Below, piece by piece: positions 1 through 64,000 of a stretch of DNA of 64,000 nt. Location of the stretch: positions 1-64,000 of the forward strand of contig NZ_PDWQ01000007.1 of NCBI RefSeq assembly GCF_010211745.1, in the 5' to 3' direction. The notes beneath the pieces are model-generated. The model saw only the letters and a list, made by a program, of their open reading frames with translations, was not told the origin of the DNA and made no database searches. The position numbers were made by a program, and so were the translations under genes. How positions within the stretch are numbered: position 1 is the stretch's first letter; each line of letters starts with the position of its first letter. The stretch is from Pseudoxanthomonas kalamensis DSM 18571. GTDB taxonomy: Bacteria > Pseudomonadota > Gammaproteobacteria > Xanthomonadales > Xanthomonadaceae.

Positions 1-93
1 GGTGGGGGTGTCGGTCTGCGCCAGCATGCCCGGCGCCGTCCCGAGTTGTGGGGCCGGCCGCCGGGCATGCTGGCGCAGACCGACACCCCCACC
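1..93. repeat. Perfect 34-bp inverted repeat at the left edge
   Basis: Bases 1-34 are the exact reverse complement of 60-93, separated by 25 bases. A perfect 34-bp arm inside a coding frame and exactly at the sequence edge is typical of a fold-back or assembly-end artefact. A natural hairpin is possible but less likely. Confidence 0.85.
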
Positions 94-453
94 GACGCCG
101 GCCGGGCGCAGGGTTCGGCGCGCAGCGAAGGCTACGGGCAGGACATCCACGCGGCCGAGCCGAGCATGCAGGTGGGCGGCTACCAGATCGTCTACGACCT
201 GCGCAACGAAAACCGCCTGCGCGGCTGGCGCGATGAAGGCATGACCGAGATTTCGTTCCCGCTTCCGGGCATGCGGCAGTTCATGGTCTGTCCGCTGGAG
301 ATCGCCCTGCGCCGCGGCTCGGGCGGCTGCCGGCTGGCGGAACCGAACGACCCGGAGCTGGACAGCATCGGCGACGCGCGCAAGGTGGTCACCGTGGTCC
401 GCGTCTATCACCGCGGCGATCTGGTCTGGCGCGGGCCGGGCGCGTACCGCTAG
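1..453 (+). CDS. Hypothetical protein, C-terminal part (truncated at window edge)
   Basis: The frame is open from base 1 to a TAG at 451-453, so the start lies outside the window or has been lost. The credible part begins near base 64 (PGMLAQTD) and ends RGDLVWRGPGAYR. I recognise no family. The visible part looks like a soluble domain with GGYQIVYDLRNE and FMVCPLEIALRRG segments and two cysteines (MVCP, GGCRL). The first 59 bases are suspect, because bases 1-34 are an exact inverted copy of 60-93, so the residues encoded there may not be real. A TTG at 46 or ATG at 67 could serve as start if the gene is complete. The downstream neighbour is on the opposite strand. Confidence 0.55.
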   Translation, partial: GGGVGLRQHARRRPELWGRPPGMLAQTDTPTDAGRAQGSARSEGYGQDIHAAEPSMQVGGYQIVYDLRNENRLRGWRDEGMTEISFPLPGMRQFMVCPLEIALRRGSGGCRLAEPNDPELDSIGDARKVVTVVRVYHRGDLVWRGPGAYR

Positions 454-454
454 C

Positions 455-605
455 CGAATGCGCCAAGTGGCTCAGGCCGCGATTCTCCCGATCCGCTGCA
501 CCGCATCACCGGCATGGTGGACCGGGGCCCACCCTGCGACAACGCATCGATGCAGCGGACGCCGGAAGCATGGTGTCCGCAGGGCGGGCTCAAGCCCGCC
601 TTGCG
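455..605. repeat. REP-type block, copy 1 (two palindromes)
   Basis: This block matches 4115-4272 over about 150 bases with scattered substitutions. It carries two imperfect palindromes in opposite orientation: a GGTGGacc..GGGCCCACC unit near 516-536 and a GCAGGGCGGGCTCAAGCCC unit near 579-600. The palindromes resemble GTAG-headed REP units, and the pair resembles a bacterial interspersed mosaic element. It fills the gap between two convergent genes. Confidence 0.75.
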
Positions 606-639
606 CGTTGTTGCTTTTCCGCCCCGTGGCCCACGCCTT

Positions 640-1461
640 TCAGGGCATCAGGTAAGGCACCACGTCCTCGGCCTGGCGCTGCCCGTCGATCGCCAGCAAG
701 TCCTTGAGGATGGCGGTATGGCCGGAGCCGGCGATCACCAGCACGCGCCGCCCCGGCGCGGCGGCCTGCTGCACGTTGGCGTACATGCGGAAGTTGCGAT
801 GCCACCAGCTCGCCGAGGCGTCGGCGCCGACGAATCCGCCCCCGGCATCCACGTCGTTCGTCTCGAGATACAGGTCCTTGTTCTCCCGCTCCCGTTCCGG
901 GTTGTTGGCCAGGCGCAGCAGCTCGGGCAACGGCAACGTGGTCTGCTCGCGGGTTTCACGCGCCGACAGCGACGCGAGTTCCGCATCCAGCGCCGCCTTG
1001 AGGTCGGGGTCATGCGCGGCGATGTAGTCGAACAGCGCCCCACCCTTCCACTGCACCTCGCCCTCGTCGAAGCAGGTCACGCCACCCAGTCCGGCTTCCC
1101 TGGCCACGCGAAAACCGATCTGGTGGGTTTCATTGACGTCCAGCGCCGCGCCATCGTCGCGGTAGGCCGCATACGCCGCATCGTGCCGGGGTTGCGCCGA
1201 CCGCTCGCACTCGATCAGCACATCGGTCGGCTGGAACGCCGCCAACCGCGTGGCCAGCGCCGCCAGATAGGCCTGGTTGTCGGCCGTCGTCACGTCGATC
1301 ACCTTCGACTTGACCATGTCGCGGCCCGGATTGGCGAAATGGAACACGCCCAGCATCATCACTTTCGCCTCTTCCGGTGCGGGCTCCACCGCCCGCGCCG
1401 GCATCGGCAAACCCACCGCGCACAGCAACACCCAGACGCACCACGATCTGCAAACAGCCAT
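640..1461 (-). CDS. DUF5694-like secreted protein
   Basis: A 273-residue protein with a Sec-type signal peptide (about residues 1-24, ending PARA), so probably periplasmic. After the signal come GVFHFANPGRD (about 38-48), a DVLIECER segment, and a C-terminal RRVLVIAGSGHTAIL segment. The GxxHxxNP and GSGH signatures are those of DUF5694 proteins. They also recall the two conserved motifs of the TraB/GumN (TIKI) superfamily, so a metal-dependent hydrolase role is a possible inference, not a demonstrated function. The ATG at 1461 was chosen because it gives a clean signal peptide; the open frame continues upstream without support. It lies 223 bases downstream of the transpeptidase gene on the same strand, and I see nothing notable in that gap. 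Confidence 0.75.
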   Translation of the reverse strand: MAVCRSWCVWVLLCAVGLPMPARAVEPAPEEAKVMMLGVFHFANPGRDMVKSKVIDVTTADNQAYLAALATRLAAFQPTDVLIECERSAQPRHDAAYAAYRDDGAALDVNETHQIGFRVAREAGLGGVTCFDEGEVQWKGGALFDYIAAHDPDLKAALDAELASLSARETREQTTLPLPELLRLANNPERERENKDLYLETNDVDAGGGFVGADASASWWHRNFRMYANVQQAAAPGRRVLVIAGSGHTAILKDLLAIDGQRQAEDVVPYLMP

Positions 1462-1684
1462 CTCCACACCTCGAACGGTCGACAACACCTCTATCCAGAT
1501 GCGCCAAACGGCCCAATGGTTGAACAGCGGCAGGGCGATCGATTCGCAGCGGGCGCAGACGTTGGGGCCGGGGGAAGATGAGCCGCGGGGGACAGTCGCA
1601 TCGCGGCCCAACGGGCCTCGGAAAGTCTGTTCAGATCCCTGCCTTGCCGCTTCGATGGCGAAAGGCGGACAAGCCGTGCGCACC

Positions 1685-2362
1685 CTAATCGTTGCGCTGC
1701 GCCACGCGACCTTGCGCGAACCCGGGGAAGGTCTCCGCCATCGGCGCCGTGTCCGGCAGGATGTAGAACACCCCGCCCCGCTCGAACGTCGGACTGAGGA
1801 TCTGCTCGTAGAACTCGGGCGCGACATTGATGCACCCATGGGTGATACGGTTGTCGTCCGGCGAAGGCGATGCGAGGCGTTCGACGCGTCGCTCGGCAGG
1901 GACACCCGTCGCGGTCGGGTGCAGGGAGACCGCGGAATCGTAGTCCACCCACAACACGCGTCCCGCGTCGATCGATGGACCGAAACCGCCCACGAAGCGT
2001 CCGGCCGGCGTGGTGCGGTCCCGGCCCGGAATCTCGCGCAGCGCGAGACCGGCGACGCCGGGCGCGGAATGGTCGCCGACCGCCGAGCCGAACAGACCGG
2101 GGGCCGCGCCGCGAAGCCGGCCATCGCCGCCGAACACCAGAACCTGCGCGGCGGCCTTGTCGATGACCGCGAACGGATAGCCCTGACTGTCGTTGGACGC
2201 GATGACCCAGCCCGCAAGCTCGATCACCGTGTCGGAGACCTCCTGGTCCGGCGGAAGCAGATCGACCGCGGCGACCGCTTGCGTGGCGGCCTGCCTGGCA
2301 TTGGCCACGCCGACGCTGGCCGACGCCAGCGCCAGCAGCAGCGCACCGTGGGCGACCCGCAT
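1685..2362 (-). CDS. Murein L,D-transpeptidase-like protein
   Basis: A 225-residue protein with an N-terminal signal peptide (MRVAHGALLLALASASVGVA). The C-terminal half has the YkuD-type catalytic signature ITHGCINV, with Cys about 177 and His about 175, preceded by TTPAGRF and SLHPT segments usual in L,D-transpeptidase catalytic domains. Family members form 3-3 peptidoglycan crosslinks or attach proteins to murein in the periplasm. The motif reads HGCINV rather than the more common HGCIRx, which is seen in shorter YafK/ErfK-like relatives. The start at 2362 was chosen for the signal peptide; upstream in-frame codons would give a proline-rich leader without one. Confidence 0.8.
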   Translation of the reverse strand: MRVAHGALLLALASASVGVANARQAATQAVAAVDLLPPDQEVSDTVIELAGWVIASNDSQGYPFAVIDKAAAQVLVFGGDGRLRGAAPGLFGSAVGDHSAPGVAGLALREIPGRDRTTPAGRFVGGFGPSIDAGRVLWVDYDSAVSLHPTATGVPAERRVERLASPSPDDNRITHGCINVAPEFYEQILSPTFERGGVFYILPDTAPMAETFPGFAQGRVAQRND

Positions 2363-2469
2363 CGCAAGGCGTGTGGATGTACCGATGGGAGGACTCCCGG
2401 GAAAGAAAGGTGGCGCGCCGGGACCGCTGGCCAGCCAAGGCCACCGGGTCCCGGCACGGTCCGACCGGA

Positions 2470-2739
2470 TCAACCGCGCGGCACGCGCCGCGGGGCCGAT
2501 TCGATCTGCTGGACGCGGCCTTCCAGCGCATCCAGCCGCTGGTTGGCTTGCTGCGCGGACTGATTGGCCGATTCCGCACTCTGGGCCGCGCCCTGCACCC
2601 GCGTGTCGAGCGAATCCAGGCGCGAGTTGATCCGTGCGAAGTCGTCGTCGTAGGTGGCGCAGGCGCTCAGGCCCAGGGAAGCGACGAGCGCCACGCCGAT
2701 CAGGCGCGCCATCGCCCGGTGCTGTTTGGTGAGGGACAT
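2470..2739 (-). CDS. Small coiled-coil (Lpp-like alanine-zipper) lipoprotein
   Basis: An 89-residue lipoprotein. The lipobox LSAC follows a hydrophobic stretch (residues about 11-28), so an outer-membrane or periplasmic lipid anchor is expected. The mature part has heptad spacing (INSRLDSLDTRVQGAAQSAE, then SANQSAQQANQRLDALEGRV), the pattern of Lpp/alanine-zipper trimers. It ends RRVPRG and lacks the terminal Lys that crosslinks E. coli Lpp to murein. The ATG at 2739 has AGGAG 8 bases upstream; a TTG two codons further upstream is less likely. It sits 107 bases upstream of the L,D-transpeptidase gene on the same strand, which fits a cell-envelope theme. Confidence 0.8.
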   Translation of the reverse strand: MSLTKQHRAMARLIGVALVASLGLSACATYDDDFARINSRLDSLDTRVQGAAQSAESANQSAQQANQRLDALEGRVQQIESAPRRVPRG

Positions 2740-2892
2740 ATCCAATTCTCCTGCGTCGGGGGAATCGGGAATATAGCGGCGTTCGTGCCGATTGGCGGAT
2801 GTGCCTTAAGGCCGCATTGGACTATGTGCATGGCGCGTGAAGTGCGTGCTGGCGGCGGATTTTCCGCGCCAGACCGTGTGGACGAAGGCCAG

Positions 2893-2935
2893 TGTCGCAG
2901 GGCCGGCTCAGCCCCGCCTTGCGCGGGTTGCGATT
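2893..2935. repeat. Partial REP-type copy
   Basis: GGCTCAGCCCCGCCTTGCGC followed by GGGTTGCG matches the tail of the REP blocks at 579-606 and 4235-4272. It directly abuts the 21-bp repeat tract. Confidence 0.55.
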
Positions 2936-3400
2936 TGGACAAAATTTGTCCAACGGCGGAGATATTTTCTCCGCGGGCCGGGCTATTTGCTCGGCGGACG
3001 GACCTTTTAGCTCGGCGCTCGGGCCTTTTTGCTCGGTGGGCGGACCTATTTGCTCGGCCGGCCAGGAAAAAAGCTCGGCGGGCCGGGCCTGGAAGCCCGT
3101 GCGTCGGCCTATTTGCTCGGCGAACGGGCCTTTTTGCTCGGGCGGCGGGCCTATTTGCTTGGCGGGCGGGCCTTTTTGCTCGGCGGGCGGGCTTCGGAGA
3201 GCCGTGCGCGGGGAAATTCGGGGCGGCGGCGGGGCAAATAGGTCGAAGCGCGGGGTTCGGAGGCCGGCGGGCGGGCCGATTCGGGCGGAGCGCCGGCTGT
3301 CGGGGCCGGTGGGCGGGCAGGTTTTCCCGGTGCGCGGGGCAAAAAGCCCCGCAGGCCGGGTTCGGGGGCCGGTTCCCGTGGCGGAACAGGCGCCCCCGGC
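2936..3400. repeat. Degenerate 21-bp tandem repeat with phased A/T-tracts
   Basis: About 20 consecutive units, each exactly 21 bp, with consensus GGCCTTTTTGCTCGGCGGGC plus G. The best-preserved units lie at about 2980-3190 (GGCCTATTTGCTCGG and GGCCTTTTTGCTCGG alternate), and decay is visible to about 3400. Runs of 4-6 A/T recur every 21 bp, two helical turns, as in phased A-tract curved DNA. Because 21 is a multiple of 3, three frames stay open for long stretches (heptads such as GLFARRA, PFCSAGG and ARRAKRP), but none has a convincing ribosome-binding site. I therefore call it non-coding, with low certainty. It fills most of the 677-base gap 2740-3416. The remainder, 2740-2892, shows nothing else. 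Confidence 0.8.
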
Positions 3401-3416
3401 CCCGGCCGGTCACGGC

Positions 3417-3887
3417 TCAGGTGGCGGGTTGTTCCGCCGTGCGCCGCGAACTGTGGGAAAAGCGGGCGCCCAGGGCTTCGACCGCGCCCTCCAGCCCGCG
3501 ATTGCGCCCGGACACCTTGAGCAGGCCATAGCCTTCCAGGGCGACGCTCATCAGGTCGCTGCCCAGCGCCATTTCCGAGTCGGACACGCGTTCCAGCAGG
3601 CGTTGCAGCCGGGTTTGCAGCGGGCGCAGGCGGTCCAGCGCCACCAGATCGGCCTGTGCCTCGGCCAGACCCAGCGCCGGCGGCACGATGTCGGGGTTCT
3701 GTTCCAGCACGGTCATGGTCTGGCGCACGAACGCCTCGGACTTGTCGCCCATCTTGGTGATCTGGCGGCGGGTGGCGTTGTCCAGCGCCAGCAGGCCGAT
3801 CAGGCGGGCTTCCAGTTCGGTCAGGGCCGCGTTGATGGCGGTCATGTCTTCATCGGTCAGGGTCAACGACAACAGGTTCTGGCTCAC
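3417..3887 (-). CDS. Hypothetical all-helical protein
   Basis: A 156-residue protein of unrecognised family. It is predicted to be almost entirely helical and rich in Leu, Ala and Glu (NAALTELEARLIGLLALDNA, then RPLQTRLQRLLERVSDSE). It has no signal peptide or membrane segment, so it is probably cytosolic. The GTG start at 3887 was chosen because AAGGAG lies 6 bases upstream; an ATG four codons earlier would overlap that site. The C-terminus (SSRRTAEQPAT) looks disordered. No function can be assigned. It faces the 21-bp repeat tract on its 3' side. Confidence 0.65.
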   Translation of the reverse strand: MSQNLLSLTLTDEDMTAINAALTELEARLIGLLALDNATRRQITKMGDKSEAFVRQTMTVLEQNPDIVPPALGLAEAQADLVALDRLRPLQTRLQRLLERVSDSEMALGSDLMSVALEGYGLLKVSGRNRGLEGAVEALGARFSHSSRRTAEQPAT

Positions 3888-4114
3888 GGCAAACTCCTTA
3901 TGCATTCCATGTGAAGTGATGCCCGGCACATCCGGACCCCGGCACAGTGCAATGGCCCCTGCCGCCATGACCGCAGGGCAACGCCTCGACGATGGGTAGG
4001 GAAATACCGTGATCGGCTGTAGGAAATCGCGGATGCCCGCCGTGCCGGTCCGGCCTGCGATCTTTATCCGGTGCCGGAGATTCCCGGCACCCGCAGGGGG
4101 AACCACCAAAGCCG

Positions 4115-4272
4115 AATGTGCCGAATGGCTCAGGCCGCGATTCTCTCGATCCGCCCCACCGCATCGCCCGGCGATGGTGGGCCAGGGCCCACCCTACGAC
4201 AACAATATCGGATGCCGAAATCATGGTGTCCGTAGGGCGGGCTCAAGCCCGCCTTGCGCGGGTTGCGACTTG
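4115..4272. repeat. REP-type block, copy 2
   Basis: Second copy of the block at 455-605. It holds GGTGGGCCAGGGCCCACC (4174-4191) followed by CTACGAC, and GTAGGGCGGGCTCAAGCC near 4231, i.e. two GTAG-headed palindromes in opposite orientation. It occupies most of the 489-base gap 3888-4376. The rest of that gap shows no gene. Confidence 0.8.
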
Positions 4273-4376
4273 CAGCGGCAGACCCGGATCGAACCCACCC
4301 CGCCACCGGACATAGTCCCCCGACCATCCTGTCCCCATGTCTGCGGTGTCGTATGCTCTCCGAAAAGGGGATCGGC

Positions 4377-7349
4377 ATGCCGCTCAGCATCAACGAAATC
4401 AGGGACCGGGCGCGGGCATTCGCCAAGGAGTGGGCCGACGAAACCAGCGAGCGTGCCGAAGCGCAGAGCTTCTGGAACGAATTCTTCAACGTCTTTGGCG
4501 TCAACCGCCGCCGGGTGGCGGTGTTCGAGCAGAAGGCCCAACGGTTCTCCGGCAGCAAGCATGGCCGCATCGACGTGTTCTGGCCGGGGGTGATGCTGGC
4601 CGAACACAAGAGCGCCGGGGTCGATCTGGATGCCGCCTACCAACAGGCCACCGACTATTTCGCCGGCATCGCCGACGACGAACTGCCCCGCTACGTGCTG
4701 GTCTCGGATTTCCAGCGCTTCCGCCTGCACGACCTGGACGGCGATGCCGCGCCGGTGGAGTTTGCCCTGGCGGACCTGCACAGGGAAATCGGCCGCTTCG
4801 GCTTCATCAGCGGCTACCAGACCCGCCGCTACAAGGAAGAAGACCCGGTCAACGTGCAGGCCGCCGAGCGCATGGGCAAGCTGCACGACGCACTCAAGGC
4901 CGCCGGCTACGACGGCCACCCGCTGGAACTGCTGCTTGTGCGGCTGCTGTTCTGCCTGTTTGCCGACGATACCGGCATCTTCCCGCGGCAGGCCTTCCAT
5001 GACCTGATCTCGCAACGCACCTCGGAAGACGGTGCCGACCTCGGCCTGTGGATCGCGCGGCTGTTCCAGGTGTTGAACACCCCGCCGGAAAAACGACAGA
5101 AGACACTGGACGAGCAATTGTCCGAGTTGCCCTACGTCAACGGCAAGTTGTTCGAGGAAGCCTTGCCGCTGGCGGATTTCAACGCCGCCATGCGCACCCT
5201 GCTGCTGGACGCCAGTACGCTGGACTGGAGCCGCATCAGCCCGGCCATCTTCGGCTCGATGTTCCAGTCGGTGATGGATGCCAAGGCCCGCCGCAACCTG
5301 GGCGCGCATTACACCAGCGAAAAGAACATCCTCAAGCTGATCGGCCCACTGTTCCTGGATGGTCTGAAGGACGAACTGGCGAAAGCCGGCAACGACGAAA
5401 GGAAGCTGGCACGGCTGCACCGCACGTTGGCATCGCTGAAGTTCCTGGACCCGGCCTGCGGCTGCGGCAACTTCCTGGTCATTGCCTACCGCGAACTGCG
5501 CGAGCTGGAGCTGGAGGTACTGAAGCGCCAGTTCGCCACCCAGCAATCGTTGCTGGCGCACGTGCAGGACCATGTCCTGGTGGACGTGGACCAGTTCCAT
5601 GGCATCGAGATTGAGGAGTTCCCCGCACAGATCGCACAGGTGGCGATGTGGCTGATGGACCACCAGATGAACCTGCGCGTGTCCGAACAGTTCGGCGAAA
5701 ACGTGGTGCGCCTGCCGCTGAAGAAATCCGCCGCCATCGTGCACGGCAATGCCCTGCGGATCGACTGGAACGATGTGATTCCGGCGGAGGAACTGGATTA
5801 CATCCTCGGGAATCCGCCGTTCATTGGTCACCATTATCAGAACGCGGAACAGAAGGCCGACCAGGCCCGTGTCATGCACGAAATCCGGGGCAATGGCGTC
5901 ATCGATTTCGTGGCGAACTGGTACGTCAAGGCCACCGAATATCTCAACCCCCGTCATTCCCGCGAAAGCGGGAATCGCCCTTCAACAGCGCGGAGCGCTG
6001 GTCATCCAGTGACTTTGGCTCCCGCGCCCGCAACGTCCATGGATCCCCGCCTGCGCGGGGACGACGGCGTGCGGGTGGCGTTCGTATCGACAAACTCGAT
6101 CACCCAAGGTGAGCAGGTTGGCCTGTTGTGGCCGCTGCTTCTCTCCAGGGGCGCGCGAATTTTCTTTGCACACCGCACCTTCCAGTGGAACAACGAAGCA
6201 CGTGGAGTCGCCGCGGTGCATTGCGTCATCGTCGGATTCGCGAACTGCGACATCTCGCCCAAGCGGCTCTTCGACTACCAGGACATCCGGGGCGAAGCTC
6301 AGGAGACAACGGCCACCAACATCAACCCTTACTTGGTCGATGCGCCGGATGTGGTCGTCACCAACAGGTCACTTCCGATCTGTGACGTTCCGAAGATGTC
6401 GTGGGGAAACAAGCCGACGGATGGTGGGCACCTCATTCTTTCTCCCGAAGAGCGCGACGAGCTGCTGGCATCGGAGCCGGGGGCTGCGAAATTCGCAAGG
6501 CGCTATATGAGTGGTGGCGACTTCATCAATGGAATCGAGCGCTACTGCCTGTGGCTCAATGATGCGACGCCCCAGGAGTTGAAGGCACTTCCGGAGGTGA
6601 TGAAACGGGTGGAGGCCGTCAAGAAAAGCCGGTTGGCAAGCAAGGCCTCTTCCACGCGCGAGTACGCCAAATACCCCACCCGCTTCAGGCAGATCGCGCA
6701 GCAGGATTCGGACTATCTCGCAATTCCGGAGGTATCGTCGGAGCGACGCGATTACATTCCCATTGCATTTCTTGCCAAGGAAGTGATCTGCAGCAATAAA
6801 ATTCAGTTCGTTCCGGATGCCACCCCATACCACTTCGGCATCCTGAGCAGTGCCATGCACATGGCATGGGTGCGCGCCGTTTGCGGTCGGCTGAAAAGCG
6901 ATTTCAGCTACTCAAATACAATCGTCTACAACAACTTCCCTTGGCCGGATTTGCCGACAGCCAGCCCTGTAGGAGCGGCGTCAGCCGCGACAGCTGCCGG
7001 GGTCGCGGTTGACGCCGCTCCTACAGGGGAAAACAAATTGCGCACCACCATCGAAACCGCCGCCCAGAGCGTGCTGGATGCCCGCGCCCGGTTCCCCGAC
7101 GCCACCCTGGCCGACCTGTACGACCCGCTGACCATGCCCCCGGCACTGGTCAAGGCCCACCAGCAACTCGACAAGGCCGTTGACAACGCCTACATCGCCG
7201 CCGAAAAAACCGCCGGCCGCAAGCCGCCCAAACTGTCCACCGACGCCGAACGCGTGGCCTTCCTGTTCGAGCGCTACCAGGCACTGACCAGCCTGCTGCC
7301 AGCGGAAAAGCCGAAGAAGGCACGGAAACGACGAGAGAAATCCGCATGA
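4377..7349 (+). CDS. MmeI-type (Type IIL/IIG) fused restriction-modification enzyme
   Basis: A 990-residue protein that aligns along its whole length with my recollection of MmeI. MmeI modifies one strand of its site by adenine methylation and cuts at a distance. Visible parts in order: the N-terminal PD-ExK nuclease (D66, E76, K78 in RIDVFWPGVMLAEHK); a helical linker; the methyltransferase with SAM-binding DPACGCGNF (about 358) and catalytic NPPF (about 479); the target-recognition region (STNSITQGEQ onward); and a C-terminal helical domain ending in a Lys/Arg tail. All catalytic residues are present. MmeI itself is about 919 residues. The excess is largely two in-frame REP-derived inserts (about residues 526-563 and 862-884). 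The ATG at 4377 follows AAGGGG and matches the family N-terminus. The gene overlaps the next one by four bases. Confidence 0.92.
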   Translation: MPLSINEIRDRARAFAKEWADETSERAEAQSFWNEFFNVFGVNRRRVAVFEQKAQRFSGSKHGRIDVFWPGVMLAEHKSAGVDLDAAYQQATDYFAGIADDELPRYVLVSDFQRFRLHDLDGDAAPVEFALADLHREIGRFGFISGYQTRRYKEEDPVNVQAAERMGKLHDALKAAGYDGHPLELLLVRLLFCLFADDTGIFPRQAFHDLISQRTSEDGADLGLWIARLFQVLNTPPEKRQKTLDEQLSELPYVNGKLFEEALPLADFNAAMRTLLLDASTLDWSRISPAIFGSMFQSVMDAKARRNLGAHYTSEKNILKLIGPLFLDGLKDELAKAGNDERKLARLHRTLASLKFLDPACGCGNFLVIAYRELRELELEVLKRQFATQQSLLAHVQDHVLVDVDQFHGIEIEEFPAQIAQVAMWLMDHQMNLRVSEQFGENVVRLPLKKSAAIVHGNALRIDWNDVIPAEELDYILGNPPFIGHHYQNAEQKADQARVMHEIRGNGVIDFVANWYVKATEYLNPRHSRESGNRPSTARSAGHPVTLAPAPATSMDPRLRGDDGVRVAFVSTNSITQGEQVGLLWPLLLSRGARIFFAHRTFQWNNEARGVAAVHCVIVGFANCDISPKRLFDYQDIRGEAQETTATNINPYLVDAPDVVVTNRSLPICDVPKMSWGNKPTDGGHLILSPEERDELLASEPGAAKFARRYMSGGDFINGIERYCLWLNDATPQELKALPEVMKRVEAVKKSRLASKASSTREYAKYPTRFRQIAQQDSDYLAIPEVSSERRDYIPIAFLAKEVICSNKIQFVPDATPYHFGILSSAMHMAWVRAVCGRLKSDFSYSNTIVYNNFPWPDLPTASPVGAASAATAAGVAVDAAPTGENKLRTTIETAAQSVLDARARFPDATLADLYDPLTMPPALVKAHQQLDKAVDNAYIAAEKTAGRKPPKLSTDAERVAFLFERYQALTSLLPAEKPKKARKRREKSA
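5953..6065. repeat. In-frame REP-like palindromes inside the mmeI-like gene
   Basis: ATTCCCGCGAAAGCGGGAAT (perfect 8-bp stem, GAAA loop) and, about 70 bases on, TCCCCGCCTGCGCGGGGA. Both belong to the GTCATTCCCGCGAAAGCGGG dispersed-repeat type also seen at 46425-46527. They are translated in frame (HSRESGN..., DPRLRGDD) between the residues that correspond to YIQ and FVSTNS of MmeI. Confidence 0.85.
6966..7027. repeat. In-frame REP hairpin inside the mmeI-like gene
   Basis: Two 26-base arms (6966-6991 and 7002-7027) with a single mismatch. The left arm starts CCTGTAGGAGCGGCGTCAGC. The element is translated as an Ala/Val-rich insert between the NNFPWPDLP segment and the C-terminal helical domain. 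It is related to the palindrome at 10903-10985. Confidence 0.88.
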
Positions 7350-8236
7350 AGTGGCAATACTTCATTGGCCACGCCGTATTCATTGGCTCGGCGCTCATCA
7401 CCATCGTCATTGTTCTTGCACTCAAGATAATGCGCGAGCGGCAGCAACGGCGTTCGCCACTACACGGCAGACAAATCGGGAATGTACCTGGGCAACAGAT
7501 ACAGGATCGCATCAACAAGGCCGGCGATGAGGCCGGTTTCGGCGTTGATGTCATGATCCTCGCCTTGCCCATGCTGTTCCTGATCTGGGCCACGATGCGA
7601 ATCGACTGGACACAAGTTCGATTCGGCACGAGTGAATTGATCTTCCTCGTTGGGTGGGTGTTTTTCTTCGGATACGGCTTCTGGAAATACCAGCGTCACT
7701 CCAGACGCAGAGAACAGGCACGCGATGGCCTGCTGGCCGAACGCGTCACCGGCATGCAGCTCAATCGCCTATTCGCGCATGGATGCATCGTGATGCACGA
7801 CCTCCCTTGCGGCGAGTTCAACATCGACCATGTCGTAATTGCCCCGCGCGGCGTGTATGCGGTGGAAACGAAGTCCTTCCGCAAGCCAAAGAACTTGCCA
7901 GCCGGCACGCCGGCCAAGGTCGAGTTCGATGGGGACACATTGAAGTTCAGCGACTTCACTAGCCGGAAACCGATTGAGCAATCCCGGCGCCAGGCCAGAT
8001 ACCTTTCCAGCTTCCTGCGTGAAAGCCTGGGCGAGGCCATCCATGTCGTGCCGGCATTGGCTCTGCCTGGCTGGTGGGTCGGAAAAACGGAGTCAGGCAA
8101 GGCCTCCGACATGTTCGTCTTCACCCCGATGGGCCGTGGCTGCGAATGGTTCACCTATGGAGAAGAATGCATTCCTGCTGCAAAGCGCCATCTGATCTCG
8201 CAAGCATTGGCCACCAAATACCCTGCTGCCACCTGA
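7346..8236 (+). CDS. Membrane-anchored NERD-domain protein
   Basis: A 296-residue protein. Membrane segments are visible at about residues 7-27 and in a pair near 66-84 and 94-112. A cytoplasmic NERD (nuclease-related) domain follows, from about 125 to 240 (CGEFNIDHVVIAPRGVYAVETKS). That block resembles the NERD core, with D, E and K at the positions expected for an Mrr/PD-ExK-like fold. NERD proteins are poorly understood; DNA processing is inferred from the fold. The start codon overlaps the stop of the MmeI-like gene (ATGA), so translation is probably coupled and the two products may act together in defence. It ends just before the convergent small genes behind icmF. Confidence 0.8.
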   Translation: MKWQYFIGHAVFIGSALITIVIVLALKIMRERQQRRSPLHGRQIGNVPGQQIQDRINKAGDEAGFGVDVMILALPMLFLIWATMRIDWTQVRFGTSELIFLVGWVFFFGYGFWKYQRHSRRREQARDGLLAERVTGMQLNRLFAHGCIVMHDLPCGEFNIDHVVIAPRGVYAVETKSFRKPKNLPAGTPAKVEFDGDTLKFSDFTSRKPIEQSRRQARYLSSFLRESLGEAIHVVPALALPGWWVGKTESGKASDMFVFTPMGRGCEWFTYGEECIPAAKRHLISQALATKYPAAT

Positions 8237-8249
8237 GACAGCCCAGCAA

Positions 8250-8429
8250 CTACAATCGGCAATCCCGATAAATCGTCGGCTCCGGCATGGGAGCCGTCGG
8301 GCACAACGCTTCCACTGTCTCCATCAAGTCCAGCCATGCGGCAATGGCATCGCCTTCGGGCACGGCGCGATACGGCGGCCCCGCCTCGGCCACCAGCAAC
8401 GGTCCACGATCACTCACCAGACGCTCCAT
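8250..8429 (-). CDS. Small hypothetical protein, 59 residues
   Basis: A 59-residue protein beginning MERLVSDRGPLLVAEAGPPY and containing a DAIAAWLDLMETVEALCP helix. The family is not recognised. It overlaps the preceding 41-residue gene by 20 bases in another frame, and that gene abuts icmF, so all three are probably co-transcribed. Acidic and aromatic residues are evenly spread and the sequence reads as a real protein rather than a shadow. The two small frames could instead be one gene split by a frameshift. Either way no function can be given. Confidence 0.55.
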   Translation of the reverse strand: MERLVSDRGPLLVAEAGPPYRAVPEGDAIAAWLDLMETVEALCPTAPMPEPTIYRDCRL

Positions 8430-8535
8430 CGTCTTGTCCGTTGACGAGTTCATCCAGCAATGCCTCGCGCTCGAAAAGTGCAAAGGCGAACGCCATCAAT
8501 GCTTCCCGAATCTGATCTGCAAGCTTCGGCATCAT
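8410..8535 (-). CDS. Small hypothetical protein, 41 residues
   Basis: The ATG at 8535 follows the icmF stop codon with no intervening base (TAGATGATG), which suggests translational coupling. The 41 residues (MMPKLADQIREALMAFAFAL, then FEREALLDELV...) look like one amphipathic helix with an acidic tail. It overlaps the 59-residue gene downstream by 20 bases. I do not recognise the family. The immediate junction argues that it is a genuine member of the icmF transcript, perhaps a small partner or chaperone of the mutase, but that is inference only. Confidence 0.5.
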   Translation of the reverse strand: MMPKLADQIREALMAFAFALFEREALLDELVNGQDDGASGE

Positions 8536-11500
8536 CTACATGTTGCGGCGATATTCCCCACCCACGTCATACAACGCATGGCTGATCTGCCCCAGGCTAT
8601 GCGTCTTGACCGCTTCCACCAGCGCCTCGAACACGTTGCCCCGCCGCCGCGCCGTGTCCTGAAGATACGCCAGCCCGTGGCCGTCGTGCACCTCTCCCTC
8701 GACTGTGGCGTCCTCGACCACGTGGCCGTGGCCGGTTTCCCCCTCCGGCGCCAGCCGGTTGCGTAGCGACTGCCAGCCGCGCACGTTGGCGATCTGCTGG
8801 GCCTTTTCCGCCTGCGTGCTGCGGATCAGCTCGATCTCGGTGGCGATCTCGCCGCCGTGCTCGCGCGGCAGGAAGGTATTGACCCCCACCAGCGGCAGGC
8901 TGCCGTCGTGCTTCTTGTGCTCGTAGTACAGGCTCTCTTCCTGGATCTTGCCGCGCTGGTACATGGTGTCCATGGCCCCCAGCACCCCGCCGCGCTCGCT
9001 GATGGCCTCGAACTCCTTGTACACCGCCTCTTCGACGATATCGGTCAACTGCTCGACGATGAAGCTGCCCTGCCAGGGATTCTCGTTGAAGTTCAGCCCC
9101 AGCTCCTTGTTGATGATCATCTGGATGGCCACCGCACGGCGCACCGATTCCTCGGTGGGGGTGGTGATGGCCTCGTCGTAGGCGTTGGTGTGCAGGCTGT
9201 TGCAGTTGTCGAACAGCGCGTACAACGCCTGCAGCGTGGTGCGGATGTCGTTGAACTGGATTTCCTGCGCGTGCAGGCTGCGGCCGCTGGTCTGGATGTG
9301 GTACTTGAGCATCTGGCTGCGGGCGCTGGCGCCGTAGCGTTCGCGCATGGCGCGCGCCCAGATGCGCCGCGCGACCCGGCCGATCACCGTGTATTCCGGG
9401 TCCATGCCGTTGCTGAAGAAGAACGACAGGTTGGGCGCGAAGTCGTCGATCTTCATCCCGCGCGCCAGGTAGTACTCGACGATGGTGAAGCCGTTGGACA
9501 GGGTGAAGGCCAACTGGCTGATCGGGTTGGCCCCGGCCTCGGCGATGTGGTAGCCGCTGATGCTGACCGAGTAGAAGTTGCGCACGCCGTGGTCGACGAA
9601 GTACTGCTGGATGTCGCCCATCATGCGCAGGGCGAACTCGGTGCTGAAGATGCAGGTGTTCTGCGCCTGGTCTTCCTTGAGAATGTCCGCCTGCACGGTG
9701 CCGCGCACGCTGGCCAGGGTCTGGGCCTTGATCCGGGCGTAGGTGTCGGCATCGACCAGTTGCTCGCCGGTCATGCCCAGCAGGGCCAGGCCAAGGCCAT
9801 CGTTGCCGGGCGGCAATTCACCGTGGTATTGCGGACGCTCGCGGCCGGCGAAGAATTTTTCGATCTTCGCTTGCGCCTCGGCCCAGCGCGCGTCGTCTTC
9901 CTTCAGGTATTTCTCCACCTGCTGGTCGATGGCGGTGTTCATGAACATCGCCAGGATCATCGGCGCCGGGCCGTTGATGGTCATCGACACGCTGGTGGTC
10001 GGCGCGCACAGGTCGAAGCCGGAGTACAGCTTCTTCATGTCGTCCAAGGTGGGGATATTGACCCCGGAGTTGCCGATCTTGCCGTAGATGTCCGGGCGCG
10101 GCGCCGGGTCTTCGCCGTACAGGGTGACGCTGTCGAAGGCGGTGGACAGGCGCACGGCCGGCTGCCCGGCGCTGAGGTAATGGAAGCGGCGGTTGGTGCG
10201 CTCCGGCGTGCCTTCGCCGGCGAACATGCGGATGGGGTCTTCGCCGGTGCGGCGATACGGATACACGCCGCCGGTGTACGGGTAGCTGCCGGGCAGGTTT
10301 TCCTTCTGCAGGAAGTGCAGCAGTTCGCCCCAGCCGGCATACGGCGGCGGCGCGATCTTGGGGATCTGCTGCTGGCTGAGCGAGGTGGTGTAGTTGTCGA
10401 TGCGGATGGCCTTGCCGCGCACCTGGTATTGGTTGACCGGGTCGGTCACCGCCTGCCGCCGCGCCGGCCATTCGCGCAGCAGCTTGAGCGCATCGGACGA
10501 CAGCGACTGGATGGCGTCGTTGTAGCGCTGGCGCAGGGTCAGCAGGCTGCGGTCGGCCTGTAGTGCGGGCCCAGGCCCGCCGTCGACCACCTCATTCGCA
10601 CCTGCATGGCGGGCCGGGGCCCGCCCTACGATGTCTTGCGAGGGAAGCAGGGCTTCCGGTGGGTACAGCTCCAGCGCTTTCGGCAGAGCCGGGTCGTCCA
10701 ATTCCTTCAGCGCCTGCCAGCAGTGCTGGGCGCAGCTGGCGACTTCGGCTTCGCTGTCGATGCGGCGATTGATGCCGCGGCCCTGTTCGGCGATCTCGGC
10801 CAGGTAGCGCACCCGGCTGCCGGGGATCAGCACGGTGGCGCGCGGTTCCTTCAGCGTGGTGTCGATGGCCGGATGAAAGTCGCAGCGCGCCGTTCCCGTC
10901 CCGGCAGGAGCGGCGTGAGCCGCGAGGCTTTCATCTCCTGCGACCACCGTGGTTCCGCTGGTCGCGGCTGGCGCCGCTCCTACAACATGCAGCTTCTGGC
11001 GCAGCAGGCGGCACAGGCTGGCGAACATCCAGCTGACGCCGGGGTCGTTGAACTGGCTGGCGATGGTCGGATAGACCGGGATGTCGTCGTCGCTGGCCTG
11101 GAAGGCGTTGCGGTTGCGCTTCCACTGCTTGCGCACGTCGCGCAGGGCGTCCTCGGCGCCGCGGCGATCGTACTTGTTCAGCACCACAAGCTCTGCGAAG
11201 TCGAGCATGTCGATCTTCTCCAGCTGGCTGGCCGCGCCGTAGTCGCTGGTCATCACGTAGATGGGGAAATCGACCAGGTCGACGATCTCCGAATCGCTCT
11301 GGCCGATGCCGGCAGTCTCGACGATGACCAGATCGAAGCCCAGCGATTTCAGCAGGCCGATGCAGTCGCGCAGCACCGCGTTGGTGGCCACGTTCTGCCG
11401 GCGCGTGGCCATCGAGCGCATGTACACGCGATGGCTGCGCAGCGAGTTCATGCGGATGCGGTCGCCGAGCAGCGCACCGCCGCTGCGGCGGCGGGTCGGG

Positions 11501-12255
11501 TCGACCGAGACCACCGCGATGCGCATGGCCGGGAAGCTGGACAGGAAGCGGTTGAGCAGTTCGTCGGTGACGCTGGACTTGCCGGCGCCACCGGTGCCGG
11601 TCAGGCCGACCACCGGGGTCTTGCCGGCGGCCAGTTGCCATTGCTTGCGCAGGCGCGACAGTTCCGCTTCGGAAAGCTGTCCGTCCTCGATGGCGGATAT
11701 CGCCTGGCCGATGGCGATCTCGTCGTCGATGCGGGGAACTTCGTCGGCGAGAGATAAGGAAGAAGAAAGGTGGCGGGCCTGGGCCCGCCCTATGGCATCG
11801 CGCGAGGCGGATGCGCGCGCGACCACGTCTTCGATCATTTCCACCAGCCCCAGCTTCATGCCGTCGTCGGGGTGGTAGATGCGCTCGACGCCGTAGTCCT
11901 GCAGCTCGCGGATCTCTTCCGGGGTGATGGTGCCGCCGCCGCCGCCGAACACGCGCACATGCGGCGCGCCCTTCTCCTTCAGCATGTCGACCATGTACTT
12001 GAAGTACTCGACGTGCCCGCCCTGGTAGGACGACAGCGCGATGGCGTCGGCGTCTTCCTGCAACGCCGCGCGGACCACGTCCTCGACGCTGCGGTTGTGG
12101 CCCAGGTGGATGACTTCCGCGCCCTGGGCCTGGATCAGCCGGCGCATGATGTTGATCGCCGCGTCGTGACCGTCGAACAGGCTGGCCGCAGTGACGAATC
12201 GCAGCGGCGTTGCGGCGTGCTGCCGCGCCGGGGCCGTGTCGGCCTGCATGACCAT
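8536..12255 (-). CDS. icmF: Fused isobutyryl-CoA mutase IcmF (B12-dependent)
   Basis: A 1239-residue protein with the IcmF domain order. An N-terminal B12-binding domain (about 15-150; DGHD and SYQGGH) is followed by a MeaB-like G-protein chaperone (about 200-420; Walker [24 protein letters not shown]) and a C-terminal acyl-CoA mutase barrel (about 580-1239). Family enzymes interconvert isobutyryl-CoA and n-butyryl-CoA, or related branched acyl-CoAs, by an adenosylcobalamin radical mechanism; the G domain protects and reloads cofactor. The ATG at 12255 has GGGAGG upstream. Three REP-derived stretches are translated in frame at linkers (about 155-162, 424-451 and 543-566), so the protein is longer than the roughly 1090 residues typical of the family. 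The downstream small genes and the nearby leucine and isovaleryl-CoA dehydrogenases support a branched-chain role. Confidence 0.93.
10560..10629. repeat. In-frame inverted pair of GTAG REP units in icmF
   Basis: GTAGTGCGGGCCCAGGCCCG at 10560 on the plus strand and GTAGGGCGGGCCCCGGCCCG on the minus strand ending at 10608. Two GTAG-headed palindromes in tail-to-tail orientation are translated within IcmF at a linker just before the mutase barrel. Confidence 0.85.
10903..10985. repeat. In-frame REP hairpin in icmF
   Basis: Left arm CAGGAGCGGCGTGAGCCGCG and right arm CGCGGCTGGCGCCGCTCCTA, of the same type as 6966-7027. It encodes an Ala/Thr/Gly-rich insert between the G-protein domain and the following linker. 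Confidence 0.85.
11771..11793. repeat. In-frame single REP unit in icmF
   Basis: TGGCGGGCCTGGGCCCGCCC followed by TAT: one palindrome, in reverse orientation with an ATAG head. It is translated as IGRAQARH in the linker between the B12-binding and G-protein domains. Confidence 0.75.
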
Positions 12256-12316
12256 TGCAATCCTCCCGTTGCAATTCCGGTCACGATTGTAGCGGCCGGG
12301 CCGTGATCGTGCGGTC

Positions 12317-12345
12317 TTGCACCCGCGCGCGGCGATTGCTTTAGA
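12317..12345 (+). promoter_or_regulatory. Candidate sigma-70 promoter for the leucine dehydrogenase gene
   Basis: TTGCAC at 12317-12322, a 17-bp spacer, then TTTAGA at 12340-12345, about 125 bases before the start codon. Confidence 0.4.
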
Positions 12346-12470
12346 CTAGGCCCGCGCGACGTGACCGCCGCACCACGGCAACGTCGCTTTTTTCTTTTCC
12401 ATCAGCCGGTTAGGTAAAGTTCTGCCACTTCGTGCCGCCATCGATGCGGCGCAGAATCGGAGCCACCCCC

Positions 12471-13571
12471 ATGATCTTCGACACCCTGGCGACCTCGGGA
12501 CACGAGCATGTCGTGTTCTGCCACAACCCCGACATCGGCCTGAAGGCCATCATCGCGATCCACAGCACGGTGCTGGGCCCGGCGCTGGGCGGCGTGCGCA
12601 TGCGCCCCTACGCCAGCGAGGAGGACGCGCTGCGCGACGCGCTGCGGCTGAGCCGCACGATGACCTACAAGAACGCGCTGGCGGGGCTGAACGTCGGCGG
12701 CGGCAAGGCGGTGATCATCGGCGACCCGCAGCAGGACAAGACCGAGGCGCTGTTCCGCGGCTTCGGCCGTTACGTCGATTCGCTGGCCGGGCGCTACATC
12801 ACCGCCGAGGATGTCGGCACCGACGTCGCCGACATGGAACACGTCTATCGCGAAACCGAATACGTGGTCGGCGTGCACCAGGTGCATGGCGGCTCCGGCG
12901 ACCCGGCGCCGTTCACCGCCTACGGTGCGATGCAGGGCCTGATGGCCGCGCTGAACCGCAAGTTCGGCAACGAGGACCTGGACCAGCGCAGCATCGCCGT
13001 GCAAGGCTTGGGCCACATCGGCATGGAATTCGCCAAGTTGATCGGCGAGCGCGGCGCCAAGCTGATCGTCTCCGATCTTGACCCCGAGCGGGTCGAGCGC
13101 GCGGTGGAGGAATTCGGCGCCGAGGCGGCCAAGCCCGACGACATCTACGACGCCAATGTCGACGTGTTCGCACCGTGCGCGTTCGAATACGCGATCAACG
13201 AACAGACCCTGCCGCGGCTGAAGGCCAAGGTGATCTGCGGCACCGCCAACAACCAGATGTCGCACGCCACCGGCATCGAGGCGGCCAAGCGCGGCATCCT
13301 GTACGCGCCGGACTACGCGATCAACGCCGGCGGGGTGATGAACGTCTCGCTGGAGATCGACGGCTACAACCGCGAGCGCGCGATGCGGCTGATGCGCAAC
13401 ATCTACCACACGGCCAACGAAATCTTCGACCTGGCCGAGCGCGAGGACATCGCGCCGCAGTACGCCGCCGACCGCCTGGCCGAGGCGCGGATCGCGTCGA
13501 TCGGCAAGCTGAAGCTGCCGCTGGGCCGCACCGCCCCGCGCTTCGTCGGCCACCTGCGCGGCGCGCACTGA
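12471..13571 (+). CDS. Leucine (branched-chain amino acid) dehydrogenase
   Basis: A 366-residue member of the Glu/Leu/Phe/Val dehydrogenase family. It has the N-terminal signature GPALGGVRM and the lysine pair TYK (K67) and LNVGGGK (K79) used in substrate binding and catalysis. A Rossmann domain with GLGHIG (about 180) and a CGTANNQ segment follows. It deaminates Leu, Ile and Val with NAD+ to their 2-oxo acids; the length matches leucine dehydrogenases. The ATG at 12471 gives the family N-terminus (MIFDTLATSGHE), although an upstream ATG is in frame. Divergent from icmF and followed by isovaleryl-CoA dehydrogenase, it plausibly feeds leucine breakdown or branched fatty-acid primer supply. Confidence 0.9.
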   Translation: MIFDTLATSGHEHVVFCHNPDIGLKAIIAIHSTVLGPALGGVRMRPYASEEDALRDALRLSRTMTYKNALAGLNVGGGKAVIIGDPQQDKTEALFRGFGRYVDSLAGRYITAEDVGTDVADMEHVYRETEYVVGVHQVHGGSGDPAPFTAYGAMQGLMAALNRKFGNEDLDQRSIAVQGLGHIGMEFAKLIGERGAKLIVSDLDPERVERAVEEFGAEAAKPDDIYDANVDVFAPCAFEYAINEQTLPRLKAKVICGTANNQMSHATGIEAAKRGILYAPDYAINAGGVMNVSLEIDGYNRERAMRLMRNIYHTANEIFDLAEREDIAPQYAADRLAEARIASIGKLKLPLGRTAPRFVGHLRGAH

Positions 13572-13683
13572 GCGATTCGTACGCAGCAGCGGCGGATTTT
13601 CCCGCCGCGCAACACGGAATGACGGAGTTTTCCGGTAGAGTCCGTGTCCGATAGTTTCAGAAGATACGGACCAAGGGGACAGG

Positions 13684-14841
13684 ATGCGGGCTTTCGCCAT
13701 CAACGAGGACACCGACGCGCTGCGCGAGGCGGTGCGCCGTTTCGCCGACACCGAAATCGCCCCGCGCGCCGCGCAGATCGACCACGACAACGCCTTTCCG
13801 CAGGACCTGTGGCCCAAGCTGGGCGAGATGGGCCTGCTGGGCATCACCCTGCCCGGCGAGTACGGCGGCAGCGAGATGGGCTACCTGGCCCATCTGGTGG
13901 CGATGGAGGAGATTTCCCGCGCCTCCGGTTCGGTCGGCCTGAGCTACGGCGCGCATTCCAACCTGTGCGTGTCCAACCTGTACCTCAACGGCAACCCCGA
14001 GCAGCGCCGCAAATACCTGCCGCGACTGTGCAGCGGCGAATGGAAGGGTGCGCTGGCGATGAGCGAACCGGGCGCCGGTTCGGACGTGGTCGGGTCGATG
14101 ACTTGTCGCGCCGAGCTCCGCGACGGCGTCTGGATCGCCAACGGCAACAAGATGTGGATCACCAACGGCCCCGAGGCCGACGTGCTGATCGTCTACATGC
14201 GCACCGCCGGCCGCGACGCCGGCAGCCGCTGCATGACCGCCTTCATCGTCGAGAAGGGCATGCCGGGATTTTCCACCGCGCAGAAACTGGACAAGCTGGG
14301 CATGCGCGGCAGCAACACCTGCGAGCTGGTGTTCGAGGATTGCGCGATCCCGGCCGAAAACGTGCTGGGCGAAGTCAACCAGGGCGTGCGCGTGCTGATG
14401 GGCGGCCTGAACACCGAGCGCCTGGTGCTGAGCGGCGGCCCGCTGGGGCTGATGCAGGCGGCGCTGGACATCGCCCTGCCCTATGTGCGCGAACGCCGCC
14501 AGTTCGACGCGCCGATCGGCAGCTTCGGCATCATGCAGGCCAAGCTGGCCGACATGTACACCGCGCTGCAGTCCAGCCGCGCCTTCGCCTACCAGGTGGC
14601 GCGCGATTTCGACGCCGGCCGCCATTCGCGCACCGACGCCGCGGCCTGCCTGCTGCATGCCTCGGAAGCGGCGGTGCAGGTGGCGCTGGAAGCGATCCAG
14701 GCGCTGGGTGGCAACGGCTACATCAACGAATTCGCCACCGGCCGGCTGCTGCGCGACGCCAAGCTGTACGCGATCGGCGCCGGCACCAACGAGATCCGGC
14801 GCATGCTGATCGGCCGCGAACTGTTCGCCGAACGCGACTGA
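13684..14841 (+). CDS. Isovaleryl-CoA dehydrogenase
   Basis: A 385-residue acyl-CoA dehydrogenase. It shows the two family signatures, [13 protein letters not shown] (about 122-134) and [20 protein letters not shown] near the C-terminus. It carries Glu in [14 protein letters not shown], the position of the catalytic base in isovaleryl-CoA dehydrogenases (other acyl-CoA dehydrogenases place it elsewhere). It oxidises isovaleryl-CoA to 3-methylcrotonyl-CoA with FAD and electron-transfer flavoprotein. The ATG at 13684 has AAGGGGACAGG upstream. It lies 112 bases after leucine dehydrogenase on the same strand, consistent with leucine catabolism. The rest of the liu/mcc genes are not in this window. 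Confidence 0.9.
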
Positions 14842-14848
14842 TCCGCGA

Positions 14849-15616
14849 CTAGCCCAGCTCCGGCCACGACGAGGCATCCAGGGTTTCGCGGTAGGCATGC
14901 CAGGCCGAATAGGCCAGCCACGGCATGATGACGACCAGCCCCAGCAGGGCGGTGGCGAAGCCCAGCACGGTCAGCGCCAGCAACAGCAGGCCCCACAGCG
15001 CCATCACCCCCTTGTTGCGCAGCACCGCGTTCACGCTGGAGACGCCGGCGGTGACCATGTCGACGTCGCGGTCGGCGATCATCGGCAGCGAAAACGCGGA
15101 AATGGCGAAGGTCAGCCAGGCGAACACCGCGCCGATCGCCGAACCGATGGCCAGGTATTCCCACAACGCGCTTGCGCCTTCCCCGTCCAGCGGGAAGAAG
15201 GCGCTGAGCATCATGCCCGCCCGCGCCCACAACAGGATGATCACCCCCTGCCCGAGCGCGAAGATGCCGGCCTGGCCGACCACCCGGCAGGCCAGCACGA
15301 AGGAATCGCGCAGCTTCGGCGTGCGCCCGCGCTCCAGTCCGCGGCTGACGCAGTACAGCCCCACGCACAGCAGCGGCGCCACGAACACGAATCCCGACAG
15401 CAGGGTGGCGAGCAGGGCGAAGCGGCCCATCTTCCAGCCCAGCCACGAGATCGCCAGGCTCAGCAGCGCGATCACCACCCCGAACAGCAGCGACAGGCCC
15501 GGCGCACGCCGGTAATCGCGCCATCCGGCCACCAGCCAACGCCACGGCGCATCGAACCGTAACCGCGCGCACGGCACCACGAAGGGACGCGTTTCGTCCC
15601 CGGTTCCTGTCGTCAC
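14849..15616 (-). CDS. DUF2189 integral membrane protein
   Basis: A 255-residue inner-membrane protein with about six hydrophobic segments. A conserved DUF2189-type start (LRFDAPWRWLVAGWRDYRRA) is followed by GLSLLFGVVIALLSLAISW and later FSLPMIADRDVDMVTAG, a typical family block. The function of the family is unknown. The GTG at 15616 follows GGAGG by 6 bases and is preferred over an upstream in-frame ATG. It converges on the isovaleryl-CoA dehydrogenase gene with only 7 bases between them and no visible terminator. It lies 43 bases downstream of the autotransporter gene on the same strand. Confidence 0.8.
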   Translation of the reverse strand: MTTGTGDETRPFVVPCARLRFDAPWRWLVAGWRDYRRAPGLSLLFGVVIALLSLAISWLGWKMGRFALLATLLSGFVFVAPLLCVGLYCVSRGLERGRTPKLRDSFVLACRVVGQAGIFALGQGVIILLWARAGMMLSAFFPLDGEGASALWEYLAIGSAIGAVFAWLTFAISAFSLPMIADRDVDMVTAGVSSVNAVLRNKGVMALWGLLLLALTVLGFATALLGLVVIMPWLAYSAWHAYRETLDASSWPELG

Positions 15617-15659
15617 CCTGTCCCTCCCGCGTATCGAATACCTGCCTGCGCCGCCTCCG

Positions 15660-18479
15660 TCAGAACCCGTGGCGGTAACGCAGCGAAACCCCGCGCACGG
15701 CATCGCCGCCGCCGAAGCGTTGGTCGTAACCGAACGACAGCGACGAGGCCGGCGTCAGCCAGGCATCCAGCCCGAGACCAACGCGACCTCCGTACAGTGC
15801 CTGGTCGCCCTGCAACGGCGACCACGCTTCGACGCCGGTGAAGCTGGCCTGCCGCTGCACCGGATCGTCGCCGAACGACTGCAGCCATTCAGCATAGCCG
15901 CGCAACGACAAGCCGCGCCCGCCGACCTGACCCCAGTCGCGACGGGCGCGCAATCCGGCGACGGCACGGACGCTTTCCAGAGTGTCGGCATTCGCCCGCA
16001 GGCCGAAGCCGCCGGCGTCGGACTCGGCGAAACCGCCGCGGCCCATTTCCAGATAGCCCGCACCCAGATACGGCACCACGTGGCTGGCGCCATCGCCGAA
16101 GCGATAGCCGAACTCGAGGTCGGCACGGACAAAATCGCCGGCATATTCGCTGGCCACGCCTTCGCGTTCGTCGCCCAGCATCAATTCACGACGCAGCTGT
16201 CGCTCGTATCGGCCCAGTGACAACTGGCCGAGAACCTGCATCCGTCCGAACACCTTGCCCAGGTACATTTCCGCCTGGGTCTGGCGGTCGCGGCTGCGAC
16301 CGGCGCTGTCGTTGCGGTAGCCATCCAGCCGGTTCTCGCCAAAGGCCAGGCCGACGACGAACCCTTCGCCGAGTCGCTGGTCCTGGCCCAGCACCCAGCC
16401 ATTCATCTGGAAGCCCGCAACGCCCTGGCCGGGACCCCCCAGGTCGCGATACCAGGCGCCCTGCAGCAACGGCTGGCCAGCCAGCGCATCGAGGCGCGCG
16501 GACAGGGCCCGCCGCCGCGCCTCCAGCGCCTCCACTCCGGCCGCATCGGCGGCAGCGTGCAACTCGCCGGACAGGCTGCGCAACGACGCCAGCGCCTCGA
16601 CTTCGTTCGATGCCGTCTGGAAGCGGCCTGCCATCTCGAGGAACCCCGCATCGGCTACCTCGCCCCCCTGTTCCGCTGCATCGACGCGATCGAAGGCGGC
16701 TTCGATCCGGTCGGCGGCGGACTGCGAGGCGCGGCTGATGCCCTTCATCGCCTTGGCCGTCGCCGAAACATCCAGACGGCTGATGTCCAGCCAGGCGCTG
16801 CTGGCGTCGTAACCGGCCGTCGCCTCGAGGAATACGCCGGTGGCCGCACCGACGCTGTCGAACCGGCCGGTCAACCCTCCCTGCGCGACCAGTACCTCTT
16901 CGCGCGCCGTGGCCACGTAACCGTCCACCACACCGAGCACCTGCAGATCGCCGCCCTGCAGCGTCGCCGCGCCATCGATCTGCAGGCTGTTCGGCAGCAG
17001 CAATGCCAAACGCGCGTCGGCGCCTTGCAGGTAATCGCCGCCGATACGCATCGGGCCGCCACCGTCCAGCGCCAGCGTGCCCTGGTTGTCCACGTCCCCG
17101 CCCGTCGATCCATCGCCGGACAACGTGCCCGCAGCGCCAATGCGGATCGAGGAATTCTGCAGCGCTCCGCTCAACTGCAGCGTTCCATCCAGAACCTGGG
17201 TATCGCCGAGATAATCGCTACTGCCGCTCAGCACCAGAATCCCGCTGCCGCGCTTGATCAGGCCGCCATCGCCGGTGATGTCGTTGCCCCAGGTCGAAGT
17301 GATGGCGTCGAAATCGGCGGTCACGTCGCCCCAGTCGAAGCGCCCGGGGCCGTTGACTGCACGACCGACGTCTAGCGAGCCGTAGCCGAACACCGCATCC
17401 ACGCCCGGATCGCCAAGGTCGGTCGCCGTGCCCAGCAAAGTCTGCCGGACCAGATCGTTGTCGAAATAGGGAAAGGCCTCCCAGACCAGCGCAGCGGCGC
17501 CGGATACCAGCGGCGCGGCCAGCGAGGTGCCCGACCAGCGCCAGTATTCCGGAGCTGTCGGCGGATCGTCGGTGCCGGTGACCACCACGGTTCCGGGCGC
17601 GGCCAGGCAATAGTGCATGGCGATGCCGCAGGCGTTGGAATAACTGGCCAGCGCGTTCGGACTGTCCGCATCCAGCGCCACCACCGTCAGCCAGCCGCGC
17701 TCCAGATCGGCCGCCGGGCGGGTGCCTCCGGTTCCCGGCTGGCTGGGCAACGCCGCCATGTCGCTGGGATCGGCCCGCGATTCGTTGCCGGCCGCGAACA
17801 CCACCAGCCCGTCGTTGCCGACGATGAACGGCCGGTACTCGGCAGCGATCGGTGCGGTAGCCGCCGGGTTGGTCCAGTACAGCCCGCCCCAGGAGTTGTT
17901 CATGATGCGGACGCCACGATCGATCAGGTCCTGGTGGATCGGCGCCAGGCCGAGGGCGCCATCGACCTCGTTGCCTTCGCCGCTGCCGTCGTCTTCCGGC
18001 GGGTCGTCGCTGATGATCCGCGCCGACACGATTTCCGCGCCCGGCGCGATTCCGCCCGGCCATTGCCCGAAGGCGCTGCCGGCCGCCGCCTGGGCCACCG
18101 CCGTGCCGTGCTCGACCACGTCGTCAACCGACAGATCGTTGTCCTGGCCGTTGATGTAGGTCAGGTTGGCGACCACCCGGTCCGACAGCGCGGGATGGTC
18201 GCGGTTGACGCCGCTGTCGACGATGCCGATGCGTACCCCGGCACCGGTGAACCCAGCGTCGTGGGCCGCGTACGTATTCGTCCACTCCAGATGCTGGCTG
18301 TAGGCCGGGTTCGGTGCTTCCACCACCGGCGGTGTGGGTGGAGGGGTCGGCGGAGGCGCCGCAGGGGGCGGATCGGCGCGCACGGCTCCCCCGCCACCGC
18401 CACCACAGGCCATCAAGCTGAACAGGGGCAGCAACAGCGAAAACCGCACCAATGTGGCAACAAAGTGTCGTACCGCCAT
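15660..18479 (-). CDS. Lipoprotein subtilase autotransporter
   Basis: A 939-residue protein. A lipoprotein signal (lipobox LMAC, Cys25) is followed by a Gly/Pro-rich linker and an S8 subtilisin domain with catalytic Asp88 (IVDSGVNRDHP), His124 (EHGTAVA) and Ser319 (SGTSLAAP). Next come a passenger-associated beta-helix segment (LSGSSDYLGDTQVLDGTLQL), a helical stretch, and a C-terminal 12-strand autotransporter beta-domain ending in Phe (RYRHGF). Lipidated subtilase autotransporters such as SphB1 of Bordetella stay at the cell surface and process other surface proteins, so a maturation protease is a reasonable inference. The ATG at 18479 has GGAGG 8 bases upstream. The thiolase gene is divergent. 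Confidence 0.9.
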   Translation of the reverse strand: MAVRHFVATLVRFSLLLPLFSLMACGGGGGGAVRADPPPAAPPPTPPPTPPVVEAPNPAYSQHLEWTNTYAAHDAGFTGAGVRIGIVDSGVNRDHPALSDRVVANLTYINGQDNDLSVDDVVEHGTAVAQAAAGSAFGQWPGGIAPGAEIVSARIISDDPPEDDGSGEGNEVDGALGLAPIHQDLIDRGVRIMNNSWGGLYWTNPAATAPIAAEYRPFIVGNDGLVVFAAGNESRADPSDMAALPSQPGTGGTRPAADLERGWLTVVALDADSPNALASYSNACGIAMHYCLAAPGTVVVTGTDDPPTAPEYWRWSGTSLAAPLVSGAAALVWEAFPYFDNDLVRQTLLGTATDLGDPGVDAVFGYGSLDVGRAVNGPGRFDWGDVTADFDAITSTWGNDITGDGGLIKRGSGILVLSGSSDYLGDTQVLDGTLQLSGALQNSSIRIGAAGTLSGDGSTGGDVDNQGTLALDGGGPMRIGGDYLQGADARLALLLPNSLQIDGAATLQGGDLQVLGVVDGYVATAREEVLVAQGGLTGRFDSVGAATGVFLEATAGYDASSAWLDISRLDVSATAKAMKGISRASQSAADRIEAAFDRVDAAEQGGEVADAGFLEMAGRFQTASNEVEALASLRSLSGELHAAADAAGVEALEARRRALSARLDALAGQPLLQGAWYRDLGGPGQGVAGFQMNGWVLGQDQRLGEGFVVGLAFGENRLDGYRNDSAGRSRDRQTQAEMYLGKVFGRMQVLGQLSLGRYERQLRRELMLGDEREGVASEYAGDFVRADLEFGYRFGDGASHVVPYLGAGYLEMGRGGFAESDAGGFGLRANADTLESVRAVAGLRARRDWGQVGGRGLSLRGYAEWLQSFGDDPVQRQASFTGVEAWSPLQGDQALYGGRVGLGLDAWLTPASSLSFGYDQRFGGGDAVRGVSLRYRHGF

Positions 18480-18582
18480 TTCCCGATCCTCCCTAATTCG
18501 GCCCGGCTGCCGGTATACCACAACGCCTGCACTGGATTCGGCCGGGCAAGCGTGCCGCATCCGGCTTGCACCAACGTCCATG

Positions 18583-18611
18583 TTTACCGCCCCCGCCGCA
18601 GCCGCGATAAT
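18583..18611 (+). promoter_or_regulatory. Candidate promoter for the thiolase gene
   Basis: TTTACC at 18583-18588, a 17-bp spacer, then GATAAT at 18606-18611, 31 bases before the start codon. Confidence 0.45.
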
Positions 18612-18642
18612 CTGGAGTCTTACCCCCTGGAGGAGAGCCCCC

Positions 18643-19818
18643 ATGTCCGAGGTCGTCATCGTCGCCGCCAAGCGCACCCCCATCGGTTCGTTTCTCGGCC
18701 AGTTCACCGGCGTTCCCACCCCGACCCTGGGCGCCACCGCCATCGCCGCCGCGCTGGAACAGTCCGGCGTGCCTGCCGGCGACGTCTCCGAAGTCATCAT
18801 GGGCTGCGTGCTGCCGGCCAATCTGGGCCAGGCGCCCGCACGCCAGGCCTCGCTGGCGGCCGGCCTGCCGAAGTCGGCCGGCTGCACCACCATCAACAAG
18901 GTCTGCGGCTCGGGCATGAAGGCGATCATGCTGGGCCACGACCTGATCAAGGCCGGCTCGGTCAGTGTCGTCGTCGCCGGCGGCATGGAGTCGATGACCA
19001 ACGCGCCGCACATGATCCCCAACTCGCGCACCGGCAACCGCTACGGCAACTTCCAGGCGGTCGACCACATGTCCTGGGATGGCCTGACCAATCCCTACGA
19101 CGGCCAGGCCATGGGCGTGTTCGCCGAGGCCACCGTGGAGAAGTACGGCTTCAGCCGCGAGGACCAGGACGCCTTCGCCATCGAATCGGTCAAGCGCGCG
19201 CAGGCGGCGCAGGCCTCCGGCGCCTTCGACGGCGAGATCGCCCCGGTCAAGGTCGCCACCCGCAAGGGCGAAGTCGAATTCGCCAGCGACGAACAACCCG
19301 GCAAGTCGAACATCGACAAGATTCCGACCCTGCGCCCGGCGTTCAAGAAGGACGGCACCGTCACTGCGGCCAGTTCGTCCAGCATTTCCGATGGCGCCGC
19401 CGCCACCGTACTGATGAGTGCCGACGAAGCCGCCAGGCGCGGGCTGAAGCCGCTGGCGCGGATCGTCGGTCATGCCACTCATTCGCACGAACCGGAATGG
19501 TTCACCACTGCCCCGGTCAGCGCCATCGGCGCCCTGCTCAAGCAGGTCGGTTGGAGTGTCGACGAGGTCGACCTGTACGAAATCAACGAAGCCTTCGCCG
19601 TGGTCGCGATGGCCCCGATCAAGGAACTCGGCATCCCGCACGCCAAGGTCAACGTCAATGGCGGCGCCTGCGCCCTGGGCCACCCGATCGGCGCCAGCGG
19701 CGCCCGCCTGGTGGTGACCCTGCTCAACGCCATGGCCAAGCGCGGCGGCAAGCGCGGCATCGCCTCGCTGTGCATCGGCGGCGGCGAGGCCACCGCGATC
19801 GCGGTCGAACTGGCGTGA
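18643..19818 (+). CDS. Acetyl-CoA C-acetyltransferase (thiolase II)
   Basis: A 391-residue thiolase. Nucleophilic Cys88 lies in NKVCGSGMKA, the NEAFA segment (INEAFAVVAM) is present, the catalytic His lies in NGGACALGHPIGASGAR, and the second Cys (about 377) lies in SLCIGGGEA. It condenses two acetyl-CoA to acetoacetyl-CoA or runs in reverse. The short length and NEAFA motif fit biosynthetic/degradative AtoB/PhaA-type enzymes rather than long-chain FadA. The ATG has GGAGGAG upstream. It stands alone between the divergent autotransporter and a lipoprotein gene, so acetoacetyl-CoA cleavage at the end of leucine breakdown is possible but not shown by an operon. Confidence 0.92.
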   Translation: MSEVVIVAAKRTPIGSFLGQFTGVPTPTLGATAIAAALEQSGVPAGDVSEVIMGCVLPANLGQAPARQASLAAGLPKSAGCTTINKVCGSGMKAIMLGHDLIKAGSVSVVVAGGMESMTNAPHMIPNSRTGNRYGNFQAVDHMSWDGLTNPYDGQAMGVFAEATVEKYGFSREDQDAFAIESVKRAQAAQASGAFDGEIAPVKVATRKGEVEFASDEQPGKSNIDKIPTLRPAFKKDGTVTAASSSSISDGAAATVLMSADEAARRGLKPLARIVGHATHSHEPEWFTTAPVSAIGALLKQVGWSVDEVDLYEINEAFAVVAMAPIKELGIPHAKVNVNGGACALGHPIGASGARLVVTLLNAMAKRGGKRGIASLCIGGGEATAIAVELA

Positions 19819-19890
19819 ATGCCGGTTTCACATATCCTTGACGAAGCTAACCAGCGGGACGCTTGACAGCTTCTTTCGGCTTGCGATCAT

Positions 19891-19920
19891 GTCGACGACG
19901 CGCAAAAGCGCGTCGTCGAC
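19891..19920. repeat. Perfect 13-bp hairpin behind the thiolase gene
   Basis: GTCGACGACGCGC, an AAAA loop, then the exact complement. No T-tract follows on either strand, so it is not a standard intrinsic terminator. It lies in the 295-base gap 19819-20113, which otherwise holds only the promoter candidate below. Confidence 0.8.
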
Positions 19921-19952
19921 AACCCACCGGGAAAGCCGCCAGGGCCGATTTC

Positions 19953-19982
19953 TTGGCTGAACAGGCGTTTTCCACGTAATAT
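19953..19982 (+). promoter_or_regulatory. Candidate promoter for the alanine-rich lipoprotein gene
   Basis: TTGGCT at 19953-19958, an 18-bp spacer, then TAATAT at 19977-19982. It would give a 5' leader of about 125 bases. Confidence 0.45.
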
Positions 19983-20113
19983 GGAAGGTCGCTGGCGATT
20001 GTCGGCGGCCCTTCCAGGATCCACGGAGGGTGCTATGGGCGCCGCGGCGCCCGAGCCGTTACAGTTCCATCACGATTGAACCAGTTGTTGCTAACCACCC
20101 TTTGGAGAGAAAC

Positions 20114-20497
20114 ATGAAGACCAAGTTGCTGATCCTGCTGGCCGCCTCCGTGTTCGCGCTGGCCGCCTGCCAGAACACCGCCGAAGGCGTGCAGGAAGAC
20201 GCTGCCGCCGCCGCTGACGCTGCTGCCGACACCGCCGCCGACGCCGCCGACGCTGCTGCTGCTGCCGCCGACGCCGCTGCCGACACCGCCACCGACGCTG
20301 CCGCCGCCACCGGCGAAGCCATGAGCGATGCCGCCGATGCCACTGCCGATGCCGCCGACGCCGCTGCCGATGCTGCCGCCGACGCTGGCGAAGCCATGAG
20401 CGACGCCGCTGCCGACGCCGCCGACGCCGCCGTCGATGCGGTCAAGGACGCAGCCGACGAAGCCGCCGACAAGGTGAAGGACGCCGTGGATCAGTAA
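20114..20497 (+). CDS. Alanine/aspartate-rich repeat lipoprotein
   Basis: A 127-residue lipoprotein (lipobox LAAC, Cys about 19). Nearly all of the mature part is Ala, Asp and Thr in a loose 7- to 11-residue pattern (DAAADTAADA, GEAMSDAADATADAADAAAD, repeated), ending in KDAADEAADKVKDAVDQ. The pattern predicts one long amphipathic alanine-rich helix, like LEA-type or alanine-zipper envelope proteins. GEAMSDAA occurs twice, suggesting internal duplication. The start has GGAGAG upstream and a strong terminator follows. The function is unknown; envelope stress protection or spacing between outer membrane and murein is a guess. Confidence 0.8.
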   Translation: MKTKLLILLAASVFALAACQNTAEGVQEDAAAAADAAADTAADAADAAAAAADAAADTATDAAAATGEAMSDAADATADAADAAADAAADAGEAMSDAAADAADAAVDAVKDAADEAADKVKDAVDQ

Positions 20498-20524
20498 TCC
20501 ACGCGCTCCACAGCTGTACCCGAC

Positions 20525-20553
20525 AAGGCCCGCGCAAGCGGGCCTTGTTTTTG
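20525..20553 (+). terminator. Intrinsic terminator after the alanine-rich lipoprotein gene
   Basis: AAGGCCCGC, a GCAA loop, GCGGGCCTT, then GTTTTTG. A 9-bp stem followed by a T-tract. Confidence 0.85.
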
Positions 20554-20625
20554 CGTGGCGTTTTTGCAGCGACGACGCTTTCCATGCCGCAGGATCGCAG
20601 CGTCAGGCCGGCCCCACTGCCCCAC

Positions 20626-20862
20626 TCAATCCGAGCAGTTGTCGCAACCGCCGCAGCCGGACGCAGGGGCAACCGGAGGCGGCGCGATCCGGCGGCCGAC
20701 CGCATGCAACCAGGCCGGCCGGCCTTCGCGCAGCAGCGGCAGGGCCAGGGCGACCCGCGCCTTGCGCAACGCATTCGGGAATTGCTTCCTGGCCACCACC
20801 CACGCGCTGATCGCCACCGCGACGGCGATGATGGCGTATTGCAGGGGCAGCGGCAGTTGCAC
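20626..20862 (-). CDS. DUF6587-like small membrane protein with C-terminal cysteines
   Basis: A 78-residue protein. One membrane helix (about residues 8-24, YAIIAVAVAISAWVVA) is followed by a basic amphipathic stretch and a C-terminal Cys cluster, SGCGGCDNC. It starts with GTG 5 bases after the feoB stop codon and is thus the third gene of the feo operon. The arrangement (a small protein with a Cys cluster after feoB) recalls FeoC, but the fold is different: FeoC is a soluble winged helix. Iron or redox sensing through the Cys cluster is an inference. I believe this family typically follows feoB in Xanthomonas relatives. Confidence 0.7.
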   Translation of the reverse strand: MQLPLPLQYAIIAVAVAISAWVVARKQFPNALRKARVALALPLLREGRPAWLHAVGRRIAPPPVAPASGCGGCDNCSD

Positions 20863-20867
20863 GACGG

Positions 20868-22724
20868 TCAGCCCGCTCCCAGCAGTCGCGCCAGCTGGTA
20901 GGTCAGCAGCGATGCGGCATAGGCCAGCGCGAACAGGTACAGCGTGGCAAAGCCCATCTGCTTCCAGGAATTGGTTTCGCGCTTGATCGTGGCCAGGGTG
21001 GAGATGCACATCGGCGCGTAGATGTACCAGACCAGCAGCGACAGACCGGTGGCCAGCGACCAGCCATCGCCGATCAGCGGCGTCAACGCCTGCGTAGCGG
21101 CATCGTCGTCGACCGCCGACAGCGCGTAGACGGTCGCCAGCGAGGACACCGCCACCTCGCGCGCGGCCATGCCGGGGATCAGGGCGATGCAGATCTGCCA
21201 GTTGAAGCCCAGCGGGGCGAAGAACGCCGCCATCGCGTGGCCGATGCGGCCGGCGAAGCTGTAGTCGATCGCCGGACCGACCGCATCGGCCGGCGCCGCC
21301 GGGAACGACAGCAGGAACCACAGCAACACGGTCAGCGCCAGGATGATGCCGCCGACCCGCTTGAGGAAGATCATCGCCCGCTCCCACAGGCCGATCAGCA
21401 GGTCGCGCGGATTCGGCAGGCGGTACGACGGCAATTCCAGCAGCAACGCATGTTCGCCCTTGTCGCGACGCCATTTCTTCATCACCCAGGCGACCAGCAG
21501 TGCGCTGGCGATGGCGACCGCATACAACCCGAACAGCACCAGCCCCTGCTGGTTGAAGATGCCGATCCGCTTCTGCGGCACGAAGGCGCCGATCAGCAAT
21601 GCGTACACCGGCAGCCGCGCCGAACAGGTCATCAGCGGCGCCACCAGGATGGTCGCCAACCGGTCGCGCGGGTCCTGGATGCTGCGCGTGGCCATGATGC
21701 CGGGAATCGCGCAGGCGAAACTGGACAGCAGCGGGATGAACGAGCGTCCCGACAGACCGGCCGACGCCATCATCCGGTCGAGCAGGAACGCCGCACGCGG
21801 CAGATAACCGCTTTCTTCCAGCGCCAGAATGAAAGCGAACAGGATCAGGATCTGCGGCAGGAAGATCACCACGCCGCCGAGACCGGCGATGACGCCGTCG
21901 ACCAGCAGGCTCGACAGCGGCCCCTCGGGCAGGATCGCGGCGACGCTTTCGCCGAGCCAGCCAGTGCCGGCGTCGATGGCGTCCATCATCGGCGTCGCCC
22001 AGGCGTACACGGCCTGGAAGATCAGGAACATCACCACCGCCAGCGCCAGCAACCCGAACACCGGATGCAACAGCCAGCGGTCCAGCGCATCGTCGATCCG
22101 CGCGGTGCGTGCGGGCATCGCCACCGCCAGCGCCAGCAGGCGGCGGGTTTCGGCATGCAGGTCGGCGCCCTCACCCAGCGCGACTTGCGGCGGGCGCGGA
22201 TCGGCAGCAATGCGGTCGACCTGTTCAACCAGCGCTCGCGCGCCGTTGTGCTTCACCGCGACCGTCTCGACCACCGGCACGCCCAGTTCGCGTTGCAGCG
22301 CCTCCAGGTCAATGGCGATGCCGCGCCGGCGCGCGGCGTCCATCATGTTGACCGCCAGCACCATCGGCCGGCCCAGCTCGCGCACTTCCAGTGCAAAGCG
22401 CAGATGCAGGCGCAAGTTGGTGGCGTCGACCACGCAGACCAGCACGTCGGGCGCGGCCTCGCCGGGCAGGAAGCCGCGGCACATGTCGCGGGTGATCGCC
22501 TCGTCCAGGCTGGCCGCGTTCAGGCTGTAGGCGCCAGGCAGGTCCAGCAACGTGTACTGGCGCCCGTCGGCGCCGCGGAAGCGGCCTTCCTTGCGCTCCA
22601 CGGTCACGCCGGCGTAGTTGGCCACCTTCTGCCGGCTACCGGTCAGCTGGTTGAACAACGCGGTCTTGCCGCAATTGGGATTGCCAACCAGCGCCAGCCG
22701 CCGGATGTCCGCCATCGCGTTCAT
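20868..22724 (-). CDS. feoB: Ferrous iron transporter FeoB
   Basis: A 618-residue protein. It has an N-terminal G domain with G1 GNPNCGKT (about 15-22), switch region and DLPGAYSL, and an NMMD segment at the G4 position (NxxD form). A helical GDI domain is followed by a membrane domain with two Gate-type repeats (LPRAAFLLDRMMASAGLSGR, then SFIPLLSSFACAIPG). It imports Fe2+ across the inner membrane. The length is at the short end for FeoB (E. coli 773 residues), mainly because the C-terminal cytosolic extension is missing. It overlaps feoA by four bases and is followed at once by the DUF6587 gene. Fur control is suggested by the operator-like site upstream of feoA. Confidence 0.95.
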   Translation of the reverse strand: MNAMADIRRLALVGNPNCGKTALFNQLTGSRQKVANYAGVTVERKEGRFRGADGRQYTLLDLPGAYSLNAASLDEAITRDMCRGFLPGEAAPDVLVCVVDATNLRLHLRFALEVRELGRPMVLAVNMMDAARRRGIAIDLEALQRELGVPVVETVAVKHNGARALVEQVDRIAADPRPPQVALGEGADLHAETRRLLALAVAMPARTARIDDALDRWLLHPVFGLLALAVVMFLIFQAVYAWATPMMDAIDAGTGWLGESVAAILPEGPLSSLLVDGVIAGLGGVVIFLPQILILFAFILALEESGYLPRAAFLLDRMMASAGLSGRSFIPLLSSFACAIPGIMATRSIQDPRDRLATILVAPLMTCSARLPVYALLIGAFVPQKRIGIFNQQGLVLFGLYAVAIASALLVAWVMKKWRRDKGEHALLLELPSYRLPNPRDLLIGLWERAMIFLKRVGGIILALTVLLWFLLSFPAAPADAVGPAIDYSFAGRIGHAMAAFFAPLGFNWQICIALIPGMAAREVAVSSLATVYALSAVDDDAATQALTPLIGDGWSLATGLSLLVWYIYAPMCISTLATIKRETNSWKQMGFATLYLFALAYAASLLTYQLARLLGAG

Positions 22725-22975
22725 GCTGCCTCCTGGCCATTGCCGGCACGCAGGCGCACCCGCGCCGCTTCGGCCTTGCGCAGGGCGAACCGGGTGAAGC
22801 CGACCTGGACCAGCAGCGGATCGCCGCCGAACGGGCCGCCGGCCATCACCTGCACCGGCTCGCCGGCGACGAAACCCAGTTCGCGCAAGCGGCGTGCGAT
22901 GTGGTCGCCCGGCTGCATTTCCTGCACGCAGTCCACGATGCCGGTCGTACGGCGGGGCAAATCGTTCAAGGTCAC
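22721..22975 (-). CDS. feoA: FeoA, SH3-like partner of FeoB
   Basis: An 84-residue protein of the FeoA family (QPGDHIARRLRELGFVAGEP, later VQVGFTRFALRKAEAARVRL), with the SH3-like beta-barrel pattern. It binds or stimulates FeoB at the cytosolic face. The start is a GTG at 22975 with no strong Shine-Dalgarno; no in-frame ATG lies nearby. The stop overlaps the feoB start (ATGA). The Fur-box candidate lies about 20 bases upstream. Confidence 0.9.
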   Translation of the reverse strand: MTLNDLPRRTTGIVDCVQEMQPGDHIARRLRELGFVAGEPVQVMAGGPFGGDPLLVQVGFTRFALRKAEAARVRLRAGNGQEAA

Positions 22976-22993
22976 GGGTCGATACGGCTTAAA

Positions 22994-23008
22994 TGGGAAC
23001 TATTCTCA
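22994..23008. promoter_or_regulatory. Candidate Fur box upstream of feoA
   Basis: On the minus strand TGAGAATAGTTCCCA, a 7-1-7 inverted repeat (TGAGAAT / TGGGAAC half-sites). It is extended by flanking AAT/ATT and resembles the TGATAAT-n-ATTATCA Fur consensus. Its position just upstream of feoAB fits iron repression. Confidence 0.6.
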
Positions 23009-23173
23009 TTCTAGCATTTCCTGCCTTCCGCGCACGCCCTTCCGAAGCTCGCAAGACCCGCAGTCGAGGGCCGCTATCATTCACCGATGGGCACATGCCG
23101 AACCCCTTCCCGACCCGACCGGGTCCGGCGTGCAGCGACCCGATCGATTTCCCGACAAGCCCGAGAAGAGAAC

Positions 23174-23566
23174 ATGCTCGACCATATCGGCATCCCGGTT
23201 TCCGACTACGCCCGCAGCCTGGCGTTCTACACGCAGGCGCTGGCCCCGCTGGGCATCGGCCTGACGATGGAGGTCACCGCGGACATGACCGGCAGCAGCA
23301 ACGCCGCTGGATTCGGACGCGACGGCAAGCCGTTCTTCTGGTTCGGCGACGATGGCGCGCCTGCGCCCGGCCGGCATACCCATGTGGCCTTCGCGGTGGA
23401 CAGCCGCGCCGACGTGGACGCTTTCCACGCTGCCGCGCTGGCCGCCGGCGGGCGCGACAATGGCGCCCCCGGCCTGCGCCCGCACTACCACCCCGACTAT
23501 TACGGCGCCTTCGTGCTGGACCCGGACGGACACAACATCGAGGCGGTCTGCCATCGCCCGCAATAG
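23174..23566 (+). CDS. VOC (glyoxalase-like) family protein
   Basis: A 130-residue single vicinal-oxygen-chelate domain. It opens MLDHIGIPVSDYARSLAFYT, has HTHVAFAVDSRADVDAFHAA in the middle, and ends YYGAFVLDPDGHNIEAVCH. The His/His/Glu positions (H4, H about 75, E about 124) are those that bind metal in the family. It is close to the many glyoxalase or bleomycin-resistance-like proteins of unknown substrate. The ATG follows AGAAGAGAAC. It is not in an operon with the neighbours. A specific substrate cannot be given. Confidence 0.85.
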   Translation: MLDHIGIPVSDYARSLAFYTQALAPLGIGLTMEVTADMTGSSNAAGFGRDGKPFFWFGDDGAPAPGRHTHVAFAVDSRADVDAFHAAALAAGGRDNGAPGLRPHYHPDYYGAFVLDPDGHNIEAVCHRPQ

Positions 23567-23747
23567 GCACCGATTCCGGCAACGAGAACGACGATGCGGG
23601 ACGCGATCCGGTCCGCATTCGCCATACGGCCCCGTCCTGCGGCACACTCTGCCTGTCCTGCCCTCGCCCGGGCCTGCGTTCCAATAACGAGGCCCGAGGC
23701 TTGCGTGTTTCCCGAAATGAGCGATCTCTCATGGTTCACGCCATCGA

Positions 23748-26450
23748 ATGCCATCAGGCTTGCAGACAGCCCGGCCCTCTCCGGACCAGGGGGATGCCGA
23801 TGGCGGGCGCGATAACGCCGGCACCACGGGCACCGACGGACGCATGATACGCATGCCCACAGGCCAGGACGCCACGGACAGGGACGAAGACGACACCCTG
23901 CTCAGCGACGAGGAACTGACCAGCACGCTGGCATCTCTGGTCGCGGCAGCCGGCAGCGCCGGGCATTCACAGCGTTCGCGCAAACTGCTGCGCCGTGCCG
24001 TCCACGCGCTGCGTACGTCGCTGGAGAACACGGAACGCGCACGCAACCGCTACCGCGCGCTGTTCGACGCGGTCCCCGATCCGGTCAGCATCCTGGCCGA
24101 GGACGGCACCGTGCTCGACCTCAACCAGGCCGGCATGCGTGCCTACCGTCGCCCGCGCGACGAAGTGGTCGGCAAGAACATCAGCGTGCTCAACCCGGAC
24201 CTGCCGGAAGGCCACCTGGGACCGGTCTGGGAAACCCTGGATCGCGGCGGCACCTACGTGATCGAAGTCACCAACATGCGTGCCGACGGCACTCGCTTCC
24301 CGGTGGAAGTGCATTCGGCCAACTTCGACTTCGACGGGCGCAAGAGCCTGGTCGCGGTCGCGCGCGACCTCAGCGGCCGCCAGGAAGCCGAGCTGCGCTA
24401 CCGCGAACTGATGGAAGTGGTCGACAAGGGCATCGTGGTCCAGGACCGCAAGCTGCAGATCGTCCACATCAACCGCGCCGCCCAGCGCATCCTCGACACC
24501 AGCGAGAACGGCATGCACGCGCGCGAGGAACTGCGCCTGGGCCGCTGGCAGATTGTGGACGGCAACGGGCACGAGATCGACCCCGAAGACCTCCCCCCCA
24601 GGCGCGCCCTGCGCAGCGGACAGGTCGTCGAAAGCGCGCTGCTCGGCCTGTACCACCGTATCCGCAAGCAGATGCGCTGGATCACCGTGACCTCGGTTCC
24701 GCAGTTCGCCGCCGGCAGCGACCAGCCGACCCAGGTCACCTCCATCTTCAGCGACGTCACCGCACTCAAGCGCGACAGCGCGCTGTTCGATCGCGTGCAA
24801 TCGCTGGCCCACATTGGTGGCTGCGAATGGGATGCCGTCAACGACCGCCTGCACCTGACCGAAGAGGCGGTACGGATCCTGTCGCCGGCGCAGCCGATCC
24901 ATCGCCTGGAAGATCTGTTGCGCTGCCTGCGCGAACCGGATCGCCGCCGCCTGCATGCCGCCATCGAGGCCTGCATCACCACCGGCAACGCCTTCGACCT
25001 GGAATTGCAGGGCACCCGCCACAACGGTCGCAGCTTCTGGATCCGTGCCATCGGCGAGCCCGACAGCGCCCATCCCGACGTCTCCCGCGTCACCGGCACC
25101 CTGCAGGACATCTCGCTGGACAAGCTGACCGAGGAATCGCTGCGGTTGCAGGCCTCGACCGACCCGCTGACCGGGCTGATCAACCGCGACGCCATCCTGC
25201 GCGAGCTAGACCGGCGCCTGATCGAGCAGGAGAACGCCGGTGTCGCGGTGCTGTACATCGACCTGGACCGCTTCAAGACCGTCAACGACGCGCTCGGCCA
25301 CAACGCCGGCGACGAAGTGCTGCTGCAGGCCGCGCACCGCATCCTCGCCGCGACCAACGACCGCGGCATGGTCGCACGTTTCGGCGGCGACGAATTCCTG
25401 GTCGTCTGCAGCCTGCAGGAAAACAGCCAGCTGGCCGAACAGCTTGCCGACAGCATCCTCGCCGCCTTTGCCAAACCATTCCGCCTCGGTGACGACGAAT
25501 TCAGCGTCGGCGCCAGCATCGGCATCGCCGTCGCCCCCGATGACGGCATCCGCCCGCAGGTACTGATTCAGAATGCCGACTTGGCGATGTACGAAAGCAA
25601 GCATCGTTCGCGCAACACCTGGCAGCCGTTCACGGTGGAACTGGCGCGTCAGCAGCACGACCGCCTGCAAATCGAAATGCAGTTGCGGCGGGCCGCCGAC
25701 AACAACGAATTCCACCTGGTCTATCAGCCGCAGGTCGACCTGCGCCGTGGGCATACCGTCGCCGCCGAGGCGCTGATCCGCTGGCAGAATTACCAACTGG
25801 GCGAGCTGCGCCCCGACCTGTTCATCGGCCACGCCGAAACCACCGGCGACATCGTCCGCATCGGCCGCTGGGTACTGCGCGAAGCTTGCCGGCAGGCGCG
25901 CCAGTGGCGCGAGCAGGGGCTGGGCATCGTCCGCATCGCGGTCAACGTGTCGTACAAGCAGTTCGCCGGGGACACCCTGGCCGCCTACGTCGGCGGCCTG
26001 TTGCAGGAATTCGACCTGCCCGGATCGGCACTGGAACTGGAGTTCACCGAGCGTGTGCTGATCGAGGACGCGCCGGTGACGATGAAGACCTTCGCCGAAC
26101 TGCGCGCGCTCGGCGTGATCCTGACCATCGACGATTTCGGCGAAGGCTACAGCGCGCTGAACTATCTGCGTCGGCTGCCGATCCACGGCCTGAAGATCAG
26201 CCAGCTGTTCACCGAAGGCGTGCCCGGCAACCGCTCCGACGTGGCGGTCTGCCAGGCGGTCTCGGCCATCGCCCGCAGCCTGGGGCTGGGGCTGGTCGCC
26301 GAAGGCGTGGAATCGGATGCGCAACGGCAGTTCCTGCTGCAGCTCGGGGTCCCGATCGGCCAGGGCTTCCTGTTCGCGCCTGGCCTGCCGGCTGACGAAT
26401 TTGCCCGCCGCTTGGCCGGCATGCCGGTGGGCCGCGCCGCCTACGGCTGA
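23748..26450 (+). CDS. PAS-GGDEF-EAL cyclic-di-GMP protein
   Basis: Up to 900 residues. An acidic N-terminus and a short helical region precede PAS domains at about 100-215 and 215-345, and a third PAS-like region at about 350-470. A GGDEF domain follows (RFGGDEF intact, about 544-550), then an EAL domain (AAEALIRW about 674, NVSYKQF, LEFTERV, DDFGEGYSALNY, AEGVES). Diguanylate cyclase and phosphodiesterase motifs are mostly kept. Two deviations occur: DDFGE instead of DDFGT, and LKIS instead of LKID. The net activity is therefore uncertain. It has no membrane segments, so it is a cytosolic sensor. The start is uncertain: ATGs at 23748 and 23844 are in frame and neither has a clear ribosome-binding site. 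Confidence 0.88.
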   Translation: MPSGLQTARPSPDQGDADGGRDNAGTTGTDGRMIRMPTGQDATDRDEDDTLLSDEELTSTLASLVAAAGSAGHSQRSRKLLRRAVHALRTSLENTERARNRYRALFDAVPDPVSILAEDGTVLDLNQAGMRAYRRPRDEVVGKNISVLNPDLPEGHLGPVWETLDRGGTYVIEVTNMRADGTRFPVEVHSANFDFDGRKSLVAVARDLSGRQEAELRYRELMEVVDKGIVVQDRKLQIVHINRAAQRILDTSENGMHAREELRLGRWQIVDGNGHEIDPEDLPPRRALRSGQVVESALLGLYHRIRKQMRWITVTSVPQFAAGSDQPTQVTSIFSDVTALKRDSALFDRVQSLAHIGGCEWDAVNDRLHLTEEAVRILSPAQPIHRLEDLLRCLREPDRRRLHAAIEACITTGNAFDLELQGTRHNGRSFWIRAIGEPDSAHPDVSRVTGTLQDISLDKLTEESLRLQASTDPLTGLINRDAILRELDRRLIEQENAGVAVLYIDLDRFKTVNDALGHNAGDEVLLQAAHRILAATNDRGMVARFGGDEFLVVCSLQENSQLAEQLADSILAAFAKPFRLGDDEFSVGASIGIAVAPDDGIRPQVLIQNADLAMYESKHRSRNTWQPFTVELARQQHDRLQIEMQLRRAADNNEFHLVYQPQVDLRRGHTVAAEALIRWQNYQLGELRPDLFIGHAETTGDIVRIGRWVLREACRQARQWREQGLGIVRIAVNVSYKQFAGDTLAAYVGGLLQEFDLPGSALELEFTERVLIEDAPVTMKTFAELRALGVILTIDDFGEGYSALNYLRRLPIHGLKISQLFTEGVPGNRSDVAVCQAVSAIARSLGLGLVAEGVESDAQRQFLLQLGVPIGQGFLFAPGLPADEFARRLAGMPVGRAAYG

Positions 26451-26480
26451 TGCCGCAGCGTGCCTGCGGGGCCCATCGGC

Positions 26481-26486
26481 TAGAAT
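26481..26486 (+). promoter_or_regulatory. -10 element (TAGAAT) before the SDR gene
   Basis: GGCTAGAATGCCGC, the same form as the element before pyrH. No clear -35 sequence is visible. Confidence 0.4.
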
Positions 26487-26514
26487 GCCGCCCTTCTCCA
26501 CCGGCACCCACACC

Positions 26515-27285
26515 ATGCAGATTTCCGCTACCCGCGCCATCGTCACCGGCGGCGTTTCCGGCCTCGGCCTGGCCGTCGCGCAACGCATCGTCACCGACGG
26601 CGGCAAGGTCGCGCTGTTCGACGTCAACGACGACAAGGGCGAGGCCGCGGTGGCCGCGCTCGGCGCCGGCAACGCCCGCTACTTCCACACCGACGTCACC
26701 AGCGAGGACGGGGTCGCCACCAATGTCGTGGCCGCCAAGGAATTCCTCGGCGGCCTGAACGCGGCGGTCAACTGCGCCGGCATCCTCGGCGCCGGGCGCG
26801 TACTCGGTCGCGAAGCGCCGATGCCGCTGGCGCAGTTCCAGGGCACGGTGATGGTCAACCTGGTCGGCAGCTTCAACGTCGCCAAGGCTGCCGCCGCGCT
26901 GATGCAGCACAACCCGCCCGGCGACGACGGCGAGCGCGGCGTGATCGTCAATACCGCCAGCGTGGCCGCCTACGAAGGCCAGATCGGCCAGGCCGCGTAT
27001 TCGGCCTCGAAAGGCGGCGTGGTCGGCATGACCCTGCCGATGGCGCGCGAACTGGCCCGCTTCGGCATCCGCGTCAACACCGTCGCCCCCGGCATCTTCT
27101 GGACGCCGATGGTCGACGGCATGCCGGACGAGGTGCAGACCTCGCTGTCGGCCTCGATCCCCTTCCCTTCGCGCCTCGGCCGCCCCGAGGAATTCGCCGA
27201 ACTCGTCGCCCATATCCTCGGCAACCGCTACCTCAACGGCGAAACCATCCGCCTCGACGGCGCGGTGCGGCTGGCGCCGAAATGA
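26515..27285 (+). CDS. SDR oxidoreductase, 3-hydroxyacyl-CoA dehydrogenase type 2-like
   Basis: A 256-residue short-chain dehydrogenase. It has the NAD-binding TGGVSGLG (about 11-18), NCAGI (NAG-type motif), catalytic Ser in VNTASVAAYEG, and YSASK (Tyr about 162, Lys about 166). The pattern with an inserted PPGDDGERGVIVNTAS segment, RLGRPEEFAELV and an ETIRLDGAVRL ending matches type-2 3-hydroxyacyl-CoA dehydrogenase (HSD10-like) proteins. These oxidise short or branched 3-hydroxyacyl-CoAs, for example in isoleucine breakdown. That would fit the branched-chain genes elsewhere in the window, but substrate cannot be proven from sequence. Confidence 0.85.
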   Translation: MQISATRAIVTGGVSGLGLAVAQRIVTDGGKVALFDVNDDKGEAAVAALGAGNARYFHTDVTSEDGVATNVVAAKEFLGGLNAAVNCAGILGAGRVLGREAPMPLAQFQGTVMVNLVGSFNVAKAAAALMQHNPPGDDGERGVIVNTASVAAYEGQIGQAAYSASKGGVVGMTLPMARELARFGIRVNTVAPGIFWTPMVDGMPDEVQTSLSASIPFPSRLGRPEEFAELVAHILGNRYLNGETIRLDGAVRLAPK

Positions 27286-27307
27286 TCACATCCTGCCGAG
27301 TCATCCC

Positions 27308-27631
27308 ATGAGCATCATCGCCCGCTTCACCTACCGGATCCGGCCCGGCGGCATGCCTGCCTTCCGCGCCAAACTGCAAGCATCCGCCGATGCCAGATTC
27401 GTCTCGGCCTCGATGCCGCAGGCCATCCGCTTCTATCAGCCGGCCCTGCCCGGCGCGGATGCCGACCTCGTGATTCTGGACATCGAGTACCCGTCGCTGG
27501 CCGCCTTCGGCGAGCGTACCGATTACGAGCAGGCACACCCGGAATGGATGGCCATCTGGGGGCCGCAACCCGATGCCCCGGAACAGCTGCTTGGCGTCAC
27601 CCTCGTCAAGCCATTCGATCCCTTCGCATAA
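27308..27631 (+). CDS. Hypothetical protein, possible dimeric alpha/beta-barrel fold
   Basis: A 107-residue protein starting [20 protein letters not shown], with [20 protein letters not shown] and EWMAIWG. The pattern of a strand, a helix with periodic Phe/Ala, and a late EW.AIW resembles the antibiotic-biosynthesis-monooxygenase or NIPSNAP-like barrel proteins, but I cannot assign it to a family with confidence. It lies 22 bases after the SDR gene and 29 bases before efpL on the same strand, so co-transcription is likely. Confidence 0.65.
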
Positions 27632-27660
27632 CCGACAGACCGACACACCACGGAAATCCC

Positions 27661-28227
27661 ATGAAGGCATCCGACATCAAGAAAGGCAACGTCGTCGAAT
27701 ACGGCGGCGGCGTGTACCAGATCCGCGACATCGATCGCAGCTCGCCGCAGGGGCGCGGCGGCAACGTGCGCTTCCGCTTCGTCATGTACAGCGTGCCGGG
27801 CGGCAACAAGCTGGATGCCAGTTTCGACGCCGACGACAACCTGAGCGAAGTCGAGCTGCTGCGCCGGCAGGCCAGCTTCTCGTACATGGACGGAAGCGCC
27901 TTCGTGTTCCTGGACGACGAGGACTACACCCCGTACATGCTCGACGCCGAGGTGGTGGGCGATGACGCCGGCTACATCACCGAGGGCTTGGGCGGCTGCT
28001 ACGTGCAGGTCATCGACGATGCGCCGGTGGCGCTGCAACTGCCGCAGCACGTCGTGCTGGAAGTGGTGGAAACCCCGCCGGAGCTGAAGGGCGGCACCGC
28101 GACCAAGCGGCCGAAGCCGGCCAGACTGAGTACCGGCATCGAGATCATGGTGCCGGAATACATCGCCAGCGGCGAACGCATCCTGGTCAACACCACCACC
28201 GGCGAGTTCGGCGGCCGCGCCGACTGA
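27661..28227 (+). CDS. efpL: Elongation factor P-like protein EfpL (YeiP)
   Basis: A 188-residue protein with three beta-barrel domains and close similarity to E. coli YeiP ([20 protein letters not shown] matches [20 protein letters not shown]). The KOW-domain loop reads [10 protein letters not shown]: an Arg replaces the modified Lys of EF-P, as in EfpL, which relieves ribosome stalling at XPPX-like motifs. The ending GRAD is the family signature. The ATG at 27661 is supported by length and by the family start [12 protein letters not shown]. The DUF4105 gene converges on it with 7 bases between. Confidence 0.92.
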
Positions 28228-28234
28228 TCGCGGG

Positions 28235-30073
28235 CTACGGCGGCGACCCGCTGCCGCTTTCCTCCGCCGCCAGTTCGCGCAGCCGCACCGACAGCGCGGC
28301 CAGGTTGGCGTCGATAGCGTCCAATGCCCGCTGCCGTACCGGCGACAACGCCGCATGTGCCTGCCGCAGCAATTCTTCACGCAAAACGTCGGCCTGCCCA
28401 CGCCGCGCACCGGCCTGGGTCATGGCGCGCGCGATCTCGTCCGCCTGCGGCAGGCCATAACCTTCGGCGATCAGGCCAGCCGGACGCGATAGCGCGGCCT
28501 CCTCGGCCAGCAAGGCCTGCAACGCCTCCGCTGCCGGCCCGGCATCGCCGTCGCGATCCAGCAACCGGCGTTTCAGTTCGTCGCGAGCCAGCGCCTGTTG
28601 CCGTCGCAGGGCCGCCTGTTCCAGCACCAGCAGGGCGGCGCTGCCGCGCAAGCCGGCCTGTGTCAGCCACGGCGCACGCTGCTCCGGCAACAGGTCGAGC
28701 CAGTCCACGGCGCGCGATTGCGGCAGCGCCAGTTCGCCGCGCGCCGCGTCGAGCATGTCCTGGTAGTAACTGTCGGCCGCTTCGAACCGATAGCCCTGCC
28801 GGCGCGCCCGTTCTTCGTCGCCCAGGACCGAATCGTCGGCGATCCCCTCGCGTTGCAGGCGGCGCAGCAATCCGTTCGGGGTGATGCTGCGCAAAGGCGC
28901 GGCAGCCAGTCGTGGGACGCCATCGTGCAACAGGCGCCAGGTTTCCACCGCGCAGTTGTTGGATACGAAGTAGTAGCGGCCGTCGTAGCTCCAGTGCACG
29001 CGGGCCGCGCGTTCGAGCAAGGCGGCAATCTCCTCGCGCGACAATCGTAGCGGCAGCGAGTGCAGGCCGCGAAGCTGCACCTGGGTGTATTCCTCGACGA
29101 CCTGCGACAGCGGCAGCATGAACAGCCGCGAGGGATAGTCCCCGGTCAGTCCGCGCCAGCTGGAAATCTGCACGTCGTCGACGAAGGCGCGGAACGACAG
29201 TACCCGGTGATACTCCAGATCCAGCCGACACTCCGGCCCCGGCACGCGCCCCGGCGCGCAGATCACCAGACGCAGCATGCTGTGCCCCCAGCGGCTCAGC
29301 GGCTGCGCATTGCCTTCGGCCAGCAGGTATTCAACTGCGTACACCCGCGCCGGATCCAGCGACAGCAGCGGCGCATCGGTCGCCGCAGTCGGCGATTCGA
29401 CGAAGGCCAGCGTGCTGGTACATTCCGGATGCGCCGGCTGCACGGCGAAATGCGCGGCGAAATACCGGTACAGCGCCGGTCGCCGGCAGGCGTAGTCCGG
29501 GTCCAGCAGAAAATGTTCCAGATTGACTGCGACGAATTCGTCCGGCGACTCCAGCTCGTAGCGGTCCGGGCCGCGGTCGCGGAAATCATTGCGGCCGCCG
29601 CGACCGCCGAAACGGAACGGGCTGGCCGGCCAGCCGGCGAGGTCGAGCAGGCGTGAATCGGCCTGCAACCGACCTTTCGGCGTGCGCAGGTAGAAATGCG
29701 CCAACTCGTGGATCAACGCCGCCTGCACCGCGCGGGTCGGCGCGGCGGCGACATCGTCGGCCGAAGCATCCGAAGCAATGAAATCGTCCAGCAGCTGCCG
29801 GCGCAGCTGCACGCCCTGCCGTGCGCGCCCATGCACGCCTTCGGGCAGGTCGTCTCGCCAGCGCAGCGACAACGGCCCCAGCGCCTGCGTCCAGCGCGAC
29901 GGCAGACGCGCAAGCGTGGCTTGCAGCAGTTCGCGGCTGGCGGTCGCGTGCGCGGCGTCCAGCTCCGATTCGTCCACCTGCAGCCGCAAGCCGTCCGCCG
30001 GCGCGGCCACGGCCAGACCCGAACACAGCAACAGCCACGGCAACCACAGGCAGGGGCGCAGCCCCCGCCGCAT
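28235..30073 (-). CDS. Two-module periplasmic protein: HExxH domain plus DUF4105
   Basis: A 612-residue protein with signal peptide (about 1-23). The N-terminal module has a zincin-like HELAH (H122-E123-H126) with a downstream DEFVAVNLEHF that could supply the third ligand. The central module, about 255-430, is DUF4105: WGHSMLRLVIC, the block SSWRGLTGDYPSRLFMLPLS, and YYFVSNNCAVETWRLL, whose Cys resembles the nucleophile of circularly permuted papain-like folds. The C-terminus is a Glu/Arg/Leu-rich helical region. A peptidase role in the envelope is inferred. It overlaps the DUF2388 gene by one base (TGATG), a pairing I recall from Pseudomonas. Confidence 0.8.
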   Translation of the reverse strand: MRRGLRPCLWLPWLLLCSGLAVAAPADGLRLQVDESELDAAHATASRELLQATLARLPSRWTQALGPLSLRWRDDLPEGVHGRARQGVQLRRQLLDDFIASDASADDVAAAPTRAVQAALIHELAHFYLRTPKGRLQADSRLLDLAGWPASPFRFGGRGGRNDFRDRGPDRYELESPDEFVAVNLEHFLLDPDYACRRPALYRYFAAHFAVQPAHPECTSTLAFVESPTAATDAPLLSLDPARVYAVEYLLAEGNAQPLSRWGHSMLRLVICAPGRVPGPECRLDLEYHRVLSFRAFVDDVQISSWRGLTGDYPSRLFMLPLSQVVEEYTQVQLRGLHSLPLRLSREEIAALLERAARVHWSYDGRYYFVSNNCAVETWRLLHDGVPRLAAAPLRSITPNGLLRRLQREGIADDSVLGDEERARRQGYRFEAADSYYQDMLDAARGELALPQSRAVDWLDLLPEQRAPWLTQAGLRGSAALLVLEQAALRRQQALARDELKRRLLDRDGDAGPAAEALQALLAEEAALSRPAGLIAEGYGLPQADEIARAMTQAGARRGQADVLREELLRQAHAALSPVRQRALDAIDANLAALSVRLRELAAEESGSGSPP

Positions 30074-30384
30074 CAGCGCGCCAGGATCGCCTTCGCCAGC
30101 GCCAGATCGCTGGCCTGACGCGAAACGGCATCGTTCTCGCGCAGCAGGTGCAGCGCCGCCTCCAGCCGCACGCCGCGGATGCGGCCGTCGCTGGCGACGA
30201 ACAGCGCCGCGTCGTCGCGGGCCGCCAGCACGATCTTGTCATCTCCGGAACTGCTGCCGGACGAGGCCGAGGTGCCGTTGGAACTGGCGCCGGCCGAACT
30301 ACCCGCCGTGGTACCGGCAAAACTGCCCGCCAGCACCGGCGTGCAGGCAGCGGCAAGAAGAACAGTCGTCAGCAGTCGGCGCAT
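30073..30384 (-). CDS. DUF2388-like small secreted protein
   Basis: A 103-residue protein: signal peptide (MRRLLTTVLLAAACTPVLAG), a Ser/Gly/Thr-rich spacer, then a short conserved-looking domain (KIVLAARDDAALFVASDGRI, AALHLLREN, ASDLALAKAILAR). This resembles the DUF2388 proteins that precede DUF4105 genes. The function is unknown. Its stop codon shares a base with the start of the downstream gene, so translation is coupled and the two products probably work together in the periplasm. Confidence 0.75.
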   Translation of the reverse strand: MRRLLTTVLLAAACTPVLAGSFAGTTAGSSAGASSNGTSASSGSSSGDDKIVLAARDDAALFVASDGRIRGVRLEAALHLLRENDAVSRQASDLALAKAILAR

Positions 30385-30457
30385 GGTGTTCGCTCCGGGG
30401 AATCGTCGGCGACAAGCATACGGGCTGGACGCCGGCACGCCCAGCCTTGCGCCGGAT

Positions 30458-31846
30458 TCAGGTGTCCAGCAGCTTGCCCGGATTCAGGATCCCATTCGGG
30501 TCGAAGACCCGCTTCAGGCCGCGCATCAGCGCAATTTCGGCCGCGCTGCGGGTGCTTTCCAGATACGGTTTCTTGACCAGTCCGATGCCGTGCTCGGCGG
30601 AAATGCTGCCGGCGTGCCGCTGCAGCACCCCGGCCAGCAGCTTGGTGACCTGCTCGCACTGGCCGACGAACACGTCCTGCGCCATCGACTCGGGCTTGAG
30701 CACGTTGATGTGCAGGTTGCCGTCGCCGATGTGGCCGAACCAGACCACCTCGAATTCCGGATAGGCCTGGCCCAGCAGCGCCTGCGCCTCGGCCAGGAAC
30801 GCCGGCATCGCGGAAATCCGCACCGAGACATCGTTCTTGTACGGCACGTAGCAAGCGATGCTTTCGGTGATGCCTTCGCGCAGCCGCCACAACTGCGCGG
30901 CCTGCGCATCGCTCTGGCTGATCGCGCCGTCGACGATCCAGCCCTGCTCCATGCCGTATTCGAACGCGGCCATCGCCGCCGCCTCGCGCGCCTCGTCGCC
31001 GATGGCGAACTCGGTGACCACGTAGTACGGATAGGCGGCGTCGAACGGATTCTGGGCGCCGTGCGCCAGCACGTGGCGCAGCGCCACGTCGGTGAAGAAT
31101 TCGAAGGCCTCCAGCTGCAGCCGTTCGCGGAAGGCGGCGAATACCCGCATCAGCACCTCGAACGACGGCAGTGCCAGCAGCATCACGTTGGTCGGCGGCG
31201 GCGGATCGGTCAGCTTCAGCGTGGCCTCGACCACGATCCCGAGCGTGCCTTCCGAACCGATCATCAACTGGCGCAGGTCGTAGCCGCTGGAATTCTTGAT
31301 CAGGGCGCGATTGAGCTCCAGCAACTCGCCGCTGCCGCTGACCACCTTCAACCCGGCAATCCACTCGCGGGTGTTGCCGTAGTGGATCACGCGGATGCCG
31401 CCGGCATTGGTGGCGATGGTGCCGCCGATGGAACACGAGCCGCGCGAGGCGAAATCGACCGGATAAGCCAGCCCATGGTCGCGGGCAGCGTTCTGCGCCG
31501 CCTCCAGCGGGATCCCGGCCTGCACGGTCAGCGCGCGGTCCACCGGATCGAAGTCCAGCACCTTGTTCATCCGCTCCAGGCTCAGCACCAGTTCGCCGCT
31601 GGCGGCCACCGCACCACCGGACAATCCCGTGCGGCCGCCGGACGGTACCAGCGCCACGCCCTGCGCATTGGCCCAGCGCACGATGGCCTGCACCTGCTCC
31701 ACCGTGTCCGGCAGGGCCACCGCCAGCGGCGCCGGCGTCCAGCGCCGGGTCCAGTCTCGGCCGTAGTGCTCCAGGTCGGCGGGATCGGTCTTCAGGCGCA
31801 GCGCGGGCGCGGCCTGCTTCAATGCGTCCAGGCGCGGGTCGGTCAT
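30458..31846 (-). CDS. FAD-linked D-2-hydroxyglutarate dehydrogenase
   Basis: A 462-residue flavoprotein of the GlcD/LldD-4 (FAD_binding_4 plus FAD-oxidase_C) family. An FAD-binding PSGGRTGLSGGAVA segment (about 69-82), CSIGGTIATNAGG and MIGSEGTLGIV lie in the N-terminal half. WFGHIGDGNLHINV and SAEHGIGLVKKPY lie in the C-terminal half. D-lactate and glycolate oxidases share these features. The divergent position next to serA favours D-2-hydroxyglutarate dehydrogenase, because SerA reduces 2-oxoglutarate to D-2-hydroxyglutarate and needs the partner to drive serine synthesis, as established in Pseudomonas. The ATG at 31846 is the first in-frame methionine that fits the family. Confidence 0.85.
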   Translation of the reverse strand: MTDPRLDALKQAAPALRLKTDPADLEHYGRDWTRRWTPAPLAVALPDTVEQVQAIVRWANAQGVALVPSGGRTGLSGGAVAASGELVLSLERMNKVLDFDPVDRALTVQAGIPLEAAQNAARDHGLAYPVDFASRGSCSIGGTIATNAGGIRVIHYGNTREWIAGLKVVSGSGELLELNRALIKNSSGYDLRQLMIGSEGTLGIVVEATLKLTDPPPPTNVMLLALPSFEVLMRVFAAFRERLQLEAFEFFTDVALRHVLAHGAQNPFDAAYPYYVVTEFAIGDEAREAAAMAAFEYGMEQGWIVDGAISQSDAQAAQLWRLREGITESIACYVPYKNDVSVRISAMPAFLAEAQALLGQAYPEFEVVWFGHIGDGNLHINVLKPESMAQDVFVGQCEQVTKLLAGVLQRHAGSISAEHGIGLVKKPYLESTRSAAEIALMRGLKRVFDPNGILNPGKLLDT

Positions 31847-32045
31847 CGGTACGGACAAGCGGGGCGAAAGGGGACTGCCAGCGTGCCAGCGCGCCGTGCC
31901 GGCGTCCAGCCATCGCGCCACGATCCGGCGATGACGGTTTCAGCGGCAACGAACGCATCGGCGGAATACCGCGTTCCGCCGCAGCATCGATGCAGCGGTT
32001 CTGGCATAGTGGCGACCCTTTCCGCGCCGTCAGCGCAGATCGCAC

Positions 32046-33284
32046 ATGTCGAAGAAAACCTCGTTTCCCAAGGGCGACCTGCGCGTCCTGCTGCTGGAAG
32101 GCATCAGCCAGACCGCCGTCGATACCTTCCGCGCCGCCGGCTACACCCAGATCGAATACCACAGGAAGTCGCTGCCCGAGGACGAGCTGAAGGCGCGCAT
32201 CGCCGAGGCGCACATCGTCGGCATCCGTTCGCGCACCCACCTGAGCGCCGATGTGCTGGCCGAGGCGCGCCGGCTGTTCGCCGTGGGCTGCTTCTGCATC
32301 GGCACCAACCAGGTCGATCTGGAAACGGCCGAACTGGCCGGTGTCCCGGTCTTCAACGCGCCCTACTCCAACACCCGCAGCGTGGCCGAGCTGGTCATCG
32401 CCCAGGCCATCATGCTGCTGCGCGGGGTGCCGCAGAAGAACGCCGAATGCCATCGCGGCGGCTGGTCCAAATCCGCCGAGGGCAGCCACGAGGCCCGCGG
32501 CAAGACCCTGGGCATCATCGGCTACGGCCACATCGGCACCCAGGTCGGCGTACTGGCCGAGGCGATCGGCATGCAGGTGGTCTTCCACGATATCGAGACC
32601 AAGCTGTCGCTGGGCAACGCGCGGCCGTCGGAAAGCCTGCGCGAACTGCTCGGACGCAGCGACGTGGTATCGCTGCACGTACCGGAAACCGCGGCGACCC
32701 GGAACATGTTCGGCGCGGACGAAATCGCCGCGATGAAGGCCGGAGCGCACCTGATCAACGCCTCGCGCGGCACCGTGGTCGACATCGACGCGCTGGCCTC
32801 GGCGATCCGCGACGGCCGCCTCGGCGGCGCGGCGGTGGACGTGTTCCCGGTCGAGCCCAAAGGCAACGGCGACGAATTCGAATCGCCGTTGCGTGGGCTG
32901 GACAACGTCATCCTGACCCCGCACGTCGGCGGCAGCACGCTGGAGGCGCAGGACAACATCGGCATCGAGGTGGCGTCCAAGCTGGTCCGCTACAGCGACA
33001 ACGGCAGCACCCTGTCGGCGGTCAACTTCCCCGAGGTCACCCTGCCCGGCCACGAAGGCAGCCGCCGCATCCTGCATATTCACCGCAACGTGCCGGGCGT
33101 GCTGTCGCAGATCAACGACGTGTTCCGCGGGCGCGAGGTCAACATCGACGGCCAGTTCCTGCGCACCGATCCGCAGGTCGGCTACGTGGTCATCGACATC
33201 ACCGCCAGCGAGGAACAGACCACCGACCTGCGCGAGGCGCTGACCGCGATCCCCGGCACCCTGCGCACCCGCGTGCTGTACTGA
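32046..33284 (+). CDS. serA: D-3-phosphoglycerate dehydrogenase
   Basis: A 412-residue enzyme. It has substrate-domain motifs, a Rossmann domain with GYGHIGTQVG (about 159), NASRGTVVD, catalytic His in LTPHVGGSTLEAQ (about 293), and a C-terminal ACT domain (about 338-412) for serine feedback. It is the short E. coli-type SerA (410 residues), the type that also reduces 2-oxoglutarate. It catalyses the first step of serine synthesis. A CATAGT -10-like sequence lies about 35 bases upstream. The divergent neighbour is D-2-hydroxyglutarate dehydrogenase with 199 bases between the genes. Confidence 0.95.
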   Translation: MSKKTSFPKGDLRVLLLEGISQTAVDTFRAAGYTQIEYHRKSLPEDELKARIAEAHIVGIRSRTHLSADVLAEARRLFAVGCFCIGTNQVDLETAELAGVPVFNAPYSNTRSVAELVIAQAIMLLRGVPQKNAECHRGGWSKSAEGSHEARGKTLGIIGYGHIGTQVGVLAEAIGMQVVFHDIETKLSLGNARPSESLRELLGRSDVVSLHVPETAATRNMFGADEIAAMKAGAHLINASRGTVVDIDALASAIRDGRLGGAAVDVFPVEPKGNGDEFESPLRGLDNVILTPHVGGSTLEAQDNIGIEVASKLVRYSDNGSTLSAVNFPEVTLPGHEGSRRILHIHRNVPGVLSQINDVFRGREVNIDGQFLRTDPQVGYVVIDITASEEQTTDLREALTAIPGTLRTRVLY

Positions 33285-33291
33285 GCCGCGC

Positions 33292-33771
33292 TCAGCCGCG
33301 TGGCGGCGGCCAGTCCGCGGTGTCGTGGTCGGGGTGCTGGAAGGACACGATGCGGGCCAGAAACTCCGCCGCCGCTTCGTCTTCCTCGGTGCGTCGCTGC
33401 GGCAGTGCGGACAGTCCGTCCACGTAGGGCAGCTTGCCCTCCACCCCGTACTGCACCCACGGCGCCAGCGCGGATGGGTCGTCGAACGCACCGGCCGCGA
33501 TGGCCAGGCCGTCTGGCGCCTCGTAGGTCAGCGGCGTGCCGCAGTCGGCGCAGAAGCCGCGATTGACCAGGTTCGACGAAGCAAAACGCCGGGGCTCGCC
33601 GCGGGTCCAGGCGAACTCGGCGCCGCGCACCGACACCAAGGGCGCGAAATAGCCGCCGAACGCCTTCTGGCACATCCGGCAATGGCAGATCGAGGCATCG
33701 TCCAGTTCGCCGACGACCCGGAACCGGACCGCGCCGCACTGGCAACCACCGCTATGGACTGGCTTAGGCAT
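33292..33771 (-). CDS. GFA-family zinc-binding protein
   Basis: A 159-residue protein of the GFA (glutathione-dependent formaldehyde-activating) family. Its Cys pattern is GGCQCGAVRF, CHCRMCQKAFGGYFAP and FCADCGTPLTY, which binds two zinc ions. Members named Gfa bind glutathione or formaldehyde, but most are uncharacterised, so no substrate is claimed. The ATG at 33771 gives the family-type N-terminus (MPKPVHSGGCQCG). It converges with serA (7 bases between) and lies 17 bases from the end of rnr upstream on the same strand. Confidence 0.88.
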   Translation of the reverse strand: MPKPVHSGGCQCGAVRFRVVGELDDASICHCRMCQKAFGGYFAPLVSVRGAEFAWTRGEPRRFASSNLVNRGFCADCGTPLTYEAPDGLAIAAGAFDDPSALAPWVQYGVEGKLPYVDGLSALPQRRTEEDEAAAEFLARIVSFQHPDHDTADWPPPRG

Positions 33772-33787
33772 GGATGCTCCGGCGCGC

Positions 33788-36223
33788 TCAGTATTTCTGC
33801 TTCTTGCGCCGTGCCGGGAAGGCACGCTGGCCGCTGCCGGCCGCTTCGTCCTCGCGGCCTTCGACCAGGCGGAAATCGATCTTGCGCTCTTCCAGGCTGG
33901 CCTTCAGCACCACGATCCGTACCCGGTCGCCAAGGCGGAACTCCATCCCGCGACGCTCGCCGGTCAGGGTCTTGCGCACCGGGTCGAAGTGGTAATAGTC
34001 GTGCGGCAGCTGGGTGACGTGGATCAGACCGTTGACCTTGGACTGGTCCAGCTCGACGAACAGGCCGAAGCTGGTCACCCCGCTGATCACGCCGTCGAAC
34101 TGCCCGCCCACGTGCTGCTCCATCCACGCCGCGCGGTAGCGTTCGTCGACCTCGCGCTCGGCCTCGTCCGCACGCCGCTCGCGCTCGGAACACTGCAGCG
34201 ACAGCGCCGCCATCTCGTGCGGGCTGTAGCGGTACTTGTCGGACTTGCCACCGACCAGCGCGTACTTGATCGCCCGATGTACCAACAGGTCCGGATAGCG
34301 GCGGATCGGCGAGGTGAAATGGGCGTAGGCCTCCAGCGCCAGACCGAAATGGCCGACGTTGTCCGGCGAATACACCGCCATGCTCTGGCTGCGCAGCAGC
34401 ACCGACTCCAGCAGCGCCGCATCGGGGCGGTCGCGCACCTTCTTCAGCAGCTTGCTGAAGTCGGCCGGCTGCACCTTGCTCCAGGCCGGCAGGCTCAGCT
34501 TGAATTCCTTCAGGAACTCCAGCAAGTCAGCGTACTTGGATTCCGGCGGCCGCTCGTGGATGCGGTACGGCGCCGGAATGTGCTTCTTCAGCAGGTAACG
34601 CGCCGCCTCGACGTTGGCGGTGACCATGCATTCCTCGATCAGCTTGTGCGCGTCGTTGCGCAGCAGCATGCCGGCCTGGGTCACCTCGCCGCGATTGTCG
34701 AGCACGAAGCGCACTTCCGAGGACTCGAACTCGATCGCCCCGCGCCGCTTCCTGGCCTTGGCCAGCACCTGGTACAACTGGTGCAGGCGCTGCAGCTGCG
34801 GCAATTGCGCACCGACCTGCGCCTGCGCTTCGGCGTCGTCCTCGCCTACCGCCTTCCACACCTGGGTATAGGTCAGGCGGGCGTGCGAATTCATCACCGC
34901 CTCGTAGAACTTCGAACGGGTCACCTCGCCTTCGTGATCGATCTGCATGTCGCAGACGAAGCACATGCGATCGACCCGCGGATTCAGCGAACAGATGCCG
35001 TTGGACAGCGTTTCCGGCAGCATCGGCACCACGAAGCCGGGAAAATACACCGAGGTGGCACGCCGTTGCGCCTCGTCGTCCAGCGGACTGCCGGGGCGCA
35101 CGTAATGCGACACGTCGGCGATGGCGACCAGCAAACGGAAGCCGTTGCGGTTGGGTTCGCAGTACACCGCGTCGTCGAAATCCTTGGCGTCCTCACCGTC
35201 GATGGTGACCAGCGGCAACTGTCGCAGGTCGACCCGGTCGCCGAGCATCGACGCATCCACCTGCAACGGCACCGCCGCAGCCTCATCCAGCACCGCCTGC
35301 GGGAATTCGCTGGGAATGTCGTGGCCGTGGATGGCCATCTCGACCACCAGCGACGGCGTCAGCTTGTCGCCCAGCACCGCCAGCACCCGTCCGATCGGCG
35401 GCCGCCGCGGGTCCGGCGCCTGCACCAGTTCGCACACCACCAGTTGTCCGTCGCGGGCATCGCCGCGCGCGTCCGGCGGGATCTGCACGTTGCGCTGGAT
35501 GCGCTTGTCGTCCGGCACCACGTAGCTGATGCCCGCCTCCAGTTCGAAGCGGCCGATCAGCCGGCTCATCCGGCGCTCCAGCACCTCGACGATGGCGCCT
35601 TCGCGGCGACCGCGACGGTCCATGCCGGTGATACTGGCCATGGCGCGATCGCCATGCATGACCTTGCGCATCTCGTACGGCGGCAGGAACAGGTCGTCGC
35701 CGCCGGCATCCGGGCGCAGGAAGCCGAAGCCGTCGGGATTGGCGATCACCACCCCGGGCACCAGGTCCATCTGCTCGGCCGGCGCATAGCCGCCACGACG
35801 GTTGAGCAGCAACTGGCCGTCGCGCACCATCGCCGACAGCCGCTTGTCCAGGGCCTCGCGACGGTCCGGTTCGGTCAGCCGGAAAGTCTGCGCCAGGAAA
35901 TCGGCGTCCTGCGGGCCATCAGACGCCGCCAGCAGTCCGAGAATGGCCTCGCGGCTGGGGATCGGATTGGCATAGCGCTCGGCCTCGCGCGCGGCGTGCG
36001 GATCGTGGAACCCCTTGCCCCTGGCCGGCCGCGCGGTCGCCTCCTTGGCGGGTCGCGAAGGCTTGCCCGGCTTGGGACCCCGGACCGGGGCAGCGGCCGT
36101 TTCCGGCATCCATGGCGGCAGCTTGCCACCGCCCTTGTTGCCGCCGGAACGGGGCGCGGTGCCCTTGCCGGAAGCCTTGCCTGGCGCGGTCTTCCCGCCG
36201 CGCTTGGGGGTACGTTTGCTCAT
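33788..36223 (-). CDS. rnr: Ribonuclease R
   Basis: An 811-residue 3'-5' exoribonuclease of the RNase II/R family. A basic Lys/Arg/Gly-rich N-terminal region (1-65) is followed by cold-shock domains (about 125-260), the catalytic RNB domain with the Asp cluster in TIDGEDAKDFDDAVY, and an S1 domain near the C-terminus (FDGVISGVTSFGLFVELDQS). A basic tail ends ARRKKQKY. It degrades structured RNA, including tmRNA-tagged and rRNA fragments. The ATG at 36223 (MSKRTPKRGG) was chosen over an upstream GTG; no clear Shine-Dalgarno is visible for either. The divergent tRNA-Leu lies about 100 bases away. Confidence 0.92.
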   Translation of the reverse strand: MSKRTPKRGGKTAPGKASGKGTAPRSGGNKGGGKLPPWMPETAAAPVRGPKPGKPSRPAKEATARPARGKGFHDPHAAREAERYANPIPSREAILGLLAASDGPQDADFLAQTFRLTEPDRREALDKRLSAMVRDGQLLLNRRGGYAPAEQMDLVPGVVIANPDGFGFLRPDAGGDDLFLPPYEMRKVMHGDRAMASITGMDRRGRREGAIVEVLERRMSRLIGRFELEAGISYVVPDDKRIQRNVQIPPDARGDARDGQLVVCELVQAPDPRRPPIGRVLAVLGDKLTPSLVVEMAIHGHDIPSEFPQAVLDEAAAVPLQVDASMLGDRVDLRQLPLVTIDGEDAKDFDDAVYCEPNRNGFRLLVAIADVSHYVRPGSPLDDEAQRRATSVYFPGFVVPMLPETLSNGICSLNPRVDRMCFVCDMQIDHEGEVTRSKFYEAVMNSHARLTYTQVWKAVGEDDAEAQAQVGAQLPQLQRLHQLYQVLAKARKRRGAIEFESSEVRFVLDNRGEVTQAGMLLRNDAHKLIEECMVTANVEAARYLLKKHIPAPYRIHERPPESKYADLLEFLKEFKLSLPAWSKVQPADFSKLLKKVRDRPDAALLESVLLRSQSMAVYSPDNVGHFGLALEAYAHFTSPIRRYPDLLVHRAIKYALVGGKSDKYRYSPHEMAALSLQCSERERRADEAEREVDERYRAAWMEQHVGGQFDGVISGVTSFGLFVELDQSKVNGLIHVTQLPHDYYHFDPVRKTLTGERRGMEFRLGDRVRIVVLKASLEERKIDFRLVEGREDEAAGSGQRAFPARRKKQKY

Positions 36224-36319
36224 CGCCGCATGGTACACCCGCCCTGCCCCGACCCAGCGCCGCCCGGTGCCTGGCCGTTGACAACATCCAGGCCTGGCTT
36301 CAAAATTGGCGGCTCACCT

Positions 36320-36404
<85 letters not shown>

Positions 36405-36411
36405 AGACATG

Positions 36412-36436
36412 AAACCCCGCTGCGGCGGGGTTTTCG
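36412..36436 (+). terminator. Intrinsic terminator after tRNA-Leu
   Basis: AAACCCCGC, a TGCG loop, GCGGGGTTT, then further T. A 9-bp stem. Confidence 0.85.
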
Positions 36437-36495
36437 CTTTCCGGGTGTCGGCGACGGGTAGAATTCATCGATTGAATTCGCAAGCCCATCGCATC

Positions 36496-38718
<2,223 letters not shown>

Positions 38719-38745
<27 letters not shown>

Positions 38746-38856
38746 GCCATGCCCTCCATTGTTTGCCACCGTCTCGCGCTGCGGCGCGTTCTTCACCGCG
38801 ACAGCGGACAGTTCGACTCGGCGCGGCAAAAGGTGGACGGACTGGATGTGCAGTAA
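38719..38856 (+). repeat. Duplicated parC 3' end
   Basis: AAGGTCGACGGACTGGATGT plus GCAGTAG at 38719-38745 recurs at 38830-38856 as AAGGTGGACGGACTGGATGT plus GCAGTAA. The copies differ by one synonymous change and the stop codon. The offset is 111 bases (37 codons). The second copy ends a 35-codon open frame beginning with ATG at 38749. Confidence 0.9.
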
Positions 38857-38885
38857 TTCTTCCGCTCTCCGCTGCATCGAAACGC

Positions 38886-39545
38886 ATGGATACCGACTTC
38901 TGGCTTGATTGCTGGCAGCAAGGCCGGACCGGCTTCCACCAGTCCCGCGTGCTGCCGCTGCTGCAGAAGCACTGGCCGGCACTGGGCTTGCCGGCGGGCA
39001 GCCGGGTGCTGGTTCCGTTGTGCGGCAAGAGCCTGGACATGCACTGGCTGGCCGCGCAGGGCCATCGGGTTCTGGGGCTGGAGCTGTCGCCACTGGCGGT
39101 ACAGCAATTCTTCGACGAAGCCGACCTGCAGCCGCAGCGGCATCGCAGCCGATATGGCGAACACCATGTCGCCGGCCCGATCGAAATCATCTCCGGCGAT
39201 GCCTTCGACGCCGATACCGCGCTGCTGTCCGACGTGGCCGGCGTGTACGACCGCGCGGCGCTGATCGCCCTGCCCGATGCCCTGCGCCAGCGCTATGTCG
39301 ATACCGTCTACGCCGCCCTGCCCGCCGCTTGCGACGGCCTGCTGCTCACGCTGGAATACGATCCGGTGCAGATGGACGGGCCGCCGTTCCCGGTGGCGGA
39401 GGACGAAGTGCGATCACGGCTGCAGGGCTGGTCACCGGTATTGCTGGAACGACGCGAACTGCTGTCGCAGGAACCGCGTTTCCGCGAACGCGGGCTGAGC
39501 GCGCTGGATACCGCGGTGTATCGCCTGCGCAAGTCCGCTAGCTGA
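38886..39545 (+). CDS. tpm: Thiopurine S-methyltransferase
   Basis: A 219-residue SAM-dependent methyltransferase of the TPMT family. It opens MDTDFWLDCWQQGRTGFHQS, has VLVPLCGKSLDMHWLAAQGH (SAM binding) and a YDRAALIALP segment, and ends in the family pattern LSALDTAVYRLRK. Bacterial TPMTs methylate thiopurines, and in some species selenite or tellurite. The natural substrate is unknown. The length is the family norm (about 217). It lies 140 bases after parC, with the duplicated parC end between. Confidence 0.93.
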   Translation: MDTDFWLDCWQQGRTGFHQSRVLPLLQKHWPALGLPAGSRVLVPLCGKSLDMHWLAAQGHRVLGLELSPLAVQQFFDEADLQPQRHRSRYGEHHVAGPIEIISGDAFDADTALLSDVAGVYDRAALIALPDALRQRYVDTVYAALPAACDGLLLTLEYDPVQMDGPPFPVAEDEVRSRLQGWSPVLLERRELLSQEPRFRERGLSALDTAVYRLRKSAS

Positions 39546-39575
39546 TCCAGGGCCGCGCCCGAGCGGAGAACCCGG

Positions 39576-40145
39576 TCAGCTCGCTGGCGCGTCGTCCAGT
39601 TTGGTCAGCAGGTAGTTGGCCAGGCCCAGTCGCCGGATCAGCGAAAGCTGCTGCTCCAGCCAGTGCGCATGGTCTTCCTCGGTGTCCTTCAACTGCACTT
39701 CCAGCATGTCGCGACTGACGTAGTCGCCGTGCTGCTCGCACAAGGCCACGCCCCTGGCCAGGTTGGCGCGCACCGCGTATTCGGTCTGCAGGTCCAGCTG
39801 CAGCATCTGTTCGACGTCCGTGCCCGGCTCGAACGGCTCCGGCCGCATGTCCGGATCGCCCTCCAGGAACAATATCCGCCGCAGCAAGGCATCGGCGTGC
39901 TCGGTTTCTTCCTGCATCTCATGGTCCAGGCGCTGGTACAACGCCGTCAAACCCATGTCCTCGTAGCGGCGCGAATGGATGAAGTACTGGTCGCGCGCGG
40001 CCAGTTCGCCACGCAGCAGCTGCTTCAGGTATTCGACGACGTCGGGGTGGCCTTTCATCGGGCAAGCATCCAGGTTCGGAACCGCGAACGATGATGCCCG
40101 ATCGCCAGCGGCGCCGGCAGAATCGGAATCAGTCTCGTTCGTCAT
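39576..40145 (-). CDS. Bacterioferritin (heme-ligand Met replaced)
   Basis: A 189-residue ferritin-like protein. Residues from [11 protein letters not shown] (start codon at 40058) align with bacterioferritin over its whole length. Diiron ligands are present: Glu in [10 protein letters not shown], Glu/His in EETEHAD, Glu in LQTEYAV, and Glu/His in DTEEDHAHW. The heme-binding Met52 of E. coli Bfr (DEMKHAD) corresponds to Thr here (EETEHAD), so heme binding at the two-fold axis is not expected. The 29-residue N-terminal extension depends on using the ATG at 40145, which has GGAAG upstream; the shorter start cannot be excluded. It stores or detoxifies iron in the cytosol. Confidence 0.88.
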
Positions 40146-40241
40146 CGACTTCCAGCATCGATTTCCGGCATCGACAGGGTGATGCCGGTTGCTGCTTCCG
40201 TGGCATCATCGACCGCTGTCGTCCGTCGGGGGAACTGCATC

Positions 40242-42626
40242 ATGTGGAAATGGCTGCGCCGCATCGTCCTGCTGCTGATCGTCCTGCTGCTGGCGGCCGT
40301 GGTCGTGGCCTGGTGGATGTTGCGCGGCAGCCTGCCGCAACTGGATGGCGAGCTGGCCCTGCCCGGGCTGTCGGCGCCGGTCAGCGTGCAGCGCGACGCC
40401 TTGGGCGTAGTCACCGTCGAGGCGGCGAACGAAACCGACATGGCGCGTGTGCTGGGCTACGTGCACGCGCAGGAGCGTTTCTTCGAAATGGACCTGATGC
40501 GGCGCAGCTCCGCCGGCGAACTGTCCGAACTGTTCGGCCCGGTGGCGCTGGAGCTGGACAAGCAGCGCCGCGTGCACCGCATGCGCGCCCGCGCCGAAGC
40601 CAGTCTGGACAGCTTCGCCGGCAACCGGCGCACGCAACTGCAAGCCTATGTCGAGGGCGTCAACGCCGGCCTGGCCGCACTCGACTCGCGTCCCTGGCCC
40701 TACCTGCTGCTGCGCCAGCAGCCGCGTCCGTGGACGATGGCCGACTCGGCCCTGACCGGCTACGCCATGTACTTCGACCTGCAGGACGAACGCAACCTGC
40801 GCGAACTGGCCCTCGCCCAGATTCGCCAGCACTCGCCGCCGGCGTTGTACGCGCTGATCGCCCATGACGGCAGCCGCTGGGACGCGCCGCTGTACGGCCC
40901 GCCGCGTGGCGATGCCGTTCTGCCCGGTCCCGATCAACTCGACCTGCGCACGCTGCCGACACCGGACGGCGATCCGGCGCCCGCCATCGACGATGCCGGC
41001 ACGCCCGGCAGCAACAACTGGGCGGTATCCGGCGCCTTGACCGCCGATGGTCGCGCCATCGTCGCCGACGACATGCATCTGGGTCTGCGTGCGCCCGGCA
41101 TCTGGTTCCGGGCACGCCTGCGCTATGCCAATACGCGCGCACCGGGCGGCACGGTCGATGTATCCGGCTTCACCCTGCCCGGCCTGCCGGCAGTGATCGT
41201 CGGCAGCAACGGCCACGTGGCCTGGGGCTTCACCAACAGCTACATCGACACCGCCGACTGGAAACGCATCGCCAAGGCCGACTTGCCTGCGGCGGGGCTG
41301 CGGGAGCACGTCGAACGCATCGCCGTGGCCGGCGCCGAACCGATCGAACTGCGCGTGCGCGACACCGACTGGGGGCCGATCCTGCACGAGGACGCCAATG
41401 GCGACGCACTGGCCCTGCGCTGGGTCGCCCATCTGCCCGGCGCGGTCCGCGTCGATCTGGCCGACATGGCCGTGGCCGGAGACCTCGACGCCGCCTTCGC
41501 CGTGGCCGACCACGCCGGCGTGCCGGTGCAGAACCTGATGCTGGCCGACAGCCAGGGCCGCATCGGTTGGCGCTTGATCGGCATGCGTCCGCAGCGCAGC
41601 GGCGAATGCGGACTGCCGCTGGATGTCCCGTCTCCAGCCGTAGATGCCGAAGCCGGCGTAGCGCCCCAGGCGGAACCGGCCACCGCCTGCCCCGACTGGC
41701 CGATCCACGCCGACGCCGCACCGCAGGATGTCGATCCGGACAGCCATCGTCTGTGGACCGCCAATGCGCGCACGCTGGACAGCGAGGCACTGCAAGCGGT
41801 CGGCGACGGCGGCTATGCCTTCGCCGCGCGCGCGCAGCAGATCCGCGACGACCTGTTCGCCAGCGAACGCTTCACCGAGCACGACCTGCTGGCGATCCAG
41901 CTGGACGACCGCGCCGTGTTCATGCAGCAGTGGTGGCAATTGCTGCAGGCGCAGCCGGCCGCCGACGGCAGCGCGCTGGCCGAACTGGCGGCAGCGGCGA
42001 AGGACTGGAGCGGACGCGCCTCGGTCGATTCGGCCAGCTACCGGATCGTCCGCGCCTGGCGCCTGGCCGTGCGCGAACGCATCGCCGACGGCCTGACCGC
42101 CCCGGTACGCGCCGCCCTCGGCGAGGACTTCCAAATGCCGCAGCTGGGGCAACTGGAAGGCGTGGTCTGGCCGCTGCTGCAACAGCGCCCGGCGCATCTG
42201 TTGCCGCGTCAGTACGCCAGCTGGGATGCCCTGCTCGAGGATGCCGCCCGCGCCACCCGCGACGAACTGGCCGCGCAAGGCCCGCTGGCGCAGCGCAGCT
42301 GGGGCGAACGCAACACCGCACGCATCTGCCATCCGCTGTCCGCCGCGCTGCCGCTGGGCGATCGACTGCTGTGCATGCCGCACGAACCCTTGCCGGGCGA
42401 CGCGATGATGCCGCGCGTGCAGGGGCCGGCCTTCGGCGCCAGCGAACGCATGGTGGTGTCGCCCGGGCACGAGGCCGACGGCATCATCCACATGCCCGGC
42501 GGACAGAGCGGGCATCCGCTGTCGCCGTTCTGGGGCGCCGGCCACGACGACTGGGTGCAGGGCCGCGCCACGCCGTTCCTGCCGGGCCCGGCCCGGTATA
42601 CATTGCGCTTCTCGCCCGTGCGCTGA
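40242..42626 (+). CDS. Penicillin acylase (S45) family hydrolase
   Basis: A 794-residue Ntn-hydrolase precursor. One N-terminal membrane/signal segment (MWKWLRRIVLLLIVLLLAAV) is followed by the alpha-chain region, and the autocleavage site lies at GSNNWAVSG with nucleophile Ser about 257. The beta-chain (from about 257) has GNGHVAWGFTNSYID-type and ERMVVSPGHE segments. It ends HPLSPFWGAGHDDWVQGRAT, a typical C-terminus of the family. Substrates may be beta-lactams, acyl-homoserine lactones or other N-acyl compounds; sequence alone does not decide. It probably acts in the periplasm. The ATG at 40242 has GGGGGA upstream. Confidence 0.88.
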   Translation: MWKWLRRIVLLLIVLLLAAVVVAWWMLRGSLPQLDGELALPGLSAPVSVQRDALGVVTVEAANETDMARVLGYVHAQERFFEMDLMRRSSAGELSELFGPVALELDKQRRVHRMRARAEASLDSFAGNRRTQLQAYVEGVNAGLAALDSRPWPYLLLRQQPRPWTMADSALTGYAMYFDLQDERNLRELALAQIRQHSPPALYALIAHDGSRWDAPLYGPPRGDAVLPGPDQLDLRTLPTPDGDPAPAIDDAGTPGSNNWAVSGALTADGRAIVADDMHLGLRAPGIWFRARLRYANTRAPGGTVDVSGFTLPGLPAVIVGSNGHVAWGFTNSYIDTADWKRIAKADLPAAGLREHVERIAVAGAEPIELRVRDTDWGPILHEDANGDALALRWVAHLPGAVRVDLADMAVAGDLDAAFAVADHAGVPVQNLMLADSQGRIGWRLIGMRPQRSGECGLPLDVPSPAVDAEAGVAPQAEPATACPDWPIHADAAPQDVDPDSHRLWTANARTLDSEALQAVGDGGYAFAARAQQIRDDLFASERFTEHDLLAIQLDDRAVFMQQWWQLLQAQPAADGSALAELAAAAKDWSGRASVDSASYRIVRAWRLAVRERIADGLTAPVRAALGEDFQMPQLGQLEGVVWPLLQQRPAHLLPRQYASWDALLEDAARATRDELAAQGPLAQRSWGERNTARICHPLSAALPLGDRLLCMPHEPLPGDAMMPRVQGPAFGASERMVVSPGHEADGIIHMPGGQSGHPLSPFWGAGHDDWVQGRATPFLPGPARYTLRFSPVR

Positions 42627-42661
42627 GCACGCCGCCCGCCCTGCACAACCGGAGTCCCGCC

Positions 42662-42970
42662 ATGTCGCCGCGCATCCTGCTTTGCTGTCTTGCCGCCACC
42701 GTTCTGGCCGCCTGCAGTTCGGTACAACCCGCACCGGGCAAACCCGACGAACGTGCCGCCGCATCCGGCGAATGCACGGCCGAGCCGGTGCAATGGGCAA
42801 TCGGGCAACCCGCCTCGCAGGAAGTCATGGGCAAGGTCTGGCGCGAAAGCCATGGCGGCCTGATCCGGCCGATCGCGCCCAACCAAGCCGTCACCCAGGA
42901 CTACCGCGCCGACCGCGTCAACGTCGTCGTCGACAAGGACAATGTGATCACCCGCATCTATTGCGGCTGA
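42662..42970 (+). CDS. I78-family protease-inhibitor-like lipoprotein
   Basis: A 102-residue lipoprotein (lipobox LAAC, Cys about 18). The mature domain contains CTAEPVQWAIGQPASQEVMG, then HGGLIRPIAPNQAVTQDYRA and DRVNVVVDKDNVITRIYCG. This is the pattern of the peptidase inhibitor I78 (Aspergillus elastase inhibitor-like) family: ADRVNV...V.RIxCG. Two Cys can form the family disulfide. It lies 35 bases after the penicillin acylase homologue, so the two are likely co-transcribed. A role in protecting the envelope from serine proteases is inferred. Confidence 0.85.
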   Translation: MSPRILLCCLAATVLAACSSVQPAPGKPDERAAASGECTAEPVQWAIGQPASQEVMGKVWRESHGGLIRPIAPNQAVTQDYRADRVNVVVDKDNVITRIYCG

Positions 42971-42976
42971 CGGCGG

Positions 42977-44674
42977 CTACTCCCCCGCCAGCGCCTGTTC
43001 GTGCACGCCGGCCACCGCGCGGCCGGACGGGTCGGCGGCATTGGCGAAGCTGGCGTCCCAGGCGATCGCCGCCGGTGACGAACAGGCAATCGACTTGCCG
43101 CCCGGCACGGATTCAGCCGCGGCCGGCGTCGGATAGAAACGCTCGAACACGCTGCGGTAGAAATACGCTTCCTTGGTCTGCGGCGGGTTGATCGGGAAAC
43201 GCTTGTCGGCGGCGGCCAACTCGCGGTCGGACACCTGTGCCTCGGCGTGCGCCTTCAGCCCGTCAATCCAGCCGTAGCCGACGCCGTCGCTGAACTGCTC
43301 CTTCTGCCGCCACAGGATCGAATCGGGCAGGTAGCCGTCGAAGGCCTGACGCAACACGCCCTTCTCCATCCGCTGCGGGCCGGCGCTGCTCTTGTCGACC
43401 ATCTTGTACTTCGCGTCCATGCGCATGGCCACGTCGAGGAACTCGCGGTCCAGGAACGGCACCCGCGGCTCCACCCCCCAGGCCATCATCGACTTGTTGG
43501 CGCGCAGGCAGTCGTAGTTGTTCAGCGCGTCCAGCTTGCGTACCAGCTCCTCGTGGAATTCGCGCGCGTTCGGTGCCTTGTGGAAGTACAGGTAGCCGCC
43601 GAAGATCTCGTCGCTGCCTTCGCCGGACAGCACCATCTTCACGCCCATCGCCTTGATCCGTCTCGCCAGCAGGTACATCGGCGTCGAAGCGCGGATGGTG
43701 GTGACGTCATAGGTCTCGATGTGGCGGATCACTTCCGGCAATGCGTCCAGACCTTCCTCGAAGCTGTATTCGAAGCCGTGGTGCACGGTGCCCAGCGACT
43801 CGGCCGCAATCGCGGCGGCGGCCAGGTCCGGCGAGCCCTTCAGGCCGATGGCGAAACTGTGCAGGCGCGGCCACCAGGCCTCGGCCTTGTCGTCGTCCTC
43901 GATGCGATGGCGCGCATAGCGCGCAGCGACCGCGGCCACCAGCGACGAATCCAGCCCGCCGGACAGCAGCACACCGTAGGGCACGTCGGTCATCAGCTGC
44001 CGGTGCACGGCCGCTTCGAAGGCTTCGCGCAGTTCCAGCGGCGCTACTTCGACGCCTTCGACGGCATCGTAATCGCGCCATGGCCGCTGGTAATAGCGGC
44101 TCAGCTCGCCGGTCGCGCTGTCGTACCAGTGCCCCGGCGGGAACTGCGCCACGTCGGCGCAAGTATCGGCCAGCGATTTCATCTCCGAGGCCACCCGCAA
44201 CCGGCCTTCCCTGTCGTGGCCCCAGTACAGCGGCACCACGCCGATCGGGTCGCGGGCGATGATCGCGCGACCCTGCGCCTTGTCCCACAGCGCGAAGGCG
44301 AAGATGCCGTTGAGGCGGTTCAGGTAACTGGCCGGTTCGTCTTCCAGATACAGCGCATTGATCACTTCGCAGTCCGAGCCGGTCTGAAAGGCGTAGTCCT
44401 GCTTCAGCTGCTTCTTCAGTTCGCGGTGATTGTAGATCTCGCCGTTGACCGCCAGCGCCAGCCGTCCGTCGTCCGACAGCAGCGGTTGCGACCCGCCGGC
44501 CGGATCGACGATGGCCAAGCGCTCGTGGACCAGGATGACGCCCTCGTCCAGGTACACACCGCTCCAGTCGGGGCCGCGATGGCGCTGGCGTTGCGACAGT
44601 TCCAGCGACTGCCGTCGCAGATCCTGCAGGTCGTCGCCCGGTTGCAGGCCGAAGATGCCGAAGATCGAACACAT
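42977..44674 (-). CDS. asnB: Asparagine synthetase B (glutamine-hydrolysing)
   Basis: A 565-residue enzyme. It has the N-terminal glutaminase domain with nucleophile Cys2 (MCSIFGIFG), NGEIYNHRELK and a GSDCEV segment, and the synthetase domain with the PP-loop GVLLSGGLDSSLVA (about 225-240) and SGEGSDEIFGGYLYFHKAP. It makes asparagine from aspartate, glutamine and ATP. The length matches E. coli AsnB (554 residues). Start ATG at 44674 (Cys must follow Met). It is preceded by an Asn-rich leader frame and an intrinsic terminator, so expression is probably set by ribosome-mediated attenuation. No Shine-Dalgarno is obvious. Confidence 0.95.
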   Translation of the reverse strand: MCSIFGIFGLQPGDDLQDLRRQSLELSQRQRHRGPDWSGVYLDEGVILVHERLAIVDPAGGSQPLLSDDGRLALAVNGEIYNHRELKKQLKQDYAFQTGSDCEVINALYLEDEPASYLNRLNGIFAFALWDKAQGRAIIARDPIGVVPLYWGHDREGRLRVASEMKSLADTCADVAQFPPGHWYDSATGELSRYYQRPWRDYDAVEGVEVAPLELREAFEAAVHRQLMTDVPYGVLLSGGLDSSLVAAVAARYARHRIEDDDKAEAWWPRLHSFAIGLKGSPDLAAAAIAAESLGTVHHGFEYSFEEGLDALPEVIRHIETYDVTTIRASTPMYLLARRIKAMGVKMVLSGEGSDEIFGGYLYFHKAPNAREFHEELVRKLDALNNYDCLRANKSMMAWGVEPRVPFLDREFLDVAMRMDAKYKMVDKSSAGPQRMEKGVLRQAFDGYLPDSILWRQKEQFSDGVGYGWIDGLKAHAEAQVSDRELAAADKRFPINPPQTKEAYFYRSVFERFYPTPAAAESVPGGKSIACSSPAAIAWDASFANAADPSGRAVAGVHEQALAGE

Positions 44675-44711
44675 GGGGAAGGTTTCCGTTTTCCGTTGAA
44701 GGGCTTGGGCG

Positions 44712-44742
44712 AAAAAAAACCCGCATCTCGCGATGCGGGCTT
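44712..44742 (-). terminator. asnB attenuator (intrinsic terminator in the leader)
   Basis: In the transcript: AAGCCCGCATC, a GCGA tetraloop, GATGCGGGTTT, with eight T in a row. An 11-bp stem (one G-U) lies 37 bases before the asnB start codon. Its 5' arm (44731-44739) is also complementary over 9 bp to 44779-44787 in the leader frame, so an antiterminator can replace it. Confidence 0.88.
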
Positions 44743-44767
44743 GCTGATTCGGCTTGGTGTACTTCGC

Positions 44768-44857
44768 CTAGTCGCGGACCCGCATCGGCCGCGCACGATT
44801 GTTCGCGCACGGATTGTTGCGGTTGGCGTTGTTGGCGTTGTTGGCGAACATGAGCAT
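44768..44857 (-). CDS. Asn-rich leader peptide of asnB
   Basis: A 29-codon open frame: ATG at 44857 (second in-frame ATG at 44851), TAG at 44768-44770. It begins MLMFANNANNANRNN and contains nine Asn codons, at residues 6, 7, 9, 10, 12, 14, 15, 19 and 20. The remainder is Ala/Arg/Pro and ends RVRD. Its last codons (44779-44788) contain the sequence that can pair with the terminator 5' arm. Low Asn-tRNA charging would stall the ribosome on the Asn codons and leave that sequence free, so the antiterminator forms and asnB is transcribed. With ample Asn the ribosome reaches the stop codon, masks it and the terminator forms. The Shine-Dalgarno is weak. It starts 40 bases after the dapE stop codon. 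Confidence 0.85.
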   Translation of the reverse strand: MLMFANNANNANRNNPCANNRARPMRVRD

Positions 44858-44896
44858 GCAGTCACGCTATCCGATGCCGGTGCTGCAGCGCAACAG

Positions 44897-46027
44897 TTAC
44901 GCCAGCAACCGTTCGATCAGTTCCAGGTACAGCCCCGGCAGCGCCTGCAGTTCGTCCACGCTGACGTGCTCGTCGACCTGGTGGATGCTGGCGTTGACCG
45001 GGCCGATCTCGACGCACTGCGCGCCCAGCGGCGCGATGAAGCGCGCGTCCGAGGTGCCGCCGCCGGTGCTTTCCTCCGGCGGCACGCCGATGAACTGCGT
45101 CAGCACCTCGCGGGCGACGCTGCGCAGGCGTCCTTCCGGGGTGTAGAACGGCTCGCCACTGCGGTGCCAGGCCAATGTGTAGTCCAAGCCGTGTTCGCCC
45201 AGCATCGCCTCGATCTCCGCCTCGAGCCGCGGCGCGTCCCAGTGCGGGTTGTAGCGAAGATTGAACAGCACCTGCAGTTCGCCTGGGATGACGTTGTTGG
45301 CGCCGGTGCCGGCATGCACGTTGCTGATCTGCAGGCTGGTCGGCGGAAAGCTTTCGTAGCCGTCGTCCCAGTGCCGCGCGACCAACGCGGCCAGCGCCGG
45401 CGCGGCCTGGTGGATCGGATTGCGCGCCTTGTGCGGATAGGCGACGTGACCCTGCACACCCCTCACCGTCAAGGTACCGGACAGGCTGCCGCGGCGGCCG
45501 ACCCGCAGCAAGTCGCCCAGGGTGTCGGCCGAGGATGGTTCGCCGGTAATGCACCAGTCGATGCGCTGACCACGCTCGCGGAACATCTGCGCCACTTTGC
45601 GCACGCCGTCGATGGCGTCGCCTTCCTCGTCCGAAGTCAGCAGCAGCGCCAGCGTACCCGGATGTCCGGGATGCGCGGCGGCGAAGCGTTCGGCGGCGAT
45701 GACGAAGGCGGCCACGCTGCCCTTCATGTCGGCCGCACCGCGACCGTACAGCGCACCGTCGCGAATCTCGGACACGAACGGATCGCTGGCCCAGGCCTCG
45801 CGCGGGCCCGGCGGCACCACGTCGGTATGCCCCAGCAGGACCAGCACCGGCCCGCCGCCGCTGCCATGCGAGGCCCACAGGTTGTCGACCTCGCCGAAGC
45901 GCAGGGATTCGCAGGAAAAGCCTGCTGCCCGCAGCCGCGCGGCGATCAACGCCTGGCAGCCGGCATCGTCCGGCGTCAGCGAAGCGCGCGCGATCAGTTC
46001 GCGGGTCAGGTCGAGGACATCGCTCAT
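44897..46027 (-). CDS. dapE: Succinyl-diaminopimelate desuccinylase
   Basis: A 376-residue M20 metallo-hydrolase. Zinc ligands lie in LLGHTDVVP (His about 66), [11 protein letters not shown] (Asp about 98) and LTSDEEGDA (Glu pair about 131-132). A dimerisation domain ([20 protein letters not shown]) follows, and the C-terminal His is in [11 protein letters not shown]. It releases L,L-diaminopimelate in lysine and peptidoglycan synthesis. The length matches E. coli DapE (375). It overlaps the ArsC-like gene by four bases (ATGA) and is followed by the asnB leader, so part of the asnB transcript may come from read-through of the dap operon. Confidence 0.95.
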
Positions 46028-46383
46028 GCGCCGATGCCGAAACGCTTCTTGAAGCCGTTGTCGCTGAAGCCCTGGCTGACCTGGCCGTCGTCGGTCACCA
46101 CCAGCGGGCGCCGGACCAGTTGCGGGTATTCGCGCAGCAGCAGCTTCCATTCGGCCTCGCTGCCCGGCGCCTTGCGGTTGTCCGGCAACTGCCGCCAGGT
46201 GGTCGAGGACTTGTTGATCAGCGCATCGAATCCATCCGCCTGACCCGCCCACTCCGCCAGCGTCTCCGGCGACGGCTTGTTGTCGCGGTAATCGACAAAG
46301 GTATACGCCACCCCGAAGCGATCCAGCCACTTCATCGCCTTCTTGCAGGTGTCGCAGTTCTTCAGGCCATAGATCGTGGTCAT
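46024..46383 (-). CDS. ArsC/Spx-family thioredoxin-fold protein (YffB-like)
   Basis: A 119-residue protein with the CxxC-like start [19 protein letters not shown] (Cys10, Cys13), KSSTTWRQL in the middle, and [18 protein letters not shown], the ArsC-family active-site block. It resembles E. coli YffB, which also lies next to dapE, and YffB-type proteins are thought to be thiol reductases rather than arsenate reductases. Cytosolic. Translation is probably coupled to dapE through the ATGA overlap. The REP pair separates it from dapD. Confidence 0.9.
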
Positions 46384-46424
46384 TACCCGTACTCCTGTTC
46401 CTTCGGACCCCGCCACTCAGGATC

Positions 46425-46527
46425 GTCATCCCGGCGAAAGCCGGGACCCAGCTCCTGCCGTTGTTTTGTCTTTCAGTGCTCTAACGACACGAGCATAAGC
46501 CTGAATCCCGGCTTTCGCCGGGATGAC
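46425..46527. repeat. Intergenic REP pair between dapD and the ArsC-like gene
   Basis: GTCATCCCGGCGAAAGCCGG plus GA at 46425-46446 and its exact 22-base reverse complement at 46506-46527. Each arm is itself a hairpin (CCCGGC-GAAA-GCCGGG). It is the same repeat class as the coding insert at 5953-6065. Confidence 0.9.
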
Positions 46528-46536
46528 GGGCAATAT

Positions 46537-47376
46537 TCAGTCCGCCAGGCCGCGCAGCAGGTCGTTGACACTGGTCTTGCTGCGGGTCTTTTCGTCGACC
46601 TGCTTGACGATGACGGCGCAGTACAGCGAATGCGAGCCGTCGCTGGCCGGCAGCTGGCCGGACACCACCACGCTGCCCGGCGGCACGTAACCGTAGGAAA
46701 TCTCGCCGGTCGCGCGGTTGTAGATGCGCGTGCTCTGGCCGAGGAACACGCCCATGCCGATCACGCTGTGGTGGCCGACCACCACGCCTTCGACCACTTC
46801 CGAGCGCGCGCCGATGAAGCAATGGTCCTCGATGATGGTCGGGCCGGCCTGCAACGGCTCCAGCACGCCGCCGATGCCGGCACCGCCGGACAGATGCACG
46901 TGCTTGCCGATCTGCGCGCAACTGCCGACCGTGGCCCAAGTATCGACCATCGTGCCCTCGCCCACGTAGGCGCCGATGTTGACGAAGCTGGGCATCAGCA
47001 CCACGTCGCGGCCGAAGTAGGTCCCGCGCCGCGCCACCGCGCCCGGCACCACGCGCACGCCGAGCGCGCGGAATCGGGCTTCGTCATAGCCGGCGAAACG
47101 CGCTTCGACCTTGTCCCAGAACGGCGCCGGCTGTGCGTCCACCAGCGCCATGTCGTTGACGCGGAAATACAGCAGTACCGCTTTTTTCAGCCATTGGTTG
47201 ACGGTCCAGCCGCCGTTGCCGTCCGGCTCGGCCACCCGCAGTTCGCCGCTCTCCAGGCCAGCGATGGCCTGCAGCACCAGCGGCCGTACCTGCGCCTCGG
47301 CCTCACCCGGCGTCAGTTCGGCGCGGCGCTCGAAGGCGGCTTCGATGGACGATTTCAACGACTCGGTCTTGCTCAA
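46537..47376 (-). CDS. dapD: Tetrahydrodipicolinate N-succinyltransferase
   Basis: A 279-residue left-handed beta-helix acyltransferase. An N-terminal helical domain ([20 protein letters not shown]) is followed by hexapeptide repeats from about 100 ([20 protein letters not shown] and [20 protein letters not shown]), and [18 protein letters not shown] closes the protein as in E. coli DapD (274 residues). It succinylates tetrahydrodipicolinate in the diaminopimelate pathway. The TTG at 47376 is chosen as start because CAGGAG lies 8-9 bases upstream and the family begins near here. The frame stays open further upstream, into a stretch with no similarity. Confidence 0.92.
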
Positions 47377-47416
47377 CGTGGGGCTCCTGGCAGCGGTCGG
47401 CCTCGATGCCGACGGT

Positions 47417-50038
47417 TCAATTCTTCTCGTTATCCAGTCCCGCAAGCAAGGCCTCGCGCAAGGCCTGCTGCGCATCGGCTGTCAGCGGACGGTCGGTCTC
47501 GTCGGTGATCTGGAAGAAATCCTCGGCGCGTTCGCCGAAGGTGGCGATGCGCGCCTCGTGCACGCGCAAGTGCTGGCGGCGCAGCACCTGGGCCACGTCG
47601 GACAGCAGGCCGGGACGATCCGGCACGACCAGACTCAGCACGGTCTGCCGACCGTCCAGAGTGGCGCCGAACTCGATCCGCGGGGCGAAACGGAAGTGCT
47701 TGAGTTGCCGAGGCAAGGCCCGCCGCGAGGTGCGCACCGCGTCCAGCGGACCGTCCAGCGCCTGCTGCAGCGCCTGCGCCACCTCGTCCGGGTCGCCGCT
47801 GGCGTAACTGTCGGCCGGCAGCACCTCGAAGCTGTCGAACACCGTACCGCCCGGCCCCATCAGCACCCGCGCCTGATGGATGCCGAAGCCCATGCGGTCC
47901 AGGCTGGCGAGGATGGCGGCGAACAGGCCGTCGCGGTCCGGCGAATGCACGAACACCTCCATTGCACCGGCGTCCGCGTCGACCCGTCTTGCACTGGCGC
48001 GGGTCTGGCCTGCGCCCACGCCGCGGATCGCCAGCGCCTGCCAGACCACCTGCTCCGGCCGCAGCCGCAGGAAGCTCTCGCGCGGCATCCGCGCGAACAA
48101 GGTGTCGGCCTGCGGCGCCGGCACGCCCTGCACCGCCAGCAGCCGGCGCACCTCACTGCGCGCCTCGGCCAGTCGTGCAGCCATCTCCACCGGATGCTCC
48201 AGCCCTTCGCGCAGGGCGCGACTGGCGGCGAAATACAGGTCGGCCAGCAGCCGGTCCTTCCACGCATTCCACAATTTGGGGCTGGTACCGGCGATGTCGG
48301 CGCAGGTCAGCAGGTACAGATAGTCCAGGTGCTCGCGATCGCCGACCAGGGTGGCGAAACGGCGGATGACTTCGGGGTCGGCAATGTCCTGCTTCTGCGC
48401 GGTCACCGACATCCGCAGGTGCTGTTCCACCAGCCAGGCGACCAGCGCGGTATCGCCGCTCGACACGCCATGCGCCTGGCAGAACTCGCGCGCATCGACC
48501 GCGCCGAGTTCGGAATGGTCGCCGCCGCGGCCCTTGGCGATATCGTGGAACAGCCCGGCCAGCAGCAGCAGCTCGGGCTTGCGCAACCGCGGCCACACTT
48601 CGTGGGCAATCGAAAAACGCTCGTCCGGCCGTCCCTGGGTGAACAGCGCGATGTTCCGCAGCACCATCAGCGTGTGCTGGTCGACCGTGTAGACATGGAA
48701 CAGGTCGAACTGCATGCGCCCGGACACCTGGGCGAAGGCCGGGATCCACTGCCCCAGCACCCCCAGCCGCGCCATCCGGGTCAGCGTGTCGACCGCGCGC
48801 GGGCTGCGCAGCAGGGCCATGAACGCCTCGCGCTGCGCCGGCGTGGCCTGCGGATACGCCGTCAGCCTGGGCAGCGCCTCGGCCAGCGCGCGCGCGGTCC
48901 GCGAATGCAGGCCACGTGCCTGCGGATGCGCCGCCCAGCAGGCGAACAGCGCGAACACCTGCTCCGGCTCGCCGCGCGGCCAGTCGCGCGAACGCGCGGC
49001 CAGATAGCCATTGCGCAGGGCGAACCGGTCGTCCAGCGGTTCCGGCACGCCTTCGCCGTCGAACTGTTCCTCGAAGCGATGCAGCAGCCGGTCGCTGATG
49101 CGGCGGACGATCGCCGCGCTGCGGTAGAACCCCTGCATCATCTTCTCGACCGCAAGGCTTTCGGCGTCGTCGACGAAACCCAGATGGCTGGCCAGGGTCT
49201 TCTGGTAATCGAAACGCAGGCGTTCTTCCGGACGGCCGGCGACCAGGTGCAAGCCGTAGCGCAGGCGGCTGAGCGCATTGCGCTCGCGCGCCAGCGCGCG
49301 TGCTTCGTCCGGCCCCAGGTGACCCAGGCCGACCAGCGCTTCCAGATCGTGCACGCCGAAGGTACGCAGCGCCATCCAGCCCAGCGTGTGCAGGTCGCGC
49401 AGGCCGCCGGGGCCTTCCTTGATGTTGGGCTCCAGGTTGTCCGAGGTGTCACCGTGGCGGGCATGCCGCGCACGCATTTCGTCCAGCTTGGCGGCGAAGA
49501 AGGCGCGTGCCGGCCACACCCGGTCGGCGCCGATGGCCGCCTCCAGCAGCGCGACCTGTTCCGGCGTGGCAACCAGCGGACGCGCCTCGATCAGCGCGGT
49601 CAGCACGGTCTGGTCCTCGGCCGCTTGGGTGGTCTGTTCGGGCGAACGCACCGCATGGCTGGCCGCCAGTCCCGCATCCCACAACCGGGCGAACAGCGCC
49701 GACAGCGCCTCGCGATGGGCCTGCTGGACGTCCGCTTCGGCCAGCACCAGCAAGTCGATGTCCGAATGCGGGAACAATTGCCCGCGGCCATAGCCACCGA
49801 CCGCGAACAGCGCCAGCGGCGCATTGGCCGGCAGGCATTGCCGCCAGACGCGACGGAGGATCTGGTCGACGCCGCGCGCGCGCAGCGCCACCAGACGGTC
49901 CATGCCGTTGCCGCGCACGCCGGCATCGAAGCGCCGGTTCAGGCGCGCGTCCAGTGCCTCGAGGTCTTCGCGCAGCGAGGCGACCGGATCGGTTTCGCCA
50001 GCGGCGTGCACCGCCGGATCGGGCACGGCCGCGGACAT
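47417..50038 (-). CDS. glnD: Bifunctional PII uridylyltransferase / uridylyl-removing enzyme
   Basis: An 873-residue protein. The nucleotidyltransferase domain carries [20 protein letters not shown] (Gly-Gly and DID motif, about 79-98). A GlnD-type linker with [15 protein letters not shown] is followed by an HD domain ([20 protein letters not shown], about 510-530) for deuridylylation, and two C-terminal ACT domains (about 690-770 and 800-873) sense glutamine. It controls PII and so nitrogen assimilation. The length is normal (E. coli 890). It starts four bases after the map stop codon and is likely co-transcribed with map; dapD follows on the same strand. Confidence 0.95.
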
Positions 50039-50042
50039 CGGA

Positions 50043-50819
50043 TCAGAGATCGTTGTCGTCGCCCGGCAGCCGGGTCAGGATTTCGACGCCATCCTCGGTC
50101 ACCGCCACCGTGTGTTCCCACTGCGCCGACAGCTTGCGGTCCTTGGTGACCACGGTCCAGCCATCCGGCAGCGTGCGGGTATGGCGGCTGCCTTCGTTGA
50201 TCATCGGCTCGATGGTGAAGGTCATGCCCGGCTTCAGCACCACGCCCTCGCCGGGGCGACCGTAATGCAGGACTTGCGGCTCGTCGTGGTAGACCGTGCC
50301 GATGCCGTGACCGCAATACTCGCGCACGACCGAGAAGCGCTCGGATTCCGCGTACTGCTGGATGGCGTGGCCCACGTCGCCCAGCGTTGCTCCCGGCTTC
50401 ACCGTGCGAATGCCGCGGAACATCGCCTCGCGGGTGACTTCGACCAACCGCCTGGCCATCACCGACGGCGTACCGACGTAGTACATGCGGCTGGTGTCGC
50501 CGTGCCAGCCGTCCTTGATGACGGTGACGTCGATGTTGACGATGTCGCCGTCCTTCAGCACCTTGCCAACGTTGGGGATGCCGTGGCAGATCACGTTGTT
50601 GACCGAGGTGCAGACCGTCTTCGGGAAACCACGGTAACCGACGTTGGCCGGGATCGCGCCCTGCACGTTGACGATGTGGTCGTGGCAGACCTGGTCGAGC
50701 TCCTCGGTGGTCACGCCCGGCTTCACGTACGGGGCGACGACCTGCAGCACTTCGGCGGCCAAACGGCCGGCGACGCGCATGTGCTCGATTTCCTGTGGGG
50801 TTTTCAGTTGTATCGACAT
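50043..50819 (-). CDS. map: Methionine aminopeptidase type I
   Basis: A 258-residue type I Map. Metal ligands lie in NIDVTVIKDGWHGDTSRMY (two Asp), GHGIGTVYHDEPQV (His), FTIEPMIN (Glu) and SAQWEHTVAVTEDG (Glu). The catalytic His is in NNVICHGIP. It removes the N-terminal Met from nascent proteins. In E. coli and most relatives map lies next to rpsB in divergent orientation; here about 5 kb of pilus genes separate the two. The start at 50819 gives the family N-terminus MSIQLKTPQEIEHM. Confidence 0.95.
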   Translation of the reverse strand: MSIQLKTPQEIEHMRVAGRLAAEVLQVVAPYVKPGVTTEELDQVCHDHIVNVQGAIPANVGYRGFPKTVCTSVNNVICHGIPNVGKVLKDGDIVNIDVTVIKDGWHGDTSRMYYVGTPSVMARRLVEVTREAMFRGIRTVKPGATLGDVGHAIQQYAESERFSVVREYCGHGIGTVYHDEPQVLHYGRPGEGVVLKPGMTFTIEPMINEGSRHTRTLPDGWTVVTKDRKLSAQWEHTVAVTEDGVEILTRLPGDDNDL

Positions 50820-50874
50820 TTGCTGATTATCGTCGATTTCGACCCAACCTGAACGGAATGCGGATTCCACCCCC

Positions 50875-50909
50875 GTTCGACCCGTCCATGGCACAGACCA
50901 TGGTCGAAC
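50875..50909. repeat. Imperfect inverted repeat between map and the pilus operon
   Basis: GTTCGACCCGTCCATGG and CCATGGTCGAAC form two arms with a 4-5-base bulge. It lies in the 333-base gap 50820-51152. A CATAAT sequence follows at about 50930. No gene is visible in this gap. It may be a regulatory site for the divergent units. Confidence 0.5.
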
Positions 50910-51152
50910 GGCGCGCCCGCCATAATGTGACAAAATGAGGCAGTTGCTAGCGCATCGCCTTCCCGCCGGCCACGATCAACCACCGCCAAATCCGTGACTG
51001 CCATAACACTTTGCACGCGTTCTCCTGCATGTTTGATGCGGGATGCAGTTCAACGAAAAGTTGGCATGGTCCGTGCGTACACCCGATCACCCGGCGCTTT
51101 CCGACCGGCTTCCAGTTGCCAACTCCCTGAACCACATCTCCAAGGACTTTTC

Positions 51153-51647
51153 ATGAACGTGTTCAAGACCAGCCTGATCGCCACCGCCCTGATTGCCGCG
51201 GGCGTTGCCGGCAGTGCCCATGCCGCTACCGATACCGCTACCTTCCAGGTGCAGATCGTCATCACCGAGTCCTGCGACATCTCGACCGTCGCACCGACCG
51301 ACATCGATTTCGGCACCCATACCCGTTCCACCGGCGCTCCGGCCGATGCCACCGGCACCATCACCGTCAACTGCTCGAACGGCACCCCGTATCAGATCGG
51401 TCTGGACAACGGTCAGAACGCCCTCGCCACCCAGCGTCGCATGGCGAACGGCGGCATCTTCGTTCCCTATAACCTGTACAGCGACAACGGCCGTACCGTT
51501 CTCTGGGGCAACACGTTGAATACCGACACGGTCTCCGGCACCGGTACCGCCGCCGACCAGGCCTATACCGTCTACGGTCGTGTGCCTTCGACCAACTACC
51601 CGACCGGCACCTATCTCGACACCGTCACCGCCACGGTCATCTACTGA
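51153..51647 (+). CDS. SCPU-domain major pilin subunit
   Basis: A 164-residue secreted protein: signal peptide (about 1-24, ending AHA) and one spore-coat-U (SCPU) domain. The domain has ESCDISTVAPTDIDFGTHTR near the start, ITVNCSNGTPYQIGLDNGQN in the middle, and VYGRVPSTNYPTGTYLDTVT at the end. These are the subunits of archaic chaperone-usher (Csu-like) pili, in which the N-terminal strand is donated to the neighbouring subunit. AAGGA lies 6-7 bases before the ATG. First gene of a four-gene operon; the abundant pilin role is inferred from order and single-domain size. Confidence 0.88.
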   Translation: MNVFKTSLIATALIAAGVAGSAHAATDTATFQVQIVITESCDISTVAPTDIDFGTHTRSTGAPADATGTITVNCSNGTPYQIGLDNGQNALATQRRMANGGIFVPYNLYSDNGRTVLWGNTLNTDTVSGTGTAADQAYTVYGRVPSTNYPTGTYLDTVTATVIY

Positions 51648-51652
51648 GCCGA

Positions 51653-52453
51653 ATGAGCTCCGTCGCCGCTCGACAGCAACGGCCAGCGCTGATCCGCTGG
51701 CCGTTGCGCATCGGTCTGACCGGTCTGCTGACTGCGACCTGTGCATTGTTCGCACCGGTACTGTCGGCCGCCAGCCTGCAGGTCGCGCCGATCCTGCTGG
51801 AATTTCCGGCGGATGAGCAGGCGCAGGGCCTGTGGCTGAGCAACACCGGGCAGGCACCGATCCGTGCCCAGGTCCGGGTGATGCAGTGGTCGCAGACCGA
51901 CGGCAGCGACCAGTTGACGCCGACCCGCGAACTGCTGGCCAGCCCGCCGATCCTGGAGATCGCGCCGGGCCAGCGGCAACTGGTCCGCATCATCCGTCCG
52001 CAACCGCAGGCGCCAGGCTCGGAGCTGTCCTATCGACTATTGGTAGACGAACTGCCCGATGCGGAAGCCGAGTCGAACGGCGGCCTGCAATTCCTGCTGC
52101 GCTATTCGGTCCCGGTCTTCGTCCTGCAACCGGGACGGACGCCGGCGATCGCCGCCATCGGGCCGCACCAGCCATACGATACTTCGCCGCTGTCGGCACG
52201 GATTGCCGACGGTACGCTGGAAGTGGCGAACGGCGGCAACACCCGCGCGCGAATCAGCCAGCTCAGCTACGTCAACCGCGACGGCAGCCGAGTGTCGCTG
52301 GTCCCCGGACTGGTCGGCTACGTGCTGGCCGGGCAACGCATGCAATGGCCGCTCGAGCTGCCGGACACCGTACGCCCGGGCGGCGCATTCAAGGCGATGT
52401 TCAACAACGACCGTGAAGAACAAATCCTGCCGTTGCCCGAAACCACGCCTTGA
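51653..52453 (+). CDS. Pilus periplasmic chaperone
   Basis: A 266-residue PapD-like chaperone. A long signal region (about 1-39) is followed by two Ig-like domains. Domain 1 has SLQVAPILLEFPADEQAQGL and ATP-free chaperone landmarks (RELLASPPILEIAPGQRQLV, then IIRP...YRLLVDELP). Domain 2 carries QFLLRYSVPVFV. It escorts pilin subunits through the periplasm and completes their fold by donor-strand complementation. It starts 5 bases after the pilin stop codon, so the two are in one operon. It probably overlaps the usher gene. Confidence 0.9.
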   Translation: MSSVAARQQRPALIRWPLRIGLTGLLTATCALFAPVLSAASLQVAPILLEFPADEQAQGLWLSNTGQAPIRAQVRVMQWSQTDGSDQLTPTRELLASPPILEIAPGQRQLVRIIRPQPQAPGSELSYRLLVDELPDAEAESNGGLQFLLRYSVPVFVLQPGRTPAIAAIGPHQPYDTSPLSARIADGTLEVANGGNTRARISQLSYVNRDGSRVSLVPGLVGYVLAGQRMQWPLELPDTVRPGGAFKAMFNNDREEQILPLPETTP

Positions 52454-54872
52454 GCTCTCCTTGCCGGGAATCGTGCTGTCGTGCCTGCTGTACGGTGCGC
52501 AGGCCGACGCGACCGCGCTTGCGACGGGCACGCACGCCAGCGGCCTGACCCTGGCCGACAACGGCAGCAGCATCGTCGATGGCAGCTTCGACGACGACGG
52601 CCTGCGCACGGACGATACCGAGTTGTATCTGGAAGTGGTGCTGAACCAGGCCGCCACCGGGCAACTGGCCCGCTTCGTCCAGCGTGGCGACCGCTTCTAC
52701 GCCAGCGCCGCCACGCTGCGCAACCTCGGCCTGTCCTGGCCGAGCAGCACGACCGCGAACGGTCTGGTCGCACTCGACGACCTGCCGGGCCTGCAGGCCG
52801 AATACGACCCCGCCGCCCAGCGCATCCGCCTGACCGCGCCGGTGGACATGCTGTCGGCCGCGCCCGCTCAGCTCGGATACCGGCAGCCCGAGGTGCCGCA
52901 GATCGATCCGGCCACGCAACGGCCCGGCCTGATCCTGAACTACGATCTGTACGCACAGGATGGCGACGGCTACCGCTCGGTCAGCGGCTGGAACGAACTT
53001 CGACTGTTCGGCCTGGGCCCGGGCGTCTGGAGCAACACCCAGAGCCTGCGCATGGACAGCGTCGACGGCCGTGACAGCCGCCACGAGTCGGTCCGGCTGG
53101 ACACATTCTGGCAGATCGACTTCCCCGACCGCATGCTGTCGCTGACGGTCGGCGACAGCCTGACCGGCGCGGTCGCCTGGTCGCGCGCCACCCGCATCGG
53201 CGGCATCCGGCTGGCCCGCAACTTCAGCCTGCAGCCCTATCGCATCACCACCCCACTGGCCTCGTTCCTCGGCGAAGCCGCCCTGCCTTCCACCGTCGAC
53301 CTGTACATCAACGGCCTGAAGCAATCCAGCCAGCAGGTCCGTCCCGGCCAGTTCCAGATCGATTCGGCGCCGGCGCTGAACGGCACCGGCCAGGCGCAGA
53401 TGGTGATCACCGACATCAACGGCCAGGCCCGGGTCGTGGACTTCAACCTGTACGGCACTCCGCAACTGCTGCAAGCAGGCCTGTCCGACTGGTCGCTGGA
53501 TCTGGGCACGGTACGCCGCGAATACGGTCTGCGTTCGTTTTCCTATGCCGGCCAGCCGATGCTCAGCGCCAGCGGGCGCTACGGCGTGACCGACGACTTC
53601 ACGATGGAAGGCCATGCCGAAGCGGTGGAAGGCCTGCAGATGGCCGGCGCCGGCGGCAACTGGCTGCTCGGCCAGCGTGGCGGCGTGTTCGGCGTGGCGC
53701 TGGCCGGCAGTCGCCACGCCGGCGAACAGGGCCGCATGGCCGGCGCCAGCTACCAATGGAATTCCAGCCGCTTCAACCTGTACGCGCACAGCCTGCGTCG
53801 CAGCCGCGATTTCCGCGACGTGGCCAGCCTGGAAGGCTCGCTGCTGGCGCGCAGGACCGACCAGATCTATCTGGGCCTGTCGACCCGGATGGGCCAGTGG
53901 GGCGCCAGCCTGGTTAGGCAGGAGTACCCGGACGCCGATCCCAGCCGCTTCGCCAGCCTGACCTGGTCGCGCAGCCTGCCCGGCAACGGCTCGCTCAATT
54001 TCAGCTTCAACCGCGACCTTGAGGATCGCGACGGCGACAGCTACTACCTGTTCTGGTCGATGCCGCTGGATCGCCGCACCTCGGTTTCGGCCAGCGCACG
54101 CCATGCGCCGAACAGCGACAGCCTGACCGCCGAGATCAACCGCTCCGTCCCCAGCGACGAAGGCGGCTGGGGCTGGCGCGCGCAAGGCACGGTTGGCGAC
54201 AACGCCGGCGGACAGGCACAGGTCAGCCAGCTCGGCCGCTACGGGCAATGGAACGCCGGCTTCTACTACTGGCAAGGCAGCGGCAACGCGGATTCGACCA
54301 CCACCTACTACGCCAGCGCCAACGGCGGCCTGGTCCTGATGGGCGGCCATTTGCAGGCCATGCGCCGGGTCGACGACGCCTTCGCCCTGGTGTCGACCGC
54401 CGGCGTGGCCGACGTGCCGGTCAAGCTGGAAAACCGCCTGATCGGCCACACCGACAAGAACGGCCTGTTGTTGATCAATCGGCTCAATGCCTGGCAGGAC
54501 AACCTGCTGTCGATCGACCCGATGCAGTTGCCCGCGGACATGGAGATCGAAACCACCCGCCTGCAGGCGGTGCCGGCCAGCCGCAGCGGCAGCCTGATCG
54601 AGTTCCCGATGCAGCGCACACGTTCGATCACCCTGGTCCTGAACGATGTCAGCGGCAAGCCGATCGCCGCCGGCAGCCCGGTGCGGATCGTCGGCGCCGG
54701 CGACCAGGCCGTCACCGTAGTCGGCCAGGACGGCATCGTCTACCTGCGCAACCCGCCAAGCGGTGCGCGATTGCTGGTAGGCACCGCCGAAAACCGCTGC
54801 ACTGCTACCCTGCCCGACATGGCCGACGATGCCGCGGGCATGATCGATCTGGGCGAGTTGACCTGCCGATGA
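52413..54872 (+). CDS. Outer-membrane usher
   Basis: About 819 residues. The N-terminal usher domain ([20 protein letters not shown]), a 24-strand barrel with a plug ([20 protein letters not shown], then [19 protein letters not shown]), and C-terminal domains ([31 protein letters not shown]) are all recognisable. It assembles chaperone-bound subunits and extrudes the pilus. The start is ambiguous. The GTG at 52413, overlapping the chaperone by 41 bases, gives a proper signal peptide with a basic n-region ([15 protein letters not shown]) and cleavage after AQA. TTG at 52461 or GTG at 52473 would give signals without a basic region. The stop overlaps the next gene (ATGA). Confidence 0.85.
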
Positions 54873-55903
54873 ACACCGAATCCCTGCATTCCGAAACCCA
54901 CCCCGCCAGCCGCGCCTTGCCGGTCCGCGCATGGCTGCTGGCCGTGCTGGCCCTGTGCGCGCTGGTGCTGGCGCCGCGTCCAGCCGCCGCGCAGAGCTGC
55001 TGGATCAATGGCAGCATGAGCATCGATTTCGGCACGGTCACTTCGGCCGGCAAGGACACTTCGAACACGCTCGGCTTCACCTGCTCCAAACCCGGGCTGC
55101 TCAATGCCGCCTATCGCGTATGCCTGTTCATCCCCGAAGGCAGCCCGATTCCCGGTGTCAACCCGCGCTGGCTGACCAACTACAACGGCGGCCAGATGGC
55201 CTACGACCTGTACTCCGACGCCGCGCGCACGCAGATCATCGGCCCCTACGGCAGCGGCTACCCGACCTACAGTTCCACCTTCTCGATATCGGGACTTGCC
55301 TACCAGGAAAGCAACGGCACGCTGCCGATCTACGGGCGGGCGCATGCAGGCCAGAGCCTGCCGGCCGCCTACGCCTACGCAAGCCAGATCAGCAATTCGC
55401 AGCTGCGCTACAGCTACAACGCAACAATCTGGCCGTTCAGCGTCTCTGCTCCCAGCGTCGCCGAATGTCTGTCCGGCGGCGGCTCGGGTTCGGGCATCGT
55501 GAGCTACTACACCGGGGTCGCTGCCACCTTCGCCAACACCTGCCATATCGTGGTAGCCAGCGACATGGATTTCGGCACCGCCCCGGCGCTGACCGGCAAC
55601 GTCGATCAGACCTCGACCATCCAACTGGAGTGCCCGGTCGGCACCAGCTGGCAGGTGCGGCTGGACAACGGCAACCACGCGACCGGAAACACCCGGCGGA
55701 TGGCCTCCGGCGGCAACTTCGTCACCTACAATCTCTACCGCAACGCCGCCCGCACACAGCGCTGGGGCAACAACAACGGCAGCGACGTGGATGGCTCCGG
55801 CAACGGCGCCACCCAGACGCTGACCGTGTACGGGCGGGTGCCGGCGCAGGCCGCCGTCTCCGGCACTTATACCGACACCATCACCGTCACCCTGGTCTAC
55901 TGA
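54869..55903 (+). CDS. Two-domain SCPU tip adhesin
   Basis: A 344-residue secreted protein. A signal peptide (about 1-41, ending AAA) is followed by two SCPU domains. The first, about 42-190 ([20 protein letters not shown]), is divergent with extra Cys. The second, about 205-344, has [20 protein letters not shown], then [20 protein letters not shown] and [20 protein letters not shown]. It is close in pattern to the single-domain pilin at 51153. This two-domain layout is that of CsuE-type tip adhesins, in which domain 1 binds hydrophobic surfaces. Last gene of the operon; overlaps the usher stop by four bases. Confidence 0.88.
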
Positions 55904-55910
55904 CCCCGGA

Positions 55911-55940
55911 TTGCCGGCGGCGGCGGCGGCGGGCTATAAT
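55911..55940 (+). promoter_or_regulatory. Promoter of rpsB-tsf
   Basis: TTGCCG at 55911-55916, an 18-bp spacer, then a perfect TATAAT at 55935-55940, giving an rpsB leader of about 245 bases. Confidence 0.75.
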
Positions 55941-55944
55941 TCCG

Positions 55945-56193
55945 CGGCTTTGCGGGGCAACCCGTCAGGCACGTCCACGCCGGACGTCACCGGCGAATAC
56001 ACACCCATCGCCACCACCCGTGCCGGGGTGCCCCGAGACTTCTGGGATATTTCCAGAAAAATCAACGGGTTCGGTCACGGAAGCGATGGGGAGGCCCAAC
56101 CCCGGAATCGTCGTGCCCGCCCTGGCGGACACTCCCTTGCGCGGCTCAACCAAGCCTGCCGCGCCCGGGCGATTCCCCATCAGGAGTACTGCA
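55945..56193 (+). promoter_or_regulatory. rpsB 5' leader with hairpin
   Basis: A long untranslated leader between the promoter and rpsB. It contains ACGTCC-ACGCC-GGACGT (55971-55987), and GGGGTGCCCC-like and GGCGGACACTCC segments that could fold. Gammaproteobacterial rpsB leaders bind S2 for autogenous control, so that role is likely here. AGGAGT serves as ribosome-binding site at 56182-56187. No gene lies in this 290-base gap. Confidence 0.5.
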
Positions 56194-57039
56194 ATGCCCC
56201 AGATCACCATGCGCCAGATGCTGGAAGCCGGCGTCCATTTCGGCCACCAGACCCGCTACTGGAACCCCAAGATGGCACCGTACATCTTCGGCGCCCGCGG
56301 CAAAATCCACATCATCAATCTGGAAAAGACCGTCCCGCTGTTCAACGACGCGATGAACTTCCTCTCCGGCGTCGCCCAGAAGCGCGGCACCATCCTGTTC
56401 GTCGGCACCAAGCGCAGCGCGCGCGAGGCGATCAAGGAAGAGGCCGAGCGTTGCGGCATGCCGTTCATGACCCAGCGCTGGCTGGGCGGCACCCTGACCA
56501 ACTTCGCCACGGTGAAGAAGTCGGTGGCGCGCCTGAAGGAACTGGAGTCGGCCGAAACCGACGGCACCTTCGACAAGCTGGTCAAGCACGAAGTGCTGGG
56601 CCTGCGCCGTGAGCGCGACAAGCTGGAAGCCTCGCTGGGCGGCATCAAGGACATGAACCGCCTGCCGGACGCACTGTTCGTCATCGACATCGGCCATGAA
56701 GACATCGCCATCAGCGAAGCCAAGAAGCTCGGCATCCCGGTGGTCGCCGTGGTCGACAGCAACTACGACCCGGCCCTGGTCGACTACGCCATCCCCGGCA
56801 ACGACGACGCCATCCGCGCCGTGCAGCTGTATGCCCGCGCCGCCGCCGATGCCGTGCTGGAAGGCAAGGCCGCTGCTCCGAACGCCGCCAGCGTGCGCGA
56901 GGAAGACTTCGCCGAGTCCGGCGAGGACAAGCCCGCCCGCCGTCCGGCGCGCAAGGCGCCGGCGAAGAAGGCCGCCGCCAAGGCCGACGACGCCGGCAGC
57001 GACACTGCGGAAGCCGCCGAGGCTCCGGCCGCCGAGTAA
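56194..57039 (+). CDS. rpsB: 30S ribosomal protein S2
   Basis: A 281-residue S2. It begins [20 protein letters not shown], the universal start, with [20 protein letters not shown] and [20 protein letters not shown] as core blocks. Beyond about residue 232 it carries a low-complexity Ala/Lys/Asp/Glu tail ([20 protein letters not shown]) that E. coli S2 (241 residues) lacks; such tails are common in high-GC relatives. It binds bS1 and is required for initiation. AGGAGT precedes the ATG. Tsf follows after 117 bases. Confidence 0.97.
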
Positions 57040-57156
57040 CCGGCGCGCAACGCAGCCGCGCCAGACTGCGCGGCTGCCCTTTCCCGGACTGCGGGTCCGG
57101 GCAACCGACATGGCGGGCACGTCCCGCCCAATCGCATTTCAATTCGAGGTTTACCC

Positions 57157-58035
57157 ATGGCTGAAATCACCGCTTCCCTGGTCAAGGAACTGCGCGAGCG
57201 CACCGGCGCCGGCATGATGGAGTGCAAGAAGGCACTCACCGAAAGCAACGGCGACATCGACGCCGCCGCCGAGGCGCTGCGCAAGTCCGGTCTGGCCAAG
57301 GCCGACAAGAAGGCCGGCCGCGTGGCCGCCGAGGGCCGCATCGCCGTGGCCCAGGACGGCGGCACCGCCGTGCTGGTCGAGATCAACTCCGAAACCGACT
57401 TCGTCGCCAACGACGCCAACTTCAAGGCGTTCACCGATGCCGTCGCCCAGGCCGCGCTGGCCTCCGGCGCCGCCGACGTCGAAGCGCTGAAGGCAGCCAA
57501 GCTGGCTTCCGGCGAGACAGTCGAGGAAGCACGCGCCGCTGCCATCGCCAAGCTGGGCGAGAACATGCAGATCCGCCGCCTGGTCCGCATCCAGAGCAGC
57601 AACAACGTGGCCGCCTACGTCCACGGCGGCAAGATCGGCGTGCTGGTCGAGCTGGCCGGCGGCGACGCCGAACTGGCCCGCGGCCTGGCCATGCACGTGG
57701 CAGCGATGAACCCACCGCACAACAAGGCTTCCGACGTGCCGGCCGAGTTCGTGGCCAAGGAAAAGGAAATCGAGCTGGCCAAGATGTCCGACAAGGACAA
57801 GAACAAGCCGGCCGACATCCTCGAGAAGATCATCAGCGGCAAGATCAACAAGATCGTCAACGAGGTCACCTTGTACGGCCAGCCGTACGTGCTGGATACC
57901 AACCAGACCGTCGAAGCCGCGGTCAAGGCCGCCGGTGCCGACGTGGTCGGCTTCCAGCGCCTGGCCGTGGGCGAAGGCATCGAGAAGGTGGTCGAGGATT
58001 ACGCCGCCGAAGTCGCCAAGGCGATGCAGGTCTGA
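57157..58035 (+). CDS. tsf: Elongation factor Ts
   Basis: A 292-residue EF-Ts. An N-terminal UBA-like domain starts [20 protein letters not shown] and is followed by the signature [20 protein letters not shown]. The core carries [20 protein letters not shown] and [10 protein letters not shown]. It recycles EF-Tu by GDP release. The length is close to E. coli (283). It is co-transcribed with rpsB and closed by a strong terminator. Confidence 0.97.
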
Positions 58036-58058
58036 TCGTCGCAACGACGGATGCACCG

Positions 58059-58092
58059 GAAAGGCCGCGGGAAACCGCGGCCTTTCGCTTTT
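58059..58092 (+). terminator. Intrinsic terminator after tsf
   Basis: GAAAGGCCGCGG, a GAAA loop, CCGCGGCCTTTC, then GCTTTT. A 12-bp stem with a GNRA loop. Confidence 0.88.
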
Positions 58093-58170
58093 CCGCCACT
58101 GGCCTGAGGCAGATGGACAGCCCGCGTCGCCCGCCCGCATAGTGGCGGCCGTTCCGACAGGGAGTCGCCC

Positions 58171-58527
58171 ATGCCTTCGATCACCCGCATCCCGCACCAT
58201 GCCGACGATGCCGCACGCGAGGCCGTCGCGCCCGAGCGGCTGCTTTCCGGACGCCCGCAGCAGGCCGTCGCCAACCTCTATTCCGACCCCGGCAATGCCT
58301 TCCACTGCGGCGTCTGGGAAGGCGATCCCGGCGCCTGGCGTGTGCAGTACAGCGAGCACGAGTTCTGCCACCTGCTGTCCGGCCGCGTGCGGATGACGGC
58401 CGACGACGGCGACGAAGTCGTGCTCGCCGCCGGCGACAGCTTCGTCATCCCGGCCGGCTACTGCGGCGTGTGGGAAGTGCTGGAACCGGCGCGCAAGCTG
58501 TACGCCGTCTACGAACCCGCCAGCTGA
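58171..58527 (+). CDS. Small cupin-domain protein
   Basis: A 118-residue single-cupin protein. YSEHEFCHLLSGRVRMTADD and LAAGDSFVIPAGYCGVWEVL are the two cupin motifs; the first has EHEFCHLL in place of the classic GxxHxH, the pattern of the cupin_3 (DUF861/EutQ-like) group. The substrate is unknown. It lies between the tsf terminator and the pyrH promoter, so it is probably transcribed on its own. Its presence inside this otherwise conserved translation cluster is unusual. Confidence 0.82.
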   Translation: MPSITRIPHHADDAAREAVAPERLLSGRPQQAVANLYSDPGNAFHCGVWEGDPGAWRVQYSEHEFCHLLSGRVRMTADDGDEVVLAAGDSFVIPAGYCGVWEVLEPARKLYAVYEPAS

Positions 58528-58553
58528 CGCTGCCCCCGGCGCTCGGCTAGAAT
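58524..58553 (+). promoter_or_regulatory. Candidate promoter of pyrH
   Basis: CTGACG at 58524-58529, an 18-bp spacer, then TAGAAT at 58548-58553, about 30 bases before the start codon. Confidence 0.5.
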
Positions 58554-58581
58554 TGCGCATCCAAACCGCACCGGGCCGACC

Positions 58582-59307
58582 ATGAACTCCCCCCTCGCCT
58601 ATCGCCGCGTCCTGCTCAAGTTGTCCGGCGAGGCGTTGATGGGCAACGAGGACTACGGCATCGACCCCAAGGTCATCGGTCGGCTGGCGCGGGAAATCAT
58701 CGAGGTACAGCAGGCCGGGGCCGAAGTGGCCTTGGTCATCGGCGGCGGCAACATCTTCCGCGGCGCCGGACTGGCCGCCGGCGGCATGGACCGGGTGACC
58801 GGCGACCAGATGGGCATGCTGGCCACGGTGATCAACGCGCTGGCCATGCAGGACGCGCTGGAGAAGCTGGGCGCGCGGGTGCGGGTGATGAGCGCGATCA
58901 AGATCAACGACGTGTGCGAGGACTACATCCGCCGGCGCGCGATCCGCCATCTGGAAAAGGGCCGCATCGCCATCTTCGCCGCCGGTACCGGCAACCCGTT
59001 CTTCACCACCGATTCCGGCGCGGCGCTGCGCGCGATCGAGATCGGCGCCGACCTGCTGCTGAAGGCCACCAAGGTCGACGGCGTCTACGATGCCGATCCG
59101 AAAAAGGTGCCCGACGCCAAGCGCTTCGACAGCTTGAGCTACGACGAAGTCATCGCCCGCAACCTGCAGGTCATGGACACCGCCGCCTTCGCCCTGTGCC
59201 GCGACAGCGACATGCCGCTGCGCATCTTCGACATGGACCAGCCCGGCGCGCTGAAGCGCATCCTGCAGGGCGAGGCCATCGGCACCCTGGTCAAGGGCCG
59301 CGGCTGA
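58582..59307 (+). CDS. pyrH: UMP kinase
   Basis: A 241-residue bacterial hexameric UMP kinase. [13 protein letters not shown] (phosphate loop) is followed by [14 protein letters not shown], a [20 protein letters not shown] block and [20 protein letters not shown]; the UMP-site residues are present. It phosphorylates UMP to UDP and is feedback-inhibited by UTP in the family. The length equals E. coli PyrH (241). A candidate promoter lies just upstream. In most bacteria frr follows directly; here a metal exporter gene intervenes. Confidence 0.96.
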
Positions 59308-59394
59308 GCCAGCGCTCTTTTCCCGGCTTTCGCGCCGGCGGCTTCGCATCTCCCTGTGATTGTGTCCGCTGCGTCTCGGCGGCATGCTGAGCGC

Positions 59395-60312
59395 ATGGGA
59401 CATTCGCATCACGGACACCACGGCCACGCGCACGGCTCGGCCACGCGCGCCTTCGCCGCGGTCACCCTGATCAATCTGGCCTACACCGCACTGGAAGCCG
59501 GCTACGGCTTCTGGACCAATTCGCTGGCATTGCTGTCGGACGCCCTGCACAACCTCGGCGACGTGCTCGGCCTTGGCCTGGCCTGGGGGGCCGCGGTGCT
59601 GGCCAAGCGCCAGCCGACGCCGCGGCACACCTATGGCTGGCGGCGGGCCACCCTGCTGTCGCCGCTGGCCAACGCCATCCTGCTGATGGTGTTCTCCGGC
59701 GCGCTGGGCTGGGAGGCGATCCGCCGCTTCAGCGCGCCACCGTCGATTCCCGCCCTGCCGGTGATCGTGGTCGCCGCGATCGGCATCGCCGTCAATCTGG
59801 GCGCGGCCTGGTTGATGCGCGACGGCCACAGCCACGACCTCAACAAGCGCGGCGCCTTCCTGCACCTGATGGCCGACGCCGCGGTCTCGCTGGCCGCGGT
59901 GCTGGCCGGCGCCGGCATGCTGGCTTTCGGCTGGTCGTGGCTGGACCCGCTGACCGCGGTACTGGTCGGCGTGGTGATCGCGGTCGGCACCTTCGGCCTG
60001 CTGCGCGACAGCTTCAACGCCGCCATGGATGCAGTGCCGGGCGGTCTGGACCACGCCGAGGTCGAAGCCTTCCTGGTCGCGCAACCGGGCGTGCAAACGG
60101 TCCACCACCTGCACATCTGGCCGCTGGGCGCCGGCGAAATCGCCCTGACCGCGCATCTGATCCGACCCTCGACCGACGACCACGACAGTTTCATCGATGC
60201 CGCGACCCGGGCGCTGGAACAGCGCTTCGGCATCAATCACCCGACCCTGCAGATCGAACACGGCGGCCATTGCGCGCACGATCTGCACGATGCTGCGCCG
60301 CACGCGCACTGA
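59395..60312 (+). CDS. Cation diffusion facilitator (CzcD/ZitB-like metal exporter)
   Basis: A 305-residue CDF transporter. The His-rich N-terminus is MGHSHHGHHGHAHG. Six membrane helices follow, with the metal-site motifs SDALHNLGD (helix 2) and HLMADAAVSL (helix 5), a His-containing loop between helices 4 and 5 (RDGHSHDLNKR), and a C-terminal cytosolic domain (VHHLHIWPLGAGEIALTAHL). It ends in another His cluster. It exports Zn2+ or similar ions in exchange for protons. The ATG at 59395 is preferred because it directly precedes the His-rich start. Inserted between pyrH and frr. Confidence 0.93.
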   Translation: MGHSHHGHHGHAHGSATRAFAAVTLINLAYTALEAGYGFWTNSLALLSDALHNLGDVLGLGLAWGAAVLAKRQPTPRHTYGWRRATLLSPLANAILLMVFSGALGWEAIRRFSAPPSIPALPVIVVAAIGIAVNLGAAWLMRDGHSHDLNKRGAFLHLMADAAVSLAAVLAGAGMLAFGWSWLDPLTAVLVGVVIAVGTFGLLRDSFNAAMDAVPGGLDHAEVEAFLVAQPGVQTVHHLHIWPLGAGEIALTAHLIRPSTDDHDSFIDAATRALEQRFGINHPTLQIEHGGHCAHDLHDAAPHAH

Positions 60313-60363
60313 ACCCGACCCGGCGGCAAACCGGTGCCGGGCCCGCTTCCGGTGGGGTTCGCC

Positions 60364-60369
60364 TATAAT
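60364..60369 (+). promoter_or_regulatory. -10 element (TATAAT) before frr
   Basis: GCCTATAATCCCGCG, a perfect -10 hexamer 33 bases before the frr start codon. The -35 region is weak. Confidence 0.55.
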
Positions 60370-60401
60370 CCCGCGATTACGTCAGCAGTGCGGAAACGGG
60401 C

Positions 60402-60959
60402 ATGATCAACGAAATCAAGAGTGATGCGCAGGCGCGCATGGGCAAGAGCATCGAGGCGCTGCGCCACAATCTGGTCAAGATCCGCACCGGCCGCGCCTCC
60501 ACCGGCCTGGTCGACACCATCCGGGTCAACGCCTACGGCAGCGACGCGCCGTTGTCGCAGGTGGCCTCGGTCGCGGTCAGCGACAGCCGCTCGCTGACTA
60601 TCACCCCGTGGGACAAGACCATGGTGGCGCCGATCGAGAAGGCCATCCTCGGTTCCGACCTGGGACTGACCCCCAACACCGCCGGCACCACGATCCGCCT
60701 GAACCTGCCGCCGCTGACCGAAGAACGCCGCCGCGAGCTGTCCAAGGTCGTGCATGGCGAAGGCGAGGAAACCAAGGTCGCCATCCGCAACATCCGCCGC
60801 GACGCCAATCAGCAGATCAAGGACCTGCTGAAGGAAAAGTCGGTCACCGAGGACGAAGTGCGCCGCGGCGAAGACGACGTGCAGAAGATCACCGACAAGG
60901 CGATCAAGGACGTCGACGATGTGGTCAAGGCCAAGGAACAGGAGCTGATGGCGGTCTGA
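60402..60959 (+). CDS. frr: Ribosome recycling factor
   Basis: A 185-residue [23 protein letters not shown] is followed by [10 protein letters not shown], the conserved [16 protein letters not shown] segment, and [20 protein letters not shown]. It splits post-termination ribosomes together with EF-G. The length is identical to E. coli (185). It has its own -10 element. Downstream uppS begins after 38 bases, starting a tightly packed run to rseP. Confidence 0.97.
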
Positions 60960-60997
60960 ACCGGGCCGCAGCAGCCCGCGACGCACCGACCGCCTCC

Positions 60998-61744
60998 ATG
61001 CCCGATATCGTCATCCCGCGCCACCTGGCCGTGATCATGGACGGCAACGGCCGCTGGGCCGAACGCCGCCACCGCCCGCGCATGATCGGCCACCGTGCCG
61101 GCGCGCGTGCGGTCAATGTCTGCATCGACTTCTGCCTGCAGCGCGGGATCGAGGTGCTGACCCTGTTCGCCTTCTCCAGCGAAAACTGGAAACGGCCGGA
61201 AGAGGAAGTCGGCGCGCTGATGAAGCTGTTCCTCAACGCGCTGGAACGCGAAGTGGACGAACTGCACCGGCGCGGGGTGCGGGTGCGCTTCATCGGCGAA
61301 CGCGAACGCTTCGCCGCACCGATCCGCGAACGCATGGCCGCCGCCGAAGCGCTGACCGCCGGCAATGCGCGACTGACCCTGGCCATTGCCGCCAGCTACG
61401 GTGGCCGCCAGGACATCGCCGCGGCCGCGCGCGCGCTGGCCGCCGAGGTCGCCGGCGGCCGGCTGCGCGTCGAGGATATCGACGAGGCCGCCGTCGATGC
61501 GCGCACCGCGCTGGCCGACCTGCCCGCGCCGGACCTGTTCATCCGCACCGGCGGCGACCACCGCATCAGCAACTTCCTGCTGTGGCAGCTGGCCTACACC
61601 GAGTTGTGGTTCACCGAAACCCTGTGGCCGGACCTGGACGCCTCGGTGCTGCAACAGGCGCTGGACGACTTCGCCGGACGCGAGCGCCGCTTCGGCCTGA
61701 CCGGCGCCCAGCTGGCGCAGAACCGCGAAGGAACTCCCGCATGA
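60998..61744 (+). CDS. uppS: Undecaprenyl diphosphate synthase
   Basis: A 248-residue cis-prenyltransferase. [20 protein letters not shown] includes the catalytic Asp15 and the GNGRWA signature. [13 protein letters not shown] and [20 protein letters not shown] are the other conserved blocks. It makes the C55 lipid carrier for peptidoglycan and O-antigen. The ATG at 60998 fits the family start. The stop codon overlaps the cdsA start (ATGA). Confidence 0.96.
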
Positions 61745-62604
61745 CCCGTACCCGCGTACTGGCCGCACTGGTCATGGCGCCGTTCGCGATCGCCGCGATC
61801 CTGCTGCTGCCGACCGCCTGGCTGGCCGCACTGGCCGCCGTCGCCCTGCTATTGGCGCTGTGGGAATGGTTCCGCCTGGCCGAGATCGACGACACCCTGT
61901 CGCGCACCGTGCTGCTGGCGGCCAATGCGCTGCTGATGGCCCTGCTGGTCTGGGCTTCGGCCGGGTCGCTGGTGCTGCTGCAGATCGTCGCCCTGGTCGG
62001 CGTGGGATGGTGGCTGCTGGCCCTGCTGTGGCTGCGCGGCTACGGCTTCGCCTCCAACCACGAGACCTGGGCGCGGGCGTTCAAGCTGGCGGCAGGCACG
62101 CTGGCGATCCTGCCGGCCTGGTGCGCACTGGCGCTGATCCACGCACAGGACCCGCAGCCGCTGTGGGGGCCGGTGCGCGAAGGCCACCTGTGGCTGCTGA
62201 CCGCGCTGGCGATCGTCTGGGCCGCCGACAGCGGCGCCTATTTCGCCGGGATGAAGTTCGGCGGCCAGTGGTTCGGCAGCCGCCGGCTGGCGCCGCGGAT
62301 CAGTCCGAACAAGACCCTGGAAGGCCTGCTCGGCGGCCTGCTGACCGCCATCGTGGTCGGCCTGTTGCTGGCGGCGCTGTGTGGCGCCAGCGCGGCGCAG
62401 ATGCCGGCCGTGGCCCTGCTGGCCGCGGTCACCGCGCTGTTCTCGGTGATCGGCGACCTGTTCGAGAGCCTGCTCAAGCGCCACGCCGGGGTCAAGGATT
62501 CGGGCCAGCTGATCCCGGGCCACGGTGGCGTGCTGGACCGCCTGGACGGGGTGCTGGCTGCACTGCCGGTGTTCGCCATCGGCAAGGAGCTGCTGGGCTT
62601 GTGA
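61741..62604 (+). CDS. cdsA: Phosphatidate cytidylyltransferase
   Basis: A 287-residue inner-membrane protein with about eight hydrophobic segments. The C-terminal signature [20 protein letters not shown] is followed by DRLDG, and [12 protein letters not shown] is also present. It makes CDP-diacylglycerol for phospholipid synthesis. It overlaps uppS upstream and dxr downstream by four bases each (ATGA and GTGA), so translation is coupled. Confidence 0.95.
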
Positions 62605-63815
62605 CCGCCGCCGTCGCTACCGTCGAGTCCGGCAACGGCCGCCGCCGGGTCGCGGTGCTGGGCGCCACCGGCTCGATCGGCGCCAGCGCGCTGGACGTGA
62701 TCGCCCGCCATCCGCAGCACTTCGAGGTCGCGGTACTGGCGGCCGGGAGCAACGTGCCAGCGCTTCTGGCCCTGTGCGTGAAGCACCGGCCGGCGCATGC
62801 GGTGATCGCCAATCCGGCCGCCCATGCCGAACTGGCCGACGGCTTGCGTCAGGCCGGCCTGCCCACCCTCGCCCATGCCGGCGAAGCGGCGATGGCCGAA
62901 CTGGCCGCCAGCGACGCCTGCGACACCGTGGTCGCCGCCATCGTCGGTGCCGCTGGCCTGCCTTCGACCCTGGCCGCCGCCCGCGCCGGCAAGCGCCTGC
63001 TGCTGGCCAACAAGGAATCACTGGTGCTGGCCGGCGAGCTGGTCATTGCCGCCGCGGCCACCAGCGGCGCCGAAATCGTGCCGATCGACAGCGAACACAA
63101 CGCCATCTTCCAGTGCCTGCGTTCACGCCAGGCTCAGGGCGACGTCCGCCGGATCGTGCTGACCGCCTCCGGCGGCCCATTCCGCGGCCGCCCCCGCGCC
63201 GAACTGGAGACCGTCACCCCGGCGCAGGCAGTGGCGCACCCGCGCTGGTCGATGGGCCCGAAGATTTCGGTCGATTCGGCCACGCTGATGAACAAGGGCC
63301 TGGAGGTGATCGAGGCCCACCACCTGTTCGGGCTGCCGGATGCGCGCCTGAACGTGCTGGTGCACCCGCAGAGCCTGGTCCATGCCCTGGTCGAATTCGT
63401 CGACGGCTCCACCCTGGCCCAGCTGGGCCTGCCGGACATGCGCACCGCGCTGGCGGTCGGCCTGGGCTGGCCGCAGCGGATCGAATCCGGGGTCTCCGGG
63501 CTGGACCTGCTGGCCCAAGGGCGGCTGGATTTCGAGCCCCCGGACACCGACGCCTTCCCCTGCCTGCGACTGGCGCGGCAGGCGCTGGTCGCTGGCGGCA
63601 CCGCCCCGGCCGTGCTGAATGCCGCCAACGAAGTGGCTGTTTCAGCCTTTCTTCAGGGGCGGATAGGTTTCCTAGCCATTCCCGCGCTGGTCGAACAGAC
63701 GCTTGCGGCGATGCCGGCGACCGCCGCGCCGTCGCTGGACGCCCTGCTCGAAACCGATGCGCAGGCCCGCCGAACCTGTTCCCGACTGATCGATCGCGCC
63801 CCTGTCCACGCATGA
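62601..63815 (+). CDS. dxr: 1-deoxy-D-xylulose-5-phosphate reductoisomerase
   Basis: A 404-residue DXR. The NADPH site is [18 protein letters not shown], followed by [30 protein letters not shown] (metal Asp/Glu), and [20 protein letters not shown]. It catalyses the first committed step of the MEP isoprenoid pathway. It starts with GTG at 62601, overlapping the cdsA stop; a ten-residue tail precedes the usual start. The stop overlaps the rseP start. Confidence 0.95.
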
Positions 63816-64000
63816 GTGAAATCGCTGGCTCAATCTGGTGGATGCTGGTGGCGCTGGGAGTGCTGGTCACCTTCCACGAATTCGGCCACTACTGGGTCGC
63901 CCGCCGCTGCGGGGTGAAGGTACTGCGCTTCTCGGTCGGTTTCGGCAAGCCGCTGTGGTCGCGCCGCGACCGCCACGGCACCGAGTTCGCGATCGCCGCG
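63812..64000 (+). CDS. rseP: Site-2 protease RseP, N-terminal fragment (cut by window edge)
   Basis: The first 63 residues of RseP. Membrane helix 1 (about 8-30) carries the zinc motif HEFGH (His22, Glu23, His26), followed by [19 protein letters not shown], the family block. RseP cleaves anti-sigma-E RseA within the membrane. The reading frame runs off the end of the window without a stop. The ATG overlaps the dxr stop by four bases. Confidence 0.95.

Follow-up and report, generated by a model that had tools for sequence, protein, structure and literature searches.

A candidate asparagine-specific, ribosome-mediated transcription attenuator upstream of asnB in Lysobacteraceae

The asnB locus and the elements of its leader

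The window analyzed here is a stretch of 64,000 nucleotides from Pseudoxanthomonas kalamensis DSM 18571 (GCF_010211745.1, contig NZ_PDWQ01000007.1), and all coordinates at this locus refer to it. The regulated gene, asnB, encodes a 565-aa asparagine synthetase B (NCBIfam NF006949, 869.6 bits) and lies on the minus strand at 42977..44674. The genes dapE and dapD are found upstream of it, identified by NCBIfam as was asnB, with dapE directly upstream on the same strand. A nitrogen-regulation gene is also nearby, since a glnD-like PII uridylyltransferase (PF08335) is located upstream of the dapD-dapE-asnB genes at 47417-50038 on the minus strand. A penicillin amidase family protein (PF01804, 434 bits) is encoded at 40179-42626 on the plus strand, and the long minus-strand ORF overlapping its gene (40206-42800), for which neither Pfam nor NCBIfam gave a match, appears spurious.

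An earlier note on this DNA had described a 29-codon leader frame with nine asparagine codons within residues 6-20, a terminator after it, and an exact complement of that terminator's 5′ arm at the end of the frame, and each of these elements was found on the minus strand as described. The leader frame spans 44768..44857 (minus strand) and, read from the ATG at 44857, is translated as MLMFANNANNANRNNPCANNRARPMRVRD followed by a stop codon, with Asn at residues 6, 7, 9, 10, 12, 14, 15, 19, and 20; both sequence and conservation point to this Asn-codon region (residues 6-20, 44798..44842, minus strand) as the predicted stall sites. Given an Asn fraction of 1.66%, which was derived from 71 six-frame ORFs of at least 250 aa in the window with real and spurious frames pooled, the probability of at least nine Asn in 29 residues is 7e-10, and among the 214 short ATG ORFs (15-60 aa) of the window the runner-up to these nine Asn has three. 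The ORF has two early in-frame ATGs, at 44857 and 44851, and the promoter described below fits the one at 44857. A search of the leader peptide against Pfam returned no match.

Between the frame and asnB is a terminator with an 11-bp stem and a GNRA-type GCGA loop, AAGCCCGCATC-GCGA-GATGCGGGTTT (44717..44742, minus strand; terminator scan and covariation), and a T8 run at 44712..44719 (minus strand). The stem begins 25 nt after the leader stop codon, and 37 nt separate the T8 run from the asnB ATG at 44674. The generic terminator scan covered 44000-45500, a region in which 1.0 terminator-like site is expected by chance. The leader sequence CGATGCGGG (44787..44779) is complementary over 9 bp to CCCGCATCG (44739..44731) in the 5′ arm of the terminator, and complementarity together with covariation delimits segment 2, the antiterminator 5′ arm CGATGCGGGT (44778..44787, minus strand), and segment 3, the antiterminator 3′ arm GCCCGCATCG (44731..44740, minus strand), which is also the 5′ arm of the terminator. 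Antiterminator (2:3) and terminator (3:4) hence exclude each other, and the terminator stands between the frame and asnB. A further hairpin, 1:2, is predicted at 44771..44796 (minus strand) from the fold and a related consensus hairpin; it begins immediately 3′ of the last Asn codon and would sequester the 5′ arm of the antiterminator.

Upstream of the frame, comparison of loci revealed a predicted promoter with a -35 element TTGCGC (44888..44893, minus strand) just past the dapE stop codon and a -10 element TAGCGT (44864..44869, minus strand) that ends 6 nt before the leader ATG. The promoter at this locus was detected solely by this comparison; no site was returned for 44000-45500 by a generic promoter scan, whose shuffles average 0.2.

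Conservation of frame, pairing and promoter

The asnB gene was detected at E <= 1e-100 in 357 of 395 whole genomes of the family. Upstream regions were collected from the best 80 of 470 asnB relatives in named genomes and from 29 new loci of the family genomes, giving 110 loci (L001 and L006-L114). Of these, 89 distinct loci remained after removal of L022 and of 20 loci whose 300 nt of upstream sequence were identical to others. The leader seems to be tandemly duplicated in L022 (1881-2233), but the two copies lie in identical sequence on the two sides of a 100-N gap, which most likely reflects a scaffolding artefact. Alignments used the 59 of these 89 loci that were less than 95% alike, and the arm-swapping test used 58 (L013 was left out). 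Another alignment, A2, was not used for counts because the terminator is palindromic and many of the 133 matches were to its opposite strand.

The earlier note had proposed two checks among Lysobacteraceae, for conserved Asn-rich frames and for covarying terminator and antiterminator arms, and both features were found. An Asn-rich short frame and a terminator precede asnB in 89 of 89 distinct loci, with 3-10 Asn per leader (median 7), where, at each locus, the ATG frame having the highest number of Asn was taken as the leader, a choice that favors the claim. The 2611 leader codons of these loci include 312 AAC and 297 AAT in comparison to 4 AAG and no AAA, i.e., 609 Asn versus 4 Lys codons, and AAC and AAT swap freely at four aligned Asn positions. 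This interchange and the near absence of Lys codons indicate that it is Asn that has been selected, and not A-rich DNA. The ratio of AAC to AAT is near 1:1 in the leaders (312:297) versus about 6:1 in asnB (699:115, 78 loci); the excess of the minor Asn codon could serve to adjust stalling or the structure of the RNA.

Alignment of the 59 sequences showed the terminator paired in 99.2% of cells, with changes on both sides in 5 of its 11 pairs, and the antiterminator paired in 89.5% of cells, with such two-sided changes in 4 of 11, while slid controls for antiterminator pairing reached at most 44.2%. Two end positions of the antiterminator are often unpaired, each in 23 of the 59 sequences. The complement between the leader end and the terminator 5′ arm measures 5-11 bp in 89/89 loci and at least 8 bp in 72. 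Arms from the same locus paired better than swapped arms (mean -17.39 versus -16.70 kcal/mol; 0 of 5000 permutations, 58 loci), a comparison in which, as in the shuffle controls, the relatedness among loci is left in place. The C-terminal peptide of the leader differs between groups and the complementarity to the terminator stays, partly by compensating changes. In L175, L182, and L186 the leader has GCAGGCC and the terminator 5′ arm GGCCTGC, where other loci have GCGGGCC and GGCCCGC, and the terminator 3′ arm of these three loci is unchanged (GCGGGCC); such a compensating change is expected only if the antiterminator itself is under selection.

The 1:2 hairpin was seen in folds and in the consensus, with little covariation. 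It replaced another candidate hairpin, placed around the last two Asn codons, whose pairing (75.1% of cells) was barely higher than at a 2-base slide (71.5%). Within the antiterminator, folding suggested a small helix (44751..44768, minus strand) that pairs GGC (44768-44766) with GCC (44753-44751), with a mean z of -1.09 (59 loci). This helix failed the swap test, in which 478 of 5000 permutations were as good, and is retained as possible on account of its z score.

In 82 of the 89 loci a sigma70-like element was recognized by sequence, its -10 ending 6 nt (43 loci), 7 nt (37), or 8 nt (2) ahead of an in-frame leader ATG. The element consists of TTG (mostly TTGC), then a spacer of 17 or 18 bases, and finally a -10 with the pattern TANNNT (CANNNT in some), and in the remaining seven loci the best promoter score fell at another place. 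When the upstream sequences were shuffled in 20 control rounds, a mean of 2.25 and a maximum of 5 of 89 loci showed such an arrangement. Given that the -10 lies 6-8 nt before the leader ATG, the transcript is predicted to start at or beside the AUG, here at or beside 44857, which would make it a leaderless mRNA. The lack of a transcription start between dapE and the leader had been named in the earlier note as a result that would speak against attenuation; the conserved promoter-like element before the leader ATG argues for such a start.

A covariance model of the element matched 284 of the 395 family genomes at E <= 0.01, representing 32 of 54 genera. Among 29 divergent loci of the family that were read directly, 21 had an Asn-rich leader, many ending in NNASLPRAGD or a variant, and 17 of these 21 leaders contained a complement of at least 6 bp; since they were picked also by promoter score, their promoter spacing is not independent evidence. 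No leader was found upstream of asnB at eight of the 29 divergent loci (L195-L201 and L185). At L195-L201, which represent some genera of the family, asnB is diverged (64-65% identity to that of the window) and may be a replacement or a paralog.

A second family of the same order, which we guess to be Rhodanobacteraceae, had asnB in 25 of 31 genomes, and 21 of these 25 loci (L212-L230, L232, and L236) had a leader, with a C-terminus other than in Lysobacteraceae. L221 is included in this count, although one of two selections of leader frames settled on another frame there. The asnB match of L236 begins only at residue 205, and the leader of this locus came to light once the start of the gene had been located. 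L233 has a weak leader with 3 Asn, and no leader was seen before asnB in L231, L234, or L235. A complement of at least 8 bp was present in 15 of the 19 second-family leaders measured. In this family, 15 of 19 leaders examined had a CTTGC box and an AGT-type -10 placed 26-27 nt apart (TTG to AGT), and in 14 of those 15 the AGT ends 6-9 nt before the ATG. A class-wide search at E <= 1e-150 detected asnB in 4 of 185 genomes; one of these (L211) belongs to another order, and its asnB has no leader.

Proposed mechanism and competing explanations

Taken together, the sequence evidence makes it very probable that the element is a ribosome-mediated transcription attenuator that senses asparagine through the charging of tRNA-Asn. 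In the proposed mechanism, a ribosome would load at the 5′ end of a leaderless mRNA that starts at or beside the leader AUG. When charged Asn-tRNA is plentiful, the ribosome would reach the stop codon and cover segment 2, such that the terminator 3:4 forms before asnB. When it is scarce, the ribosome would stall on the Asn codons and mask segment 1, and segment 2, freed in this way, would pair with segment 3 to block the terminator and allow asnB to be transcribed. If the leader is not translated, hairpin 1:2 would sequester segment 2 and lead to termination.

The folding energies bear on the last of these states. Mean values for the 89 loci were -11.9 kcal/mol for 1:2, -26.7 for 2:3, and -18.4 for 3:4, and in 82 of them the folds favored 2:3 over 3:4; because 2:3 outweighs 3:4, termination must depend on 1:2 or on the ribosome and not on thermodynamics. 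The predicted 1:2 hairpin would complete the four-segment logic of trp-type attenuators. The spacing of the parts is also consistent with such a mechanism. A ribosome covers approximately 10-12 nt beyond the A-site codon and approximately 15 nt behind the P site. The antiterminator arm lies a median of 9 nt past the last Asn codon, and the stop codon ends a median of 11 nt past the antiterminator core. At these distances segment 1 would be covered, and segment 2 left free, by a ribosome stalled at the last Asn codon, whereas segment 2 itself would be covered by a ribosome that has reached the stop codon. The suggestion of the earlier note that a ribosome on the Asn codons leaves the antiterminator free and one at the TAG covers it fits these medians, and its view of the element as the trp/his/thr logic applied to Asn gains support from the conserved frame, the mutually exclusive pairing, and this geometry.

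A charging sensor requires that Asn-tRNA reports free asparagine. AsnRS was found in 21 of 21 genomes searched, and neither GatB nor AsnA was found in any of 13 searched genomes from the genus, among them that of the window and two incomplete drafts. Given that AsnRS is present and GatB and AsnA were not found, Asn-tRNA should be made from free Asn, so that its charging should report free Asn as the sensor needs, and asnB should, with AsnA not found, be the main route to Asn. In the related literature, a table row in PMC3771888 names AsnB2 (XCV1533) of Xanthomonas.

Three other explanations were weighed against attenuation. A leader peptide ending in NNRARPMRVCD might arrest its own ribosome when free Asn or some other signal is sensed; the Asn codons would then belong to an arrest peptide and would not report tRNA charging. 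The RARPMRVCD C-terminus is indeed kept among close relatives; however, leaders of other genera end in ASLPRAGD and those of the second family in RWRARA or GWAGV with the Asn runs retained, and both the number and the positions of the Asn residues vary. Since the conserved end of the peptide sits on the antiterminator arm, its conservation is explained by the pairing, and we consider arrest by the nascent chain improbable. A small functional protein or a trans-acting RNA produced from the frame and its promoter, with attenuation being secondary, appears slightly less probable still. Such a role has a precedent, in that the leader RNA and peptide of the Sinorhizobium meliloti trp attenuator are reported to act in trans (PMC7298713), but here the peptide lacks a Pfam match and its ends differ between groups, whereas terminator and antiterminator are conserved.

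The hairpin might also be simply the terminator of the upstream dap operon, accompanied by a chance reading frame and without any regulation. This would suit the present locus, where dapE adjoins upstream, and 56 of 144 loci, where the dapE match ends 211-551 nt before asnB. However, the leader still occurs where dapE is 1.2-2.2 kb from asnB (17 of 144 loci), and among the 71 of 144 loci in which dapE was not found within the stretch examined, it is also present at the 13 for which that stretch was 2.5 kb. Leaders at loci without an adjacent dapE indicate that the leader goes with asnB. Moreover, the promoter-like element, the Asn content, and the antiterminator pairing are all conserved, and we regard a plain dap terminator as the least credible of these readings, with next to no weight.

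Relation to known leaders

To our knowledge, the known gammaproteobacterial leaders do not include one for asparagine. The earlier note had suggested that the element may be undescribed, and this agrees with full-text searches of open-licence literature, which misses most subscription journals; among the papers listed, no title or displayed abstract described an asparagine attenuator. In the available text of PMC2965389, a survey of premature terminators, 'asparagin' does not occur and the single match to 'asn' is in the reference list. The element had no match in Rfam at gathering score; Leu_leader (RF00512) scored 17.7 of the 50 bits and Thr_leader (RF00506) 13.3 of the 55 bits required, both below the cut-off. 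We think it likely that this is the first Asn-specific ribosome-mediated attenuator, that it occurs in at least two families of the order on a leaderless mRNA, that it would serve as the main Asn sensor where AsnA and GatB were not found, and that its terminated leader RNA and its peptide could act in trans, as is reported for rnTrpL and peTrpL.

The predicted mechanism is classical, the amino acid appears to be new, and the start is predicted to be leaderless. The trp, his, thr, and leu attenuators of gammaproteobacteria likewise combine a short frame enriched for codons of the pathway product with a terminator and an antiterminator that exclude each other and with a biosynthesis gene downstream, and the 1:2 hairpin predicted here would have its counterpart in them; in contrast to those systems, the element described here has Asn codons, precedes asnB, and has a predicted leaderless start. 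In Firmicutes, T-boxes controlling Asn genes would likewise couple premature termination to the charging of tRNA-Asn, but a T-box binds the tRNA directly and without translation; no T-box match was obtained at gathering score in the window, nor at E up to 10 for 44650-44950. For the start of the transcript, the closest parallel is the S. meliloti trpL attenuator RNA (rnTrpL), which is reported to begin at its leader ATG (PMC7298713) and precedes a biosynthesis gene; it differs in having Trp codons, in coming from an alphaproteobacterium, and in that its leaderless start is experimental whereas the present one is predicted.

If this interpretation is true, Asn joins the amino acids known to be sensed by leader-peptide translation. 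The element would then give direct access to the way in which these bacteria, of which several are plant-associated, gauge the Asn available to them. It would also provide a natural setting in which to study attenuation starting on a leaderless mRNA, and the covariance model could annotate the element automatically.

Two weak covariance-model matches outside asnB were looked at. One, a weak second match in the window's own genome (L202:917-1110, contig C73), has a frame MLHRHTPMTNARRASDAALLVLVLITSPTGAGRAGA followed by a GC-rich terminator with a T run before ilvC, and a TTGACA box shortly before the ATG of the frame. With its short LLVLVLI-containing frame and similar terminator it resembles the asnB leader, and it differs in its branched-chain codons and downstream gene; this element, itself predicted only, is a probable branched-chain attenuator of ilvC. 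The other match (L207, E 2.6e-4), in genome G398 from another family of the order, lies upstream of a gene that, judging from its translation, we take to be ilvD, and is probably another amino-acid attenuator.
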